Position numbers and translations under genes: made by a program. From the NCBI RefSeq assembly GCF_000407165.1, contig NZ_KE136479.1, positions 1,561,464-1,625,463 on the forward strand: 64,000 bases of DNA. Reading direction: 5' to 3'. This stretch comes from Enterococcus haemoperoxidus ATCC BAA-382. Its GTDB lineage: Bacteria > Bacillota > Bacilli > Lactobacillales > Enterococcaceae. Position 1 is the first letter of the stretch, and the number at the start of each line of letters is the position of its first letter. Shown here piece after piece: positions 1 to 64,000 of this stretch. The notes beneath the pieces were generated by a model. That model made no database searches. It saw only the letters and a program-made list of their open reading frames with translations, and was not told where the DNA came from.

Positions 1-2538
1 GCCTAGTCCAACAGCTTTAGCCTGTTGTTGTAGATTAGAATACTGTCCACCTGGCATTTCATGCATATAGACTTCTGTTTGTGGTGCATTCAAACCATTT
101 TCAAATGGTTGATAATACATACGAACATCTTCCCAATAATGGTTAATCTTTTGCGTATTGTCGATGTTAACATCTGGTGTACGGTCTCCATTGACTAAAG
201 CATAATATAAACTGCTCATGCTCGGCTGACTTGTTGCACCACTCATTGCACTTGTTGCTACGTCTACGATATCTACACCAGCTTTAGTCGCAGCTGAATA
301 GGTGATAATACCATTACCACTTGTATCATGAGTATGCAGATGAATCGGTAAATCCGTTGTATCTTTTAGCTCACTAATTAAACGATACGCAGCTTGTGGT
401 TTTAATAAACCAGCCATATCTTTGATTGCAATAATATGGGCACCCATTTTTTCAAGTTCTTTTGCCATATTTTTGTAATATTCAACATTATATTTTGCTC
501 TCGTTGGATCATTGATATCACCTGTATAACAAATAGCAGCTTCTGCAATTTTCCCTGTGTCTCTAACTGTTTGAATACTTTTTTCCATTTGTGGTAGCCA
601 ATTCAAACTATCAAAAATACGGAAAACGTCAATACCTTGTTTTGCTGACTCTTTAATAAATTCTTCAATAACATTATCTGGATAATTTTGATAGCCAACA
701 GCATTCGATCCTCTAAACAGCATTTGTAATAACGTATTAGGCATTAGCTTACGAATTTTACGTAATCTTTGCCATGGATCTTCATTCAAAAAACGATAAG
801 CAACGTCAAAGGTTGCCCCGCCCCACATTTCACTAGAAAATAGCTCAGGTAATCCTTCACCAGTCAATCGTGCGATTTCTTTGAAATCTTGTGTTCTCAC
901 GCGAGTTGCTAATAAACTTTGATGTGCATCACGGAAAGTCGTATCAGTTAATAAAACATTTTCTTGTTTTTTAACCCAATCGATTACGCCTTTTGCACCG
1001 TCTTTATCTAAAATATTTTTAGCAGTCACATAATCACTACGTAACTCTAAATCAGTTGGAACACGTGGTGCATCAAAGTATTTTTTCGTTGATTTTTCAA
1101 TTCCAGGAAACCCATTGACCGTTACTTCGCCAATATATTTCATGGTCTTATTACCACGGTCTCTTAATTTCGGAAATTCAAATAATTGTGGCGTACTATC
1201 AATAAATGTCGTTTTGGCTTCACCAGACTGAAATTCAGGATGAGCAATTACTTTGTGTAAAAATGGAATATTAGTTTTAACACCACGAATTCTAAATTCT
1301 CTTAAACAACGCTCCATCTTTTGAATTGCTTTTTCAAAAGTGAAACCATGTGTACAAACTTTTACTAAAAGAGAGTCAAAGTATGGTGTCACTACAGCAC
1401 CTGAATACGCATTCCCTACATCCAACCTAACACCAAAACCACCTGGTGAACGGTACGTATCGATTTTGCCAGTATCCGGCATGAAGTGATTCAGCGGATC
1501 TTCGGTTGTGATCCGGCATTGGATAGCAGCTCCATTTAAAGTGATTTGTTCTTGTTGTGGGATCTTCATATCTTTATGTAGATCAAGCCCTTGAGCGATT
1601 TGCAATTGAGAGACTACAATATCAATATCTGTAATCATTTCTGTAATTGTATGCTCTACTTGAACACGAGGATTTACCTCGATAAAATAAAAATGATCGC
1701 CTTCAACAAGAAACTCAACAGTCCCTGCATTGACATAATTAACATGTTTCATCAGTTGAACCGCAGCATCACAGATTTCTTTACGTTTTTCTTCGTTCAT
1801 TGACACACATGGCGCAACTTCTACAACTTTTTGATGACGACGTTGAACTGAACAATCACGTTCAAATAAATGAACCACATTTCCATGAGTATCCCCTAAG
1901 ATTTGAACCTCAATGTGTTTTGGATTTGAGATATATTTTTCTACATAGACCTCATCTGAACCAAAAGCGGCTTTTGCCTCACTTTTAGCTCGATCATAGC
2001 CTTCTCTAGCTTCTTTTTCATCGTGAGCTACTCGCATTCCGCGACCACCACCACCAAGTGCGGCTTTAATCATAATCGGAAAACCATGTGTACGGCCGAA
2101 CTCTAAAACGCCTTCGATTGTATCCACCGGCCCATCAGAACCAGGTATAGACGCAATACCAGCTGCAACAGCCGCTTCTTTTGCTTTGATTTTATCTCCA
2201 AAAATGTCTAAGTGATGTAATGAAGGGCCAACAAAAATAAGTCCTTCTTCTTCACAACGACGAGCAAACTCTAAATTTTCGGATAAAAATCCATAACCAG
2301 GGTGAATGGCGTCAACACCAGATTTTTTAGCGATCCGGATAATATCTTCCATGTCAAGGTAGGCTTCAATTGGCTTTTTACCTTTACCAACTAAATACGC
2401 TTCATCCGCTTTAAAACGATGAACTGAATATTCATCTTCCGCTGCATAGATTGCCACTGTCCCGATGTGCATCTCTGTGCAGGCTCTAAAAATTCGAATT
2501 GCAATTTCTCCACGATTTGCTACTAAAACTTTTTTCAT
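1..2538 (-). CDS. pyc: Pyruvate carboxylase, 3' end beyond window
   Basis: Biotin-dependent pyruvate carboxylase makes oxaloacetate from pyruvate, bicarbonate and ATP, replenishing C4 acids in the cytoplasm. The first 846 residues are visible and uninterrupted. They begin MKKVLVANRGEIAIRIF, typical of the biotin carboxylase domain, with the ATP-grasp glycine loop GGGGRGMR near residue 161 and the RDCSVQRRHQK segment. The carboxyltransferase domain starts near residue 530 with DTTFRDAHQSLLATRVR. The C-terminal biotinyl domain lies outside the window. The ATG follows TAGGAGTG at good spacing. It is the last gene of an apparent ylaN-ftsW-pyc series, 134 bases after ftsW. Identification rests on the full visible domain order. 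Confidence 0.97.
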   Translation of the reverse strand, partial: MKKVLVANRGEIAIRIFRACTEMHIGTVAIYAAEDEYSVHRFKADEAYLVGKGKKPIEAYLDMEDIIRIAKKSGVDAIHPGYGFLSENLEFARRCEEEGLIFVGPSLHHLDIFGDKIKAKEAAVAAGIASIPGSDGPVDTIEGVLEFGRTHGFPIMIKAALGGGGRGMRVAHDEKEAREGYDRAKSEAKAAFGSDEVYVEKYISNPKHIEVQILGDTHGNVVHLFERDCSVQRRHQKVVEVAPCVSMNEEKRKEICDAAVQLMKHVNYVNAGTVEFLVEGDHFYFIEVNPRVQVEHTITEMITDIDIVVSQLQIAQGLDLHKDMKIPQQEQITLNGAAIQCRITTEDPLNHFMPDTGKIDTYRSPGGFGVRLDVGNAYSGAVVTPYFDSLLVKVCTHGFTFEKAIQKMERCLREFRIRGVKTNIPFLHKVIAHPEFQSGEAKTTFIDSTPQLFEFPKLRDRGNKTMKYIGEVTVNGFPGIEKSTKKYFDAPRVPTDLELRSDYVTAKNILDKDGAKGVIDWVKKQENVLLTDTTFRDAHQSLLATRVRTQDFKEIARLTGEGLPELFSSEMWGGATFDVAYRFLNEDPWQRLRKIRKLMPNTLLQMLFRGSNAVGYQNYPDNVIEEFIKESAKQGIDVFRIFDSLNWLPQMEKSIQTVRDTGKIAEAAICYTGDINDPTRAKYNVEYYKNMAKELEKMGAHIIAIKDMAGLLKPQAAYRLISELKDTTDLPIHLHTHDTSGNGIITYSAATKAGVDIVDVATSAMSGATSQPSMSSLYYALVNGDRTPDVNIDNTQKINHYWEDVRMYYQPFENGLNAPQTEVYMHEMPGGQYSNLQQQAKAVGLG

Positions 2539-2594
2539 TTTTTCACTCCTACCCGTTTTGTTGAGGCTAAAACAGCAGTACCTAGCTCAATTCT

Positions 2595-2626
2595 CAATTC
2601 GAATCCTTCGTGATGCAATCGAATTG
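2595..2626. repeat. Inverted repeat between ftsW and pyc
   Basis: Arms CAATTCGA (2595-2602) and TCGAATTG (2619-2626) enclose a 16-base loop. No T-run follows on the minus strand, so it is not a normal terminator. It could be an mRNA processing or stability hairpin that sets different levels of ftsW and pyc. Function unknown. Confidence 0.4.
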
Positions 2627-2672
2627 GAGCAAAGTAGTCGCTTTTGTTTCATCCTATATTTGTCTTCATTTA

Positions 2673-3863
2673 TTAATTACCAAGTAATTGGTATTCTTGG
2701 TCCATTTTTTGCTTTTTCTCGTCTGCGCTGATATTTAGTACAAAAGCGACAGCGATAGAAATAATCAGTACACTATTTCCTCCTTGACTTAAGAAAGGAA
2801 ACGTTACTCCTGTTAAAGGAATTACACCTGTAATACCACCTAAATTGATAAAAACCTGTAACAGTAACATTGAGCCAATACCGATACACATCAATGAGTT
2901 AAATGGTTTTTTAGAGCGCACCCCAACTAAAATAATCCGAGCAATCATAAACATTAAAATTGCTAGTATCATAAGTGACACCAATAAGCCTAACTCTTCA
3001 ATCGTAATAGCAAAGATAAAATCTGAATGAGCCTCAGGTAAAAAACCTTTTTTCTGAATGCTATTTCCTAAGCCTTTTCCGAACCAACCACCATTATTAA
3101 TAGCGAAATAAGAATTTGCTAACTGATGTCCTGCATTCCGTTCGTCTTTAAACGGGTTTAAAAAAATTGCAAAACGTTGATACACATATTGATACCGATC
3201 TGGAATAAAACTGCCTCCAGTTAAAAGCAAGGTTTGAATCACAGCGATACTACCTATAATGCCAACACCACCAACAAGATATGTGTACATATAATTAACA
3301 CCGCTGGCAAGCACCATGATAATCACCAATAAAGTCAAAATTGCCGCATTACCTAAATCGGGTTGAATCGCTACAAGGAAAATTAAAAAACCAACCAAAA
3401 GCATTGGTCTAAAAACAGCTTTTTTAAATTCTTTGTCGATATATTTCTGTCTTCGACCTAAAATATAAGCTAGGTACCAGATGACCATAATTTTAAGGTA
3501 TTCGGCTGGTTGCATTGAAAATGACCCAATCTGAATCCAACCTTTAGCACCATTGATCTCAGCCCCTAACTTTGTAAAACGAACAGCTAGAAGTAATACG
3601 GATATAACTACAATCGCAAACATAATGAAGCCTTTAATTTGAAAAACAGTAGTTTTCATTTTATAAATAAAAAACATTGCGACCAAACTTAAAAGCCAAA
3701 ATTGTAATTGCGTGACAACCATTCCAGTTGGCGGTTCTCCTTTGGATACTAGTAAAGAGGATGTTGAACTGTAAACCATAATCAATCCTATCGCACTAAG
3801 GACTAAGTACGGGATCAAAATACTATAATCTAACAGATGCCTCTTTTTTATCTTGTTTGGCAA
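2673..3863 (-). CDS. ftsW: Septal peptidoglycan glycosyltransferase FtsW (SEDS family)
   Basis: A 396-residue polytopic membrane protein of the SEDS family (FtsW/RodA/SpoVE), which polymerises lipid II at the division septum with a partner class B PBP. It starts HLLDYSILIPYLVLSAIGL, has about ten membrane segments, and carries the family segments QPDLGNA near residue 168, NPFKDERNAGHQ and EAHSDFIFA. Assignment as FtsW rather than RodA follows N-terminal similarity and the ylaN-ftsW-pyc gene order known from enterococci. The start is a TTG placed 8 bases after GGAGG, and no ATG fits better. It begins 3 bases after ylaN ends, so the two are probably co-transcribed. Confidence 0.93.
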   Translation of the reverse strand: MPNKIKKRHLLDYSILIPYLVLSAIGLIMVYSSTSSLLVSKGEPPTGMVVTQLQFWLLSLVAMFFIYKMKTTVFQIKGFIMFAIVVISVLLLAVRFTKLGAEINGAKGWIQIGSFSMQPAEYLKIMVIWYLAYILGRRQKYIDKEFKKAVFRPMLLVGFLIFLVAIQPDLGNAAILTLLVIIMVLASGVNYMYTYLVGGVGIIGSIAVIQTLLLTGGSFIPDRYQYVYQRFAIFLNPFKDERNAGHQLANSYFAINNGGWFGKGLGNSIQKKGFLPEAHSDFIFAITIEELGLLVSLMILAILMFMIARIILVGVRSKKPFNSLMCIGIGSMLLLQVFINLGGITGVIPLTGVTFPFLSQGGNSVLIISIAVAFVLNISADEKKQKMDQEYQLLGN

Positions 3864-3866
3864 AGT

Positions 3867-4169
3867 TTAACCCTCCTTGCCAATCTCTTTTTTTTCTTGT
3901 GTTTCCTCATAAACGTCACTATATAATTGGTTAAGTTCTTTTTCCAAATCACTTAGCAATTGATGTCCTTCTTTTGAACTTAAAATACCTAATCGAATGG
4001 CATAAGTCACTTGACGAGAGAAACCATACATTTGTGTATCTACGACTTCCTCAAAGGCTTTACATTGGGAAATACATAGGCTATTTTTTTGATTACGGAT
4101 CAACATCATGATCCTTTGTGCATCATCGTTCAACAGCTGAACGGCAAAATCTTTTGAAATGGATTCCAT
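3867..4169 (-). CDS. ylaN: YlaN family protein (UPF0358)
   Basis: A small, acidic, soluble protein of about 100 residues of the YlaN/UPF0358 family. The core DAQRIMMLIRNQKNSL and FEEVVDTQMYGFSRQV align with Bacillus YlaN. In Bacillus and Staphylococcus, YlaN has been linked to iron homeostasis through interaction with Fur; that role is inferred here from homology. Either the ATG at 4169 (11 bases from GGGAGG) or a GTG two codons upstream (4175, 5 bases from GGGAGG) could be the start. ATG is preferred here without strong evidence. It is the first gene of the ylaN-ftsW-pyc series. Confidence 0.88.
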   Translation of the reverse strand: MESISKDFAVQLLNDDAQRIMMLIRNQKNSLCISQCKAFEEVVDTQMYGFSRQVTYAIRLGILSSKEGHQLLSDLEKELNQLYSDVYEETQEKKEIGKEG

Positions 4170-4451
4170 TTGCACTAAAACCTCCCATCTTAATTATGTA
4201 ATTATAGCATAATTTGTCCATTTATTAACAGAAATTTCCTGAAAATCCCGTGTTTAACAATTTTTTTAATTTTTATGAAACAGAAATAAATGGAAATCTC
4301 ATTATTCTTACAGATTATAGGGAAAATTAATCAAAGAAATAAGTTGTTTATTATAGATAGCAATAACTAAATTCTATCATTTGATGGATTGAAGCACGAC
4401 ACAAATAGTATCTCAAAGCGTTATTTTTATAACTAGTATTTTTCTTTTATT
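4170..4451. other. AT-rich intergenic stretch
   Basis: Upstream region of ylaN up to the small membrane protein gene. It should hold the ylaN-ftsW-pyc promoter. I see no convincing operator, riboswitch or gene in it. Confidence 0.4.
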
Positions 4452-4607
4452 TCAATTTAAACCATAAACAATTGCGTAATAAATTACATAAAACCAACTT
4501 AATGCACCATGAAACACAGCCCAAATAATACTGTGCCAATTCACATACGAAATAACTAAAGCTAATGCACATCCAAATGAAATTCCTGCTTTGGCACTTT
4601 CTTTCAT
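4452..4607 (-). CDS. Small hydrophobic membrane protein, 51 residues
   Basis: An open frame of 51 codons begins with ATG 7 bases after a perfect AGGAGGAG ribosome binding site and ends at TGA. It reads MKESAKAGISFGCALALVIS and then a tryptophan- and tyrosine-rich segment (YVNWHSIIWAVFHGALSWFY) ending VIYYAIVYGLN. Two closely spaced hydrophobic segments predict a small integral membrane protein. The strong ribosome binding site and the membrane-like composition argue that it is real despite its size. It stands alone, flanked by AT-rich DNA. I do not recognise a characterised family. Confidence 0.75.
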   Translation of the reverse strand: MKESAKAGISFGCALALVISYVNWHSIIWAVFHGALSWFYVIYYAIVYGLN

Positions 4608-4800
4608 AATTGCTCCTCCTAAAATTAATGACTTATTTTATAAAATAATAGTTTAGATTATGATGAAAACCACGTTAGTTAAATGGGATACTTCTTTTTT
4701 ATTGATTCGTTTAACGAATACATAATTCTATTATTAATAGTAACAGAATCTATTTTAAGAAGCTATCAAAGCAATTAGAAGAGAGGCGTTGTTCTAAAAA
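4608..4800. other. AT-rich intergenic stretch
   Basis: Between the small membrane protein and the adh terminator. It probably carries the promoter of the 51-residue gene. Nothing else is recognised. Confidence 0.35.
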
Positions 4801-4845
4801 AAGACCCTTAAAAGTTAGAATTTTAACTCTTTCTTTAAGGGTCTT
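4801..4845 (-). terminator. Intrinsic terminator of adh
   Basis: A 12-bp stem (AAGACCCTTAAA at 4801-4812 with its complement at 4834-4845) is followed on the minus strand by seven T. It lies 35 bases after the adh stop codon. Confidence 0.85.
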
Positions 4846-4879
4846 TACTATTTAATTTGTTTTTTACCTTAGAATTGTT

Positions 4880-5899
4880 TTATTTTTTTAAATCAACAAC
4901 CATTCTACCTTTGATTTTGCCTTGTTCCATTTCTTCAAAGATGTCATTGACTTCATGTAGACAACGTGTTTCTACAACTGGCACTACTTTACCTTCTGCA
5001 CCAAATTGGAATGCTTCTTCTAAATCTTTACGTGTTCCAACTAATGAACCTACGATTTGAATCCCATCCAATACAGTTTTAACGATTGCTAAATCCATTG
5101 TTTCAGGCGGTAATCCAACTGCAACGACTTTCCCAGCAGCTCTTACAGAATCAACCGCTTGGTTAAAGGCAACTTTTGAAACAGCCGTAACAACTGCCGC
5201 GTGAGCACCGCCGACTTTCTCTTGAATCCATGCTCCTGCATCGCCATCTGTTAGTGGGTTGCAAACCAAATCAGCGCCTAATTCTTTAGCAAATTCTAAC
5301 TTATCATCATTGATATCAACGGCAATTACTTTAGCATTAAATACATTTTTAGCATATTGAATCGCTAAATTACCTAATCCACCGATTCCGTAGATAGCAA
5401 CCCATTGTCCTGGTTTTACATCTGACACTTTGATTGCTTTATAACAAGTAACGCCCGCACATGAAATACTGCTGGCCTGAGCTGGATCTAATCCTTCTGG
5501 TACTTTAACAGCGTAGTCAGCTTTAACGATACATTGTTCAGCCATCGCACCATCTACTGAAAATCCAGCATTTTTCACTTGACGACAGAAAGTTTCACGG
5601 CCTGTAATACAATATTCACACGTTCCGCATCCTTCAAAGAACCAAGCAATACTTACACGGTCTCCTACTTTAACACTTTCAACGCCAGGAGCAATTTCTT
5701 TAACGATCCCGATTCCTTCATGACCGATTACTCGTCCTGGCACTTCACCAAAATCACCATGAGCCACATGTAAGTCAGTATGACAAACACCACAATATTC
5801 AACATCCACTAAAGCTTCCCCAGCTTCAAGTGGTCTAAGACTCACTTCCTTGATTTCTACTTTTCCATTATTTTCTTTCGTTACAACAGCTGCTTTCAT
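4880..5899 (-). CDS. adhP: Zinc-dependent alcohol dehydrogenase, AdhP type
   Basis: NAD(P)-dependent medium-chain alcohol dehydrogenase of 339 residues that interconverts alcohols and aldehydes in the cytoplasm. Visible features are the catalytic zinc region [10 protein letters not shown] (residues 35-44) with GHEGIG downstream, the structural zinc cysteines [12 protein letters not shown], and the Rossmann dinucleotide motif GIGGLG near residue 172. The start MKAAVVTK at 5899 is chosen because AGGAG lies 7 bases upstream. A longer reading to 5935 has no ribosome binding site. It is monocistronic, with its own terminator. Its promoter overlaps a cre-like sequence and sits next to a near-perfect Rex operator, fitting NADH-responsive and catabolite control of fermentation. 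Confidence 0.92.
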
Positions 5900-5934
5900 T
5901 CTATCACTCCTGTATTTTATATTATATGGTAACA

Positions 5935-5968
5935 ATTATATTTTACCATGTATGAAATCGTTTTAACA
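5935..5968 (-). promoter_or_regulatory. adh promoter with overlapping cre-like site
   Basis: On the minus strand, TGTTAA (5963-5968) and TAAAAT (5940-5945) are separated by 17 bases. A second -10-like TATAAT lies at 5935-5940. The forward sequence TGAAATCGTTTTAA at 5953-5966 matches the CcpA cre consensus TGWAANCGNTNWCA at 13 of 14 positions and covers the spacer and -35 element, a position that would repress. Motif match only. Confidence 0.6.
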
Positions 5969-5974
5969 GTCTTT

Positions 5975-5992
5975 TTGAGAATAATTTCACAA
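5975..5992. promoter_or_regulatory. Rex operator
   Basis: On the minus strand this reads TTGTGAAATTATTCTCAA. It matches the Rex consensus TTGTGAA-N4-TTCACAA with one mismatch and lies 7 bases upstream of the adh -35 element. Rex is the NADH/NAD sensor that controls fermentative dehydrogenases in Firmicutes. Control of this gene by Rex is inferred. Confidence 0.7.
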
Positions 5993-6020
5993 TATGAGAA
6001 AATTTGTTTAACATACATAA

Positions 6021-6067
6021 AAAAGAGTGAAAATGAATCATTTTGCATGATTCATTCTCACTCTTTT
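6021..6067 (-). terminator. Intrinsic terminator of pfkA-pyk
   Basis: A long near-perfect hairpin (about 20 bp, arms AAAAGAGTGA...TCACTCTTTT) followed on the minus strand by a T-run, 20 bases after the pyk stop codon. Confidence 0.88.
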
Positions 6068-6086
6068 TAAAGCTATAATTAAAAGT

Positions 6087-7844
6087 TTAGATTGCTGTTG
6101 TTGCGCCACGGTATACAATACCACGACGAGGATCAACAGTGATTAATTCATCGTTAGCAATCAAGTTTGTTGCATCAGCTGCACCAACGATTACAGGAAT
6201 ATCTTTCGCAATTGCAACAACTGCTGCATGAGAAGTTAATCCACCTTCTTCAACAACCAAAGCAATTGCTTTGTCGATTGCAGGCATATAATCTTTGTCA
6301 GTTGTTTTAACAACTAGAATCGAACCTTCTACTGCATTTGCTACTGCTTCTTCAGCTGTATTTGCTACAACTGCTTTAGCAATAACTGATGATTCACCGA
6401 TCCCTTGACCTTGTACTAATTTTGATCCGATCATTTGGATCTTCATTAAGTTGGTTGTACCTTTCTCGCCTACAGGTACCCCCGCTGTAATGATGATCAA
6501 ATCACCTTCACTTGCAAATCCTTCTTCTTGAGAAATGTGTGTTGCTAAGTTGAACATTTCATCAGTGCTTGATGGTTTGTCAGCAACAGTTGCATAAACT
6601 CCCCAAGATAATGATAAGCTACGAGCTTTTTGTTCTGAGAAAGTGATCGCAACGATATGAGATTTTGGACGATATTTAGAAATCATGCGAGCAGTGTGGC
6701 CTGATTCAGTTGCTGCAACGATAGTTTGGATACCCAAGTTACGTGCAGTGTGACCAACTGATTGTCCAATTGCTTCAGCCATATCTGTTTTGCTGTAAAG
6801 TTTCAAGGCAAATGAATCTTGGTTAATCAATGCTTCTTCAGTACGAACTGCGATACGAGCCATTGTTTGAACAGCTTCTAATGGGTAATCCCCCGCAGCT
6901 GTTTCACCAGAAAGCATTACTGCATCTGTTCCGTCATAGATTGCATTGGCAACGTCATTTGCTTCCGCACGTGTTGGACGCGGGTTACGTTGCATAGAAT
7001 CTAACATTTGAGTTGCCGTAATAACTGGTTTGCCTAAAGCGTTACATTTTTTGATCAATTCTTTTTGAACAACTGGAACGTCTTCTGTTGGAATTTCAAC
7101 ACCCATGTCACCACGAGCGACCATCAAGCCATCAGAAACTTTTAGGATTTCGTCAATGTTATCGATACCTTCTTGGTTTTCGATTTTAGGAATAATTTGG
7201 ATATGGGTTGCGTTTTCTTCTTCTAAAATTTTAGTAATTTCTAAAACGTCAGTTGCACGGCGAACGAAACTTGCTGCGATAAAATCAACACCTTGTTCGA
7301 TACCAAAACGGATATCAGCAGCATCTTTATCAGTGATACCAGGAAGATTTACAGAAACTCCAGGTACGTTAACACCTTTTTTATTTTTTAGAACGCCTTC
7401 GTTTTTAACAAGGGTAACGATTTCGTTTGCAGCACGGTCGATATCAGTTACTTCTAAATCGATTAATCCATCATCTAAAAGAATATGAGAACCAACATTT
7501 ACATCGTTGATCAATTCTGGATAAGTGATTGAGAATTTTTCGTTAGTTCCTAAAACTTCCGTCATAGAAAGACGTACTGAATCACCAGTTCTTAAAGTGA
7601 TTGCGCCATTTTCCATTTCGTTCGTACGGATTTCAGGACCTTTTGTATCAAGTAAGATTGCTACACGTTTTCCTGTAATTTTTGCAGCCTCACGAATATT
7701 TTTGATGCGGTTACCATGTTCTTCAAAGTCACCATGTGAGAAGTTCAAACGGCAAACATTCATTCCTGCATTAATTAAGTTGACTAGCATATCTACAGTT
7801 TCACTAGCTGGTCCGATCGTACATACGATTTTCGTTTTTTTCAT
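6087..7844 (-). CDS. pyk: Pyruvate kinase
   Basis: Last step of glycolysis: phosphoenolpyruvate plus ADP gives pyruvate and ATP. The protein is 585 residues, starting [15 protein letters not shown], with the (beta/alpha)8 barrel, the active-site segments [11 protein letters not shown] and [13 protein letters not shown], and TATQMLDSM. The last ~100 residues (GILVV-type swivelling domain with [11 protein letters not shown]) form the PEP-utiliser mobile domain found in Bacillus-type pyruvate kinases. The ATG at 7844 is preferred because AGGAG lies 9 bases upstream; an in-frame TTG two codons earlier is not needed. It follows pfkA by 96 bases on the same strand and shares its terminator, as is usual in Firmicutes. 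Confidence 0.98.
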
Positions 7845-7940
7845 TACCAAACGCTCCTATTCCATTTTTGTTTATACGTTGTGAAGATTATCTATTTTCC
7901 TCAAGCGATGCTTAAGACAGCTCAAATTTTAAGCTCATCC

Positions 7941-8957
<1,017 letters not shown>

Positions 8958-8988
8958 TTATTCATTACTCAAAAATATTACGTCACTC

Positions 8989-9017
8989 ATTTTACCATTA
9001 ATAGTGCAAAATGTCTT
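8989..9017 (-). promoter_or_regulatory. pfkA-pyk promoter (extended -10)
   Basis: On the minus strand, AAGACA (9012-9017), a 17-base spacer, and TGGTAAAAT carrying the extended -10 element (TAAAAT 8989-8994). The leader to pfkA is about 80 bases. Confidence 0.65.
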
Positions 9018-9074
9018 GGTTTAAGAAGAAATAATTGAAAAAAGATGAAAACAATTAGTATTTTTTACCGTAAA

Positions 9075-12000
9075 TCATTTGAAAACAACATTTTGACCAC
9101 CTAAGATCGCCTCTAATTGTTCTTTTGCATCTACTGTATCCGTTACCCAATTCTCTTCTCCTAAGACTAATTTCTTCCCATTTTTTTCAAAATAAATGAT
9201 TACCGGCGTATTGCCTTTGTGTTTTTGAATGACTTCGTGAATGCTTTGCAGAACCTCTTTTTGATCTTTCGCTTCAATAATTTTTAAATAACAAGTTGTT
9301 GCACTAATACTATTTTCAATTTCACTAGCTTTTTCAATCTGGTTTACCAATAATTGAAGTTCTTGATTATAGTTACTTTTTTCTATTTTACCTTCTACGA
9401 AATAAACTTGATTTTTTTCAACATTTTGACGAAGGGTTCTGAAAACTGTAGGAAAAAGTGTCAAAGATATTGCCCCAGTCAAGTCATCACCTTCTACAAA
9501 AGCCATTTGTTCGCCTTTTTTTGTACGAATCACTCGGATATCTTTTACATAAATCAATAGGCGCGCCGCTTGATTTTCCACTACGTCGCTGACTAACATC
9601 ACTTGTTTGGCCAAACGAGTTTTTTTGAATTCCTCAGTAGGATGACCTGATAAATAAACACCTAGAAATTGTTCTTCTTGTTCTAATTTCTCTTCTAAAG
9701 TGTAATCGGCTACTTCTACTTCTTTCAATTTCAGCGTATCTTCTAAAAGATTCATACTGCCGCCGCTATAGATAATATTTTGAATTTCACTATCTAAGCT
9801 AACAGCTAATTGACGGCGATTTGACTGTAATTCATCAAAGGCACCAATGGCGATTAGAGGTTGAATATTTTCAGCTTTTAGCCACTTTCGGTCGATACGC
9901 AATAGAAATTGGTCAAAAGATTTAAACGGTCCACGTTCTTTACGTTCCTCTATGATATTTTGGATAAAATCTCTACGTATCCCTTTTAACGAGCTAAAAC
10001 CAAACGTTATTTGATCATCATTGTTTAGGTAAAAGCTGTATTGACTAGTATTGATGGAGGGTTGGATGATCGCCATTTTATTTTTACGTGCTTCGCCGAT
10101 ATATTCTTTGATTTTAGTCGGATTATGTCGTACAGAATGGAGAATTGCTGCATAAAATGCCCCTGGAAAATGTACTTTTAAGTAGGCCATTTGAAAGCCT
10201 ATAAAAGAATAAGCAAACGCATGAGATCGATTAAATCCATAGTTAGCAAATCGCTCGATATAATCATAAATAGTCGTTGCAACTTCTTCACTATGACCTT
10301 GTTTCATTGCGCCTTCAACAAAGTGCTTGCGTTCTTCATCCAGTACATCTTTTTTCTTTTTACTTACTGCACGTCGTAAAATATCTGCTTGCCCTAGACT
10401 AAATCCTGCCATCGTAGAAGCCACTTGAATGATTTGTTCCTGATACACAATAACACCATAAGTATTTTTTAAAATCGGCTCTAAAACAGGATCTGGGTAA
10501 TCAATTGGTTCTATCCCTTTTTTTCTGCGAATAAACAGGTCGATATTTTGCATTGGACCTGGTCGGTATAAAGCATTAACAGCCGCAATATCTTCAATAC
10601 TTGATGGTCCAAGTTTTCGTAAAACATTTCTGATACCTGCTGACTCAAACTGAAAAACGCCACTTGTTTCCCCTCGTCTAAACAAGGATAATGTCAATTC
10701 ATCATCTAAAGGAATTTGATTTAAGATCACTTCTTTTTTGTAGACGCGTTTAATCGACTTAATCGTATCATCAATGATCGATAGATTTCTCAATCCTAAG
10801 AAATCCATCTTTAGTAGTCCTATCTTCTCAACATCATTCATTGTAAATTGCGTCAGGAAAATATCATTTGAACCCGGTTGTAATGGGACGACATCTAAAA
10901 GATCCAAGTCACTGATCACCACGCCAGCTGCATGAGTTGAGACATGACGAGGTAACCCTTCTAAACGAACAGCTGTATCATATAACAAGCGGTTTGTCTC
11001 AGATGAATTTACTAATTCGACAAGATTTTTTGAATCAGCATATGCTGTTTTCAAGGTCATTTTTAGTGCACTAGGTACGGCATTAGACCAGCGATTTGAT
11101 TCACTTTGAGATAAACCGAACACTCTAGCAACATCTCTTAAAACCATTTTTGCTGCCATTGTACCAAAAGTAGCGATTTGTGCCATATGATAATGTCCAT
11201 ATTTTTCACGAACATATTGCAGCACTTCTTCACGCCGATTATCAGGAATATCTAAGTCTATATCGGGCATAGAATGCCTTTCTGGATTTAAAAATCGTTC
11301 AAAGAGTAAGTCGTATTTGATTGGATCGACATCTGTGATCGACAAAACATATGACACTAAAGAACCCGCAGCAGAACCACGACCTGCACCTGTTACGATT
11401 TTTCTATCATGAGCAAAGGCCATTACATCCCATACAATCAAGAAGTAATCATCAAATCCCATCGTATGAATAATATCAAGTTCTTTTACTAACCGTTCTT
11501 CATATTCAACTGAAACATTCGAGATGCGTTCAGGTAGTTTCTTCAAGCATAACTCTTTTAAAAATTCTCCTGCTTGTTTCCCCTCTGGAATCGGATAATG
11601 CGGTAGTAAACGTTGATGTAACGGAATCTCCAAAATACAAGAATCAGCAAGCTTTTCTGCATTTTGGACAGCTTGTTCATTCACCTTTATGAGTAATTGT
11701 TCTGCTGCATCTGTCTGATTTCTTAAATAAAAGGGGCCTTCAATCTTTGTTTCCTCGGCATTTAACGTCATCTGTTGGCCTTCATCAATGTGCGCTAATA
11801 CTTTCAACGCAAAGCCGTCTTCTCGGTTTAAATAACGAGTTTCCTGCAAAGCAAGGAGCGGCTGATTTTTTGCTTCATAAAACTTAAAAAGTGCTGGATC
11901 AGTTTCCGGATTACATGTAAATGAGGCACCTGCAAAAAAAGACGACGGGTCAAATAATTGCACTAGCTGATCTAAACTTTCAGAGGCCTCCACTTCATTT

Positions 12001-12407
12001 CTTTTTAAAGCAAAAGAAACTTCTCCTTTGTCAGAGGGCATAACAGCAAACAAATGCGTTAAATGTTCTTTAATTGCATCTAAATAAAAAATTCTTTCGC
12101 TATTCATTTTCGCAGTGGAAATCCGCATCAAGTTTTGGTAGCCTTCTATATCTTTTGCATAGAGTAACAATTGAGCCGATTGTTCGGACTTTTTTGGGGT
12201 GTAATCTAACGTCAAACCAATGATTGGTTTAATTGCTTCCTTTTTACAGACTTCAAAAAATTCGATTGCCCCGTGAAGTACATTTATATCCGTAATTCCT
12301 AACGTCGTATAACCTAATTTTTTTGCTTGTTGCACTAATTCTTGAATACGAATAGTACTGGAGAGTAATGAATAGGAAGTAATTGTATATAATTGTGGAA
12401 AGGGCAT
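9075..12407 (-). CDS. dnaE: DNA polymerase III alpha subunit DnaE
   Basis: Replicative DNA polymerase of class C, 1110 residues, the DnaE form that in Firmicutes extends primers on the lagging strand beside PolC. The order is PHP domain (1-270), polymerase core with GRGSAAGSLVSYVL and catalytic PDIDLDIPD, helix-hairpin-helix region, and C-terminal OB fold. The PHP start reads LYTITSYSLL where metal-binding forms have LHxHS, so the histidines expected for nuclease activity are missing at this motif. The ATG follows AAGGAGATGTCC. It is a single gene with no obvious terminator before the pfkA promoter. Confidence 0.97.
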   Translation of the reverse strand: MPFPQLYTITSYSLLSSTIRIQELVQQAKKLGYTTLGITDINVLHGAIEFFEVCKKEAIKPIIGLTLDYTPKKSEQSAQLLLYAKDIEGYQNLMRISTAKMNSERIFYLDAIKEHLTHLFAVMPSDKGEVSFALKRNEVEASESLDQLVQLFDPSSFFAGASFTCNPETDPALFKFYEAKNQPLLALQETRYLNREDGFALKVLAHIDEGQQMTLNAEETKIEGPFYLRNQTDAAEQLLIKVNEQAVQNAEKLADSCILEIPLHQRLLPHYPIPEGKQAGEFLKELCLKKLPERISNVSVEYEERLVKELDIIHTMGFDDYFLIVWDVMAFAHDRKIVTGAGRGSAAGSLVSYVLSITDVDPIKYDLLFERFLNPERHSMPDIDLDIPDNRREEVLQYVREKYGHYHMAQIATFGTMAAKMVLRDVARVFGLSQSESNRWSNAVPSALKMTLKTAYADSKNLVELVNSSETNRLLYDTAVRLEGLPRHVSTHAAGVVISDLDLLDVVPLQPGSNDIFLTQFTMNDVEKIGLLKMDFLGLRNLSIIDDTIKSIKRVYKKEVILNQIPLDDELTLSLFRRGETSGVFQFESAGIRNVLRKLGPSSIEDIAAVNALYRPGPMQNIDLFIRRKKGIEPIDYPDPVLEPILKNTYGVIVYQEQIIQVASTMAGFSLGQADILRRAVSKKKKDVLDEERKHFVEGAMKQGHSEEVATTIYDYIERFANYGFNRSHAFAYSFIGFQMAYLKVHFPGAFYAAILHSVRHNPTKIKEYIGEARKNKMAIIQPSINTSQYSFYLNNDDQITFGFSSLKGIRRDFIQNIIEERKERGPFKSFDQFLLRIDRKWLKAENIQPLIAIGAFDELQSNRRQLAVSLDSEIQNIIYSGGSMNLLEDTLKLKEVEVADYTLEEKLEQEEQFLGVYLSGHPTEEFKKTRLAKQVMLVSDVVENQAARLLIYVKDIRVIRTKKGEQMAFVEGDDLTGAISLTLFPTVFRTLRQNVEKNQVYFVEGKIEKSNYNQELQLLVNQIEKASEIENSISATTCYLKIIEAKDQKEVLQSIHEVIQKHKGNTPVIIYFEKNGKKLVLGEENWVTDTVDAKEQLEAILGGQNVVFK

Positions 12408-12463
12408 AGGACATCTCCTTTTACATGTGATGGTTTTAAATCAAAAATGTAACTTTCATTTTC

Positions 12464-12491
12464 TTTACATTTACAAAAATTGTGCTAAACT
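12464..12491 (+). promoter_or_regulatory. Promoter of the DUF2929 gene
   Basis: TTTACA at 12464-12469, a 16-base spacer and TAAACT at 12486-12491, about 25 bases before the start codon at 12516. Confidence 0.55.
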
Positions 12492-12515
12492 ATAGCTAGA
12501 AAAGAGGTGCAATCC

Positions 12516-12707
12516 ATGCGTTACATTCTTGTATTGTTGTGGTCCTTTTTACTAGGACAAGTGGTCGGCTATATCGGTGGTGCCTTAAACGGCGGAACCT
12601 ATGATTTTATGCTGACAACGATTATGTCATTGACTACCGGCGTGATTATCTTATTGATTGGTCAATTCGCATTACCAAAAAAAGAAACCACTAAAAGTGC
12701 TCAATAA
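12516..12707 (+). CDS. Small membrane protein, YjzD/DUF2929 family
   Basis: A 63-residue protein with two predicted membrane helices, starting MRYILVLLWSFLLGQVVGYI and ending in a short basic tail KKETTKSAQ. The GALNGGTYDF turn between helices is typical of the DUF2929 (YjzD) family of Firmicutes, whose function is unknown. The ATG at 12516 is chosen because AGAGGTG lies 6 bases upstream; the GTG at 12507 is inside that binding site. It is transcribed divergently from dnaE and ends at a shared bidirectional terminator. Confidence 0.8.
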   Translation: MRYILVLLWSFLLGQVVGYIGGALNGGTYDFMLTTIMSLTTGVIILLIGQFALPKKETTKSAQ

Positions 12708-12785
12708 CTCTTAAGTTGCTATCTTAAGCTGATTTTTCAAAACAGCTTTTGAACTGACCATCTATTAGTTGAAAATCATGATTAT

Positions 12786-12826
12786 AAAAAAACCAGTTAC
12801 TACAAACATTGTAACTGGTTTTTTTA
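12786..12826. terminator. Bidirectional terminator
   Basis: Perfect 10-bp stem AACCAGTTAC (12791-12800) with its complement at 12811-12820, flanked by an A-run and a T-run. It serves the convergent DUF2929 and MFS genes. Confidence 0.9.
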
Positions 12827-12839
12827 TGTTTTCAACTGT

Positions 12840-14036
12840 TTATAGCTTTTTATTTAAAATTTTTCGGAAATTGAACAAAGATAGGCAAATATTTCCCAGT
12901 ACAAAACAGGCTGTTACAATAAATACCGCGCTGTACCCCATACCGTGAGCCACCGTCGAACCGATCATCGGACCTAAGACTTGTCCAAAATTACTAAACA
13001 TTTGATTATAACTATAAACACGACTAACACCTTCTGAGGGCGTGATTTTGCTGATTAAGGTGTTGATCGACGGCATCAAAGCTCCAGTTGAAAATCCTAA
13101 GAAAAAGCGCAATAATCCTAGTTGAAAAGGAGTTTTAACAAATGCCATAGGAATATAACAAATCATTGATAAAAACAACCCTGCTAACAAAACCTTATGA
13201 TTGCCAATCTTGTCCCCTAGTTTCCCTAAAACTGGCGAAGAAATCACCGCTGATACACCTGCAACAGAAACAATTAAACCACTAATGAATAAAATATTGC
13301 CAGTATCATGACTCAATGAACGAATATATAACGTTAAAATCGGGCTAATACTCGTAACGCCAATTTGTAAAATCAACGTTGTAATGAATAATCCAATCAA
13401 AATAGACACATGGTCCATCTTTGAAAAAATTTCTTTTGTACTTAACAAATTTTTCTTTTCAACTGGTTGGAAGTCTTCTTTCACCATAAAAATCGTTAAC
13501 ATTGTCGTAATCAACAATACAATTCCAGTGATAATAAAAACATTTTCCATCCCAAACCATTGAGCCAACGCCCCTCCGATAGATGGCCCAATCAAGTTTC
13601 CAGCAATAGCACCTGTGGAAAGCGTTCCTAATGCCCATCCACTTTTTTCTTTTGGGGCTTGAGACGCGATCATGGCGGTTGCATTTGGAATATACCCAGA
13701 CAATATACCGTTAAAAAAGCGCATAATCAAGAGCCAATAAACATTTGGTACAAATGCTAACGACCCCATCGTAATTGTCATTCCAGCTGCTGCCCGGATC
13801 ATCATGAGCTTTCGCCCTTTTCTATCCGCTAAATTACCCCAAATAGGTGCTACGATTGCAGCGGCAAATGCCGTAACAGATATGGCAAGTCCAGAAAACA
13901 ACGCAACCTGACTCTTTGGTGTTCCTAGCTGCTCAACATAGACGGGGATAAAGGGCATCACTAAACTAATACTTGCACCAGTAAAAAAACAGCCTAACCA
14001 GGCAACCATTAAATTTTTTTTCCAATCAATTTTCAT
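12840..14036 (-). CDS. MFS efflux transporter, multidrug type
   Basis: A major facilitator superfamily protein of 398 residues with about 12 membrane helices. It shows the MFS motif A GNLADRKGRKLMM in the loop between helices 2 and 3 and a second copy GKLGDKIGNHKVLL in the other half. The helix-5 region SGWALGTLSTGAIAGNLIGPSIGG resembles motif C of drug/proton antiporters, so export of drugs or metabolites is likely (MdtG/PmrA/NorA-like). The substrate cannot be read from sequence. The start MKIDWKKN at 14036 has GAGG 11 bases upstream; the GTG at 14048 is too close to that site. Confidence 0.85.
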   Translation of the reverse strand: MKIDWKKNLMVAWLGCFFTGASISLVMPFIPVYVEQLGTPKSQVALFSGLAISVTAFAAAIVAPIWGNLADRKGRKLMMIRAAAGMTITMGSLAFVPNVYWLLIMRFFNGILSGYIPNATAMIASQAPKEKSGWALGTLSTGAIAGNLIGPSIGGALAQWFGMENVFIITGIVLLITTMLTIFMVKEDFQPVEKKNLLSTKEIFSKMDHVSILIGLFITTLILQIGVTSISPILTLYIRSLSHDTGNILFISGLIVSVAGVSAVISSPVLGKLGDKIGNHKVLLAGLFLSMICYIPMAFVKTPFQLGLLRFFLGFSTGALMPSINTLISKITPSEGVSRVYSYNQMFSNFGQVLGPMIGSTVAHGMGYSAVFIVTACFVLGNICLSLFNFRKILNKKL

Positions 14037-14121
14037 TTTAAAGCACACCTCACAAGTTCTTCACTATTAACTATACTCCAAATTTTCAAATCTCTCAAAA
14101 AATTTTTACGCAAGCACATAA

Positions 14122-14153
14122 AAAGCTTAACTATCTAAATGACAGCTAAGCTT
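14122..14153 (-). terminator. Weak terminator-like hairpin after the purine permease gene
   Basis: Stem of roughly 9-10 bp with one mismatch (AAAGCTTAGCT against AGTTAAGCTTT on the minus strand) followed by a short T-run, just after the permease stop codon. Confidence 0.5.
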
Positions 14154-14169
14154 TATCAATAATAGTGGC

Positions 14170-15576
14170 TTACAAAATCGCCAAAATAATGAAATTCAGG
14201 ATAAACAGTGCGTTAACGACCCAAAGAATTGGTGAAATTTCTCTGAATTTCCCTTTTGCAACTTTAACAATTGCATAAAAAATGAAGCCTGCTGCAATCC
14301 CATAAGAAATGCTATAACATAATCCCATAAAAATAGAAGCGAAAAATGCAGGAATTGCTTCTTCTAAATTTGTCCATTCAATATCTTTAAATGAAGCAAG
14401 CATCATCACACCCACTAAAATCAGTGCAGGAGCAGTTGCTTGTGCTGGAACAATTGCAATCAGTGGTGAAAATAGACTGCTTAATGCGAACAAGGCAGCA
14501 ACCACAACTGACGTTAAGCCAGTCCGTCCACCAGCTCCAATACCTGCAGCACTTTCAACATAGGTCGTAGTGTTAGATGTTCCAAAAACAGCACCGATTG
14601 ATGTTGCAATTGCATCTGCAAACAAAGCTTTATCCATTTTTGTAGAAAAACCTTTACTATCTTCCAATGCTAACTCATCTTCTTTGGAAAATATTCCTGT
14701 ACGGCGTCCTGTTCCAATAAAAGTACCGATCGTATCAAATGTGTCTGACAAGCTAAACGCAATAATCGTCATCAAAACTTGAGGGATTTTTGAGGCATCA
14801 CTGAATAACGACTGCATACCGTCAGCACCAAAAGCCGCACCAAAAGTCGTCCCTAATTCACTGATAGAATTTCCTAAAGAATTTGCTTGCCAGTCAATCG
14901 CTGACAAATCAACGACACCTAGCGGAATCGCAATGATCGTTGTGGCTACGATACCAATCAAAATAGCACCTCGAACATTTAACACGACTAAAACCGTGGT
15001 CAAAACTAATCCAATCACAGCTAATATAATTTCTGGATTATTAAAATTTCCCAAAGCAGGAACGATACTATTGCCATTAACAACACCCTTAGTAGGTTCA
15101 GCTTGTACTGTAAAATCCAATAATTTTGCATTTTTGATACCTACATATGCAACAAAAATTCCAATACCGCCGCCAATTGCATGCTGCATGCTTTCTGGTA
15201 TAGCTTTGATGATCAACTTTCGTATTTTTGTGACAGTAATCAAGACATTGATTAGTCCACAGATAAACACCATTGCTAATGCTTGTTGCCAGGTATACCC
15301 TAAGCCAAAAACCACAGTAAAGGTGAAAAACGCATTTAATCCCATGCCTGGTGCTTGAGCATAAGGGACATTTGCAAATAGTCCCATGATCAAAGTTCCT
15401 ATAATCGATGCAATAATCGTTGCTAAAAATACTGCTTGAAACGGCATTCCCGTTTGAGATAAAATCGACGGATTTACGAATAAAATATAGCTCATCGCAA
15501 AAAATGTCGTTACCCCTGCCACCATTTCAGTTGAGATCGTTGTTTTGTTTTCCTTTAATTTGAAAAACTTTTCCAT
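14170..15576 (-). CDS. Purine nucleobase permease, AzgA-like (NCS2 family)
   Basis: A 468-residue permease of the AzgA/PbuG branch of the NCS2 superfamily, expected to import hypoxanthine, guanine or adenine with protons. Family segments visible are FFAMSYILFVNP, QAPGMGLNAFFTF, SLSDTFDTIGTFIGTGR and the serine/threonine-rich FGTSNTTTYVESAAGIG, within about 14 hydrophobic spans. The ATG at 15576 is preferred because GGGAG lies 12 bases upstream and it matches the usual MEKFFKL start. Its promoter carries a PurR box with the same spacing as the purC and purE promoters, so it most likely belongs to the PurR regulon. The exact base transported is not resolved. Confidence 0.9.
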   Translation of the reverse strand: MEKFFKLKENKTTISTEMVAGVTTFFAMSYILFVNPSILSQTGMPFQAVFLATIIASIIGTLIMGLFANVPYAQAPGMGLNAFFTFTVVFGLGYTWQQALAMVFICGLINVLITVTKIRKLIIKAIPESMQHAIGGGIGIFVAYVGIKNAKLLDFTVQAEPTKGVVNGNSIVPALGNFNNPEIILAVIGLVLTTVLVVLNVRGAILIGIVATTIIAIPLGVVDLSAIDWQANSLGNSISELGTTFGAAFGADGMQSLFSDASKIPQVLMTIIAFSLSDTFDTIGTFIGTGRRTGIFSKEDELALEDSKGFSTKMDKALFADAIATSIGAVFGTSNTTTYVESAAGIGAGGRTGLTSVVVAALFALSSLFSPLIAIVPAQATAPALILVGVMMLASFKDIEWTNLEEAIPAFFASIFMGLCYSISYGIAAGFIFYAIVKVAKGKFREISPILWVVNALFILNFIILAIL

Positions 15577-15710
15577 GAAATTGTCTCGCTCCCTTTTTAC
15601 CAAAAAATTTTATCAGGATGATTCAGTTTGCTCGTCGAAATAACTATTTAGAGAGCCAACTGTCTGTAAATAATAAGTGCATGTTCCTGTTTCCTGATGA
15701 ATACTTTTAA

Positions 15711-15739
15711 AGTATAAGACAGCCATTTCTTCTTTTCAA
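15711..15739 (-). promoter_or_regulatory. Purine permease promoter
   Basis: On the minus strand, TTGAAA (15734-15739), 17-base spacer, TATACT (15711-15716). Predicted start of transcription near 15704, giving a leader of about 130 bases. Confidence 0.8.
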
Positions 15740-15773
15740 CAAAATATTAACTTTCACACTGTTTTTTCTTTTT

Positions 15774-15786
15774 AATGTTCGTGTTT
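15774..15786 (-). promoter_or_regulatory. PurR box of the purine permease
   Basis: On the minus strand this reads AAACACGAACATT, close to the lactic acid bacterial PurBox consensus AWWWCCGAACWWT. Its TTCG (forward) begins 39 bases beyond the end of the -35 element, as at purC and purE, placing it near -76. Confidence 0.8.
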
Positions 15787-15833
15787 TAGGAACAACCAAT
15801 TGTTTCTTCTACTCATTACTCGATGTTAATAAA

Positions 15834-15875
15834 AAACTTTACAGGTACTGAATGAAAATCATAACTGTAAAGTTT
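15834..15875 (-). terminator. Terminator of the 5'-nucleotidase gene
   Basis: Perfect 11-bp stem AAACTTTACAG (15834-15844) with complement at 15865-15875, followed on the minus strand by TTT and further T. Confidence 0.88.
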
Positions 15876-15882
15876 CTTTATT

Positions 15883-18171
15883 CTATAGAATTTTTCGTTT
15901 CAATATAACAACAACACAGGTACTGATTGCCATAGTTCCAGCTAAAATTGCATGACTAGATTGTTGTTCACCAGTTTTCGGTAATTCTTTTTTAGCTCCT
16001 GTCTCAGGAAGTTCTTTAGTATTCGACGTTATCAAGATTGCTTCTTTTCTAGCTAGAATTTCTATTGGAAATGCCATTTTATTTTTCTCTTCATCCAATA
16101 CAAGAGCAGTCAATTGCTTCTTCTCGTTAAGTTTTAATGACGTAACATCGATTTTAATACGCCCTTCCGAATCAGCATGTCCAGCTAAATCAGCATCTGG
16201 AAGTTCTGTTGTTCTTGCATTTGTTTGAGGAAATTCACCATCATAGAGTAAAATCGTTGCATTGGGTAGTGTAACACCTCTCAAAAGTTCGTCATCTTCA
16301 TACAAAGGATCAAAAATGGTCGCTTTTTTGATTTTGTCCTCTGCTTCTTTTGAGTCCGGTGCTCCCGGGTCTATTGGCGAACTCGGATCAATTAGTTTTT
16401 TACGGTTTTCAATGGATGCTTCAATCAGCTCTCCGGATGCTTCTTTACTTTCAATATACCCAACAAATGTCTCTGTATCGGGTTTAATCGCATTAACTAA
16501 CTTCCCTCCGGTAAACCCAGAAAAGCCATCGCCTCCGCCAAATAAAAAGTCATTGATTACGACGAGATATGTTTGACCTGTCTGAATCGGAGTACCGTCT
16601 TTTTTATACATATCTTGGACTTTAAAGGGTTGATTTTTATCTTTAGTTGCTACATAAGTATAGGATAATCCAGAAATTTGTAAGAAGTAACGTCCTTCTT
16701 CATCGTATTGCTCATTTAGCACTTGTTCAACTTGTGCGCCAGTCATTTCGACTACTTGCATGATATTCCCAAAAGGTTGCACTGCTTGAGCCGCCCCCCA
16801 CGTAATATCACGATTTTCTCCAACAGCTAAATCAGCACGAATACCACCATTGTTTGTCATAGCAAAATCAGCATCAATTCCTTGAGCCTTAGCCATCGCA
16901 ACTTGACCATCAGTGATCAGATTACCAAGCGGTGATTCTTTCGACTCATTGACTTCCCGAGTGATTGCCCCATTCTCTTTAGCTGTTCCAATTTTCTTAT
17001 TCGTAACTTCTGCTACACGTTTTTCAGCATCTTTTACGGTTGTTTCCACTTTTTCATCAAGCTTAGGAGCATCCTTTACACCTGGATCTACTGGTAAAAC
17101 CTTTGCTTTAGGAACATCGACAAAATCTTTTGTTTCAGGATCAAGTGTTCCTTGTAAGTCGATATAGCCTTTTCCTTGAGCCGTTGACTGAACTACTCTT
17201 GTTTTGTTGACTACCCCATTTGTATATTGGTGGTTGTGCGCTGCAAAAAATGCATCTACGCTATTTTCAGGATAGATTTCAGCGACTTTATTCATAATTT
17301 CTCCAGCTTCACCGTTCACTTTATTCTCTTTGCTAGTAGCAGGAACATGGGCTAACACAACGATTGCTTTCACTTTTTCTTTCTCTTGTAGTATATTAGA
17401 ATAATAGGCAATCGTTTCAGCTTCATTTAAAAAGTCATACGCTTCATAATGTTCCTTTAAAACTAAATTAGGAATTTCAGTTGTAACAACGCCGATAAAA
17501 CCAACTTTTACTTTATTATTTTCTGTTCCCACTTCTTTGATCGTATAAGGTTTCCAACCAAAAGGGATTTCTTCTGTTCCTTTTTTAACGACATTTCCGA
17601 TTACAATCTCCGTTTTCGATGCCTCTCTTGGATAATCCATTAAAATCCCATACGGATCATTTTTTGGCTTTTCACCAATCATGATTCGGTTAAACTCTTG
17701 TAAACCTTCATCAAATTCGTGATTTCCTAAGGTTCCCACAGAAAAATTCATTTGATTCAACACTTTAATCGTCGGCTCATCTTGAAGCAGACCTGAACTT
17801 GCTGGACTTGCTCCGACCATATCACCAGCTTGAACACGTATTGTTTGCGCACCTTTGTCAGCGGTTTCAAACTGCTTTTGCGCACGATTCAAATAGCTTG
17901 CTAAAAGCGAGGCTGTCCCAGCGTTTGCTGTTTTATTGCCTTCGTCATCAAAAAAAGATCCTGTTGTATTCAAAGCACCATGAAAATCATTGATGCCCAA
18001 AATTTGAAAGGGGATCTTCTCTTCTTGTGATTGTTGCTCCACTAACTGATTGCTATTTTCTATATCATTGACCGTTTGTGCATCAGCAAGCTTGCTAGTT
18101 CCAACGACACTACCACTAATTCCCCCAATAGTAAATAAAACAGTCAACAAAGAGCTTTGCCACTTTTTCAT
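15883..18171 (-). CDS. LPxTG-anchored 5'-nucleotidase / 2',3'-cyclic phosphodiesterase
   Basis: A 762-residue secreted enzyme of the UshA/NucA type, expected to strip phosphate from extracellular nucleotides. It has an N-terminal signal peptide (basic start then a hydrophobic stretch to about residue 30), a calcineurin-like metallophosphatase domain with ILGINDFHGAL and GNHEFDEGL (and the AAHNHQ motif), and a 5'-nucleotidase C-terminal domain with NNGGIRADL and FLFGGGDGFSGF. The C-terminus has two sortase-type motifs, LPETG and LPKTG, then a hydrophobic span and RKIL, so it should be linked to the cell wall by sortase A. It lies next to a PurR-box purine permease, suggesting nucleotide scavenging. 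The ATG follows AGAGGAG. Confidence 0.94.
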   Translation of the reverse strand: MKKWQSSLLTVLFTIGGISGSVVGTSKLADAQTVNDIENSNQLVEQQSQEEKIPFQILGINDFHGALNTTGSFFDDEGNKTANAGTASLLASYLNRAQKQFETADKGAQTIRVQAGDMVGASPASSGLLQDEPTIKVLNQMNFSVGTLGNHEFDEGLQEFNRIMIGEKPKNDPYGILMDYPREASKTEIVIGNVVKKGTEEIPFGWKPYTIKEVGTENNKVKVGFIGVVTTEIPNLVLKEHYEAYDFLNEAETIAYYSNILQEKEKVKAIVVLAHVPATSKENKVNGEAGEIMNKVAEIYPENSVDAFFAAHNHQYTNGVVNKTRVVQSTAQGKGYIDLQGTLDPETKDFVDVPKAKVLPVDPGVKDAPKLDEKVETTVKDAEKRVAEVTNKKIGTAKENGAITREVNESKESPLGNLITDGQVAMAKAQGIDADFAMTNNGGIRADLAVGENRDITWGAAQAVQPFGNIMQVVEMTGAQVEQVLNEQYDEEGRYFLQISGLSYTYVATKDKNQPFKVQDMYKKDGTPIQTGQTYLVVINDFLFGGGDGFSGFTGGKLVNAIKPDTETFVGYIESKEASGELIEASIENRKKLIDPSSPIDPGAPDSKEAEDKIKKATIFDPLYEDDELLRGVTLPNATILLYDGEFPQTNARTTELPDADLAGHADSEGRIKIDVTSLKLNEKKQLTALVLDEEKNKMAFPIEILARKEAILITSNTKELPETGAKKELPKTGEQQSSHAILAGTMAISTCVVVILKRKIL

Positions 18172-18245
18172 GTTGATAACTCCTCTTCAATTATTTCCAA
18201 ACATACTTAGTTAAAGAGTAACAATTTCCTCACACGCTGTCAACA

Positions 18246-18911
18246 CTACATCTCACCTTCATCAACCAATCTCAATCCTTTCAATCCAAAAATAGCCGCC
18301 AATAAAAGGAACTGCATCCCTGTAAATAAAAGGATAAATAAGACTTTGTTCACTGACCAATTAAAAAAAATAATTTGTAGTGTCTGGATAGGTTTAGTAA
18401 GTAAATGAACACTATGTAAACGATCAAATCGCCCAACAAAAATAGCCAAACTGGATAATACATTCACAATCATAATAAACAAAAACCCTTGCCATTTCTT
18501 ATTCAAAATATTTCTTTGAAAACATTCATTAAGCGTTGTAAATACTGTTGCCATCCCTAAAAGACCATATACACAGATTCCAACCGTCAATAAACTAAAA
18601 GAAAACCATGCAGACAATGACTGGCCGAAAATTTGATTCATCCCCTGATAAATAGATAAATTCTCTAAATGAAAAAAGTCTGTGAACAGATACGGTGCAT
18701 TGGGATAGAATAATAACCATAATATTCCTAATAGAAGAAACAATTGATTGTTCACTTTCTTATAATGAAAACTAAGTTCAAGTGGAATATAACCTAACAA
18801 GACATTCAATGCCATAAAATGATAATTTCTAGCAACAAATAGCATATAGAAGCAATACACTACAGTTGCTATTCGTATTGACCAACGATATATTTGAACC
18901 AAACTTTTCAC
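18246..18911 (-). CDS. DUF1361 membrane protein
   Basis: About 221 residues with roughly six membrane segments. FYPNAPYLFTDFFHL and the conserved SSLAIFVGRFDRLHS identify the DUF1361 family, which has no established function. The start is uncertain: a GTG at 18911 lies only 2 bases after AAGGA, while a TTG at 18902 has better spacing; there is no nearby ATG. It sits alone between the 5'-nucleotidase and the divergent HAD phosphatase gene. Confidence 0.8.
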   Translation of the reverse strand: MKSLVQIYRWSIRIATVVYCFYMLFVARNYHFMALNVLLGYIPLELSFHYKKVNNQLFLLLGILWLLFYPNAPYLFTDFFHLENLSIYQGMNQIFGQSLSAWFSFSLLTVGICVYGLLGMATVFTTLNECFQRNILNKKWQGFLFIMIVNVLSSLAIFVGRFDRLHSVHLLTKPIQTLQIIFFNWSVNKVLFILLFTGMQFLLLAAIFGLKGLRLVDEGEM

Positions 18912-19029
18912 CGTCCTTTTTTATCTAGTGTATCATAAAGAAAATTTTTTCTAAAATTTTCTTGAAAACTTGTCATTCTACCATTTTATGCTAGACTAAG
19001 TTATAGAAAAATTTCCGGGAGGAATGATT

Positions 19030-19842
19030 TTGAAAAAATTAATTGCAATCGACTTAGATGGAACAACTTTAAATGGACAGTCACTAATTAGTGAAACAAC
19101 TGAAAAAGCATTAAAAAATGCTATGAAACATGGTCACTATGTCAGTATCGTTACAGGACGTCCCTATCGAATGAGCGGTCAGTTTTATCGCCAATTAGAT
19201 TTAGCAACGCCAATGGTCAATTTTAATGGCGCTCTTGTTCACATGCCTGAAAAACAATGGGCAGATGAAAAGGAAACAGGAATCCAACGAGACTTAGTTT
19301 TTGATATTTTAGCGCAAAAAAAAGCGCTGAACCTTGATTTTGTCGCTGCTGAAAATAAAGAGACATTTTATATCGATAGTTTAGATTACTTTGATTCCGC
19401 ATTCTTTGCCTCAGAAGCTACACCAAGTAATCTTTTAACTGCTAAAAATTTGATTACGGATCCTACTTCTATGATGGTTCGAACTTCAAAAGATCAAGCA
19501 GCTTTCGTTTCAGACTCGTTAATGAAGCAATACGGAGATTATGTAGACGTTAGGACTTGGGGCGGCCCAACACCTATTTTAGAAATCGTCTCCAAAGGGA
19601 TACAAAAAGCCAAAGGCGTGGAACAAGTCGCTAAATATCTAGATGTGAAACGTTCGGATATCATCGCGTTTGGTGATGAACATAACGATGAAGAAATGCT
19701 GGATTATGTTGGCTGGGGAGTTGCTATGAAAAATGCGACTGACAAAATCAAAGCTGTCGCAAATGATGTTACTGAAAAAACCAATGATGAAGATGGCTTA
19801 GCTGATTATTTAGAACAATATTTAGAGTTAAATAAGCAATAA
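19030..19842 (+). CDS. Cof-type HAD phosphatase
   Basis: A cytoplasmic HAD-superfamily phosphatase of 270 residues in the Cof/YwpJ/YkrA group, which hydrolyse sugar phosphates, flavin mononucleotide or related small phosphates. Motif I is DLDGTTL with nucleophile Asp8, motif II is TGRPYR, and motif IV is FGDEHNDEEML near the C-terminus; the C2-type cap lies between. The start is the TTG at 19030: GGGAGGA directly abuts the ATG at 19024, which is therefore too close to be used. The gene ends in a strong terminator. The substrate is unknown. Confidence 0.9.
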   Translation: MKKLIAIDLDGTTLNGQSLISETTEKALKNAMKHGHYVSIVTGRPYRMSGQFYRQLDLATPMVNFNGALVHMPEKQWADEKETGIQRDLVFDILAQKKALNLDFVAAENKETFYIDSLDYFDSAFFASEATPSNLLTAKNLITDPTSMMVRTSKDQAAFVSDSLMKQYGDYVDVRTWGGPTPILEIVSKGIQKAKGVEQVAKYLDVKRSDIIAFGDEHNDEEMLDYVGWGVAMKNATDKIKAVANDVTEKTNDEDGLADYLEQYLELNKQ

Positions 19843-19846
19843 ATTT

Positions 19847-19895
19847 AATGACTAGAACACAACCCATACGGCTTTGTGTTCTAGTCATTTTGATT
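19847..19895 (+). terminator. Terminator after the HAD phosphatase gene
   Basis: Perfect 16-bp stem (19847-19862 with 19874-19889, arm AATGACTAGAACACAA) followed by TTTGATTTTT. Confidence 0.92.
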
Positions 19896-19903
19896 TTTCA
19901 CCT

Positions 19904-19932
19904 TTGACAAAATCAAAAGCTCTTGCTAAAAT
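19904..19932 (+). promoter_or_regulatory. Sigma-A promoter of the radical SAM operon
   Basis: Consensus TTGACA (19904-19909), 17-base spacer, TAAAAT (19927-19932). The LexA box begins one base downstream. Confidence 0.9.
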
Positions 19933-19933
19933 A

Positions 19934-19947
19934 AGAACGTACGTTCG
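19934..19947. promoter_or_regulatory. LexA (SOS) box
   Basis: AGAACGTACGTTCG matches the Gram-positive LexA consensus CGAACRNRYGTTCG at all positions except the first. Its place directly after the -10 element, over the predicted start of transcription, suits repression. This makes the two downstream genes predicted members of the DNA-damage response. Confidence 0.9.
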
Positions 19948-19971
19948 ATTTTTTAGGAATGAGGGATTAGA

Positions 19972-21285
19972 TTGGATTTGTCTAGAAAAATAGAGATTCT
20001 TGCTGAATCAGCAAAATATGATGTTTCATGTTCCAGTAGCGGTGTTATGAATAATACACGACAAGGAGCTATCGGCAGCACATCCGCAGCTGGAATCTGT
20101 CATTCCTTCACCAGTGATGGTCGTTGTGTATCTCTTTTAAAATTATTATTTACAAATGCTTGTATTTTCGATTGTCATTATTGCATCAACAGAAAATCTA
20201 ATTCGATTCCTCGAGCTACATTTACACCACAGGAAGTTGCAGATTTAACGATGGATTTTTATATGCGCAATTATATTGAAGGGCTTTTTCTAAGCTCTGC
20301 TATTATAAAAAACGTTGATTACACAAGCGAACTATTGATCAAAACATTAAAGATTTTACGTTATGAAAAAGGCTTCAAAGGCTATATCCATGTTAAAGCC
20401 ATTCCTGGAGCAGATGAAAATTTGATTGAGGAGTTAGGTTTTTTAGCCGATCGAATGAGTGTCAATGTCGAACTGCCTTCCAGAGAAAGTCTTAAACTAT
20501 TAGCTCCTGATAAAGATCCATTTGCTTTATACAAGCCAATGAAACAAATCACACATAAGAAAAAAGAATTGTCACAAGTTCCTACTTTACGAAAACCTGC
20601 TTCTTTTGTTCCAGCTGGTCAATCTACTCAAATGATCATCGGAGCTTCTCCAGAAAGTGATCACTCAATCGTAAAGATTGCTGAAAATCTTTATAAACAG
20701 TATGAATTAAAGAGAGTCTATTACTCTGCTTATATCCCTGTAAATAAAGATTCTTTATTACCTGCAATCACAACTGAGCCCCCGTTATTAAGAGAGCATC
20801 GCTTGTATCAAGCAGATTGGTTGTTACGATTTTATCATTTTTCCGCTGATGAAATCTTGTCCGAAAATAAGCCTAATTTCAATTTATATCTCGATCCTAA
20901 AGCCAATTGGGCTGTTCAAAATTATGATCAGTTTCCAATTGATGTTCAAACGGCTTCTTATGAGCAGTTATTACGAATTCCTGGGATTGGTCCTAAAAGT
21001 GCCCTTAATATTCTAAAGGCTAGAAAATATTATCGATTACACCTCTCTGATTTGAAAAAATTGGGCGTAGTAATCAAGCGAGCCCAATATTTTATCAGTT
21101 GTAACGGTGCTTGTCAGCCTGGACTAGTAAATGATCCGGAATGGATCATCTCGTCTCTAATTTCATCGCGCCAATACGAGACTTTAAAAAAAGTAAACAG
21201 CCAGTCACGACAAGAACAGTTATCGTTATTTGATGTTGAACGTTTTGAAACAAATAAACGAAAGGAATCCCGTTATGCAAATTGA
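19972..21285 (+). CDS. SOS-promoter radical SAM protein, putative DNA modification/repair (TIGR03916-like)
   Basis: A 437-residue radical S-adenosylmethionine protein. The iron-sulfur ligands are CIFDCHYC (Cys64, Cys68, Cys71), with further conserved cysteines at 20, 43 and 52. Near residues 333-348 the segment LLRIPGIGPKSALNILKARK is a helix-hairpin-helix, a fold that commonly binds DNA backbone. This combination matches the family described as putative DNA modification/repair radical SAM protein. The reaction is unknown. The TTG start has GAGGG 6 bases upstream; the only nearby ATG (19960) runs into a stop after three codons. The gene lies behind a LexA-box promoter and overlaps the next gene by 11 bases, so the two are translationally coupled. 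Confidence 0.88.
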   Translation: MDLSRKIEILAESAKYDVSCSSSGVMNNTRQGAIGSTSAAGICHSFTSDGRCVSLLKLLFTNACIFDCHYCINRKSNSIPRATFTPQEVADLTMDFYMRNYIEGLFLSSAIIKNVDYTSELLIKTLKILRYEKGFKGYIHVKAIPGADENLIEELGFLADRMSVNVELPSRESLKLLAPDKDPFALYKPMKQITHKKKELSQVPTLRKPASFVPAGQSTQMIIGASPESDHSIVKIAENLYKQYELKRVYYSAYIPVNKDSLLPAITTEPPLLREHRLYQADWLLRFYHFSADEILSENKPNFNLYLDPKANWAVQNYDQFPIDVQTASYEQLLRIPGIGPKSALNILKARKYYRLHLSDLKKLGVVIKRAQYFISCNGACQPGLVNDPEWIISSLISSRQYETLKKVNSQSRQEQLSLFDVERFETNKRKESRYAN

Positions 21286-22024
21286 AGAAACCGACGAAAT
21301 TTGGGAATATGATGGCAGTTTTTATGGATTTCTGACAATAGTCTACCAAGCATTTTCAAAAAAAACATTTCCTGAAATCATCTTAACCCCAAAAACTGCT
21401 GTAGAAAGCTTGTTTGTTAGTTCTTGGATCAATACAGATGAATCTTTAGCTCAAAAAATGTATGAAAGACTGACCAAACGATTGAGAAAAGAAAATGTTC
21501 AGTTTATTATTGATGGATTTTATTGCTCATTAAAAGAAAAAGACCGGTGTTTGTTAGATGCTATTCAAATCGCATTAGAGTCAAAAGACTTATTGACAAA
21601 CCATTTGGGACATCCTTCAATTTTAGCATTGGAAAAATCTTTAAAAGCGTTGTTTGGTGAAGTTCATTTATTTAAAGGGTTTGTTCGGTTTGAATACATA
21701 GGAACTTTACTTTATAGTTCTATTGCACCTAAACATTTTTCATTGCCTTACTTATGCCCTCACTTCGCTCAAAGATATCCGCAAGAAACCATCATGATCT
21801 ACGATGAAACACATCGATTACTTGGTATTATTAAACAAGGACATATACGTTTTATTGAAAACAGCAATCCGCCACCATTTAGTACTAGAGAATCTGAACA
21901 AGATATTCAGGAAAATTGGCGTACCTTTCTCCAAGCAGTCACTATTCAAGAACGTAAAAATGAGCGAACTCAATTGTCCCATTTACCGAAACGATACCGT
22001 GGACATATGGTTGATTTCCAATAA
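21275..22024 (+). CDS. Probable DNA metabolism protein, TIGR03915-like
   Basis: A 249-residue partner of the radical SAM gene. It has the pattern of the TIGR03915 family: N-terminal YDGSFYGFLTIVYQAF, a central RFEYIGTLLYSSIAPKHFSLPYLCPHF-like block (residues about 145-170), DETHRLLGI, and the terminal HLPKRYRGHMVDF. In other bacteria this domain can be fused to a uracil-DNA glycosylase-like (UdgX) domain; no such domain is present here. The ATG at 21275, 8 bases after AAAGGA, overlaps the end of the radical SAM gene. Co-regulation by LexA is inferred. Biochemical function is unknown. Confidence 0.85.
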   Translation: MQIEETDEIWEYDGSFYGFLTIVYQAFSKKTFPEIILTPKTAVESLFVSSWINTDESLAQKMYERLTKRLRKENVQFIIDGFYCSLKEKDRCLLDAIQIALESKDLLTNHLGHPSILALEKSLKALFGEVHLFKGFVRFEYIGTLLYSSIAPKHFSLPYLCPHFAQRYPQETIMIYDETHRLLGIIKQGHIRFIENSNPPPFSTRESEQDIQENWRTFLQAVTIQERKNERTQLSHLPKRYRGHMVDFQ

Positions 22025-22034
22025 TTTTGGACTA

Positions 22035-22079
22035 AAAAAGATGATGGTACAAACTTTGACAAGCTTTGTACACATCATC
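22035..22079 (-). terminator. Terminator after the Phd-like gene
   Basis: Hairpin with arms GATGATG/CATCATC and GTACAAA/TTTGTAC (one bulge) between 22040 and 22079, followed by six T on the minus strand. It has no T-run on the plus strand, so it mainly serves the minus-strand gene. Confidence 0.75.
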
Positions 22080-22105
22080 TGAAATTAAAGTAAATGATTT
22101 AGTCT

Positions 22106-22600
22106 TTAGTCTATTCTAAGATGGATTTTTTTTACAATCAGTTTGTCTGATAAATGAGATTGGTTACTCTGTTCTCCAATCACTTCAGCAAAAATATTCG
22201 TCCGGTCTTCTTTTTTTTGTAAATGATAATCGATTTTTCCAGTCTCATTCAATTCATTCATCATTTCACTATAGTCGTCTGATTCAGCTTTTCTAGTAAT
22301 AAAACCTAATGATACTAAGTGATCATCTAAATTTTTAGTAGACATTAATGAACCAAAAGCAATTTTTTGACGAATTGCCTGGTTTAATTGAGCTATTTTT
22401 ATGTCTTGACCTTGCCCAGCCTTTTTTTTCTTAATCAATGCTTCATATTGTTCAGCAGACAACATAACGCCGGCAACTTTTTTTCTATTATAAATATAGA
22501 CACCAGTATTTGTTTCTTTTGCTGTTTCAAAGATTGTCATAGGCGACTGTTTTACATCTGTAATTGAAAATGCTACATCTTGTTTCACTTTATTGTTCAT
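22106..22600 (-). CDS. Phd/YefM-like antitoxin-fold protein without an obvious toxin
   Basis: A 164-residue soluble protein. Residues 10-60 (FSITDVKQSPMTIFETAKE then VYIYNRKKVAGVMLSAEQYEAL) follow the Phd/YefM antitoxin pattern that binds DNA and neutralises a RelE or Doc toxin. The remaining ~100 residues, lysine- and glutamate-rich, do not match a family I recognise. No short toxin-like frame precedes or follows it: purD lies upstream on the genetic map and a terminator follows immediately. It may be an orphan antitoxin, a stand-alone repressor or a remnant of a pair. The ATG follows AAGGGAG. Confidence 0.65.
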   Translation of the reverse strand: MNNKVKQDVAFSITDVKQSPMTIFETAKETNTGVYIYNRKKVAGVMLSAEQYEALIKKKKAGQGQDIKIAQLNQAIRQKIAFGSLMSTKNLDDHLVSLGFITRKAESDDYSEMMNELNETGKIDYHLQKKEDRTNIFAEVIGEQSNQSHLSDKLIVKKIHLRID

Positions 22601-22759
22601 TTGGCAACTCCCTTTCCAAATGATTATATCATACAGATTTTTGGTGTGAAGTGCTTTTTCATTTTTTCACCCCTTAATCAGTATATAGCAGCAAAAATAA
22701 ACAGAAAACAGTCCCCTACATTATTGCATTGACATAATACGCCTTTCAATTCGTTGCTT

Positions 22760-24025
22760 TTACTTAATTCCTTTAAAACCAATGTCCTTACGATAAAATG
22801 TTCCTTTTGTATCGACAGCTTTCAAAACATCGTAAACTGCTTTTTGTGCTTCTTTTAACGTTTTCCCACTAGACTCGACAAGATAAATACGTCCGCCATT
22901 TGAAACAAACTGAGCATTTTCTTCTTTTACACCTGCATAATAAATCTGCCCTGTTTCTAAATCCGAAAAGTCAGGAAGCTGACAGCCTCTTCTATAAAAA
23001 TTTGGGTAGCCTTCAGCTGCTACAACTACTCCTAAACTGTAGCCATTTTGTTTCCATTTGATTTGGGGCTCTTTGCCTTTTAGTAAATCGTCAATAATTT
23101 GGGCAAAATCACTTTCTAAACGTTGCAATACGACTTGTGTTTCTGGGTCCCCAAAGCGGGCATTGAATTCAATGACTTTAGGCCCACTTTCTGTCACAAT
23201 CAATCCAGCATACAAAACACCTGTAAAAGCTCTACCTTCTTCTACCATTCCTTTGGCTGTCGGTTTTACAATTGTTTCTATTGCCTCTTTGACTATTTCA
23301 TCTGAAATCTGGGGTACCGGACTATATGCACCCATTCCGCCAGTATTTGGGCCAAGATCATTTTCGTAAACACGTTTATGGTCCTGAGCAATCACCATAG
23401 GATAAACTTCTTGACCTCGAACAAAAGCTAGTAAGGAAAATTCTTCTCCAAACAGGAATTCTTCAACAACAACTTTAGCGCCACTTGCACCAAACTTGTT
23501 TTTTTCAAGCATCTCTTTTAGCGCTTTAATTGCTTCCTCATCAGTTTGTGCAACTACAACGCCCTTTCCAGCTGCTAAACCATCTGCTTTGATAACGATT
23601 GGTGCACCTTTTTTCACTACATAAGCTTGTGCCTTTGCAAAATCAGAAAATGTTTGATGTTCTGCTGTGGGAACCTGATATTTATTCATAATATCTTTAG
23701 CAAAATCTTTAGAGCCTTCAATTTCTGCCGCTGCTTTGACTGGTCCAAATGCTAATAAACCAGCATCTGTAAAGTCATCTATAATGCCATTTAGTAACGG
23801 GATCTCGGGTCCTACAAATGTCCAATCAACCCCATTTTCCTGAGCAAATTTAATCAAGGCAGGATGATCATTTTCTGCAATATCTACTAACGTAATCCCG
23901 TCATTTTTCATACCTGCATTTCCTTTAGCACAGTAAACAGTTCTAACTTTAGGACTTTGAATCAACTTTTGTGCGATGACGTGTTCTCTGCCTCCGCTTC
24001 CAATAACTAAAATAGTTAAACCCAT
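22760..24025 (-). CDS. purD: Phosphoribosylamine-glycine ligase
   Basis: ATP-dependent ligase joining 5-phosphoribosylamine and glycine to glycinamide ribonucleotide, the second step of purine synthesis. The 421 residues start MGLTILVIGSGGREHVIAQKL (the GSGGREH nucleotide-fold motif) and include the ATP-grasp segments PIVIKADGLAAGKGVVVA and GPKVIEFNARFGDPETQ. The ATG follows AAAGGAG by 7 bases and lies 12 bases after purH. It is the last gene of the purCSQLFMNHD run; I see no clear terminator after it. Confidence 0.98.
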   Translation of the reverse strand: MGLTILVIGSGGREHVIAQKLIQSPKVRTVYCAKGNAGMKNDGITLVDIAENDHPALIKFAQENGVDWTFVGPEIPLLNGIIDDFTDAGLLAFGPVKAAAEIEGSKDFAKDIMNKYQVPTAEHQTFSDFAKAQAYVVKKGAPIVIKADGLAAGKGVVVAQTDEEAIKALKEMLEKNKFGASGAKVVVEEFLFGEEFSLLAFVRGQEVYPMVIAQDHKRVYENDLGPNTGGMGAYSPVPQISDEIVKEAIETIVKPTAKGMVEEGRAFTGVLYAGLIVTESGPKVIEFNARFGDPETQVVLQRLESDFAQIIDDLLKGKEPQIKWKQNGYSLGVVVAAEGYPNFYRRGCQLPDFSDLETGQIYYAGVKEENAQFVSNGGRIYLVESSGKTLKEAQKAVYDVLKAVDTKGTFYRKDIGFKGIK

Positions 24026-24037
24026 CGAATTCTCCTT

Positions 24038-25579
24038 TTAATGTCTAAAATGTCTAATGTCGGTAAATATCATCGCTATCCCATATTTGTCAGCCATATC
24101 AATCGATTCTTGGTCTTTGATACTTCCACCAGGTTGAACAATTGCTTTAATTCCATTTTTCCCAGCATATTCAACACTATCTCCCATCGGAAAAAATGCA
24201 TCACTGGCTAAGACCGCACCATTGACTTTTGCTCCTGCTTGTTTGATAGCAATTTCAACAGAACCAACACGATTCATTTGCCCTGCACCAATTCCTAATG
24301 TTTGGTGACTATTTGCAACAACAATCGCGTTACTTTTCACATGTTTGACCGTTTTCCAGGAAAATTCTAACGCGTTTAACTCATCTATTGTAGGTCGTCT
24401 TTTGGTTACAACATGCCAATTCTCTGATTTTTCTTTAACTATATCTTGATTTTGAATAAGTAATCCGCCTAAAACAGAAACTTTTTCATCTTCTATAGCT
24501 TGATCTTTCTGAGAGAAATCTAGCGTCATCAAACGAAGATTTTTTTTAGCACTTAAAAGGGTGAATGCTTCTACTGAAAAGCTTGGTGCAATAATGATCT
24601 CAAGAAATAACTGATGCATTTTCTCTGCAACATCTTTATCAACCTCACGGTTCAAAACAATGATTCCGCCAAAAATAGAGACAGGATCCGCTTCATAAGC
24701 ATACTGATAGGCTTCATTGATCGTTTCACCAATACCAATTCCACAAGGATTCATATGTTTGACTGCTACAACTGCTGGCTGATCAAATTCTCTAGAAATA
24801 CGTATAGCTGCATCAGCATCTTTGATATTATTGTAAGATAATTCTTTGCCATGAAGTTGTTTAGCATTAGCAATCGAAAAATCAACTGGAATTGCGTTTT
24901 GATAAAAAGCTGCGTTTTGATGACTATTCTCACCATATCGCAAAACTTGTTTTAAATCGTATGTCAAAGTCAAAGACTCGGGTTCCTTCTCACCTACTGC
25001 TTCTGTCAAATATTCTGCAATCATAGCATCATATCCTGCAGTGTGCCTAAAAACTTTTGCAGCTAATTTTTGTCTCGTTGCAAAGGTTGTCTCCCCTGTT
25101 TTAGAAAGTTCAGCTAATAATTGATCATAATCCATAGGATCAACAACAACCGTCACAAACTGATGATTTTTTGCAGCACTTCTTAACATACTCGGCCCGC
25201 CAATATCAATATTTTCAATTGCTTGTTCTTGTGTTGTTTCCTCTTTCAAAATCGTTTCTTTAAACGGGTATAAGTTCACACAAACAAAGTCTATTGGCTG
25301 AATACCATTTGCTTCCATCTCTTTTACATGACTCATCACATCCCGACGGCCCAATAAACCACCATGAATTTTAGGATGCAATGTTTTCACACGACCATCC
25401 AGCATTTCTGGAAACTCGGTGACCTCTTCGATGGAGATTGTTGGAATCCCTTCTGCTTCAAGTGTAGATTTCGTCCCTCCTGTAGAAATGATTTCTACTC
25501 CTAATTCTACCAATCCTTTGGCAAAAGCGATGATTCCTGTTTTATCTGAAACACTGATCAATGCTCTTTTTTTTGTCAT
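24038..25579 (-). CDS. purH: Bifunctional AICAR transformylase / IMP cyclohydrolase
   Basis: Catalyses the last two steps to IMP. The 513 residues begin [20 protein letters not shown] with the methylglyoxal-synthase-like cyclohydrolase fold (1-195, including ISTGGT and [14 protein letters not shown]) followed by the transformylase domain with [14 protein letters not shown] and the catalytic Lys-His pair in [11 protein letters not shown]. It overlaps purN by 4 bases and is followed 12 bases later by purD, indicating translational coupling in the purine operon. Confidence 0.98.
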
Positions 25580-26160
25580 GAACGGCTCTCTCCCTGTAGT
25601 GTTTTAATAAGTTTCGCTAAGGTACTTGGAAATAGTTTATGCTCAACATTATGGATTTTTTCTTCTAAAGAATCAAGTGTGTCTGTGTCTTCAATCACTA
25701 CTTTGGCTTGAGCAATGATTGGGCCAGTATCCACACCATCATCTACGTAATGAATCGTTACACCTGTTTCTGATACATTCGCGTAAAAAGCGTCTCGAAT
25801 CCCAGACAAACCTGGAAACTGCGGCAACAACGATGGATGGATATTGATCATCCGATTTGAAAATACCTCTAATAAAGTCGGTCCGACAATCCTCATATAG
25901 CCAGCTAAAACCACCAAATCGATTTGCTCTTCTTCAAGTAAATGAAGGATTTCCGCTTCATACATTGCTTTTGATTCAAAGTCTTTTGGTGAAAATGAAA
26001 TAACTGGAATCTGCATTGATCTAGCTCGCTGAACGACATAGGCATCTTTTTTATCACAAAATAATAAAGCAATTTCCGCACTAATTTCCCCCTCTTCGAC
26101 AGCTTCGGCAATCGCTTGAAAATTACTACCATTCCCTGAGGCAAATATCGCTAATTTCAT
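25576..26160 (-). CDS. purN: Glycinamide ribonucleotide formyltransferase
   Basis: Transfers a formyl group from 10-formyl-tetrahydrofolate to glycinamide ribonucleotide. It has 194 residues, starting [17 protein letters not shown], with the catalytic [12 protein letters not shown] (Asn-His pair) and the aspartate in GVDTGPII. The ATG at 26160 is 7 bases after GAGG and 2 bases after the purM stop; an in-frame GTG at 26166 overlaps the purM stop and is less likely. It ends in a 4-base overlap with purH. Confidence 0.97.
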
Positions 26161-26162
26161 CC

Positions 26163-27203
26163 TCACACCTCTTTAAAGACGACAGCTTGCTTATCTTTTG
26201 CAGTAATTTTTCCGATAATATAACTCGATTCATTTAGTTCACTTAAAATGGTTCGAACATCATCGATTTTTTCTGGTGAAATCGCTAAAACCATCCCGAT
26301 ACCCATATTAAAAATCTCATACATCTCCATTGCTGAAATCTGCCCATATTTTTCTATTGTTGTAAAAATCGGTAGCCTTGGCCAGCTGCCAAGATGTATT
26401 TCTGCTGCTAACTTTTCTGGAAGCATTCTAGGAATATTTTCTACAAATCCACCACCTGTAATATGCGCAATCCCGTTCACTAATTCCTGTTTTATTAGTG
26501 GTAGTAATGCCTTTACATAGATTTTAGTTGGCGTTAAAAGTTCCTCACCTAATTGTTTTTCATTTAGCTCAGGAATGACAGTTTCTCCTGTAAGTTGATG
26601 TGTTTCAAAGAAGATCTTACGCACAAGGGAATAACCATTTGAATGAATCCCGCTAGACGGCAAGCCAAGAAGAACGTCTCCTTCTCTACTATTCTCTCCA
26701 GTAACTAATTGACTTTTTTCAGCAATCCCTACAGCAAATCCTGCTAAATCATAATCATTTTCGCCATACATACCAGGCATTTCAGCAGTTTCACCGCCAA
26801 TAAGTGCCACACCTGCTTGAAGACAACCATCAGCTACACCAGAAACGACTTGTTCTAAGCGCACTGGTCTATTTTTCCCTGTGGCGATATAATCTAGAAA
26901 ATAAAGTGGCTCTGCACCTTGAGCAACAATATCATTCACACACATTGCAACACAATCGATCCCAATCGTATCATGTTTATTTTCCTGAATCGCAATCATT
27001 AATTTTGTTCCCACGCCATCTGTTCCCGAAATCAAGATAGGTTCCTTCACTTCCACCTTACTTAAATCAAAACAACCGCCAAAACCACCAAGCGCTCCCA
27101 TTACACCGATGCGTTCGGTTCTTTTAACGTGCTTTTTGATTCTTTCCACCACTTCATAACCGGCTTCCACATCAACGCCTGCTTTTGCATAGGCATTTAC
27201 CAT
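26163..27203 (-). CDS. purM: Phosphoribosylformylglycinamidine cyclo-ligase (AIR synthetase)
   Basis: ATP-dependent closure of the imidazole ring. The protein has 346 residues, the normal PurM length. It starts [25 protein letters not shown] and carries [23 protein letters not shown] and [12 protein letters not shown], all typical of the PurM/PurL ATP-binding fold. It lies 55 bases after purF and directly precedes purN. The ATG is preceded by AGGAGG. Confidence 0.98.
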
Positions 27204-27258
27204 TAGGGTTCCTCCTTGTTTTTAATGAATGATTATTTGTTTCATACTTTAAGTTCGC

Positions 27259-28698
27259 TTAGTTAAAGATGATTTTCTCTTTCAACGACACTTGATACTG
27301 CTCTTCATAATCATATAAAGGCGTTGGATAATCACCATTGAAATATGCCATACAAAGTCCCGAATATGGTGCATCATAATTCAATCCAATTGAATCGATC
27401 AATCCTTGCTCACTTAAAAAACATAATGAGTCCGCAGCAATTAGATTCTTGATCTCTAAAACAGAGTGATTTGCAGCAATCAACTCTTTTCTTGTTTGAA
27501 TATCTATTCCGTAAAAACAAGGAAACCTTAGCGGTGGAGAAGCAATCCGTACATGTACTTCTTTAGCACCAGCATCTTTCAGCAACTTCACGATCCGACG
27601 ACTTGTCGTTCCCCTAACAATCGAGTCATCTACCATGATTACTCGTTTGCCCTCAACCACACCTCGAACAGCTGAAAGTTTCATTCTAACGCCTTGTTCT
27701 CTTAATTCTTGTGTAGGTTGAATAAATGTTCGAGCGATATATTGATTTTTTACTAAGCCCATTTCATAAGGAATACCGCTCTCTTCAGCATAACCGCTAG
27801 CCGCTGAAAGGGAAGAGTTAGGAACACCGACGACCATATCTGCCTCAATTGGTGCTTCTTGTGCCAAACGTTTCCCCATATTTTTACGAGCTGTGTGCAC
27901 GTTTACTCCGGCTATATTTGAATCCGGACGGGCAAAATAAATATATTCCATTGAACAAATCGAAAATTGTGTATTTTCAGTATAACTTTCAATTGTATAA
28001 CCAGTATCATTAATAATGATCATTTCTCCTGGACCCACATCACGAACAAAAACAGCTCCAATCACTTCTAGTGCACATGTTTCACTGGCAATTACATAGG
28101 CTCCATTTTTCATTTGACCAATAGATAATGGGCGAAACGCATTAGGATCAAGTGCTGCGATCATTGACGTTTCAGTCATTAAAAGATAGGCGAAGCCTCC
28201 TTTGACCGTCCGTAAACTTTCTTTTAGTTGATCAATAAATGTTGGTTGCTTACTGCGACGAATCAAATGCATCAAAATTTCAGTGTCAGAATTAGAGTGA
28301 AAAATTGCGCCATCTTGTTCTAATTCTTTTCGCAAACTTTTAGCATTCGTTAAATTACCATTATGAGCCAAACCACACGCGCCATCATAAAACTTGAATA
28401 AAAACGGTTGAATATTATCTACACTTCCGTTACCAGCAGTAGCATATCGAACATGTCCAATTGCAGCATCTCCATTTAATGACGTTAGAGAACGATCATC
28501 ATTAAACACTTCTGAAAGCAATCCTAATCCTCTATGTCCATTTAAATTTCCGTCTTTATTAGAAACAATCCCAGCACCTTCTTGCCCACGATGTTGTAAA
28601 CTATGCAAACCAAAGTAGGTTACTCGAGCAGCATCCGGATGTCCCCAAATACCAAAAATACCACACTCTTCGTTTAAACTTTTCACTTCATAAGACAT
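27259..28698 (-). CDS. purF: Amidophosphoribosyltransferase
   Basis: First committed enzyme of purine synthesis, making phosphoribosylamine from PRPP and glutamine. The ATG at 28698 (10 bases after GGAGG) gives 479 residues. The start [16 protein letters not shown] shows an 11-residue propeptide before the catalytic N-terminal Cys12, as in Bacillus PurF. The PRPP loop is [14 protein letters not shown]. Cysteines in [21 protein letters not shown] and SGLCMAYF fit the [4Fe-4S]-containing class. It overlaps the 3' end of purL by 16 bases. Confidence 0.98.
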
Positions 28699-30905
28699 GG
28701 AATAGCTTCCTCCCACAACGCTTTGGCTGTTTCCGTCTGTACCTCGATTTTTTGATTTTCTGTCTGAATACTGATTGTTCTATTATCTGTTACTTTCCCA
28801 ATCCATTGTGCTTTACCGTTCATTAACTCTTCAAACTTCTCTTTATTTTCTGGCTTTATCGATAAAACAAATCTTGACTGTGTTTCCGAAAAAAGCAACG
28901 AAACCGGCATCGGCAACTCTACTTCTATACCAAGCTCTTTTTCAAATACAGATTCAGCTAACGCCACACCTAACCCACCTTCTGAACAATCATGTGCACT
29001 TTGAATCACACCTGACTTAATTGCCGTTAACACTAATTGCTGTATCTCTTTTTCAACTGCTAAGTCAAAGTTCATTAATTTCCCTTCTATCAGTCCAAGG
29101 GTCATTTTTTGGAGCTCACTTCCATTAAAATCAGCTTTTGTTTCACCTAAAACATAAATCAAATCGTCAACATCCTTAAATTCTTGTGTTGTAATATCAG
29201 ATAAGTTCTCTATCAAGCCCACCATTCCGATTACTGGAGTAGGATAAACAGCCTGCCCATCTGTTTCATTATATAAAGAAACATTCCCTGAAATAACAGG
29301 TGTTCCTAAGATTTCACAAGCCTTAGCAATCCCATCAGCCGAGGTCCAAAGCTCCCAGAATCCTTCAGGTTTATCAGGTGAGCCATAATTCAGGCAATCT
29401 GTAATTGCCAATGGTTTGCCTCCACTAGCTACAATATTTCTTGCAGCTTCTGCCACTGCGATTTGTCCTCCAATTTCTGGGTTTAAATACAGATAACGCC
29501 CATTACAATCTGTGGTCATTGCTAAAGCTTTTTGCGTTCCTCGAACACGCAAAACTGCCGCATCACTTCCTGGTAAAACTACGGTATTTGTTCGAACTTG
29601 GGAATCATACGTTTCATAAATCATCTTTTTAGAAGCGATCGTTGGCTGTTGCAGTAGCTTTAACAGTGTTTTTGTGCCATCGGTTATATTAGGTTTGAAA
29701 TCAGCTAATGCTTCAAATGTTTTGATCCTTGCTGGTTCTTTACATTGCTTATGGTAGACTGGCGCATCTTCTGCTAATGCATCTACAGGTAAATTCGCTA
29801 CTTCTACACCTTTATGATTCAAACGATATAGTCCATCGTCCGTTACTTTTCCAATCGTCACGGCGTCTAATTCATATTTTTGAAACAGGTCAATAACTTC
29901 AGCTTCGTGTCCTTTTTCGACACAAATCAACATTCGCTCTTGCGACTCAGACAACATCATTTCATAAGGTGTCATTCCCGATTCTCTTTGAGGTACATCA
30001 TCTAAATATAAGGTTAAACCAGAGCCTGCTTTAGAAGCCATTTCTGCGCTTGAAGAGACTAAACCGGCCGCACCCATATCTTGTATTCCCACTAAAATAT
30101 TTGCGTGTTCAAGAATCAATTCAAGACAAGCTTCAAGTAATAATTTTTCCATAAAAGGGTCGCCTACTTGAACAGCTGAACGTTGCTGCTCTTCTCCTTC
30201 TACAAACTCTTCAGAAGCAAATGTTGCACCATGAATGCCGTCACGTCCTGTTTTTGCTCCGACATACATAATAGCGTTCCCTACACCCTTAGCTTGTCCT
30301 TTTTGAATATTTTTATGGTCAATCAACCCAACGCACATCGCATTTACTAGCGGATTCCCTTCGTAACATGGGTCAAAAGCCACTTCACCACCAACTGTTG
30401 GAATACCAATACAATTCCCATAACCTGATATCCCAGCTACAACTTCTTCCAAAAGATACTTTGTTCGTTCGTTCGTCAACTCACCAAATCGCAATGAATC
30501 CAGAATTGCGATTGGTCTAGCCCCCATACTAAAAATATCCCGAATAATTCCACCAACACCAGTCGCCGCTCCTTCATACGGCTCAACAGCAGATGGATGA
30601 TTGTGACTTTCCGCTTTAAAAACAACTGCTTGACCATCACCGATATCCACGATTCCTGCGCCTTCTCCAGGACCTTGTAAGACTTGAGGTCCGTGTGTTG
30701 GAAATTTGCTTAGTACTGGCTTTGAATTTTTATAAGAACAGTGTTCACTCCACATCACAGAAAATAGTCCTGTTTCTGTATAATTTGGCATACGATGCAG
30801 GATATCTTCTTCAATCATGCGATATTCTTCATCCGTTAAGCCCCATTCAGAATACATTCGCAAATTTTTAATTTCCTGAGGTGTAGGCTCTTTCACTTTC
30901 ATCAT
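28683..30905 (-). CDS. purL: FGAM synthetase, large subunit
   Basis: Large subunit of the three-part phosphoribosylformylglycinamidine synthase, which acts with PurQ (glutaminase) and PurS. At 740 residues it is the small PurL form that needs those partners. Motifs include [13 protein letters not shown], the substrate/ATP segment [20 protein letters not shown]-type block near residue 95, [10 protein letters not shown], and in the second half [11 protein letters not shown] and [14 protein letters not shown]. The ATG overlaps the purQ stop in an ATGA, and the 3' end overlaps purF by 16 bases. Confidence 0.98.
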
Positions 30906-31585
30906 CCATTTGCCCTAACCTTTCCATAATTTTTAATGATAGATTTGAAAAAAATCAACCCATCATTAGAACCAAGTAAACTTTCAACTGCACGTTCTGG
31001 ATGAGGCATCATTCCTAAAACATTGCCTTTTTCGTTGATGATTCCCGCGATATTTTCCAAACTACCATTGGGATTTTCATCAGCATAAGTAAAAACAATT
31101 TGCTGATTTGCCTTCAACTGTTTCAAAGTGACCTCATCACAATAATATTTCCCTTCCCCATGGGCTACTGGTAGCTGAATAATTTCGTTTTTTTGATATT
31201 CTGAGGTGAATTTGGTCTGATTATTTGCTACATTTAAACGAACTGTTCTGCAAACGAAATGAAGGGAATCATTTCGAAGTAAAGCACCAGGTAAAAGACC
31301 TACTTCTGTTAATATTTGAAAACCATTACACGTGCCAAATACAGGTTTCCCCTCATCAGCAAAACGAATCACTTCTTGAATCACTTTTGAAAAACGAGCA
31401 ATTGCACCACATCTAAGATAATCTCCATATGAAAATCCCCCTGGAATTAATACCCCGTCAAATCCAACTAAACTATCTGCATCATGTCTTACGTATTCAG
31501 CTTCTTCACCTAAAATATCTTTGACTGCCCAGAGTAGATCCATATCACAATTTGATCCTGGAAAAACAATCACTGCAAATTTCAT
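30902..31585 (-). CDS. purQ: FGAM synthetase, glutaminase subunit
   Basis: Class I glutamine amidotransferase of 227 residues that supplies ammonia to PurL. It starts [18 protein letters not shown], with the catalytic cysteine in [10 protein letters not shown] and the His/Glu pair in [11 protein letters not shown]. The ATG at 31585 lies 8 bases after GAGAGGAAG; the reading to 31609 has no ribosome binding site. It overlaps the end of purS by a few bases and purL by 4. Confidence 0.98.
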
Positions 31586-31586
31586 C

Positions 31587-31835
31587 TTAAACTTCCTCTC
31601 TAATCTCATATCGATAGGTTTCCATGTTCACATTGGCAAGCAATTTATCACAGATTTCTTCGATTACAATTTCAATTGGTCTGTTTGTTTTTCTAACTTT
31701 TATTTCAAAATACTTTCCAATACGAATCTCTTCAATTTCCCTAACTCCTAGACGATGAACGGCTCCTTTAACTGCTTCCCCTTGAGGATCTAAGACAGAA
31801 TCTTTATAGGTAACATACACTTTTACATCATACAT
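31587..31835 (-). CDS. purS: FGAM synthetase subunit PurS
   Basis: An 82-residue structural subunit that bridges PurL and PurQ. It begins [19 protein letters not shown] and contains [10 protein letters not shown], typical of PurS. The ATG at 31835 is about 9 bases after GGAGAG; the in-frame TTG at 31844 falls within the leader. It lies between purC and purQ, and its stop is one base before the purQ ATG region. Confidence 0.96.
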
Positions 31836-31857
31836 ATAAAACAACTCTCCTTTATTT

Positions 31858-32574
31858 TTAATGGGGTACTTGCTTTAAGCGGTCTAAAACTTCTTGATAA
31901 ACTGGAATAAGCTCTCCCAAATTTCTGCGATAAACATCTTTATCTAAATGATCATTTGTCTTTTCATCCCATAGACGGCAAGTATCTGGCGTAATTTCAT
32001 CTGCTAATAATATTGTTCTGTCATTGTTTTTACCAAACTCAATTTTAAAGTCAATCAGGCGGATGCTAACTTTCTTAAATAACTCAATCAACACTTGATT
32101 GATCTTATAGGCTTCCTCTTTTATCGTGTCTATTTCTTTCTCAGTTGCAATTTTTAAAATTTTAACATGGTCATCATTGATGATTGGATCGTCAAGGTTA
32201 TCATCTTTGTAGTAAAATTCTAAAACAGGAAATTCGAGCAATTGTCCTTCTGGGATAGCTAGGCGTTTGGCAAAACTGCCAGCAGAAACATTTCTAACGA
32301 CAACTTCAAGTGGAATCATCTTCAGCGCCTCTACCAATTGTTCGTGTTTCGATATTTTTTCAATAAAATGATTTTTCACCCCATTTTGCTTAAAATGCTC
32401 AAAAATTAGTGATGTGATTTGATTATTTAAGACTGCTTTCCCTTGTACAATATCTTTACGAATGCCGTTTAATGCAGTTGCTTGATCTAAATATACTACT
32501 CTTAATATCTTCGGATCATCTGTCGTGTATAATTTTTTAGCTTTTCCCTCATATAATAGTGTATTATCTCTCAC
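31858..32574 (-). CDS. purC: SAICAR synthetase
   Basis: Joins CAIR and aspartate using ATP. The 238 residues carry LLYEGKAKKLY, the VVRNVSAGSFAKRL segment and LIDFKIEFG with ADEITPDTCRLW. The start appears to be GTG at 32574, 11 bases after GGAG; the ATG at 32581 is in another frame and encodes only a five-residue peptide overlapping the purC start. It is the first gene of the purine operon. Its promoter lies 70 bases upstream and carries a PurR box. Confidence 0.96.
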   Translation of the reverse strand: MRDNTLLYEGKAKKLYTTDDPKILRVVYLDQATALNGIRKDIVQGKAVLNNQITSLIFEHFKQNGVKNHFIEKISKHEQLVEALKMIPLEVVVRNVSAGSFAKRLAIPEGQLLEFPVLEFYYKDDNLDDPIINDDHVKILKIATEKEIDTIKEEAYKINQVLIELFKKVSIRLIDFKIEFGKNNDRTILLADEITPDTCRLWDEKTNDHLDKDVYRRNLGELIPVYQEVLDRLKQVPH

Positions 32575-32581
32575 TAGTCAT
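32564..32581 (-). other. Five-codon minicistron overlapping the purC start
   Basis: ATG ACT AGT GAG AGA TAA starts 4 bases after GGAG and spans the purC GTG start in a different frame. If translated it could compete with or re-initiate into purC. It may equally be chance. Confidence 0.3.
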
Positions 32582-32642
32582 GACACTCCTTTTCCGTACA
32601 TTATAAACACTTAACACCATATTAGTTCGTCTATTCATTTTC

Positions 32643-32671
32643 AGTTTAACAAGGTCATTACAAACCGTCAA
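32643..32671 (-). promoter_or_regulatory. purC operon promoter
   Basis: On the minus strand, TTGACG (32666-32671), 17-base spacer, TAAACT (32643-32648). Confidence 0.82.
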
Positions 32672-32704
32672 CTATTTATTAACAATAATCGCGAAACAAC
32701 TAAA

Positions 32705-32718
32705 CAATGTTCGTGTTT
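32705..32718 (-). promoter_or_regulatory. PurR box of the purC operon
   Basis: On the minus strand AAACACGAACATTG. The forward TTCG begins at 32710, 39 bases beyond the end of the -35 element. A forward GCGAAACAA at 32691-32699 could be a second, inverted half-box. Confidence 0.82.
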
Positions 32719-32759
32719 AATGTTTTTTAAATTATAAATATTAAGAATTCCTGTAAGCA

Positions 32760-32788
32760 TTTACAACTATTAAGAAAAATGGTATGCT
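32760..32788 (+). promoter_or_regulatory. Promoter of the 128-residue gene
   Basis: TTTACA (32760-32765), 17-base spacer, TATGCT (32783-32788). It diverges from the purC promoter; the leader is about 70 bases. Confidence 0.7.
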
Positions 32789-32866
32789 GATCGAAACTAG
32801 ATTTATAGAATATTCACGCTTAAACTTTTTACTACCAGTGATGTTTTTTTAGGAGGGAACACAGGA

Positions 32867-33253
32867 ATGACTAGCGATTACGATAGTTTGGCGCAGGATT
32901 TTTTGACAGGATTGATACCTGAAGAAAGAACAAAATTGTATAATGATTTACTAGCATTAGAAGAAGTTCACAAATTAAATCAACATAGTTCTTACTACAC
33001 ATTTAAAAACTTAAAACGAGCTGTTCATCGTCATTCAGAAAGACGTAAACGGACGTTTCGTTATATGAATAGTTTTAATAACGAATTAATTATACATCAA
33101 ATTCATGAGCAGCATTTTTTCAAAAATAAATATTGTATACACGTTTACTTTAATTCACAAGAATATAATTACCTATTTATTGACTGCTTGCTCTCTGTTT
33201 TAAAAGCACCAACCTCTAGACCGATGCGTAACTTCCAAGAAATTTCAATTTGA
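32867..33253 (+). CDS. Hypothetical protein, 128 residues
   Basis: A soluble, basic, aromatic-rich protein with no signal peptide or membrane helix. The N-terminal 45 residues are acidic and helical (LAQDFLTGLIPEERTKLYN), the middle is rich in His, Arg and Lys (AVHRHSERRKRTFRYM), and the rest is rich in Tyr and Phe. The ATG follows AGGAGGGAACACAGG, and a good promoter lies upstream. It is the only plus-strand gene within the purine cluster, dividing purCSQLFMNHD from purEKB. I recognise no family and assign no function. Confidence 0.65.
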   Translation: MTSDYDSLAQDFLTGLIPEERTKLYNDLLALEEVHKLNQHSSYYTFKNLKRAVHRHSERRKRTFRYMNSFNNELIIHQIHEQHFFKNKYCIHVYFNSQEYNYLFIDCLLSVLKAPTSRPMRNFQEISI

Positions 33254-33308
33254 AAACTAAAACAAACTATAATATAACGAAGAGAATAGCTTGAAACCGG
33301 GATGTTGA

Positions 33309-33485
33309 AGAACAAAATGCTTATATTCTAAATGCTTATTTTGTCTTTCTGAAAAAATGAGTACTGTTACTAATGAAACCGAATGGATCATGATTCCAGA
33401 AGAAACAAGCATTTCTGAACCATCAATAATTGAACAAACGTATTTCATTGATCATTATTTTAACAGCTATGTCGAAATATTTTAA
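33309..33485 (+). other. Open stretch with a possible 42-codon frame
   Basis: An open frame runs from 33309 to a TAA at 33483-33485. The only ATG, at 33357, would give an acidic 42-residue peptide (MSTVTNETEWIMIPEETS...). It lacks a ribosome binding site. It may be a remnant of a gene extending the 128-residue neighbour, or chance. Confidence 0.25.
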
Positions 33486-33492
33486 ACAAAAA

Positions 33493-33534
33493 AATAGTAG
33501 TGAACTCACAAGAAATCGCGAGTTTACTACTATT
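33493..33534. terminator. Bidirectional terminator
   Basis: A 15-base stem with one mismatch (33493-33507 with 33520-33534, arm AATAGTAGTGAACTC) flanked by A- and T-runs. It serves purB on the minus strand and the plus-strand gene opposite. Confidence 0.9.
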
Positions 33535-33542
33535 TTTTTAAC

Positions 33543-34838
33543 TCAGGCTAAGCCCACACGTTCAAAAATAATATCAACATTTTTCAAATGATAATTATAA
33601 TCAAACGCATCGTCTAATTCTTCTGTCGATAAAATCGAGGTGATTTTTTCATCAGCCTCAAGTAATGGTCTGAACGCTGTTTGATGATCCCAAGCAAAAG
33701 CTGTTTTCGGCTGTATCAAATCGTACGCAGCTTCTCTGGTCATACCATGGTCGATCAACTTTAACAAGACACGTTGACTATAAATCAAGCCGTAAGTTGC
33801 ATCCATATTTCGCTTCATATTTTCAGGAAATACCGTTAAATTTTTTACGATATTAGCAAAACGATTCAGCATATAATCAAGTAAAATAGTTGTGTCTGGA
33901 ATAATAATTCGTTCCGCTGATGAATGTGAAATGTCACGCTCATGCCACAATGTGACATTTTCGTAGGCTGTCACCATATGACCACGTATCACACGAGCAA
34001 GCCCCGTCATATTTTCAGAACCAATTGGATTACGTTTATGCGGCATCGCAGACGAACCTTTTTGACCCTTTGAAAAGAATTCTTCTACTTCTCTAGTTTC
34101 TGACTTTTGCAAGCCACGAATTTCTGTCGCAAATTTCTCAATACTAGTTGCAATCAAAGCCATTGCTGATAAGTATTCTGCGTGTAAATCACGAGGCAAC
34201 ACTTGGGTAGAAATTTCTTGTGCTCGAATCCCTAAATGCTCACAAACATATTCTTCAACAAAAGGTGAGATATTCGCAAATGTTCCCACAGCTCCACTGA
34301 TTTTCCCAGCTTCTACACCTTTCGCCGCATGCTCAAAACGTTCAACATTACGTTTCATTTCAGAATACCATAATGCCAATTTCAACCCAAACGTTGTTGG
34401 TTCAGCATGTACACCATGGGTACGCCCCATCATTACTGTATGTTGATGTTCTTTCGCTTTTTCACGAATGATTGCAGTAAACTTCTTTAGATCTTCTCGT
34501 AAAATATCATTTGCTTGTTTCAGTAAGTAGCCATAGGCTGTATCAACAACATCTGTGCTAGTCAAACCATAATGAACCCATTTACGCTCTTCACCTAACG
34601 TTTCTGATACAGCACGAGTAAACGCAACTACGTCGTGTCTTGTTTCTGCTTCGATTTCTAATATCCGCGCTACATCAAACGACGCATTTTCGCGAATTTT
34701 TTGTACATCTTCTTTCGGGATATCACCTAATTCAGCCCATGCTTCGTCTGCTAAGATCTCAACTTCTAACCAAGCGTTGTAGCGGTTTTCATCTGTCCAA
34801 ATAGCGCCCATTTCAGGTCGTGTATAACGATCGATCAT
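33543..34838 (-). CDS. purB: Adenylosuccinate lyase
   Basis: Acts twice in purine synthesis: releases fumarate from SAICAR and from adenylosuccinate. The 431 residues start [14 protein letters not shown] and contain [10 protein letters not shown], the catalytic-histidine segment [11 protein letters not shown] and the family signature [16 protein letters not shown]. It follows purK by 18 bases and ends at a strong terminator, completing a purEKB operon. The ATG follows AAAGGAG. Confidence 0.98.
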
Positions 34839-34856
34839 TCGATTATTTGCTCCTTT

Positions 34857-35984
34857 TTAATCCCAAATATTGGTTTGATAGATTTCTTCTAATGTTTCAA
34901 AAATATCTTCTGTTAAAACAGTAATATGGCCCATTTTTCTGCCTTTTTTCGCTTCAGCTTTCCCGTAGTAATGAAAGTGCCAATCTGGTTTTTCAGAAAT
35001 CAAATCCATTGTCTCATACACTTCATTCCCTATAATATTGACCATTACCGCTTCGGATAAAAGTTCAATATCCGGCAAAGGCCAACCACAAATACCGCGA
35101 ATATGAGCATCAAATTGACTTGTGGAACACGCTTCAATCGAATAATGTCCTGAATTGTGCGGTCTTGGTGCTAGTTCATTGACATAAATACCACCATCGC
35201 TTGTCAGAAACATCTCCACAGCCAAAGTGCCAGCCAAATCAACCGCTTCTGCAATGACACGGGCAATGCGCTGTGCCTCTTCGACCACGTCATCATTCAC
35301 CCTCGCTGGTGCAATTGTTTCATGCAAAATATTATTTCGATGAATATTTTCAACTACTGGGAAGACCTTAATATCACCCGATCCATTTCCACTCACTAAT
35401 ACCGAAATCTCTTTCTCATACGGGATCCAGGCTTCTAATACGCACGTTCCTTCTCTAAGAATATTCATTGAAGGTGCTAAATCAGAGGTACTATATAGAA
35501 CAAATTGCCCTTTTCCGTCATATCCGCCACGTGTGGTCTTTAAAACACACGGATAACCAATACCATCGATAGCGTCTTGAATATCTGTCGGACTAACAAT
35601 TGTCGCAAACGGAGCAATGACTATATTATTTGCTTCTAAGAAAGATTTTTCTAGCAAACGATCTTGAGTAATAGCTAAAAGATCTGTTCCCTGAGGAATA
35701 TTTACAAAATCTTGAACCTGCACCAATGCTCCAACATCTACATTTTCAAACTCATAGGTTAAAACTTGAGAACGCTTAGCAAGTTCTTCTAACGCTTCTA
35801 TATCATCGTAATCAGCTAATAAATGCCAATCAGCAACTTGGGCAGCTGGACAATCGACAGTCGGATCCAAAACACCCACACGAAAACCCATCTCTCGTGC
35901 ACTCAAGGCCATCATCCTGCCTAATTGTCCGCCACCGATAATACCGATCATTTGTCCCGGTAATAAAGGTTTATTCAAGTTCAT
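34857..35984 (-). CDS. purK: N5-carboxyaminoimidazole ribonucleotide synthetase
   Basis: ATP-grasp ligase that carboxylates AIR with bicarbonate to N5-CAIR. The 375 residues begin [25 protein letters not shown] and contain [12 protein letters not shown] and [18 protein letters not shown], typical of PurK. The ATG at 35984 has GGAAAG upstream; a GTG one codon earlier is the alternative. It overlaps the end of purE by about 14 bases. Confidence 0.97.
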
Positions 35985-36459
35985 CACTACTTTCCATCAC
36001 AGTTTCTTCAAGAAATTTACGCTTAGCGTCTAATTTCCCTGCTAACTCTACATCATACATGGAAAGCATCTGAACTGCAAGTAGTCCGGCGTTCTTGGCA
36101 CCTGATTCTCCAATTGCGGTCGTCGCAACCGGAACGCCTCCAGGCATTTGAACGATGGACAACAGCGAGTCTAGGCCATTCATTGCTTTCGATTGAATTG
36201 GAACACCAATCACCGGTAGCGTTGTTTTAGCCGCAACCATTCCCGGTAAATGTGCTGCACCTCCAGCACCTGCAATAATAACTTTAATCCCACGATCACG
36301 CGCTTGTCCAGCAAATTCAAACATATAATCTGGTGTACGATGCGCTGATACTACTTTTTTTTCATAAGAAATGCCAAATTCTTCTAAACTATCACACGCA
36401 TGCTTCATTGTTGCCCAATCTGATATACTTCCCATAATCACTGAAACCACGATAGTCAT
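35971..36459 (-). CDS. purE: N5-CAIR mutase
   Basis: Converts N5-CAIR to CAIR. The 162 residues start [18 protein letters not shown] and carry [15 protein letters not shown] and [15 protein letters not shown], the active-site segments of class I PurE. The ATG is preceded by AAAGGGGAATGTT. It is first in the purEKB operon, behind a consensus promoter with a PurR box. Confidence 0.98.
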
Positions 36460-36488
36460 AACATTCCCCTTTCTTTATTGTCCATTAT

Positions 36489-36517
36489 ATTTTATCAATG
36501 GAAATCATAGGTGTCAA
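36489..36517 (-). promoter_or_regulatory. purE operon promoter
   Basis: On the minus strand, TTGACA (36512-36517), 17-base spacer, TAAAAT (36489-36494). The leader is about 22 bases. Confidence 0.88.
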
Positions 36518-36549
36518 AATTAAATCGAATATTATAGTTTTTTTTAATC

Positions 36550-36562
36550 TTAATGTTCGTAT
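36550..36562 (-). promoter_or_regulatory. PurR box of the purE operon
   Basis: On the minus strand ATACGAACATTAA. The forward TTCG begins at 36556, 39 bases beyond the end of the -35 element, the same phasing as at purC and the purine permease. Confidence 0.82.
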
Positions 36563-36579
36563 AAAACAAACAAAAAAAG

Positions 36580-36605
36580 AAAAACCGGGAGAATGTCCGG
36601 TTTTT
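36580..36605 (-). terminator. Terminator of xpt-pbuX
   Basis: Stem AAAAACCGG (36580-36588) with CCGGTTTTT (36597-36605), followed on the minus strand by a T-run; 7 bases after the pbuX stop codon. Confidence 0.88.
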
Positions 36606-36611
36606 CCGTTT

Positions 36612-37940
36612 CTACAACTCGGTAGGTTCTTCTTCATCTTTTAAACCATTAATCAATAAATTTAAGATAATCGCAGTTAAACTACTCATAACGATTCCAT
36701 TACCCGTAAACATTCTCACCGTTTCCGGCATTTGTTGAAATAATGTTGGAAGCATATTAAATCCTAATCCGAAACCAATTGAAATAGCAATGATCAATAA
36801 GTTTTTATCATTATTATAATCAACTTTTGATAACATACGCATGCCTTGCACAGCTACCATACCGAACATCACTAACATCCCACCGCCTAAAACAGGTTCT
36901 GGAATAATTTGAGCGACCGCACCAACTTTTGGTAACAGACCCAATACAATCAAAAAGAAAGCTGAATAGTAAATTGGTCTTCTTGTTTTAATTCCAGAAA
37001 GCTGAACTAAACCAACATTTTGAGAAAAACCAGTATAAGGAAATGTATTGAAAATACCGCCTAAAATGACAGCTAACCCTTCTGCACGATACCCTTTTTT
37101 TAGCTCTTCTTCACCGATGTGCTTGCCTGTGATATCACCTAAAGCAAAATAAACACCTGTCGATTCAACCATACTCACGATTGAAATAATAATCATCAAC
37201 ACTATTGAAGAAATATCGAAGGTTGGTGTACCAAAGTAAAAAGGTTGAGGAAAATGGAACCAAGTTGCTTCACCCACTGGCGCTAAGTCAACTTGTCCTA
37301 AAATAGCCGCTAAAATAGTGCCGCCAACCAAGCCAACTAACACAGCAATCGACTTTATAAACCCTCTACCCCAAACCTGAATAACAATAATCAAAGCAAT
37401 TGTTACAAAGGCCAAAAGTAGATTCGTTCCATCACCAAAATTAGCATCTGTTGCCAATCCTCCACCCATTTTTTCAACTGCTACCGGAATCAAGGTCAAA
37501 CCGATCACAGTAATCACTGTTCCTGTTACTAAAGGTGGAAATAGTTTTTTTATTTTCGAAAAAATACCTGAGACTAGCACAACAAAAATACCTGAGGCAA
37601 TAATCGAGCCATATATCGCTCCTACACCTTTATCACTACCGATCATGATCAACGGAGCTACCGCTTGAATCGCACAGCCAAGTACTACAGGCAAACCAAT
37701 ACCAAAAAATTTATTGACCGTCAGCTGCAGTAACGTTGCAATTCCGCACATAAAAATATCGATTGAAATCAAATACGTCATTTGCTCTGAATTAAAATTC
37801 AAACCAGTTCCTATCAGCAACGGTACAGCTACAGCACCTGCATACATAGCCAATAAATGCTGAAGCCCTAAAACAGCAGCTTTACCATTCTCAGTTTCAG
37901 GCTGATTCATCGATCCATTTAGTTCTGTTTTACTTTCCAA
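36612..37940 (-). CDS. pbuX: Xanthine permease
   Basis: A 442-residue nucleobase:cation symporter of the NCS2/NAT type with about 13-14 membrane helices. It has GLQHLLAMYAGAVAVPLLIG near the N-terminus, the helix-8 region SMVESTGVYFALGD and the family motif region FNTFPYTGFSQNVGLVQLSG. Substrate assignment to xanthine follows its pairing with xpt and control by a guanine-type riboswitch. The start is TTG at 37940, 10 bases after GAGGGGG and 2 bases after the xpt stop codon; an internal ATG at codon 11 is the alternative. Confidence 0.95.
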   Translation of the reverse strand: MESKTELNGSMNQPETENGKAAVLGLQHLLAMYAGAVAVPLLIGTGLNFNSEQMTYLISIDIFMCGIATLLQLTVNKFFGIGLPVVLGCAIQAVAPLIMIGSDKGVGAIYGSIIASGIFVVLVSGIFSKIKKLFPPLVTGTVITVIGLTLIPVAVEKMGGGLATDANFGDGTNLLLAFVTIALIIVIQVWGRGFIKSIAVLVGLVGGTILAAILGQVDLAPVGEATWFHFPQPFYFGTPTFDISSIVLMIIISIVSMVESTGVYFALGDITGKHIGEEELKKGYRAEGLAVILGGIFNTFPYTGFSQNVGLVQLSGIKTRRPIYYSAFFLIVLGLLPKVGAVAQIIPEPVLGGGMLVMFGMVAVQGMRMLSKVDYNNDKNLLIIAISIGFGLGFNMLPTLFQQMPETVRMFTGNGIVMSSLTAIILNLLINGLKDEEEPTEL

Positions 37941-37942
37941 GT

Positions 37943-38557
<615 letters not shown>

Positions 38558-38573
38558 TCATTCCTTATAAAAC

Positions 38574-38604
38574 AAAAAAACCTTTTCTGCGTAAGCAAAA
38601 AAGG
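38574..38604 (-). terminator. Riboswitch terminator of xpt-pbuX
   Basis: On the minus strand, a 10-bp stem (CCTTTTTTGC / GCAGAAAAGG, loop TTAC) is followed by seven T. It sits between the aptamer and xpt, as expected for an OFF-switch expression platform. Confidence 0.9.
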
Positions 38605-38620
38605 GTCTCAGACACTTTTT

Positions 38621-38687
38621 CACTTATAGACCAACATTTACGGTGTTGGGTAGAGACGGCCATCCTTATTATGACCATATATAAGCT
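38621..38687 (-). promoter_or_regulatory. Purine (guanine-class) riboswitch
   Basis: Read on the minus strand: P1 (CTTATA with TATAAG), P2 (GGTCAT with ATGGCC), the conserved J2/3 core GTCTCTACC, P3 (CAACA...TGTTG with loop CCGTAAA), then J3/1 with C at the ligand-pairing position before TATAAG. The cytosine indicates guanine, hypoxanthine or xanthine rather than adenine. Ligand binding should stop transcription of xpt-pbuX. Confidence 0.93.
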
Positions 38688-38714
38688 TCTCGTATTAGTA
38701 TACAATAGTACAAA

Positions 38715-38766
38715 ACTCTGAAAATTTCAATGAAAAAAAATATTTTTCATTGAAATCTTACAGAGT
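38715..38766 (-). terminator. Long hairpin after the TIM-barrel-like gene
   Basis: Inner perfect 14-bp stem (38724-38737 with 38743-38756, arm ATTTCAATGAAAAA) extended by ACTCTG/CAGAGT, followed on the minus strand by TTTTG. Likely terminator upstream of the xpt promoter. The rest of 38767-38912 shows nothing I can identify. Confidence 0.7.
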
Positions 38767-38912
38767 CTCTTGTCATTTCTATTCATCATTTAACAATCTT
38801 TTTCGAGACAAACTCCCTCCATTTTTTGTTAAATACATGGAAATTTCTAATCTCTAAAACGCTTTTTTCATTTTTTGTCATCTATGCTTCACAAAAAAAT
38901 TCTAGAATTTAA

Positions 38913-39596
38913 TTATACATCATTCTTTTTTTCCAAATTTCTATACTTATCCATTTTATGGCTAAAGAGTTCCCCATTACTTGGTGGTGTATATGTGATT
39001 GCATTCGCTCCAGCTTCAATCGTTTCTGTGATGGATGCATCAGTTGGACCCCCCGTTGCAATAATCGGTAATTTGGGATATTTATCACGGAAAAATTTAA
39101 CTGTCTTAGCAGTCTCTTTCCCTGCACTGATATTGATCATTGTTACACCTGCTGCTATTTTCTCATCGATTGGCGTATGGACAGAAGTTACGGTACTAAC
39201 TACTGGAATATCAACAACTTCACAAACCATTTCTACTGTTTCAACTGGCGTTGGTCCGTTTAGCACTACGCCAATCGAACCTTGTGCTTCTGCGAATAAA
39301 CTCATATATGCACAACGTTGTCCTTGAGTTAAGCCACCCCCAACTCCTGAAAAAACAGGAATGTCGGCTGCCTCAATAATACTTTTAGTAATTGCTGGAT
39401 GAGGTGTAAATGGATAAACAGCAATTACCGCATTGGCATCCGTATTTCTAATAATAGCAATATCTGTTGTAAAAATAATTGATTTGATTTTCTTTCCAAA
39501 AATTCGAATTCCACTCGCTTGTGCAATAACTTTCGGCACTTGCACAATATCCTGTTTTAATGGCGTAACAATTTCCGGCACCCACTTTTCATCCAT
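38913..39596 (-). CDS. Conserved TIM-barrel-like protein, function unknown
   Basis: A 227-residue cytoplasmic protein. The alternation of beta strands and helices, SGVGGGLTQGQR, VVSTVTSVHTPIDEKI and the C-terminal IIATGGPTDASITETIEAGAN resemble the phosphate-binding half of a TIM barrel (FMN- or sugar-phosphate-binding type). I recall similar lactic acid bacterial proteins annotated only as hydrolase, without proof. The ATG follows AAGGAGTGGGTTGA. It lies 26 bases after the GH73-type gene and may be co-transcribed with it. Confidence 0.7.
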   Translation of the reverse strand: MDEKWVPEIVTPLKQDIVQVPKVIAQASGIRIFGKKIKSIIFTTDIAIIRNTDANAVIAVYPFTPHPAITKSIIEAADIPVFSGVGGGLTQGQRCAYMSLFAEAQGSIGVVLNGPTPVETVEMVCEVVDIPVVSTVTSVHTPIDEKIAAGVTMINISAGKETAKTVKFFRDKYPKLPIIATGGPTDASITETIEAGANAITYTPPSNGELFSHKMDKYRNLEKKNDV

Positions 39597-39622
39597 TCAA
39601 CCCACTCCTTTTGCTTTGTTGA

Positions 39623-40246
39623 TTAATGATCATATTGATTAAGATCATAACTTTCAATTACATGTATCACTTTATCTGCATATGTAGGATCTGTTGCATA
39701 ACCTGCATCTTGTAAAGCCTGTGCAGCTTGCTTATAATTTTTTGCCAAAAGGACATGTTCGTACAAACGTGGATTCCACGTTACACCATTAACAAATAAA
39801 CGTGTGTGATCATCCATCGATTCTTCCCATGTGTTATATACTCTAAAGTCTCCTTGAATAACGATCCACTCTTCATTGATATATTCACGAGTTTCTAGGT
39901 TGACCTTTTTTTGCTCTCCATATGCTTTGATCCCAAATAAATTATTATATTTCGAGGCCAGAGTACTCTGTCCCCAATTTGATTCCAAAATCCCCTGACC
40001 TATGATAATACTAGGTAAAACACCATAAGAAGCTTGTAGTTCTTTAGCGTGAGGACTTATTCTATCAATAAACTGTTCTTTTGATACTTGCTCTTTTTGT
40101 TGAGCAGATTCTTCTACTGTTTTTGAACTATCTGACAATACATTTATTGAAAAGATAAATGCCACACCGACAATTAACAAACCCGCAAAAAGCGCTGGTA
40201 AATTTGTTTTTCTCATTTTTTTCTTCTTATACCTTGGACTATTCAT
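39623..40246 (-). CDS. Membrane-anchored N-acetylglucosaminidase-like wall hydrolase (GH73)
   Basis: A 207-residue protein with a basic N-terminus (NSPRYKKKKMRKTNL), one membrane helix (about 16-36) and an extracellular glucosaminidase domain. Family segments are GVLPSIIIGQGILESNWGQS, with the likely catalytic glutamate in LESNWG, YNNLFGIKA and the TDPTYADKVIHVIESY end. It should cleave peptidoglycan glycan strands at the outer membrane surface. No wall-binding repeat (LysM) is present. The ATG at 40246 lies 4 bases after AGGGA. Confidence 0.87.
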   Translation of the reverse strand: MNSPRYKKKKMRKTNLPALFAGLLIVGVAFIFSINVLSDSSKTVEESAQQKEQVSKEQFIDRISPHAKELQASYGVLPSIIIGQGILESNWGQSTLASKYNNLFGIKAYGEQKKVNLETREYINEEWIVIQGDFRVYNTWEESMDDHTRLFVNGVTWNPRLYEHVLLAKNYKQAAQALQDAGYATDPTYADKVIHVIESYDLNQYDH

Positions 40247-40339
40247 ACATTCCCTACTTTATCTTGTATTCGCTCTTACACTAGATTTAGCCAGCTTTGA
40301 GCAATAGCTGATTGATTATATCAGTTTTTTTTCATACAA

Positions 40340-40540
40340 TCAATCAACAGCTGTTGTAGTCGTAGTTGTCGATGTTTTCATTTGTACTTCAGATGTGGTT
40401 GTTGTCACAGTTATGCTCGTTTGGTTCGTATCTTCATTAGTATTTTTTGGTTTTTCCTTTGGTGCAGAATGACCGAAAAAAACAAATATCACAGCACCTA
40501 AGACTATGATGACGGATAAAATTCCTAAAATTTGTTTCAA
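40340..40540 (-). CDS. Small membrane protein with a threonine-rich tail
   Basis: A 66-residue protein with one N-terminal membrane helix (QILGILSVIIVLGAVIFVFFG), a lysine/proline linker and a C-terminal tail rich in threonine (TTTTSEV...TTTTTTAVD). The topology suggests a small surface-exposed anchor or linker. It starts about 20 bases after the 173-residue gene, with AAGGGAG upstream, so the two are probably co-transcribed. No family is recognised. Confidence 0.65.
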   Translation of the reverse strand: MKQILGILSVIIVLGAVIFVFFGHSAPKEKPKNTNEDTNQTSITVTTTTSEVQMKTSTTTTTTAVD

Positions 40541-40560
40541 AAAAAAACTCCCTTACTTAC

Positions 40561-41082
40561 TTATTCACCAACGTAAGTACCCATCAAATTTTCATTTACC
40601 CAATCAAGTAGTTCTACTTTTGATCCTTCTAGTTGTCCCTGTAATCTAGCTGGTAATCGGAACGTTACAATATCGTCAAAGCCCCACTCTCCATAAGAAA
40701 CCGTTACTTTTAAATCAATAAAAGCTTGCTCCTTTTCTTCACGGCTCGCTTTTGACGGTATCAATTCAGCAATCCCTGCTCCAGACTGTAGCCATTTTTT
40801 AGCTATTAATGTTTTTAAACGTTTATATTCTGAAACGGCAATATTTCGTTTTTCCGGAAATAGAATTGTTTGACGCAGTATCTTTTGCGTCAACATCCAT
40901 TCATAATCAGAAAACAAATTTTTCACTTTTTGCATTTCTTCATTGGTTAAATTGATTCTACCTTTTTTCCAATTATCCCAATTTTCTTTTGTAATTTGGA
41001 GATAGTCTGTATAAAAGTGCTCTTCTGTTTCAAATTGCTCTATAATTGCATCAATAAGAATATCTATATACATTTGGTTCAT
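40561..41082 (-). CDS. Hypothetical protein, 173 residues, possible N-terminal HTH
   Basis: A soluble acidic protein. The segment ITKENWDNWKKGRINLTNEEM (about residues 28-50) resembles a Cro/C1-type helix-turn-helix recognition region, followed by a helical middle and a beta-rich C-terminal part (FDDIVTFRLPARLQG). It could be a regulator, but a DNA-binding role is not shown. The ATG at 41082 lies 8 bases after GGAGG. It is first of a two-gene unit with the Thr-tail protein. Confidence 0.65.
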   Translation of the reverse strand: MNQMYIDILIDAIIEQFETEEHFYTDYLQITKENWDNWKKGRINLTNEEMQKVKNLFSDYEWMLTQKILRQTILFPEKRNIAVSEYKRLKTLIAKKWLQSGAGIAELIPSKASREEKEQAFIDLKVTVSYGEWGFDDIVTFRLPARLQGQLEGSKVELLDWVNENLMGTYVGE

Positions 41083-41210
41083 GACTTTCGCCTCCTCTTC
41101 TTATTTTACTTAAATTATCCCGAAAATGCATCTCTTTGAATCACTTATTTCTGTATTTTTAAGAAAAATTCAGCCTCTTCCCATAAATAATAAGACAATT
41201 TAGTACTTCT

Positions 41211-41250
41211 GTCCAAAATAATCCATCATTTTGGACTTCTCATGTATAAT
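41211..41250 (+). promoter_or_regulatory. Promoter and operator-like repeat of the oxidoreductase gene
   Basis: Inverted repeat GTCCAAAAT (41211-41219) / ATTTTGGAC (41228-41236), with 8 bases between, overlaps the -35 region of a promoter with -10 TATAAT at 41245-41250. A regulated promoter is likely. The regulator is unknown. Confidence 0.6.
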
Positions 41251-41288
41251 AAGATTGTTATCTATATACTATTAAGGAGGATTTTTTT

Positions 41289-42242
41289 ATGAAACAGTAC
41301 AACTGGGGTATTATTGGCCTTGGAGATATTGCAACTAGTTTTGCCGAGAGTTTTCAACAAGAAAATAGTAGGATAACGGCAGTTGCCTCTAGAACGTTAG
41401 CGAAAGCAAAAACTTTTGCTGAAGAACACGGTATTCCCGAAGCTTATGGGTCATTTGAAGAACTTTTAGCCAATGAAACAATCGATATCATCTACATCGC
41501 TGTTCCGAATCGCCAACATCTCGAACATATTTTAAAAGCTTTAAAAGCAGGGAAACATGTTCTTTGTGAAAAAGCGATTACCATGAATAGCGAAGAACTA
41601 GGTGAAGCAATGAAATTAGCCGAGGAAAAGGGCTTGATTTTAGCTGAAGCGATGACTATATTTAACATGCCATTGTATCACGAATTACGAAGTCAAATTG
41701 ATTCTAACCGTTTCGGTAAATTAAAAATGATTCAAGCACCTTTTGGTAGCTATAAGGATCCAGATCCAACAAATCGTTTCTTTAATCCAGACTTAGCTGG
41801 CGGTGCCCTTTTAGATATTGGGACGTATGCAGTTTCCTTTGCCCGCTGGTTCTTTACTGCTCAACCTAAAGTCATTGCGTCTGTCATGCAGCCATTCTCA
41901 ACTGGAGTAGACGAACAATCGGCGACTATTCTACAAAATGATGCACAAGAAATGGCAACAGTCTCCTTAAGTTTCCAAGCAAAAATGCCTAAGCAAGGTG
42001 TTGTTGCTTTCGAAAATGCTTACATTGTGATCAATGAATACCCCAGAGCTGATGAAGCAAAAATATTTTTTAATGATGGTACCATTGAAACAGTTGTATC
42101 TGGAAACACTAGTCAAGCGTTAAATTACGAAATCACTAATATGGTTAAAATGATCGAAGGAAACTTACCAAACCGTTCACTTTTTTTAACAAAAGATGTA
42201 ATTGACCTTCTAGATCAAATGCAGCAACAATGGAATAAATAA
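41289..42242 (+). CDS. Gfo/Idh/MocA family NAD(P)-dependent oxidoreductase
   Basis: A 317-residue dehydrogenase. The N-terminal Rossmann fold has NWGIIGLGDIATSF and VASRTLAKAKTFAEEHG, then IYIAVPNRQHLEHILKALKAGKHVLCEKAI with the family CEK(A/P) motif. The C-terminal half-barrel contains GGALLDIGTYAVSFARWFF, typical of the trans-1,2-dihydrobenzene-1,2-diol dehydrogenase-like subgroup. A sugar or polyol is the likely substrate but cannot be named. It is monocistronic, with AGGAGG upstream, an operator-like repeat at its promoter and its own terminator. Confidence 0.9.
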   Translation: MKQYNWGIIGLGDIATSFAESFQQENSRITAVASRTLAKAKTFAEEHGIPEAYGSFEELLANETIDIIYIAVPNRQHLEHILKALKAGKHVLCEKAITMNSEELGEAMKLAEEKGLILAEAMTIFNMPLYHELRSQIDSNRFGKLKMIQAPFGSYKDPDPTNRFFNPDLAGGALLDIGTYAVSFARWFFTAQPKVIASVMQPFSTGVDEQSATILQNDAQEMATVSLSFQAKMPKQGVVAFENAYIVINEYPRADEAKIFFNDGTIETVVSGNTSQALNYEITNMVKMIEGNLPNRSLFLTKDVIDLLDQMQQQWNK

Positions 42243-42246
42243 AAAA

Positions 42247-42271
42247 TGCCCGTGAAAGCGGGTGTTTTTTA
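42247..42271 (+). terminator. Terminator of the oxidoreductase gene
   Basis: Short GC-rich stem CCCG/CGGG with loop TGAAAG, then TGTTTTTT, directly after the stop codon. Confidence 0.8.
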
Positions 42272-42280
42272 TATAAAAAT

Positions 42281-42318
42281 ACTGAGACAAAACTTAATAA
42301 GCACAGCTTTGTCTCAGT
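42281..42318 (-). terminator. Terminator of argS
   Basis: Perfect 11-bp stem ACTGAGACAAA (42281-42291) with complement at 42308-42318, followed on the minus strand by ATTTTTAT. Confidence 0.85.
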
Positions 42319-42329
42319 TCATTTACTTG

Positions 42330-44021
42330 TTACATTTCATTTGGTGCGTGCAAACCAAGTAAACGTATATCTTCTTTAATAATTGTTGCCATCGCATAAA
42401 CTAATGCCAAACGTGATTCTTTTTGCTCATCTTCAGCCAAAATTTTGACATGCGCATAGTATTTATTAAATGCTTGGGCAACCTGAATCGCATGTTTTGC
42501 AATAACAGAAGGTTCATATTTTTCGGCAGCTTGCATCACAATCTCTGGGAATTTTTGTAATAACTTAACCACTTCCCAGCTTTCTTTATCATCTAATGCA
42601 TACTCTTTTGTCTCATCGATAGTGAAGTCAGCTTTTCTTAAAATACTCATTGCACGAGCATGAGTGTATTGTACATATGGACCTGTTTCGCCTTCAAAAC
42701 GCACAACTTCTTCTAAAACAAAGTCAAAGTTATTTAAACGATCATTTTTTAGATCGTGGAAAATAACAGAGCCGATCCCTACTTGTCTAGCAACTTCTTC
42801 ACGATCTGGTAAATCTGGATTTTTCTCCATGATTTGTTTGTTTGCTAACTCGACCGCTTCATTTAACACTTCTTCAAGTAAGACGATTTTTCCTTTACGT
42901 GTCGATAGTTTTTTACCACCTTGTGTGATCAAACCAAACGGTATGTGATGCATGTCTTTAGACCAGTCAAACCCCAGCTCATTTAAAACAGCTTTCAATT
43001 GTTTGAAGTGATTGCTTTGTTCATTTCCGACAACATAAACTGATTTCGCAAAATCATAGTTACGTTTACGGTAAACAGCAGCAGCCAGGTCACGCGTGAT
43101 ATAAAGAGTTGCACCATCTGATTTTTTGATTAATGCAGGATTTAAATCATACGCAGATAAATCAACGATTTCAGCCCCTTGATTTTCTTGCAATAGATGT
43201 TTTTCTTCCAGCATTGTTACGATTTCATCCATTTTATCGTTGTAGAAAGCTTCTCCATTGTATGAATCAAAAGAAACTTCCAACATAGAATAAATTTTAT
43301 CGAATTCTTTTAATGATTCTGTACGGAACCATTGCCATAATTCAGTGGCTTCTTCATCGCCTTCTTCTAATTTTTTAAACCATGCACGAGCTTCTTCTTC
43401 TAATTCAGGTTGTGTTTCAGCCTCTTCGTGAAACTGTACATACAAGCGCAACAATTCGGTGATTGGTGCCGTTTTAACCGCTTCTTCTGAACCCCATTTT
43501 TTGTAACCTACGATCAATTTGCCAAACTGTGTGCCCCAATCACCCAAATGGTTGATGCGAATCGGCGTATAACCAATTTTTTCAAGAATAAAAGCTATAG
43601 AATTCCCAATTACCGTTGAACGTAAATGCCCCATTGAAATAGGTTTTGCAATATTTGGAGAAGACATATCGATTGGTACATTCCCTTTATTTCCGATCGA
43701 GCTATCTCCGTAGTGCCCTTTTTCTTTGGCGATTTGCCCGATCACTGCTTGACTGACCATTTTTTTATTCATAAAAAAGTTTAAGTAAGGTCCAACTACT
43801 TCGATTTTTTCAAAGTCTGTTCCAGTGATTTTTTCGGCTAAATCTGCGGCGATTTGTTGTGGTGCTTTGCGGTAAACTTTAGCTAATGAGAAAGCTGGAA
43901 AAGCTACATCACCGTGATCGACAGATTTTGGATTTTCCAATAATTGTGTAACGTTTTCTAAAGATAGGTCTTCTTTTACTACATCATAAATGGCTTTTGC
44001 TACGATTTCTTTGTTGTTCAT
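42330..44021 (-). CDS. argS: Arginyl-tRNA synthetase
   Basis: Class I aminoacyl-tRNA synthetase of 563 residues that charges tRNA-Arg. It has the N-terminal Add1 domain, the HIGH-type segment [19 protein letters not shown], the KMSKS-equivalent [11 protein letters not shown], and the C-terminal anticodon-binding DALR domain ending [12 protein letters not shown]-like. The ATG lies 8 bases after TAGGAGG. It is preceded by a T-box leader whose specifier reads CGC, so expression should rise when uncharged tRNA-Arg accumulates. Confidence 0.98.
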
Positions 44022-44185
44022 AGATATCCTCCTAAGGGTTGATTTTATTGTTTAACAGAAACTTGCTAGGTGATGATTCTTCATCATTTTCTAGCTTAAT
44101 TATTCTTAGTTTTGGGAAATGATACCATTTTTGCTAATGCGTTGTTTTATTATTCGGGAACATCGATGATGAACAACAAAACAAA
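44022..44185 (-). other. argS leader downstream of the T-box terminator
   Basis: About 160 bases between the T-box terminator and argS, AT-rich. Apart from the ribosome binding site I see no further element. Confidence 0.5.
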
Positions 44186-44421
44186 AAGTCCCTAGTGTTA
44201 AAAAACACCAGAGACGAGATTTTCCCGCGGTACCACTCTAATTGTTCGTACTTTTATAAAGACGAACCCACTTAATCTATTAACGGTAGATAACCGTCTG
44301 CCTAAGCAGATTCTCCAAAGTGCGCTTCCTTCATTTAATCATTTTCGGCTTACACCTTCCCGAAATCGCTTGAATAATAGGAAATGAAGTACTCTCTTTA
44401 TCAATGAATCATTATTAAACT
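44186..44421 (-). promoter_or_regulatory. T-box leader of argS, specifier CGC (Arg)
   Basis: On the minus strand, the T-box sequence TGGTACCGCGGG (44224-44235) precedes a terminator hairpin (44188-44215) with TTTTTG. Stem I shows the AGAGTA loop, the conserved GGTGTAAGCC, and the specifier loop closed by CTTC/GAAG above and AAAG/CTTT below. This leaves CGC-A unpaired at 44322-44324. CGC is an arginine codon, matching the downstream gene. Confidence 0.93.
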
Positions 44422-44427
44422 GGGTTC

Positions 44428-44436
44428 ATTATAGCA
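44428..44436 (-). promoter_or_regulatory. argS promoter (extended -10)
   Basis: On the minus strand TGCTATAAT: -10 TATAAT at 44428-44433 with the extended TG. No good -35 element is seen, consistent with extended -10 promoters. Confidence 0.65.
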
Positions 44437-44479
44437 AATTTTTTTCTCTATGCCTAGTCTTGTCTGTTGATTTTTACGT

Positions 44480-45514
44480 TTAAATCGTCATAAAGGATAA
44501 ACTAGGATCCGCATTTAAGCCATAATCAGCAAAATGACCTTTTTCAGCTTCGACAAATGCCGCTGCACCAATCATTGCTGCATTATCTCCACAGAGTTTA
44601 AGTGGTGGAACAATGAATGTTACTTCTGGAAGCTCTTTAGCCACTTCACTGCTCAAACGCTCACGCAAGCCTTTATTCGCTGCAACTCCACCCGCCATCA
44701 CCAATTGTTTGATTGGGTATTCTTTACAGGCTCGAATCGTTTTATCCACTAGTACATCCATAACACTTGCTTGAAAACTTGCAGCCAAATCCTTCACTCT
44801 CAATTCTTCACCACGCTGTTCAGCATTATGGACGGTATTGATAAATGAGCTTTTCAACCCGCTAAAACTAAAATCGTAATTGTCCTCTTTGATCATAGCA
44901 CGAGGAAAATGATACGTATCTTGTCCAAGGTGAGCTAGCTCGTCAATTTCTTTTCCGCTTGGATAGGTTAAACCAAGAACCCGGCCTACCTTATCATACG
45001 CTTCGCCGGCTGCATCATCTCTCGTTTCTCCAATAATTTCAAATGAACCTGTTTCTTTCATGTAAACTAATTCCGTATGACCTCCACTCACTAATAATGC
45101 CATCAGCGGAAACTGCAGTGGCTCCACAAAATGAGCAGCATAAATGTGCCCAGCCATATGATTGACTGGAATCAATGGCAAGTCATGTGCCCAAGAAAAT
45201 GCCTTAGCAGCAGAGATGCCGATCAATAAAGCACCAACTAAACCAGGCCCATAAGTAACGCCAACACCACTTAAATCACTTGGTTTTACGTTTGCTTCAA
45301 CTAATGCATCTTCAATACATAACGTGATTTCTTCTACATGGTGACGGCTGGCAACTTCTGGTACAACTCCGCCAAAACGTTGATGACTTTTCACTTGGGA
45401 AGCTACGATATTCGATAAAATTTTAGCACCATCTTCAATAACTGCAACACTTGTTTCGTCACAACTACTTTCGATAGCCAGTATTAATTTTCTTTCTTTA
45501 TTAAAAAAAGTCAT
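44480..45514 (-). CDS. tsaD: tRNA threonylcarbamoyladenosine transferase TsaD
   Basis: Essential enzyme that, with TsaB and TsaE, attaches the threonylcarbamoyl group to A37 of ANN-decoding tRNAs. The 344 residues include [15 protein letters not shown], the metal-binding [35 protein letters not shown] and [15 protein letters not shown], all typical of the Kae1/YgjD fold. The ATG overlaps the 3' end of the second rimI-like gene by 4 bases. Gene order tsaB-rimI-rimI-tsaD supports a single operon. Confidence 0.98.
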
Positions 45515-45975
45515 TGTTTCACTTCCTTAACGTTCAAACACATAACGATCCCGTCCTCTTTAGGACGACTGTAATAATTTTTTCGACGGTTGATTGTGTT
45601 GAATCCTTTTTTTTCATATAATCTTTGTGCCTTTACATTAGACTCACGAACTTCTAAAAAGGCCTGACAAACTCCTTGCTCAAAAAAACGCTGGATCAAT
45701 CGATCGATCAATTGACTGCCATATCCTTTTTGCTGAAATTCTTTATGAATCACAACATGGGTAATTTCAGCTTCATCTAAAACTAAATGATAACTGACAA
45801 AACCAATCCAATCGCCTTTTTGGATCAAGACAAGATAGTCACTCGCTTTTTGCGCTAAATCATCCCTAAATTGTTTTTCAGACCAAGGCGATCCATGGTT
45901 ATATGAATGTTCACTGATCAACCAAAGTTTTTCAGCAGATTGTTCAGTTGGTAAATTTTCTTTTGAATAATACAT
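45511..45975 (-). CDS. GNAT acetyltransferase, RimI type (second copy)
   Basis: A 154-residue N-acetyltransferase. The acetyl-CoA loop is [10 protein letters not shown] (Q/RxxGxG/A type), followed by [19 protein letters not shown] and [17 protein letters not shown], the RimI signature region. RimI acetylates the N-terminus of ribosomal protein S18 in Escherichia coli; the target here is unproven. It lies between the other RimI-like gene (4 bases apart) and tsaD (4-base overlap). Either this or the 182-residue neighbour could be the true RimI. Confidence 0.88.
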
Positions 45976-45979
45976 CGCT

Positions 45980-46528
45980 TCACTCTTCTTTTAAATATAA
46001 AATCATTTCTAGTGCATCTTCTTTATCTTCTGTATAATAATCAGGCTTGATGGTATTTGAGACAAATCCAAGTTGTCGATATACACGCTGGGCGTTTTTA
46101 TTACTGATACGTACCTCTAAAGAAATCGTTTCACAATCGTTGTTTTTGGCAAACTGTCGAACTTCTCTAATCAAGAAACTGCCAATCCCTTTTCCTTGAT
46201 TTTGCGATGAAACAGCAACATTTGTAATATGAGCATCTTTACCAAAAATACGGCAACCTATAAAACCAATTGTTTTTCCTTCTTTTTGGATAAGTAAGTA
46301 TAGATGAGGTTCTGATGATTGAAGCTCAACTAAAAAAGCTGTCTTTGTCCAAGGCAATTCTCCAGCATACACTTCTCTTTCGATTGAAAGCAAATCTTTG
46401 ATATCATCCAGTGTAATCCCACGAACAAAATATTCCTGATCTGAAATTTCTACAGTCTTTTCATCATATGGACGATTCTTAAAAAAAATCCCCAGAATAC
46501 TATGAAAAAGATTAAATTTTTTCAACAT
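45980..46528 (-). CDS. rimI: GNAT acetyltransferase, RimI type
   Basis: A 182-residue N-acetyltransferase with an N-terminal extension of about 30 residues before the GNAT fold. Visible motifs are ITNVAVSSQNQGKGIGSFLI (acetyl-CoA loop QGKGIG), LEVRISNKNAQRVYRQLGF and KPDYYTEDKEDALEMIL. It is 30-35% similar by eye to the next gene, suggesting a duplication within the tsaB-tsaD operon. It overlaps the end of tsaB by 17 bases. The protein target is not known. Confidence 0.88.
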   Translation of the reverse strand: MLKKFNLFHSILGIFFKNRPYDEKTVEISDQEYFVRGITLDDIKDLLSIEREVYAGELPWTKTAFLVELQSSEPHLYLLIQKEGKTIGFIGCRIFGKDAHITNVAVSSQNQGKGIGSFLIREVRQFAKNNDCETISLEVRISNKNAQRVYRQLGFVSNTIKPDYYTEDKEDALEMILYLKEE

Positions 46529-47231
46529 AATTTTCTACCTCAGATGTATGATCTTTTAACCAATTTTCTTCTGCTTCTACTCGTTTTAAATAGTTAGGTA
46601 AAAAGTGATGGATATCCACTTCTGGTTGAGCTAATCTGCCAAGTTCTGCTAAGGTTGCACCGTTTGGGATTTGCCATTGGGAGATGTCACAAATTTCAGC
46701 ATTTGGTATAATTGATTCAATCTGTAAACGAAATTTTTCAACATCTTCTCCAACAAAGTATAAATGATCAAATTCTTTTAACTGCTCCAACCACTCTTCC
46801 ATCGCAATATGTCGATCCGCAATCACCGCTGTTAAAACACCTTCGACATATTCATAAGCACCAGTATAAACATTATTTCTTCTCGCATCAAAAACTGGAA
46901 TGATTAGCCCTTTTACCTCAACACAATTTGCGGCCAAGGCTTTTAAACTGGACACACCTACTAATTCTTTCTTTAATGTATAAGCAAGTGTTTTTGCTGT
47001 TGTTACACCTATTCTTAAACCTGTATATGAACCTGGACCTTGAGCCACTACAATGCGGTCAAAATCATTTGGGGTCAAGCCAACATCTTTCACTAATTGT
47101 GTAATTGCCGGCATCAAGGTCAAGCTATGGTTTCTTTTTACAGTGATTGTATATTGTCCTATTATCTTCTTTTCTTCACAAACAGCAACTGTCAGTGTCT
47201 GATTTGAAGTATCGATTGCTAAAATGCGCAC
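46512..47231 (-). CDS. tsaB: tRNA threonylcarbamoyladenosine biosynthesis protein TsaB
   Basis: Non-catalytic partner of TsaD in t6A synthesis. Reading from the GTG at 47231 (6 bases after AAAGGGA) gives 239 residues beginning RILAIDTSNQTLTVAV, the usual TsaB start, with VAQGPGSYTGLRIGVTTAKT and VFDARRNNVYTG. A longer frame to 47357 overlaps the upstream terminator and is rejected. It heads the tsaB-rimI-rimI-tsaD operon. Confidence 0.96.
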   Translation of the reverse strand: MRILAIDTSNQTLTVAVCEEKKIIGQYTITVKRNHSLTLMPAITQLVKDVGLTPNDFDRIVVAQGPGSYTGLRIGVTTAKTLAYTLKKELVGVSSLKALAANCVEVKGLIIPVFDARRNNVYTGAYEYVEGVLTAVIADRHIAMEEWLEQLKEFDHLYFVGEDVEKFRLQIESIIPNAEICDISQWQIPNGATLAELGRLAQPEVDIHHFLPNYLKRVEAEENWLKDHTSEVENYVEKI

Positions 47232-47316
47232 AAAAAATCCCTTTCTTTCATCATGTAGTTGGTTAATTGTAGCATATTTTTGTTCGTTCGTAAAAAAACG
47301 AGGCATCAAAATAAAA

Positions 47317-47345
47317 GGGGCAAAAACGCTTGTTGCGCTTGCCCC
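47317..47345 (-). terminator. Terminator of the penicillin-binding protein gene
   Basis: Stem GGGGCAA/TTGCCCC with inner CGC/GCG pairs. On the minus strand it overlaps the last codons' downstream side and is followed by TTTTATTTT. Confidence 0.85.
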
Positions 47346-47356
47346 AACTTTGATCA

Positions 47357-49393
47357 TTACTTGATATTCGCCTCTAAATAATCGATCAATGGTTTACTGA
47401 TATTGGTCGCTGTATCATTTTTTCTAGAATCTTCCACCATAATCATCGCTTGGAATTTATTATTCGTCCGATCCATCGCTAAAAGGAAACTGTTCTCTTT
47501 TCCAACAGTATCTTGTTTATCCTTGATTTCAGCAGTACCAGTTTTTGCTGCTAACGAGAATTCTGGGTTATACATATTGTGAACATACCCAGTCTCATCT
47601 TCTACACTGCCAAGTAAATCAGTCACGATTGTGTTTGTGGCATTTGAACTAATAACATTTTCTTTAGTTTTTGTTTCTTTATTCAGTTCAATTTTTGGAT
47701 AAATCAATTTCCCTTCATTTTGGAACACTGTGTACATTGTCGCTTGTTGGATAGGTGTCACCAGCAACTGTCCTTGCCCGTAACCTGTATCTGCTAGTAA
47801 AATTTCAGACTTGAATTTGTCTTCATTGGAAATTTGTGCTGGGTTCATCGGAATGGACAAATCTAATTTTTCACCAAAAATAAATTTGTCTAACCCTTTT
47901 CTAAACGTATCTTCTCCCATACGCAAGGTTTGCTCTGCAAAATAGATATTATCAGAATTGACTAAGGCCGTTCTTAAGTTTACTGGGCTTGCTTCTTTTA
48001 CACGAGTGACAAAATAATCTCCCCATGAAGCATCCTTTTGCCATTTTAAACCGTTGATAGCAATTTCTTCATCAGGTTTTAAAGTGCCGGCATCTAAACC
48101 AATTCCACCAGTAATTGTTTTAAAGGTCGAACCTGGCGCATAGCCTGTTGCAAATCGTGCCGTAAATGGTAAATTCTCATTGTTCGCGTATCCGTCATAA
48201 TCGGCTTGAGAAATTCCATTTGCCATCTTATTTGGATCAAATGATGGCGAACTAGCTGCTGCTAACAAATCTCCCTGTTGTGGATCCATAATGACCGCAC
48301 TTCCTGGTCGGTTATTAAATATAGCATAGGATTGCGATTGTACATTATTATCAATCGTCAACTGAATTTTTTCGCCGTCTTTTTTATCTACTTTTTGCAA
48401 AACACTTTTGACAGCCCCGTTTTCATCAGTAATCGAGATATTCCCACCATCTTGACCTCGAAGTTCTTTATCGTATGCCTGCTCCAATCCAACTTTTCCA
48501 ATCACACCGTTACTGCTTAGTGTAGAGTCTTTTTCGATATCTTCTGCTGTGATTGTTCCGACATAACCTACTAATTGAGCTGCCGCTTCCTTCAAAGGAT
48601 AGTAGCGAACAATCGTATCTTGTGAGGCAGCACCTTTCGGCAACGTTGTCACTGGTTCAAAAGAAATCGTCATCGGAACAAACGCATCCGGCTTGACCCA
48701 ATCTTGTTTAAGTTTTTGTTCAACTTCGTCAACAGAAACTTTAAATTGTTCACTGAACGCTTTAATATTATCTGTTTTTTCTTGCCCTTCACCAAGTTTA
48801 CCTGGTACTATTCCAACCTGATCAAATGCTTGATTGACCGCAAGTCCTTCGCCTTTACGATCGACGATTTCACCTCTATTGGCCGCATCTATGCCAATAG
48901 AAATCTTATCCTGACCTGACATTTCGGGAAAAATCAAATTAGGAGCCCAGTTGATTTTATAATTCTCTCCTGTTTTTTTGATCGTCGTCTTATAGGATAA
49001 ATCTTTTAAATTACCTAATGGTGTTGTCATTTCTAACTTGTAAGTAAACGTATACTGCCCCTCTTTGTCTTGAATTACGTGGACATCTTTACTTTTAATT
49101 CCTTCCGCTTGAATTCCAGAAAAGACTGCTTGGTATTTTTCAACGAGTTTTGTGTTGTCATAACCGCTTTTCTTAACTGATGCTTCATTCAATAACTCAG
49201 GAAATTGCTCAAATTCTTGCTTTGAAAAATAATTTAAAAAAGTTTTAGCAGATTTTTCTGCTTTGTTTAACTCTTGCGTTTTCTGCCAAGAACTATAGGC
49301 AAAATAACCGCCTCCTATTGCTGCCACTGCAACAACACCACCAAGGGCTAAGAACACTGTTTTATTTGATTTTTTTTTACTTCTTCTTTCCAT
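47357..49393 (-). CDS. Low-affinity class B penicillin-binding protein (PBP4/PBP5 type)
   Basis: A 678-residue membrane-anchored transpeptidase. It has a basic start, one membrane helix (about 13-33), an NTF2-like MecA_N domain (about 40-150), a dimerisation domain, and a penicillin-binding transpeptidase domain. The active-site motifs are STFK (Ser near 423), SDN (near 479) and KTG (near 619). The domain order matches the enterococcal PBP that gives intrinsic reduced susceptibility to cephalosporins; that phenotype is inferred by homology. It is 36 bases upstream of nothing on its own strand except tsaB, from which it is separated by a terminator. Confidence 0.95.
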   Translation of the reverse strand: MERRSKKKSNKTVFLALGGVVAVAAIGGGYFAYSSWQKTQELNKAEKSAKTFLNYFSKQEFEQFPELLNEASVKKSGYDNTKLVEKYQAVFSGIQAEGIKSKDVHVIQDKEGQYTFTYKLEMTTPLGNLKDLSYKTTIKKTGENYKINWAPNLIFPEMSGQDKISIGIDAANRGEIVDRKGEGLAVNQAFDQVGIVPGKLGEGQEKTDNIKAFSEQFKVSVDEVEQKLKQDWVKPDAFVPMTISFEPVTTLPKGAASQDTIVRYYPLKEAAAQLVGYVGTITAEDIEKDSTLSSNGVIGKVGLEQAYDKELRGQDGGNISITDENGAVKSVLQKVDKKDGEKIQLTIDNNVQSQSYAIFNNRPGSAVIMDPQQGDLLAAASSPSFDPNKMANGISQADYDGYANNENLPFTARFATGYAPGSTFKTITGGIGLDAGTLKPDEEIAINGLKWQKDASWGDYFVTRVKEASPVNLRTALVNSDNIYFAEQTLRMGEDTFRKGLDKFIFGEKLDLSIPMNPAQISNEDKFKSEILLADTGYGQGQLLVTPIQQATMYTVFQNEGKLIYPKIELNKETKTKENVISSNATNTIVTDLLGSVEDETGYVHNMYNPEFSLAAKTGTAEIKDKQDTVGKENSFLLAMDRTNNKFQAMIMVEDSRKNDTATNISKPLIDYLEANIK

Positions 49394-49579
49394 TTTTCAA
49401 TCCCCCAACTCTTTAATTCAATCTGTTTTATTTATTATACCCTATCAGTCAAAATCTAAGGTAGAAAAATAAAAGTTTTATCCAAAATATAAAATTTTTG
49501 ACTACGATCTTCCATTTTTATCCTTCAATTTGGTTTTACAATCAGTCTCTAGCAGTATTTTTCTTACACTTACCTGTGG

Positions 49580-49585
49580 TATACT
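49580..49585 (+). promoter_or_regulatory. Promoter -10 of the SPFH operon
   Basis: TGGTATACT, an extended -10 element (TATACT 49580-49585), about 85 bases before the SPFH start codon. The rest of 49394-49673 shows no other clear element. Confidence 0.55.
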
Positions 49586-49673
49586 ATTTTCACATACTAC
49601 TTTTTTATTTAGCCATGCATAAGGTCTCTTCAAGACGACTCAGCTAGGCTTTCAATTTTAGGAGGGATTTCAG

Positions 49674-50906
49674 ATGGGAATTATAAAAGCAGCAACAAGT
49701 ACTATCGGTGGAGGCTTAGCTGATCAGTGGATCGAAGTTATCGAGCCTGATAATATGGGCGATACGACGGTTATGACAAAAGGTGTTTTTGTTCGTAAAA
49801 ATGATAAACGTGGTTCAAATCGCAAAGGAACCGAAGATGTTTTAACAGACGGTTCTGTTATCCATGTCTATCCAAACATGATGATGATATTAGTCGATGG
49901 CGGTAAGATTATTGACTATACTGCAGAAGAAGGATACTACACTGTTAAAAATGATTCAGCGCCTTCAGCATTCAACGGGTCATTAAAAGATGCAATCTCT
50001 GAAACATTCGATCGCTTTAAATTTGGTGGTGTAACACCTCAAAAACAACAAGTATTTTATATCAATTTACAAGAAATCAAAGGGATCAAGTTTGGGACAT
50101 CGTCACCAATCAATTATTTTGACAATTTTTACAATGCAGAACTATTTTTACGTGCACATGGGAATTACTCAATCAAAATTACTGACCCGTTGTTATTTTT
50201 TTCAAATGCGATTCCTAGAAATAAAAGCCAAGTTGATATCAATGATATTAACGAACAATACTTGGCAGAATTTTTAACAGCACTACAATCTGCGATCAAT
50301 AAAATGTCTGCTGACGGCGAACGTATTTCGTATGTACCATCTAAAAGTTTAGAATTAAGTAAATATATGGGGCAAGCGTTAGATGATGAATGGCGCGAGT
50401 TACGCGGTATGGAAATTGTTTCTGTTGCTGTAGCCAGCATTTCTTATACAGATGATTCTACTAAATTGATCAATATGCGTAACCAAGGTGCCATGCTTAG
50501 TGACGCTAGTGTTCGTGAAGGGTATGTGCAAGGCTCGATGGCTCGTGGAATGGAAGCAGCCGGAAGTAACGAGGGTGGTGCCATGAATGGCTTTATGGGT
50601 GTTGGCATGGGAATGAATACAAGCGGGAACTATTTTGCTCAAGCCTCTCAAACCAATCAACAACAAATGCAGGAAAAACAAAATCAGCAAAACGCTCAAG
50701 GTTCTTCCGATACTTGGACCTGCCCACAATGCGGAACTGAAAATAATGGTAAATTTTGCTCAAATTGTGGAACACCTAAACCAACGAATGAAAAACCTAA
50801 ATTAGAAATGAAATGCAGTGAATGTAGCGAAGTTGTTGATTTATCTAATGGTATTCCAAAATTCTGTCCACATTGTGGCAAACCGTTCCAAGGTATTCCT
50901 TTATAA
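49674..50906 (+). CDS. SPFH-domain protein with two zinc ribbons (YdjI-like)
   Basis: A 410-residue protein. Residues 1-290 form an SPFH/band 7-like domain of the YdjI (virion core protein-like) type, with QWIEVIEPDNMGDTTVM, the FGTSSPINYFDNFYNAELFLRA-type core near residue 145 and REGYVQGSMARGMEAAGSN. A Gln/Asn-rich linker follows, then zinc ribbons CPQCGTENNGKFCSNCG and CSECSEVV...CPHCG. In Bacillus subtilis, YdjI works with YdjG and YdjH in the pspA membrane-stress operon. The ATG follows AGGAGGG. First of three genes. Confidence 0.88.
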   Translation: MGIIKAATSTIGGGLADQWIEVIEPDNMGDTTVMTKGVFVRKNDKRGSNRKGTEDVLTDGSVIHVYPNMMMILVDGGKIIDYTAEEGYYTVKNDSAPSAFNGSLKDAISETFDRFKFGGVTPQKQQVFYINLQEIKGIKFGTSSPINYFDNFYNAELFLRAHGNYSIKITDPLLFFSNAIPRNKSQVDINDINEQYLAEFLTALQSAINKMSADGERISYVPSKSLELSKYMGQALDDEWRELRGMEIVSVAVASISYTDDSTKLINMRNQGAMLSDASVREGYVQGSMARGMEAAGSNEGGAMNGFMGVGMGMNTSGNYFAQASQTNQQQMQEKQNQQNAQGSSDTWTCPQCGTENNGKFCSNCGTPKPTNEKPKLEMKCSECSEVVDLSNGIPKFCPHCGKPFQGIPL

Positions 50907-51025
50907 AAAATGATTAGGGCTAGGCGACCGTGTCCTGCCCTTTTTCTATCTAATTTAAACACTAAAAATTTGTATTAGAATCAAGTTACGATAATTTTAA
51001 TGAATTTTCAAAGAAAGGAATAATC

Positions 51026-52195
51026 ATGACGGATACATTTACACACAAATGCCCAAATTGTGGCGGACCTTTGTTATTCGACCCTAAAGATCAAAAATTT
51101 CATTGTGAATACTGCTTAAGTGTTTATACGGAGGATGAAGTCACCGCTTATGAAAAAACGCAGCACGAAGCACATTTAGAAAGCCCTAAACAAGCCTCTG
51201 AACCAGAACTTACATTTTCAGCCGATTCACAAGTAGACGAAATGACGGTTGAGGAAAAAGAAGCTTTTAAAGAAGCAACTGGAACTGACGGAATGGAAGA
51301 GGATACATTGGAAGGCGCAATGGAATTATTCAATTGTCCAAGTTGCGGTGCGCAAATCGTCACCGAAGCCACAACTGCTGCTACTTATTGTTATTATTGT
51401 CACAATCCGGTTGTTTTAGCTGGACGACTGACTGGAAATTTCCTACCCGAAAAAGTCTTGCCATTTGCAATTGAAAAAGAAGAAGCCGTTGAGAAGTTTT
51501 TGGCTTGGACAAAGAAAAAATGGTTTATTCCTAAAGACTTCTTCAATAAAGAACAGATCGATAAAATGACTGGTGTCTATTTCCCCTACTGGGTTGTAGA
51601 TGCTGAAATTGATGGTCAAATGCAAGGTATGGGGACAACAATTCGCATCTGGCGTATCGGTGACATTGAGTATACTGAAACAAAACAGTTCGATGTCCAG
51701 CGTAAAGGGAAGATTTCATTTAAGGAATTGATCAAAAATGCGCTCTCTAAAAATGTCCAACAAAAAATGGTTGAAGCCGTTCAACCGTTTATATTAGATA
51801 AAGCCGTATCGTTTAAAAGTCAATATTTGGCTGGATTCCAAGCGGAAAAACGCGACATTGAATATGATGCAATCCAACAATCTATCCAAAGTGAGCTGAA
51901 AAATTACTCCGAATCTATTCTAAGAGATACAGCTTCCGGCTATACTACCCTAACAAAATTACAAACAGATATTTCCTTAGAAAATGAAGAAAATCACTAT
52001 ATGCTTTTGCCGATTTGGGTCGTGACCTATCGCAGCAATGAGCAGTCTAAAAAAGTCTATTACTACGCTATGAACGGTCAAACTGGAAAAGTCAGCGGTA
52101 TTTTACCTGTAAGTTACAAAAGATTAGGATTGTTTACTTTTGGAATTTTTGCTACAATTTTAGCTATTTTCCTGATTGGAGGGTGGTTTATATGA
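51026..52195 (+). CDS. Zinc-ribbon membrane protein (YdjG-like)
   Basis: A 389-residue protein with an N-terminal TFIIB-like zinc ribbon CPNCGGPLLF...CEYC (residues 9-31), an acidic linker, a second ribbon CPSCGAQI...CYYCHN (about 109-131), a soluble middle domain beginning PFAIEKEEAVEKF and a single C-terminal membrane helix (about 364-387). This layout resembles B. subtilis YdjG, partner of the SPFH protein YdjI. The ATG follows AAAGGAATAATC. Its stop overlaps the next start in ATGA, so translation is coupled. Confidence 0.83.
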   Translation: MTDTFTHKCPNCGGPLLFDPKDQKFHCEYCLSVYTEDEVTAYEKTQHEAHLESPKQASEPELTFSADSQVDEMTVEEKEAFKEATGTDGMEEDTLEGAMELFNCPSCGAQIVTEATTAATYCYYCHNPVVLAGRLTGNFLPEKVLPFAIEKEEAVEKFLAWTKKKWFIPKDFFNKEQIDKMTGVYFPYWVVDAEIDGQMQGMGTTIRIWRIGDIEYTETKQFDVQRKGKISFKELIKNALSKNVQQKMVEAVQPFILDKAVSFKSQYLAGFQAEKRDIEYDAIQQSIQSELKNYSESILRDTASGYTTLTKLQTDISLENEENHYMLLPIWVVTYRSNEQSKKVYYYAMNGQTGKVSGILPVSYKRLGLFTFGIFATILAIFLIGGWFI

Positions 52196-52995
52196 GAAAG
52201 CTTGCTTTTAGCTTATTTACCGCTATTTTTATACTTTTCGGCTTTTCAATGGATGTTCAAGCAGCAGAAGATTCGATTGATGATCAAGCTTCACTTTTTA
52301 CATCTCAAGAGATTACTCAGTTAAAAGAAGCGATCGTCCCTATCGAAGCCAAGACAAAAGCTCGTGTTTTCATTGTAACAAATACTGATAATGATATTGA
52401 TTCAAAACGCTTTGCGGATTATTATATGCTTGATCGTATTGGCAAGGATACGAATGGGATTACTTTTTATTTTGATATGAATCAGAGAAAGTTTATAATT
52501 TCAACTTCTGGGAATATGATCGATTACTTGGATGATAAACGAATCAATAAAACCTTAGATGAAATTGAGCCTAGTATGATCGCTGGTAATTATTTTCAAG
52601 CAGCTCAAAGTTTCCTAAACAATACCAGTCATTACTTTGATCAAGGCGTTCCAGGAGGGCATTACCGTGTTGATACTGAAACCGGGAAAATCACTCGATA
52701 TAAAAGCTTGACTAAAACAGAAATTATTATTGCTTTTTTGGCAGCAATGTTATTAAGTGGCATTTTCTTTGCTGTTAGTATTTCAAAATATCAATTAAAA
52801 TTTGGGACATACAAGTACCCTTTTAGAGAAAAATCTAGTCTTAATTTAACTAGCAGAAATGATGTACTGATCAATTCATTCGTTACTACTCGTCGTATCC
52901 CTAGAAACAATTCCAGCGGTGGTGGTTCTGGTGGTGGAAGTAGCACTAACTCCACTGGTGGAGGAACATTTGGCGGCGGCGGTCGCAGTTTTTAA
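52192..52995 (+). CDS. TPM-domain membrane protein with a Gly-rich tail (YdjH-like)
   Basis: A 267-residue protein with a signal peptide (to about ...VQAAE), a TPM_phosphatase (YgcG-type) extracellular domain with DDQASLFTSQEITQL and RVFIVTNTDNDID, one membrane helix near residues 180-200 and a C-terminal tail of Gly/Ser repeats ending GGGTFGGGGRSF. TPM domains are common next to membrane-stress proteins, though enzymatic activity is unproven. The ATG at 52192 sits after GGAGGG and overlaps the previous stop codon; the GTG at 52183 falls in the binding site. Last gene of the module, followed by a very strong terminator. Confidence 0.87.
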   Translation: MRKLAFSLFTAIFILFGFSMDVQAAEDSIDDQASLFTSQEITQLKEAIVPIEAKTKARVFIVTNTDNDIDSKRFADYYMLDRIGKDTNGITFYFDMNQRKFIISTSGNMIDYLDDKRINKTLDEIEPSMIAGNYFQAAQSFLNNTSHYFDQGVPGGHYRVDTETGKITRYKSLTKTEIIIAFLAAMLLSGIFFAVSISKYQLKFGTYKYPFREKSSLNLTSRNDVLINSFVTTRRIPRNNSSGGGSGGGSSTNSTGGGTFGGGGRSF

Positions 52996-53009
52996 ATAAA
53001 CTAGCGTTT

Positions 53010-53063
53010 AATAAAATCCCCATTCAACAATGATGAGCATCGTTGTTGAATGGGGATTTTATT
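53010..53063 (+). terminator. Terminator after the SPFH module
   Basis: A perfect 21-bp outer stem (53010-53030 with 53043-53063, arm AATAAAATCCCC...), with further pairing inward and a very short loop. It ends in TTTTATT, 15 bases after the stop codon. The first part of the following intergenic region (53064-53280) shows no gene I accept. Confidence 0.9.
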
Positions 53064-53312
53064 ATGTCCTTTCATAACACTAGCAATACTGCTATCTTCT
53101 TTATATCAATAAACGAATATTTTATCTATAAATCGGATGTTTTCTACTGGTATTTTTTTATTTTTCAAATAATTGGTTTACTAACAAAAGTCACCTTGTT
53201 ATTTAGCAAAATACAAGGTAGTATAGAGTAAAATAGCCCTTAAATAAATGATTTAGCTTTTATCTTACTTGGGCCTTCTATAACCATTATTTTATAAAGT
53301 GAGGATATATTG

Positions 53313-53858
53313 ATGAAAAATTTACTAAGTTTAGGAGTCTTAACATTATGCAGTGTAACCTTAGCTGCTTGCACAGGAAATAACAACTCTACTAACGAGA
53401 AAAAATCTGAACATACAGCAACTTCCCAAAAGAAAACTGACGAAGTCTATTTTAAAGATGATACCTTAAAAATAGATATGGCAACCTTGAAAATACTTTC
53501 TACTGAGGTATTACAAGCCGATGAAAGCCTATATAGAGAAAAACCTCAATTAGCGATTACCTATGAGGTTACTAATGACAGCGATGAGCTTATTTCTGCC
53601 TCTACTGTCTGGATAGCTTGTATGGGACTGACTCAAGAAGGTGAAAACACAATCAATAAGCTAACTGTTGGTATGACGCCACAAGATGAAAAATTTACTG
53701 AATACACAGAACATCAATTAGATGACATAAAACCTGGTGGTACAGCCAAAGCAGTCATCTCTTATGATTTAGAGGATACAGAAACACCAGTTAAATTAAA
53801 AGCAAATCAAGGAATGGCTGGAAAAGAACTGGGAAAAAGAATGATCAACTTAAAATAA
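53313..53858 (+). CDS. DUF5067-type lipoprotein
   Basis: A 181-residue lipoprotein. The signal sequence MKNLLSLGVLTLCSVTLAAC places the lipobox LAAC with the lipid-modified cysteine at residue 20. A Ser/Thr/Lys-rich linker follows, then a beta-sandwich domain with LAITYEVTNDSDELISAS and a final IKPGGTAKAVISYDLED, typical of DUF5067 proteins. It is expected on the outer face of the membrane; function unknown. The ATG at 53313 lies 9 bases after GTGAGGA. Confidence 0.85.
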   Translation: MKNLLSLGVLTLCSVTLAACTGNNNSTNEKKSEHTATSQKKTDEVYFKDDTLKIDMATLKILSTEVLQADESLYREKPQLAITYEVTNDSDELISASTVWIACMGLTQEGENTINKLTVGMTPQDEKFTEYTEHQLDDIKPGGTAKAVISYDLEDTETPVKLKANQGMAGKELGKRMINLK

Positions 53859-53889
53859 TAATTGATTGAAATGTAAAACTAAAAAAACA

Positions 53890-53924
53890 GGGACAGCAGT
53901 CGTAATTCCATTGACTACTGTCCC
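53890..53924. terminator. Bidirectional terminator between lipoprotein and broken monooxygenase
   Basis: Stem GGGACAGCAGTC (53890-53901) with GACTACTGTCCC (53913-53924), one mismatch, flanked by an A-run. On the minus strand it is followed by seven T. Confidence 0.82.
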
Positions 53925-53936
53925 TATTCTTAATGA

Positions 53937-54243
53937 TCAACGATTTGTTACTTCGTTATTATCCAAAAATCGTTGCATTCGTAAAAAAGTATCGTCTTCT
54001 CAAATAAATTGATTTATCTGTGGAACTAATCTTTTAAAATATTATGATTCAACGTGATTGTTTAACGCTTTTTCATTCGGCCACTCTTCGATAAAAATAA
54101 AATGACCGGGGGCAGTTTGATCAATATGCAACACTTTGAGATTCTCTCTTTGTTTTTCTACTAGCTTTTTATATAGAGGATAGAGGGACAACTTTTTCAA
54201 TATGTTCAAGTTTAATAAAATCTTCGGCAATTAATTTCAACAT
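53937..54243 (-). pseudogene. Broken antibiotic-biosynthesis monooxygenase (ABM) domain gene
   Basis: The reading begins MLKLIAEDFIKLEHIEKVVPL at 54243 and then shifts frame. A 7-bp tandem duplication (CCTCTATCCTCTAT near 54177-54190 on the minus strand) accounts for it. With one copy removed, the frame continues as VVPLYKKLVEKQREN, ...HFIFIEEWPNEKALNNHVES. A TAA at 54042-54044 and a TGA 13 codons later interrupt the rest (YFKRLVPQINQFI, then EDDTFLRMQRFLDNNEV) before a final TGA at 53937-53939. Without the three lesions the product would be about 100 residues, an ABM-fold protein such as a putative quinol monooxygenase. The text of the family pattern (HIDQTAPGHFIFIEEW) is well preserved, so decay is recent. 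Confidence 0.88.
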
Positions 54244-54279
54244 ATCTGTTCTTCATTTCTGTTATTTTTTAGACAAAAA

Positions 54280-54401
54280 AAAGGCCTAACAGCCTTGTTA
54301 AATCAACTATTCATTCAGACACATGGCGGCACCTACTTAGTGCTGCTTCCTTCCGGATCTGACACGCTTCGTAAGCCCACCATTGTCCTAGCCTTTCGGC
54401 A
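54280..54401 (-). ncRNA. ffs: Small signal recognition particle RNA (4.5S type)
   Basis: The minus strand carries the SRP domain IV core: TCAGATCCGGAAGGAAGCAG with GGAAGGAAGCAGC at 54342-54354, inside a long imperfect hairpin with GGTGGGCTTACG and GTAGGTGCCGCC arms. A 5' GCCGAAAGGC helix and a -10 TATACT at 54408-54413 lie upstream. The 3' end has a stem AAGGC/GCCTT and a T-run at 54275-54282. The RNA binds Ffh and targets membrane proteins. It lies just after tadA on the same strand. Confidence 0.92.
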
Positions 54402-54433
54402 AGATTTAGTATACCGCATTTTTTGATGCTTGG

Positions 54434-54946
54434 CTAGTCTTTCTGTTGATTTTTTAAAAATTTCTTTTCTTCTCTCAGTGTTCTAAAAAAATTTGAAAGC
54501 AAATCACCGCATTCTTGCTCTAAAATTCCCGATTCAACGTAAGCAACATGATTGAATCGCTCATCTTCCAAGAGATTCATTAAAGTACCAGCTGTTCCAC
54601 CTTTTGGATCCTTTGCCCCATAGTAAACTTCGTTGACTCTAGAAAGAATCATTGCACCGCTACACATAGGACACGGCTCTAACGTGACAAATAATTGAGC
54701 ACGTTCTAAACGCCAGTTTTCAATCGTTGCACAAGCTTGTTTAATAGCATAGATTTCTGCATGAGCCGTTGCATCTTGGCTCTCTTCTCTAAGATTATGT
54801 CCACGACCAATAATTTCTCCATCCAAAACAATAATTGCACCAATCGGGACTTCTTTAATGGCTTCCGCTTTTTTAGCTTCCTTGATGGCTTCTGTCATAA
54901 ATTTTTCTTTTTCTTCGATCGTTAAACTGCTTGTCTTTTCATTCAA
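54434..54946 (-). CDS. tadA: tRNA-specific adenosine deaminase
   Basis: Converts A34 to inosine in tRNA-Arg(ACG). The 170 residues contain VPIGAIIVLDGEIIGRGHN, the zinc/catalytic TAHAEIYAI and the zinc-binding EPCPMCSGAM, the hallmarks of TadA. The start appears to be TTG at 54946, 10 bases after GAGG; the next in-frame ATG (codon 17) would remove a helix normally present. It is immediately followed by the SRP RNA gene, a frequent arrangement in Firmicutes. Confidence 0.95.
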   Translation of the reverse strand: MNEKTSSLTIEEKEKFMTEAIKEAKKAEAIKEVPIGAIIVLDGEIIGRGHNLREESQDATAHAEIYAIKQACATIENWRLERAQLFVTLEPCPMCSGAMILSRVNEVYYGAKDPKGGTAGTLMNLLEDERFNHVAYVESGILEQECGDLLSNFFRTLREEKKFLKNQQKD

Positions 54947-55015
54947 GCGATTTCCGCCTCTCGTTCTTTATACTTTTCCCTCATTCATGGTACAATAAAC
55001 TAGTGAGGTGTGTCT

Positions 55016-55870
55016 ATGACTATTGAAGAATTAATTGAATTGTATCCCGCAGGTAAAATCCAACAAACAAAAGCCACAAGCGAAGCTCTTTCATTACCGG
55101 TCAACGGAAAATATTTTGTCCTTGCCAAAGAAGCACTACAAGAGACAGAAATTCGTTTATTGGAAACCTTATTTCCTGCAAAGGAATATTTTGTCAATCA
55201 AAAAAATCATCCTTGGTTTGGCTATTTATTCGATCAAATGCCTATTGATGTTGACGGGACATTTCGTATCATGCAATTTCAACTCAAAAAACCGAAAGCG
55301 TTTTTACAATCAGAATGGGAAAATAGCATCACAGAAATCTTCCCTAATCTCGATGATTTCTTTTTCACTACTGAAAATGATGGCGTTTTAATAGAAAAAT
55401 ACGCCAAAAATCACTATACCTTAGAAGAGCTCCAAAGTATATTCTTAACATTAGATGCAGATTTTGATTCTTCGACGACTGTTTATGTAGGAAATTTCTT
55501 CTTAGCTAGTGATGGTATTTTGACATTATTCCAAGAAGAGCAACAAATTTTTAAAGCAGAAGTAGACAATCTTAAGGTTAAATCCACCTTTTCTTTGTCT
55601 GATGTGGCTTTGCATTATTTCACTAAAGAGGCAATGAATCAAAGCAAGATCGTACAAACATTTGCCAAACAACTGGTTTTAACAAGTGAACTTCAAAAAA
55701 TCATCCTTGCTCTTTGGCATAATCAAGGCAATATTAGTTCAGCTGCCAAAGATTTATACATGCATCGTAATACTCTTCATTACCGTTTAGAAAAATTCTA
55801 CGAGCAAACAGGACTTTCTTTAAAGAGAATGGATGATCTTGTATTTTGCTATTTATTGATCACAAAATAA
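55016..55870 (+). CDS. PucR/CdaR-type helix-turn-helix protein
   Basis: A 284-residue cytoplasmic protein. Its C-terminal ~60 residues (IILALWHNQGNISSAAKDLYM then HRNTLHYRLEKFYEQTGL) are the HTH_30 domain found in PucR and CdaR regulators. The first ~220 residues contain no GGDEF- or sugar-diacid-like signature I recognise, though the ligand-sensing position suggests a regulator. The ATG at 55016 lies 7 bases after GAGG. It is a single gene with its own bidirectional terminator, divergent from tadA. The target genes are unknown. Confidence 0.82.
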   Translation: MTIEELIELYPAGKIQQTKATSEALSLPVNGKYFVLAKEALQETEIRLLETLFPAKEYFVNQKNHPWFGYLFDQMPIDVDGTFRIMQFQLKKPKAFLQSEWENSITEIFPNLDDFFFTTENDGVLIEKYAKNHYTLEELQSIFLTLDADFDSSTTVYVGNFFLASDGILTLFQEEQQIFKAEVDNLKVKSTFSLSDVALHYFTKEAMNQSKIVQTFAKQLVLTSELQKIILALWHNQGNISSAAKDLYMHRNTLHYRLEKFYEQTGLSLKRMDDLVFCYLLITK

Positions 55871-55872
55871 AA

Positions 55873-55923
55873 TAAGAGTGACTGGGACATAACTCTATGA
55901 GTCATACACCTCAGTCACTCTTA
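55873..55923. terminator. Bidirectional terminator
   Basis: Perfect 12-bp stem (55873-55884 with 55912-55923, arm TAAGAGTGACTG) between convergent genes. T-rich sequence follows on both strands, more clearly on the minus strand. Confidence 0.8.
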
Positions 55924-55926
55924 TCT

Positions 55927-56262
55927 TTACATCATTTCTTCAACAAAACTGACTAAACGATCTTTCAAATTCTCCGTATTGTCTTTTAAAGATTCTCCGT
56001 AAGAAGAGATTTTTTTTCTACCGTCTTTGACCTTACCTAAAACGTTCATCATAGAATCAAGCTCATCATCAGATAAATCATCTACAATTCCTAGCAATTT
56101 TTCATTGCCGCCAAATTTATCGTTTACAAATTTTTTTGCTTTAAAACGATTTGAGACATGGTACACTTTTTTTACAATTTTCTCAGATGCGATCACCGCA
56201 ACTGAAACACCTGCTACCGCAGCAATACTTAAACCGATACTAATTTTTGTTGATGTTTTCAT
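55927..56262 (-). CDS. Membrane-anchored hypothetical protein, 111 residues
   Basis: A small protein with an N-terminal membrane helix (ISIGLSIAAVAGVSVAVIA, about 7-25) and a lysine/aspartate-rich, helical remainder, probably cytoplasmic or surface coiled. It contains VNDKFGGNEKLLGIVDDLSDDELDS and ends in a charged helix. The ATG follows AGGAGCTGAAGAG. It stands alone, convergent with the PucR-type gene. No family with known function is recognised. Confidence 0.7.
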   Translation of the reverse strand: MKTSTKISIGLSIAAVAGVSVAVIASEKIVKKVYHVSNRFKAKKFVNDKFGGNEKLLGIVDDLSDDELDSMMNVLGKVKDGRKKISSYGESLKDNTENLKDRLVSFVEEMM

Positions 56263-56344
56263 TCTCTTCAGCTCCTTCTTACTATCTATTCTTATGATAA
56301 CACACTCTTAAAAATTGAGGTAATAAAACAAAACATCGCAAATT

Positions 56345-57049
56345 TTAATCTCTACGATTGTTACCACCAAACAAAATAATCAAGCGAAGTAATTGTAAAA
56401 ACGTAGCTAAAGCTGCTGCCACATAAGTCAAAGCTGCCGCAAATAAGACTTTTCTTGCCATAGGTACTTCTTCTTCTGTCAAAATATTGCCATCTGATAG
56501 AATTTTTAACGCTCTACGAGACGCATTAAATTCCACTGGTAAAGTAACTAATTGGAAAAGTAATGCCAATGAGAACGCCAATATTCCAATATTGATCAAT
56601 GTCTGGTTCCAACTAAATAACACACCGACTAAAATAATTGGAAATGACAATGCCGAGCCGAAATTCGCAACAGGGACGATAGCTGCACGAATTTTTAATG
56701 GACTATAACCCGTATGATCTTGTACCGCATGACCACATTCATGTGCTGCTACACCAATTGCAGCAACTGAAGTTGATTGTGCTGTCGCTTCAGATAAACT
56801 TAATATTTTATTACCAGAATTATAATTATCAGTTAAATCGCCTGCGATTTGTTGAACACCAACATCATTGATTTGTTCTTTTTTCAAAATATATTGCGCG
56901 GCGTTTGTACCTGTTACATTATTCCGACTTTGAATTTTATCATATTTTTTAAACGTACTATTTACGTATGCTGATGCAGCCATTGAAATCAACAATCCTA
57001 CAATTACTAGGATATATGTTGGGTCAAATATTGCATAAAAAGGCATCAT
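56345..57049 (-). CDS. YugP-type zinc metallopeptidase
   Basis: A 234-residue membrane protein of the DUF2268/YugP family (Peptidase M50-like neutral zinc protease). It has helix 1 at about 10-28, the zinc motif AAHECGHAVQDH with HECGH near residue 107, FSLALLFQLVTLPVEFNASRRA and a closing pair of helices. Its substrate is unknown. The ATG at 57049 is preceded by GGGGGAATAAAA; a second ATG follows it directly. Confidence 0.88.
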   Translation of the reverse strand: MMPFYAIFDPTYILVIVGLLISMAASAYVNSTFKKYDKIQSRNNVTGTNAAQYILKKEQINDVGVQQIAGDLTDNYNSGNKILSLSEATAQSTSVAAIGVAAHECGHAVQDHTGYSPLKIRAAIVPVANFGSALSFPIILVGVLFSWNQTLINIGILAFSLALLFQLVTLPVEFNASRRALKILSDGNILTEEEVPMARKVLFAAALTYVAAALATFLQLLRLIILFGGNNRRD

Positions 57050-57229
57050 TTTTATTCCCCCTATTCTTTTCTATATTGTATCATGAGTTTCTAAAAAAAG
57101 TGTAACTATTACTTGACGAATTTATGAACTCCAAAATTCAATTTCTAACAAAATTGTCACATTATTTTAAGTCATTTCAATGGCATCCCAACTAAAAAAA
57201 AGGCATACTACATTTAAGAGGTGACTATA

Positions 57230-57586
57230 TTGAAAAAATTTCTACTTTTTATCCTGCCATTCACTCTTTTAACTGGCGGTATCTGGTTTGGTTATAATTA
57301 TTATTTTGGCGGCAAAGACTACTATACTCGTGTGGAAGCACCAAATGAAGTAAAAACAGGAAACTTCTCAAATGGTGAAAAATATACAGAATATGATTAC
57401 ATACAAACTGCCTATAATAAACAAGGTGAAAAAACAGTGCAGAAGACATACGAAATTAGAGATAAACCATTACGAATCAATGCTTACTTAAAACTAAAAG
57501 TCAATCCTAGAAAAGGCGTGCTCAGCTGGGAAGAAGTTCCTGAGACGGCTGTTCCGAAAAAAGCACTTGAAAAATTGTCAGAGTAA
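57230..57586 (+). CDS. YxeA family secreted/membrane protein
   Basis: A 118-residue protein beginning with a hydrophobic helix (FLLFILPFTLLTGGIWFGYNYYF), then a small exported domain with YYTRVEAPNEVKTGN, EYDYIQTAYNKQGEKTVQKTYEI and LRINAYLKLKVNP, the pattern of the YxeA (DUF1093) family. Function unknown. The start is TTG at 57230, 8 bases after GAGG; the GTG at 57221 overlaps the binding site. Confidence 0.83.
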   Translation: MKKFLLFILPFTLLTGGIWFGYNYYFGGKDYYTRVEAPNEVKTGNFSNGEKYTEYDYIQTAYNKQGEKTVQKTYEIRDKPLRINAYLKLKVNPRKGVLSWEEVPETAVPKKALEKLSE

Positions 57587-57601
57587 CATTAAATGATTTA
57601 A

Positions 57602-57637
57602 AAAAACTCCTCATCAAGTTTGATGAGAAGTTTTTTT
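57602..57637. terminator. Bidirectional terminator
   Basis: Stem CTCATCA/TGATGAG extended with one mismatch, flanked by an A-run and a T-run of seven, between the convergent YxeA and nucleoid-protein genes. Confidence 0.88.
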
Positions 57638-57638
57638 A

Positions 57639-58643
57639 TTATAGTTGATTGCTAATTTTTTCAATGTTTTTCAATACGATCGAGACTGTTCCATCAGGAT
57701 TATTAACAAATTCGATTAAGTCCCCATTTCGATATACTTCGATTGGAACAATCAATTCAATCCCATTACTCATCTTTAATTTTTGCTTACCAAACTTTTT
57801 CTCTGAAATTTCTCTAGCTTCACGAACAGGCGGCGTTTTATCAACAAACTTCGATTCATTGACCTCATCTTGGTAAGCCATGCGTGCCGAAATATTTTCT
57901 TTAAAAACCAATTCAGCTACTTGCTCATTGTCAATTGTTCCAGTTTCTTCAATGCTTTCATAGACTGCTTCTTTCACAGATGCAATCAATTCGAATTCGT
58001 CTTCATTGAATTTTTTACCAATCCGTTTTACGGCTTTTTTAATTTCTTTCATGTTTTCTTCTATAGAAGGTGCTGGTTGTGATTCAATTACTTTCTCAGA
58101 AAAATACCAAACTTTTTCCCCTGAAAACTCATAACGTTTTTCTAAAAGCTCATATGCTAAAGTATCTAAGTTGACGGTCATCCCTTCATCAGGCTTTTGT
58201 GATTTTGAAGGTAAAATAGCTCGGTTGATGATCAATTTGTTATAAACAGCCTCATCTTCATAATCTACATAGTGAGTGTAACTTTCTTTGTAATTTAATT
58301 TGATCATTGCTAAATGCATCACTGTATCTAATTCATATAAAATAAAAAGAACATCCGCACTTGGCGCATCTTCACTCCCTGAATAAACATCATACCAATG
58401 CTGAGCTAGTTGCTGACTTTTTTGAATAAAGTCATTAGGAATACCTCGCATTTTATCAACGAATGAACTTTCCTCTGCTAAAATACCTGTTTTCGTTTGA
58501 GCCGTTGACAGCTTTGTTATTTTGCTTGTTAGATAAACGCGAATATATTCTGTCGTTAAATCTAATTCTTTTGCTGAAAATACCGGAGTTCCGGTTTCAC
58601 GATCAATAATGTGTAAAATTGCACTTTTTAAATAAATATCCAT
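57639..58643 (-). CDS. Nucleoid-associated protein, NdpA/YejK type
   Basis: A 334-residue cytoplasmic protein of the 37-kDa nucleoid-associated protein family. Segments DIYLKSAILHIIDRETGTPVFS at the N-terminus, IELIVPIEVYRNGDLIEFV near the end, and the helical middle with DEFELIASVKEAVYESIEE are typical. The family binds DNA or the nucleoid; its detailed role in Firmicutes is unclear. It starts ATG and is preceded by AAAGGGAG. Single gene. Confidence 0.86.
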   Translation of the reverse strand: MDIYLKSAILHIIDRETGTPVFSAKELDLTTEYIRVYLTSKITKLSTAQTKTGILAEESSFVDKMRGIPNDFIQKSQQLAQHWYDVYSGSEDAPSADVLFILYELDTVMHLAMIKLNYKESYTHYVDYEDEAVYNKLIINRAILPSKSQKPDEGMTVNLDTLAYELLEKRYEFSGEKVWYFSEKVIESQPAPSIEENMKEIKKAVKRIGKKFNEDEFELIASVKEAVYESIEETGTIDNEQVAELVFKENISARMAYQDEVNESKFVDKTPPVREAREISEKKFGKQKLKMSNGIELIVPIEVYRNGDLIEFVNNPDGTVSIVLKNIEKISNQL

Positions 58644-58855
58644 CTGTCATTCTCCCTTTTATTAAGCCCTATTTAGTCTACCCGAAAGAAACAAAAAAGC
58701 CAACTATTTTATTGATTTAAACATGAAATATCTCGTGAAGTTCTTATTAAAAATAGCTCTATCTATGATTGATTGGTTTAGGTAACAAAAAAAGCAAGGC
58801 AACAATTTTTTTGCCCTGCTCACTATTTCCTCTATTTATTTAAAACACTCTATTC

Positions 58856-60325
58856 CTATTGATTTTCTTCTACAAATAATTTCCCAGTTGCTTCATCGAC
58901 AGGATCAAGTTTGTTAAAAATACCTTTTGTTCTGAAAATATAAGTTAAAACAAATGGAACAACAACTGCAATCAACATTGCGCCGAAAAATGCCAGATAA
59001 TATTGAGGAACGATAGATAAAATACCAGGTAATCCGCCAACTCCAATACTGATTGCCTTAACATCAAACAGCGTTGAAAATAATCCAGCACATGCAGAAC
59101 CGATCATTCCGGCAACAAATGGGTAAACATATTTCAAATTGATACCAAACATTGCAGGCTCTGTGACACCTAGATAACAAGAAATCATCGCTGGAATTGA
59201 TACTTGTTCTTCTTCTTTGTTCCCTCTGTGCATAAAGACAACAGCCAATACAGCAGATCCTTGAGCAATATTAGACAATGCAATCATCGGCCAAAGGTTT
59301 GTCGACTGAAAATCAGCAATCAACTGTAGATCGATCGCGTTTGTCATGTGGTGCAGCCCGGTTATTACTAAAGGCGCATACATGAAACCAAATACAGCTC
59401 CAAATAACCAGTTAAGCGATGAGGTTAACCCAGCATTAACAATATCTGAAATCCAGCTTCCAATAGCCCAGCCAATAGGACCTAAGATTACATGTGCAGC
59501 AATCACTGTTGGAACTAGAGCAAACAGCGGGACGAAAATCATCGAAACTGCCTGTGGTATAACTTTTCTGAAAAATATTTCTAAATAAGCAAGTAAAAAT
59601 CCTGCCAACATTGCCGGAATAACCTGAGCTTGATACCCTATCATGTTCACTTGAGCAAAACCAAAATCCCAAAAAGGAATATCAGCGGTAGCTGTACTTG
59701 CCACAGAATAAGCATTTAATAATTGCGGCGACACTAAAGTGATTCCTAAAACAATTCCAAGAATTTGAGTTGTGCCCATTTTCTTAGTGATACTCCAGGT
59801 AATACCTACAGGTAGAAACTGAAAAATTGCTTCACCAATCAACCATAAAAATGAATTTACACCACTCCAAAATTGTGAAACTTCAACAATTTTCTGTCCA
59901 TCTAAAAAACCAAAAGGAATTCCTTCTAATACATTACGGAAACCTAAAATCAGCCCACCAATAACTAATGCTGGGATCAACGGTGTAAAAATCTCAGCTA
60001 AAACTGAAATCGCCCGTTGTACCGGATTTAGATTTTGTTTTGCAGCTGCTTTCCCCTGCTCTTTGGAAACGCCTTCAACTCCTGAAATAGAAGAAAACTC
60101 ATTATAAAATTGTGGGACTTCATTCCCAATAATCACTTGAAATTGACCAGCGTTCGTAAAGGTTCCCTTTACAGAAGGTATCTTTTCAATTGCTGCAGTA
60201 TCCGCTTTACTTGGGTCATTAAGAACAAAACGCATCCTAGTTGCACAGTGCGAAACAGCAGCGATATTTTCTTTTCCCCCTACATATTCTAACAGTTTTT
60301 TTGCATCTTCTTGAAACTTACCCAT
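58856..60325 (-). CDS. treP: Trehalose-specific PTS EIIBC component
   Basis: Phosphotransferase permease that imports and phosphorylates trehalose. The 489 residues hold an EIIB domain with the phosphocysteine in HCATRMRF (Cys27) and an EIIC domain with about ten membrane helices; there is no EIIA domain, so a glucose-type EIIA must act in trans. The start MGKFQEDAKKLL at 60325 is 8 bases after AGGAG. Its promoter carries a palindrome identical to the TreR operator of Bacillus and a cre-like site, which supports trehalose over sucrose. The trehalose-6-phosphate hydrolase and TreR genes are not in the window. Confidence 0.9.
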   Translation of the reverse strand: MGKFQEDAKKLLEYVGGKENIAAVSHCATRMRFVLNDPSKADTAAIEKIPSVKGTFTNAGQFQVIIGNEVPQFYNEFSSISGVEGVSKEQGKAAAKQNLNPVQRAISVLAEIFTPLIPALVIGGLILGFRNVLEGIPFGFLDGQKIVEVSQFWSGVNSFLWLIGEAIFQFLPVGITWSITKKMGTTQILGIVLGITLVSPQLLNAYSVASTATADIPFWDFGFAQVNMIGYQAQVIPAMLAGFLLAYLEIFFRKVIPQAVSMIFVPLFALVPTVIAAHVILGPIGWAIGSWISDIVNAGLTSSLNWLFGAVFGFMYAPLVITGLHHMTNAIDLQLIADFQSTNLWPMIALSNIAQGSAVLAVVFMHRGNKEEEQVSIPAMISCYLGVTEPAMFGINLKYVYPFVAGMIGSACAGLFSTLFDVKAISIGVGGLPGILSIVPQYYLAFFGAMLIAVVVPFVLTYIFRTKGIFNKLDPVDEATGKLFVEENQ

Positions 60326-60348
60326 TTCCTTAGCTCCTCTCAATTAAC

Positions 60349-60360
60349 TTGTATATACAA
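60349..60360. promoter_or_regulatory. TreR operator
   Basis: Perfect palindrome TTGTATATACAA between the treP promoter and gene, matching the described TreR (GntR family) operator of Bacillus subtilis. A half-like TTGTATAATAC lies at 60372-60382 near the -10. Confidence 0.78.
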
Positions 60361-60375
60361 TTCAGCTGTATTTGT

Positions 60376-60413
60376 ATAATACTTTATTATTTCTTTTTTT
60401 ACAAGCGTTTTCT
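60376..60413 (-). promoter_or_regulatory. treP promoter with overlapping cre-like site
   Basis: On the minus strand, TTGTAA (60399-60404), 17-base spacer, TATTAT (60376-60381). The minus-strand sequence AGAAAACGCTTGTA (60400-60413) resembles the cre consensus TGWAARCGYTWNCW with two mismatches and covers the -35 element. Confidence 0.68.
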
Positions 60414-60554
60414 TTTTAAAAACTAAAACTTTTTTCAAATCTTAGTCAAAAAACTAAAATCCTAAACCTTACCATGTAATGATTTATATTTTTTTAATTA
60501 CTGGTAATTATTTCATAAAATGGTACACTTGGATTTATCAAATAAAAAATAAAA

Positions 60555-60579
60555 AAAATACTGTTCAGGTCAGTATTTT
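60555..60579 (+). other. Hairpin just before the potassium transporter ribosome binding site
   Basis: AAAATACTG (60555-60563) pairs with CAGTATTTT (60571-60579) around TTCAGGT, ending 3 bases before CCGAGG. It could be a weak attenuator or mask the ribosome binding site. I do not see a c-di-AMP riboswitch. Confidence 0.45.
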
Positions 60580-60591
60580 ACCGAGGAAAAG

Positions 60592-61956
60592 ATGAAAAAA
60601 AAGAAAATTACTAGCATTGTAAAAAAACGTTTATCAGCTGTTCAGGTTTTAGCTTTAGGATTTATTGTTTTAATTTTTATCGGCGGAGCTCTTTTATCCT
60701 TACCACTATTTTCACGTAGTGGTAACGCAACACCGTTTATTGATGCATTGTTCACTTCTGTTTCCGCGGTTTGTGTAACTGGTTTAACAACCGTTAACAC
60801 GGCCTTGCATTGGAATGCTTATGGTCAGCTGATTATTATGATTTTAATTGAAATTGGCGGATTAGGCTTCATGACGATGCCTGTTCTTTTATATTTTATT
60901 TTACGAAAAAAAATTACTCTTAGTACCCGTATATTATTACGTGAGGCTCTTAATTTAGATGATATGTCGGGAGCCTTTCGCTTGATGATATATGTCGTCA
61001 AACTAGCAGCAATCATTCAAATTGTAGGGGCAATTTTACTTTCAATTCAATTTGTTCCTGAATTTGGCTGGAGGAAAGGTCTCTTTTTCGGACTGTTTCA
61101 TTCTATATCAAGTTTCTGTAATGCTGGTTTTGATTTATTAGGTGATAGTTTGACTCCTTACCAAACAAATCCATTTGTATTGTTGGTGATAGGTGGCTTG
61201 ATTATTTCCGGTGGTCTTGGTTTTATCGTTTGGCAGGATTTGTTACAATTAAAAAAGATACGTAGATTTTCTTTACACACTAAAATAGCCTTGATTACAA
61301 CGTTTTCTCTGTTGGTTGGTGGCTTTATCTTATTTTTTGTCACTGAACATAACGCAAGTGATTTAACAGCTGGTACTAATTTTTTTGATCGGTTAGCGAA
61401 TACTTTTTTCATGTCTGTGACACCCAGAACTGCAGGATATTATTCAATTGATTACATGCAGATGACAAATGCAGGACTGATTACAACCATATTTTTAATG
61501 TATGTAGGTGGAACACCCGGTTCTACTGCTGGCGGTCTTAAGACCACGACCTTTGCGGTATTGGTAATTCAAATTGTTTCAATATTTAAAGGACGTACAC
61601 GGGCAGAATTTCAGGGACGAACGATTCGAAACAGTACTGTCTTTCGTGCTTTGACATTGTTTTTTATCACATTGACTTTATGTGTGTTTTCAATCATGCT
61701 CTTGACGATTACGGAAAATATTCCTGAATCCTCTGGCATAGAATATGTGGCGTTTGAAGTATTTTCTGCATTTGGAACTGTTGGGTTAACAATGGGATTA
61801 ACCCCTGAATTAAGTGTTCTTGGTAAAGTTATTATTATGTTATTGATGTATATTGGAAGAGTCGGGATTTATACTGTTGGCTTTTCATTATTAACAAGAG
61901 GTCAAAAACAGCAAGCTAAATATAAATACCCAGACGAAAGTGTTATGATTGGATAA
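60592..61956 (+). CDS. ktrB: Trk/Ktr potassium transporter, membrane subunit
   Basis: A 454-residue potassium uptake protein of the TrkH/KtrB family. Four selectivity-filter loops are visible, each with the key glycine: SAVCVTGLTTVN, SSFCNAGFDLLG, VTPRTAGYYSID and SAFGTVGLTMGL. The length fits KtrB, which works with a cytoplasmic KtrA (RCK) subunit; no such gene is adjacent, so the gating partner must be encoded elsewhere. The basic N-terminus KKKKITSIVKKR faces the cytoplasm. It is followed by a 25-bp perfect terminator stem. Confidence 0.93.
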   Translation: MKKKKITSIVKKRLSAVQVLALGFIVLIFIGGALLSLPLFSRSGNATPFIDALFTSVSAVCVTGLTTVNTALHWNAYGQLIIMILIEIGGLGFMTMPVLLYFILRKKITLSTRILLREALNLDDMSGAFRLMIYVVKLAAIIQIVGAILLSIQFVPEFGWRKGLFFGLFHSISSFCNAGFDLLGDSLTPYQTNPFVLLVIGGLIISGGLGFIVWQDLLQLKKIRRFSLHTKIALITTFSLLVGGFILFFVTEHNASDLTAGTNFFDRLANTFFMSVTPRTAGYYSIDYMQMTNAGLITTIFLMYVGGTPGSTAGGLKTTTFAVLVIQIVSIFKGRTRAEFQGRTIRNSTVFRALTLFFITLTLCVFSIMLLTITENIPESSGIEYVAFEVFSAFGTVGLTMGLTPELSVLGKVIIMLLMYIGRVGIYTVGFSLLTRGQKQQAKYKYPDESVMIG

Positions 61957-61959
61957 ACT

Positions 61960-62012
61960 AAAAGATAAAAGAAACATCAAGATTAAAAATCTTGATGTTT
62001 CTTTTATCTTTT
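61960..62012 (+). terminator. Terminator of ktrB
   Basis: Perfect 25-bp stem (61960-61984 with 61988-62012, loop AAA) ending in a T-rich run, directly after the stop codon. Confidence 0.92.
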
Positions 62013-62036
62013 ATTTATGGATCTATACTGATAAAT

Positions 62037-62125
62037 AAAAAAATCCCACCTTCTATTGAAAGTGGGAAAAGGAGTTTTACTCTAAAGAGTAAAATGAAAA
62101 AATAAAAAGGGTTGTTGTTGGTATG
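62037..62125 (-). ncRNA. Predicted small RNA, copy 1, with anti-Shine-Dalgarno segment
   Basis: A promoter on the minus strand, TTGATA (62154-62159), 17-base spacer, TATTAT (62131-62136), predicts a transcript of about 88 nt. It contains a 5' region ACCAACAACAACCC, hairpin 1 (TTTTACTCT/AGAGTAAAA, 62075-62094), an unpaired CTCCTTT at 62069-62074 and a terminator hairpin TCCCACTTTC/GAAGGTGGGA (62044-62067) with seven T. CTCCTTT is complementary to the AAAGGAG ribosome binding site. Copy 2 at 62229-62318 has the same parts. No protein frame of reasonable size is present. Confidence 0.72.
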
Positions 62126-62167
62126 TACTTATAATACTATTATTTGAATTAATTATCAACTATTATC

Positions 62168-62172
62168 CCTCG
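62168..62172 (-). promoter_or_regulatory. Shared upstream motif, copy 1
   Basis: CGAGG on the minus strand lies 8 bases upstream of the -35 element. With neighbouring positions it matches copy 2 at 13 of 17 sites (CGAGG..TA.TA.TTGA). Confidence 0.5.
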
Positions 62173-62228
62173 TATATACACTATTTTTTTAAAAATAAAT
62201 TTAGAACGTTTTCTTTTTTGAAATAAAT

Positions 62229-62318
62229 AAAAAAAATCCCATCTTCTTTCAAAGATGGGAAAAGGAGTTTTACTCTAAAAGAGTAAAATGAAAAAATAAA
62301 AAGGGTTGTTGTTGGTAT
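62229..62318 (-). ncRNA. Predicted small RNA, copy 2, with anti-Shine-Dalgarno segment
   Basis: Promoter on the minus strand: TTGAAA (62348-62353), 17-base spacer, TAATAT (62325-62330). The predicted RNA shares the 5' segment exactly with copy 1 (34 bases at 62285-62318) and hairpin 1 (62068-type arms here at 62268-62276 and 62280-62288). The unpaired CTCCTTT segment is the same. The terminator hairpin is TCCCATCTT/AAGATGGGA: relative to copy 1 a C-G pair has become U-A, a compensatory change that supports the folding as RNA. Confidence 0.74.
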
Positions 62319-62361
62319 AGTTGTATATTAACTTTAAATAAATAAAATTTCAAGTAATAAG

Positions 62362-62366
62362 CCTCG
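62362..62366 (-). promoter_or_regulatory. Shared upstream motif, copy 2
   Basis: CGAGG on the minus strand, again 8 bases upstream of the -35 element, at the same spacing as in copy 1. Confidence 0.5.
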
Positions 62367-62480
62367 AAACTATACATAATTAAAATAATGTAGTCACAAA
62401 ATCCTGTTTTTTTCAAATTTAAATTATTTCCAAACATCTAAACCATATATGGTGAGTTATTTTTGCGTTATTCTAAAAAA

Positions 62481-62507
62481 AACGACCTAATAAAATATTA
62501 GGTCGTT
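62481..62507 (-). terminator. Terminator of the cold-shock gene
   Basis: Perfect 12-bp stem AACGACCTAATA (62481-62492) with complement at 62496-62507, followed on the minus strand by eight T. Confidence 0.9.
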
Positions 62508-62522
62508 CTGAAAGTCTTTAAA

Positions 62523-62723
62523 TTAGTTTTTTACGATATTTACTGCTTGTGGTCCACGTTGACCTTCTTCGATATCAAATGATACGCTTTGGCCTTCGTC
62601 TAAAGATTTGAATCCGTCACCTTGGATTGCTGAAAAGTGAGCGAATAAATCTGTTCCGTTATCTTGAGTAATAAAACCAAAACCTTTGTCTGCGTTAAAC
62701 CATTTCACTGTACCTGTATTCAT
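62523..62723 (-). CDS. csp: Cold-shock protein, CspA family
   Basis: A 66-residue OB-fold RNA chaperone. RNP1 is KGFGFI and RNP2 is LFAHFS, with [15 protein letters not shown] at the start and [12 protein letters not shown] at the end. It binds single-stranded RNA and DNA and is usually raised at low temperature or on growth stress. The ATG follows AGGAGGAACACATTT. A 5' leader of over 100 bases, AT-rich, with a hairpin GTGCT/AGCAC just before the ribosome binding site, is in keeping with post-transcriptional control seen in this family. Confidence 0.96.
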
Positions 62724-62940
62724 AAATGTGTTCCTCCTAGTGCTTTTAGCACGATTAATTTTTGCAATACCTTTGTGATAAAAAAAGAGGAATTAAAACA
62801 CCCTTACGAATGAAATGACCTATTAATTTAAATTACAATTATACTACATTTGTTATTATACGATGCTATTAAATAGAAGTATACCTTTTTTTTCATTTAT
62901 GAGAAAATACTAATTTAACTTGTTAGCCACTTCCTTATTT
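62724..62940 (-). other. csp leader and upstream region
   Basis: AT-rich sequence upstream of csp with possible -10 elements (TATAAT-like on the minus strand near 62842-62848) and the GTGCT/AGCAC hairpin at 62740-62752. No gene is seen. Confidence 0.4.
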
Positions 62941-62949
62941 TCCTTAAAA

Positions 62950-63017
62950 AAGTAAAATCCCACCTCACAAGAGATGGGATAAGGATAGTTATTTGTTAAG
63001 GTATTGATTTTTCAGAC
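62950..63017 (-). ncRNA. Possible third small RNA or argR 3' end, related terminator
   Basis: The terminator UCCCAUCUC/GAGGUGGGA (62958-62979), preceded on the minus strand by TATCCTTATCCC, resembles the ends of the two small RNAs above. A promoter TTGCAT (63047-63052), 17-base spacer, TAGACT (63024-63029) would give a transcript of about 70 nt. It lacks the CGAGG motif and the conserved 5' segment. It may only be the argR terminator. Confidence 0.45.
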
Positions 63018-63134
63018 TTACCTAGTCTACTATACAAAACCGAATCATGCAAATACATTTTATAAAACTTTTTCTTTTTTTGCAGCAAGTATGTTTTCCG
63101 ATACGGCTCACATAAGATTTGGTGCCCATTATTA

Positions 63135-63611
63135 CTAGTGTTTATTTTCACTTCTACTGCTATACAATACTTCAATTTTCTTGACAAAATTTTGTGCCAA
63201 TTTCTCTGAATACGTGATGATAATGATCGTATCACTCCCTGCAACTGTGCCAGCAATTTCTTCATATTTTACTTCATCAATGTAATTAGTAATGACATCT
63301 GCTAGTCCATTTTCCGTATGAATCAACACAATAAAACCTACTTGTTCTATTTTTTTCAATGACTCTTGTAAAGATTCACGCAGCTTATTTTCACTATTTT
63401 TCTGAGATTCTTGATCTACAATGCTATACTTTATTTTTCCGTCTTCTTGATACGTTTTTACAATATATAATTCTCTAGCATCTCTTGAAATTGTTGATTG
63501 TGTTGCATTTACCCCATTTTTCCTGAGTAAAGCTAACAGCTCATCTTGTGTTTCAATCGTATTTTGTGTGACAAGCCGTCTAATGATTTTTTGACGTTCC
63601 TCTTTATTCAT
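63135..63611 (-). CDS. argR: Arginine repressor family regulator
   Basis: A 158-residue ArgR/AhrC-family protein. The N-terminal winged helix has QKIIRRLVTQNTIETQDELL and NATQSTISRDARELYIVKT (the SR(D) recognition region); the C-terminal oligomerisation and arginine-binding domain ends with EIAGTVAGSDTIIIITYSEK. It controls arginine synthesis or catabolism. The ATG at 63611 is 10 bases after GAGG; a GTG two codons upstream is the alternative. It lies 24 bases after a YfcC-type transporter gene on the same strand, suggesting an arginine or arginine-deiminase locus. Confidence 0.94.
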   Translation of the reverse strand: MNKEERQKIIRRLVTQNTIETQDELLALLRKNGVNATQSTISRDARELYIVKTYQEDGKIKYSIVDQESQKNSENKLRESLQESLKKIEQVGFIVLIHTENGLADVITNYIDEVKYEEIAGTVAGSDTIIIITYSEKLAQNFVKKIEVLYSSRSENKH

Positions 63612-63635
63612 TTTCACACGTCCTCATTTTATAGA

Positions 63636-64000
63636 CTATAACAACAACATAGCACCAATCAAGATCAAAAGATTCAGCAGACTTATAACAATAATTGGTT
63701 TCATCATAAATTTAGTCCATGTCGAGTACTCAATTTTAGAAATCTCTAAGCCTCCCATCACAACGCCAGATGTCGGTGTAATTAAATTTATCAAACCACA
63801 ACCAGCTGTGAAGATCATTACCATAACATCGGGGCTTAACCCAATATTATGAGCTAGACCTCCCATTACCGGGATAGAAACATAAGCTAGTCCGGAGGTC
63901 GACGGAATCAAGAAAGATAGTAACAGGTACAAAACGTAGGCACCTATCACAAACAAAACAGGCGACAATCCTTGGAGTGCTGAAGCTGATTTATCTAATA
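63636..64000 (-). CDS. YfcC/ArcD-type transporter, C-terminal part
   Basis: An open frame enters from the right window edge and ends at 63636; at least 121 residues are visible. It has three or more membrane helices with SFLIPSTSGLAYVSIPVMGGL, GLSPDVMVMIFTAGCGLINLITPTSGVVMGGLE and a final hydrophobic span, the C-terminal pattern of the YfcC (C4-dicarboxylate/basic amino acid carrier-like) family. Family members in arginine loci import arginine or exchange it for ornithine; this assignment is inferred from argR next to it. The N-terminus is outside the window. Confidence 0.82.
   Translation of the reverse strand, partial: LDKSASALQGLSPVLFVIGAYVLYLLLSFLIPSTSGLAYVSIPVMGGLAHNIGLSPDVMVMIFTAGCGLINLITPTSGVVMGGLEISKIEYSTWTKFMMKPIIVISLLNLLILIGAMLLL

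What the first reader, a model, noticed from the sequence alone, without database searches (positions are those of the whole stretch)
62037..62366. Twin predicted small RNAs with an exposed anti-Shine-Dalgarno segment
Two ~90-nt units repeat on the minus strand. Seen directly: each has a -35/-10 pair with a 17-base spacer, an identical 34-base 5' segment, a hairpin, an unpaired CTCCTTT and a terminator. The terminator stems differ by a compensatory C-G to U-A change. CTCCTTT is complementary to AAAGGAG, so base-pairing to ribosome binding sites is plausible. Multicopy sRNAs of comparable design are known as csRNAs in Streptococcus and LhrC in Listeria; kinship with those is inference. I recognise no named Enterococcus family here.
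Basis: partly seen in the sequence, partly recalled or inferred. Interest (0 to 1): 0.78.

Follow-up and report, generated by a model that had tools for sequence, protein, structure and literature searches.

The report
Duplicated Enterococcus small RNA, Ref84 family
Two neighbouring copies of a known but uncharacterised Enterococcus small RNA, built like a mirror image of a gene's translation start, belong to a larger set of sibling RNAs in this genome that probably switch off protein synthesis from other messages.

Summary
Both units are full-length, above-threshold matches to Rfam RF02846 "Ref84, Enterococcus sRNA 84". Michaux et al. 2020 (PMC7724050) list E. faecalis sRNA_109 and E. faecium sRNA_093 as similar to it, function unknown. 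Added here: (1) this genome has at least eight siblings, namely four Ref84 matches and four hairpin-less "D" copies not reported at Rfam's threshold. (2) The twins lie between trkH and cspA; 17 of 22 genus genomes (own included) carry two such copies each, and their first 37 nt are invariant in 34 of 34. (3) Relatives with a CUCCUC hairpin loop occur in other families of the order. (4) The RNA is antisense to a translation start: anti-AUG segment, looped-out or absent hairpin, anti-Shine-Dalgarno segment. (5) D copies share a direct-repeat promoter box (27 of 28; 0 of 93 other genus copies). Best reading: multicopy translation-blocking sRNAs that work like streptococcal csRNAs and Listeria LhrC but were not shown to belong to either. 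Expression in this species, targets and regulator are untested, and pairing statistics for the window's own type are weak.

The parts
62037..62123 (-). Ref84 copy B1: predicted ~87-nt sRNA
   Evidence: RF02846, 77.8 bits, model 1-87 of 87
62230..62317 (-). Ref84 copy B2: predicted ~88-nt sRNA
   Evidence: RF02846, 77.2 bits, model 1-87 of 87
62131..62159 (-). B1 promoter: TTGATA, 17 nt, TATTAT
   Evidence: similar hexamers at the same place upstream of other B copies, by eye
62325..62353 (-). B2 promoter: TTGAAA, 17 nt, TAATAT
   Evidence: similar hexamers at the same place upstream of other B copies, by eye
62154..62171 (-). B1 upstream box GAGGGATAATAGTTGATA, running into the -35
   Evidence: similar box seen by eye upstream of many B copies, not counted
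62348..62365 (-). B2 upstream box GAGGCTTATTACTTGAAA, running into the -35
62094..62123 (-). B1 5' segment ending in anti-start-codon CAU (its U is the outermost base of hairpin 1); complement reads AUG AAA AAA UAA
   Evidence: invariant in 34 of 34 B copies; fold; complement
62075..62094 (-). B1 hairpin 1
   Evidence: invariant in B copies
62068..62074 (-). B1 anti-Shine-Dalgarno CUCCUUU
   Evidence: CTCCTTT present in 125 of 137 copies
62044..62067 (-). B1 terminator
   Evidence: covarying
62268..62288 (-). B2 hairpin 1
62261..62267 (-). B2 anti-Shine-Dalgarno CUCCUUU
62237..62260 (-). B2 terminator
   Evidence: covarying
60592..61956 (+). trkH, convergent neighbour; TrkH found in 17 of 19 B loci
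   Evidence: PF02386
62523..62723 (-). cspA, upstream neighbour on the same strand; found in 15 of 19 B loci
   Evidence: PF00313

Best explanation
The window holds a tandem pair ('B1/B2') of Ref84 sRNA genes, part of a set of at least eight siblings in this genome. Shown: presence, copy number, conservation, predicted structure, synteny. Inferred: each is transcribed from its own sigma-A-type promoter and ends at its own terminator; the RNA then base-pairs with mRNAs in two pieces, CUCCUUU on the Shine-Dalgarno sequence and the upstream ...UUUUUUCAU segment on the start codon and lysine-rich first codons, with hairpin 1 looped out between them. This keeps the 30S subunit off and lowers translation of several genes. 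Genes beginning AUGAAAAA (often exported proteins and lipoproteins) would be favoured, and duplicated copies would give dose and separate control through different promoters.
For: Family. Copies: 4 Ref84 matches, one below the cut-off, plus 4 hairpin-less D copies. Conservation: Ref84 in 22 of 22 genus genomes, 84 of 105 family genomes, 100 of 395 order genomes at E<=0.001 with 55 of 395 over the cut-off. CTCCTTT in 125 of 137 copies, CAT upstream of it in 125 of 137. In the 28 D copies read, anti-AUG and anti-SD are contiguous with 7 nt between CAU and CUCC; 37 of 48 starts where GGAG was found, of 92 starts taken, have 7-9 nt (starts were chosen partly by their SD). In 19 of 20 loci from other families the hairpin-1 region carries CUCCUC (L244 does not). 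D RNA pairs with gene starts better than inside genes by -5.99 against -3.39 +/- 0.75 kcal/mol for shuffled D; C -5.07 against -3.28 +/- 0.86. A lipoprotein start pairs with D across SD, AUG and early codons at -30.6 to -34.5 kcal/mol in the own gene and the five best matches in other genomes.
Against: No transcript or target data from this species. For the window's own B type the excess over shuffled RNA is small (-4.89 against -3.66 +/- 0.79, about 1.6 SD) and for A none (-4.56 against -3.98 +/- 0.77). CTCCTTT is absent in 12 of 137 copies, and some other-genus members read GUAGCCUUUU. CAACAACAACC has no perfect partner at a gene start: of 33 sites with up to one mismatch, 30 were read; the only non-self perfect one lies inside a 612-codon ORF, and one single-mismatch site (L138) lies 29 nt into an ORF. 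Duplex energies ignore mRNA folding, and the target starts were chosen by a pattern that favours pairing. Ref84 was not found in 21 of 105 family genomes under stricter filters. Membership of D in the family rests on shared segments and one weak Rfam score (34.4 bits).
Confidence: 0.66

Rival explanations
1. The conserved 5' segment (CAACAACAACC...) is the main functional part, for example a protein-binding site or the true seed, and CUCCUUU is secondary.
For: The first 37 nt are invariant in 34 of 34 B copies; AACAACC is present in 22 of 22 A, 34 of 34 B and 30 of 44 other-genus copies. A conserved nonamer of unknown role is also reported in csRNAs.
Against: C copies lose CAACAAC (1 of 12 has it) but keep CUCC (12 of 12); D copies have another 5' sequence and keep anti-AUG and anti-SD.
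Confidence: 0.25
2. The opposite strand is the gene: its complement has a Shine-Dalgarno sequence, spacing and ATG, so these could be small leader peptides (in D copies MKKCFVRVVCLV).
For: A search for gene starts picked up D copies on that strand; 16 of 28 D copies could encode the same 12 aa, and the A copies listed begin MKNKKVVV.
Against: 34 of 34 B copies read MKK-stop; D copies differ by 1- and 4-nt indels that shift the frame. Terminators, and the D promoter box, point the other way. E. faecalis/E. faecium counterparts are listed as sRNAs.
Confidence: 0.05
3. General ribosome or Shine-Dalgarno decoy: the RNA mimics the 16S rRNA 3' tail and lowers translation broadly instead of acting on chosen mRNAs.
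For: Its segment resembles the 16S anti-SD tail (recalled); members in other families carry CUCC twice, in the hairpin-1 region and in the linker (by eye).
Against: Conservation extends far beyond the anti-SD.
Confidence: 0.1

Closest known systems
Rfam RF02846 Ref84 (E. faecalis sRNA_109, E. faecium sRNA_093 are called similar to it)
   Same: Full-length match above the gathering score; same order of parts.
   Different: One match per genome in 60 of 62 matching family genomes outside this genus; here a tandem pair plus further classes, and D copies are not reported at Rfam's threshold.
Streptococcal csRNAs (CiaR-dependent)
   Same: Multicopy; anti-SD with CAU anti-start (53 of 61) in unpaired regions; 16 of 61 csRNAs have only the terminator stem-loop, as D copies do; direct-repeat response-regulator promoter.
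   Different: Box in D copies is CAYA-N7-CAYA, not NTTAAG-N5-TTTAAG; neither was seen in the window promoters; the csRNA nonamer [A/C]UCCUAAA[A/C] was not searched for.
Listeria LhrC1-5
   Same: Multicopy; C/U-rich stretches that cover a Shine-Dalgarno sequence.
   Different: No LhrC match in the Rfam scans; the LisR element is reported upstream of -53, not at -35.

Membership tests
Ref84 (RF02846) | Score at or above the gathering score of 52 bits | tested here: met
   77.8 and 77.2 bits
Ref84 (RF02846) | Two hairpins around an unpaired ACUCCUUUU, 5' ACCAACAACAACC | tested here: met
Ref84 (RF02846) | Transcribed as a small RNA | not testable with these tools
   Counterparts predicted from transcriptome data in E. 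faecalis/E. faecium, none for this species
Ref84 (RF02846), D copies | Score at or above the gathering score | tested here: not met
   L217, L218, L225, L226: no match at threshold; L218 34.4 bits, E=0.47
Streptococcal csRNA | CiaR box NTTAAG-N5-TTTAAG at the promoter | tested here: not met
   Read by eye in the two window promoters; no such repeat seen
Streptococcal csRNA | Anti-SD and anti-AUG in unpaired RNA | tested here: met
   (the U of CAU closes hairpin 1 in the predicted fold)
Streptococcal csRNA | CiaR dependence | not testable with these tools
   CiaRH stated to be streptococcal only, 2010
Listeria LhrC | Match to an LhrC family model, if Rfam holds one | tested here: not met
   No such match
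Listeria LhrC | LisR-dependent expression | not testable with these tools
   none

The most novel reading that the evidence does not exclude
Ref84 is the visible tip of an order-wide Lactobacillales family of 'antisense translation-start' sRNAs. An ancestral form exposes two anti-SD segments (CUCCUCC loop and CUCCUUU linker) under an OmpR-type direct-repeat promoter. Enterococcal lineages rewired promoters, degenerated the loop, and in one genus amplified it to eight or more siblings, including a hairpin-less class outside Rfam that represses lipoprotein mRNAs.
Probability: 0.4. Interest if true: 0.7.

Novelty: new member of a known kind. Interest (0 to 1): 0.45.

Why it matters
Enterococci are reported to lack homologues of Hfq, CsrA and ProQ (PMC7724050), and little is known of how their trans-acting sRNAs work. 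A conserved, multicopy RNA shaped like the complement of a translation start gives a direct prediction (block initiation, favour AUGAAAAA genes) for a family listed as of unknown function, and suggests that the Rfam model misses part of it.

Tried and rejected
A dinucleotide-binding-protein (VVVG) target for CAACAACAACC: dropped, no perfect complementary site at a gene start among the 30 of 33 sites read. Peptide on the other strand: rejected for B copies. Mobile origin: no plasmid match for B1. Two 'phage' records matched; the one examined is 100% identical over 3087 nt to the chromosomal locus of G022, so it is probably host DNA. CroR or LisR as the D-box regulator: the CroR search returned no paper holding that word among the ten listed, and LisR's reported element lies elsewhere. 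The B-upstream box searched in the genome with one mismatch gave 7 sites (two of them the window's own) against 10 for the reversed control, so no regulon follows. A covariance model for the whole superfamily was not built because the mixed alignments were poor. The CAYA box count in outer loci depends on the -10 pattern: 6 of 20 with the strict pattern, 11 of 20 with the looser one. A second lipoprotein candidate (L227) matched in only 5 of 22 genomes, one copy with stops; its starts pair with A at -26.2 to -29.4 kcal/mol in the four read; not pursued. Rows left out: L233, L234, L237 and L244 of the 20 outer loci were not in alignment A4; L244 lacks CUCCUC.

Full report
WHAT IS THERE. Two minus-strand units, 62037-62123 and 62230-62317, each match Rfam RF02846 (Ref84, 'Enterococcus sRNA 84') over its full 87 positions at 77.8 and 77.2 bits, gathering score 52. 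They share a 41-nt identical 5' run and a further 21-nt run. Both fold as an unpaired 5' segment, hairpin 1, an unpaired CUCCUUU and a terminator, z about -5. In 34 B copies from 17 genomes (33 distinct) 99.8% of cells pair (0 of 500 shuffles); 3 terminator pairs change on both sides (7 of 500 shuffles reach 3, and a structure slid by -2 columns also gives 3); hairpin 1 never varies and is uninformative. The promoters are as described, but promoter-like matches in general are not above chance in this AT-rich stretch (7 against 6.7).

WHERE IT SITS. The pair lies between trkH (convergent) and cspA (same strand, upstream); argR lies beyond cspA. Seventeen of the 22 genus genomes, own included, carry B-type copies, 34 in all, two in each; in one genome (G020) the two are on different contig ends. 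Of the 19 loci that hold them, 17 show TrkH and 15 CspA within the stretch fetched.

COPY CLASSES. Own genome by Rfam: 4 matches, one below the cut-off. Genus: 22 of 22 genomes, 2 to 9 matches, 93 in all. I read the 93 and 44 of the 64 matches that one search counts outside the genus: 137 copies, 129 distinct. Class A (22 of 22 genomes) is the orthologue of the single copy elsewhere: its upstream neighbour gene is found in 22 of 22 genus and 41 of 43 other-genus loci. Class B is the window pair. Class C (12 copies by a strict motif) has its own neighbours, 12 of 12. Another 25 did not fit these motifs; two of them share a C neighbour. Class D was found by accident: a search for strong gene starts AAAGGAG-N(3-9)-ATGAAAAA (31 hits) returned four sRNA copies read backwards. 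D has no hairpin 1 and is not reported at the Rfam threshold; with the permissive search L218 scores 34.4 bits at E=0.47 and L226 nothing. The D core occurs without mismatch in 17 of 22 genus genomes and with up to 2 mismatches in 19 of 22; the reversed control gives 1 match in all. The genome therefore holds at least eight siblings, if D is accepted as kin.

WIDER FAMILY. 84 of 105 family genomes match at E<=0.001, 70 over the cut-off. In the order, 100 of 395 genomes match at E<=0.001 (25 of 80 genera), 55 over the cut-off; 43 of the 100 lie outside the window's family, 8 of them with a listed match over the cut-off. Twenty loci from other families were read; 19 of 20 carry CUCCUC in the hairpin-1 region, a second anti-SD besides the linker; L244 does not. 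CTCCTC is invariant in the 17 rows aligned.

MIRROR IMAGE OF A TRANSLATION START. In reverse complement the RNA reads AAAAGGAG, hairpin, ATG AAA AA(A/T).... CTCCTTT is present in 125 of 137 copies and a CAT upstream of it in 125 of 137 by the pattern used. Where hairpin 1 is missing the two parts are contiguous: the 28 D copies read have 7 nt between CAU and CUCC, the fourth own copy 6; a few non-D copies have 4. Among 92 gene starts taken from the window and 31 loci of this genome, chosen partly by their SD, 48 had GGAG and 37 of these lie 7-9 nt from the start codon. Pairing energy at starts minus inside genes was A -4.56, B -4.89, C -5.07, D -5.99 kcal/mol; shuffled versions gave -3.98, -3.66, -3.28, -3.39 with SD 0.75 to 0.86 over 30 shuffles. 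So D and, less, C exceed composition; B is weak and A is not distinguishable. D pairs slightly better with exported-type starts (p=0.019, uncorrected; A, B, C 0.07 to 0.26).

CANDIDATE TARGET. Of 26 pattern-chosen starts (of 31 hits), a lipoprotein gene (L216) pairs best with D. A protein search gave matches in 12 of 22 genomes; I read the six strong ones (own gene and five at 48-77% identity) and left out the eight weak ones. The six give -30.6 to -34.5 kcal/mol, 2.5 to 5.0 SD below shuffled D. The gene lies 2.6-2.7 kb from a D copy in 3 of the 6 genomes, by coordinates. Coding conservation alone could keep these energies similar, so this is a lead.

PROMOTERS. D copies carry CAYA-N7-CAYA-N9-TA...T at the -35 place: 27 of 28 D, 11 of 20 outer loci, 0 of 22 A, 0 of 34 B, 0 of 12 C, 0 of 25 unclassed, 1 of 44 other-genus copies; shuffled 13 of 9600. 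The geometry resembles an OmpR-family response-regulator promoter, as in csRNAs, but the sequence is not the CiaR box. Many B copies show a different box (GAGGGTTATTAGTTGATA-like; by eye). Regulators are unknown.

LITERATURE SEEN. PMC7724050: sections 24, 25, 26 and passages; [quoted passage not shown] PMC3091779: passages. PMC4132741: passages and section 17. PMC4507080: passages. PMC10117718: passages and section 17. PMC5593968 and PMC3166299: passages. The paper believed to be the Ref84 source was not held (identity recalled). Searches for Ref84, RF02846, sRNA109/sRNA093 and multicopy siblings found no functional study; only open-licence PubMed Central papers were searched.

VERDICT. Known family, correctly spotted, wrongly called unnamed. 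The multicopy expansion, D class and mirror-start architecture were not found in print in those searches. Mechanism is inferred.

Noticed in passing
window 62957-62980 (-): A further terminator downstream of argR resembles the Ref84 3' half (71% over 35 nt); Rfam reports no Ref84 there. Possibly a decayed copy or a plain terminator.
   Followed up: partly
window 61956-62016: 29-nt, 97% complementary inverted repeat: probable two-way terminator between trkH and the sRNA pair.
   Followed up: no
window 44207-44413, 38607-38704, 54299-54396 (all -): T-box leader, purine riboswitch and small SRP RNA.
   Followed up: no
L198 (OR846653.1, 446-3532): Record labelled Enterococcus phage is 100% identical over 3087 nt to bacterial chromosome (L034); likely host DNA. 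PQ520057.1 has a similar match, not examined.
   Followed up: yes
L242 (about 1400-2130): Four near-identical tandem sRNA copies about 213 bp apart in another family of the order.
   Followed up: partly
L217/L252, downstream of D copies: A tract with GTGAATCAC follows 13 of 28 D copies; in L252 it is part of a tandem-like repeat. Nature unknown.
   Followed up: no
L226: A D copy lies between a transglycosylase (PF00912) gene and an EndoS-type TIM-barrel (PF23916) gene.
   Followed up: no
L219: Mga-type regulator gene whose start AAAGGAGTTTTACT is complementary to AGUAAAACUCCUUU of the B RNA; conservation not checked.
   Followed up: no
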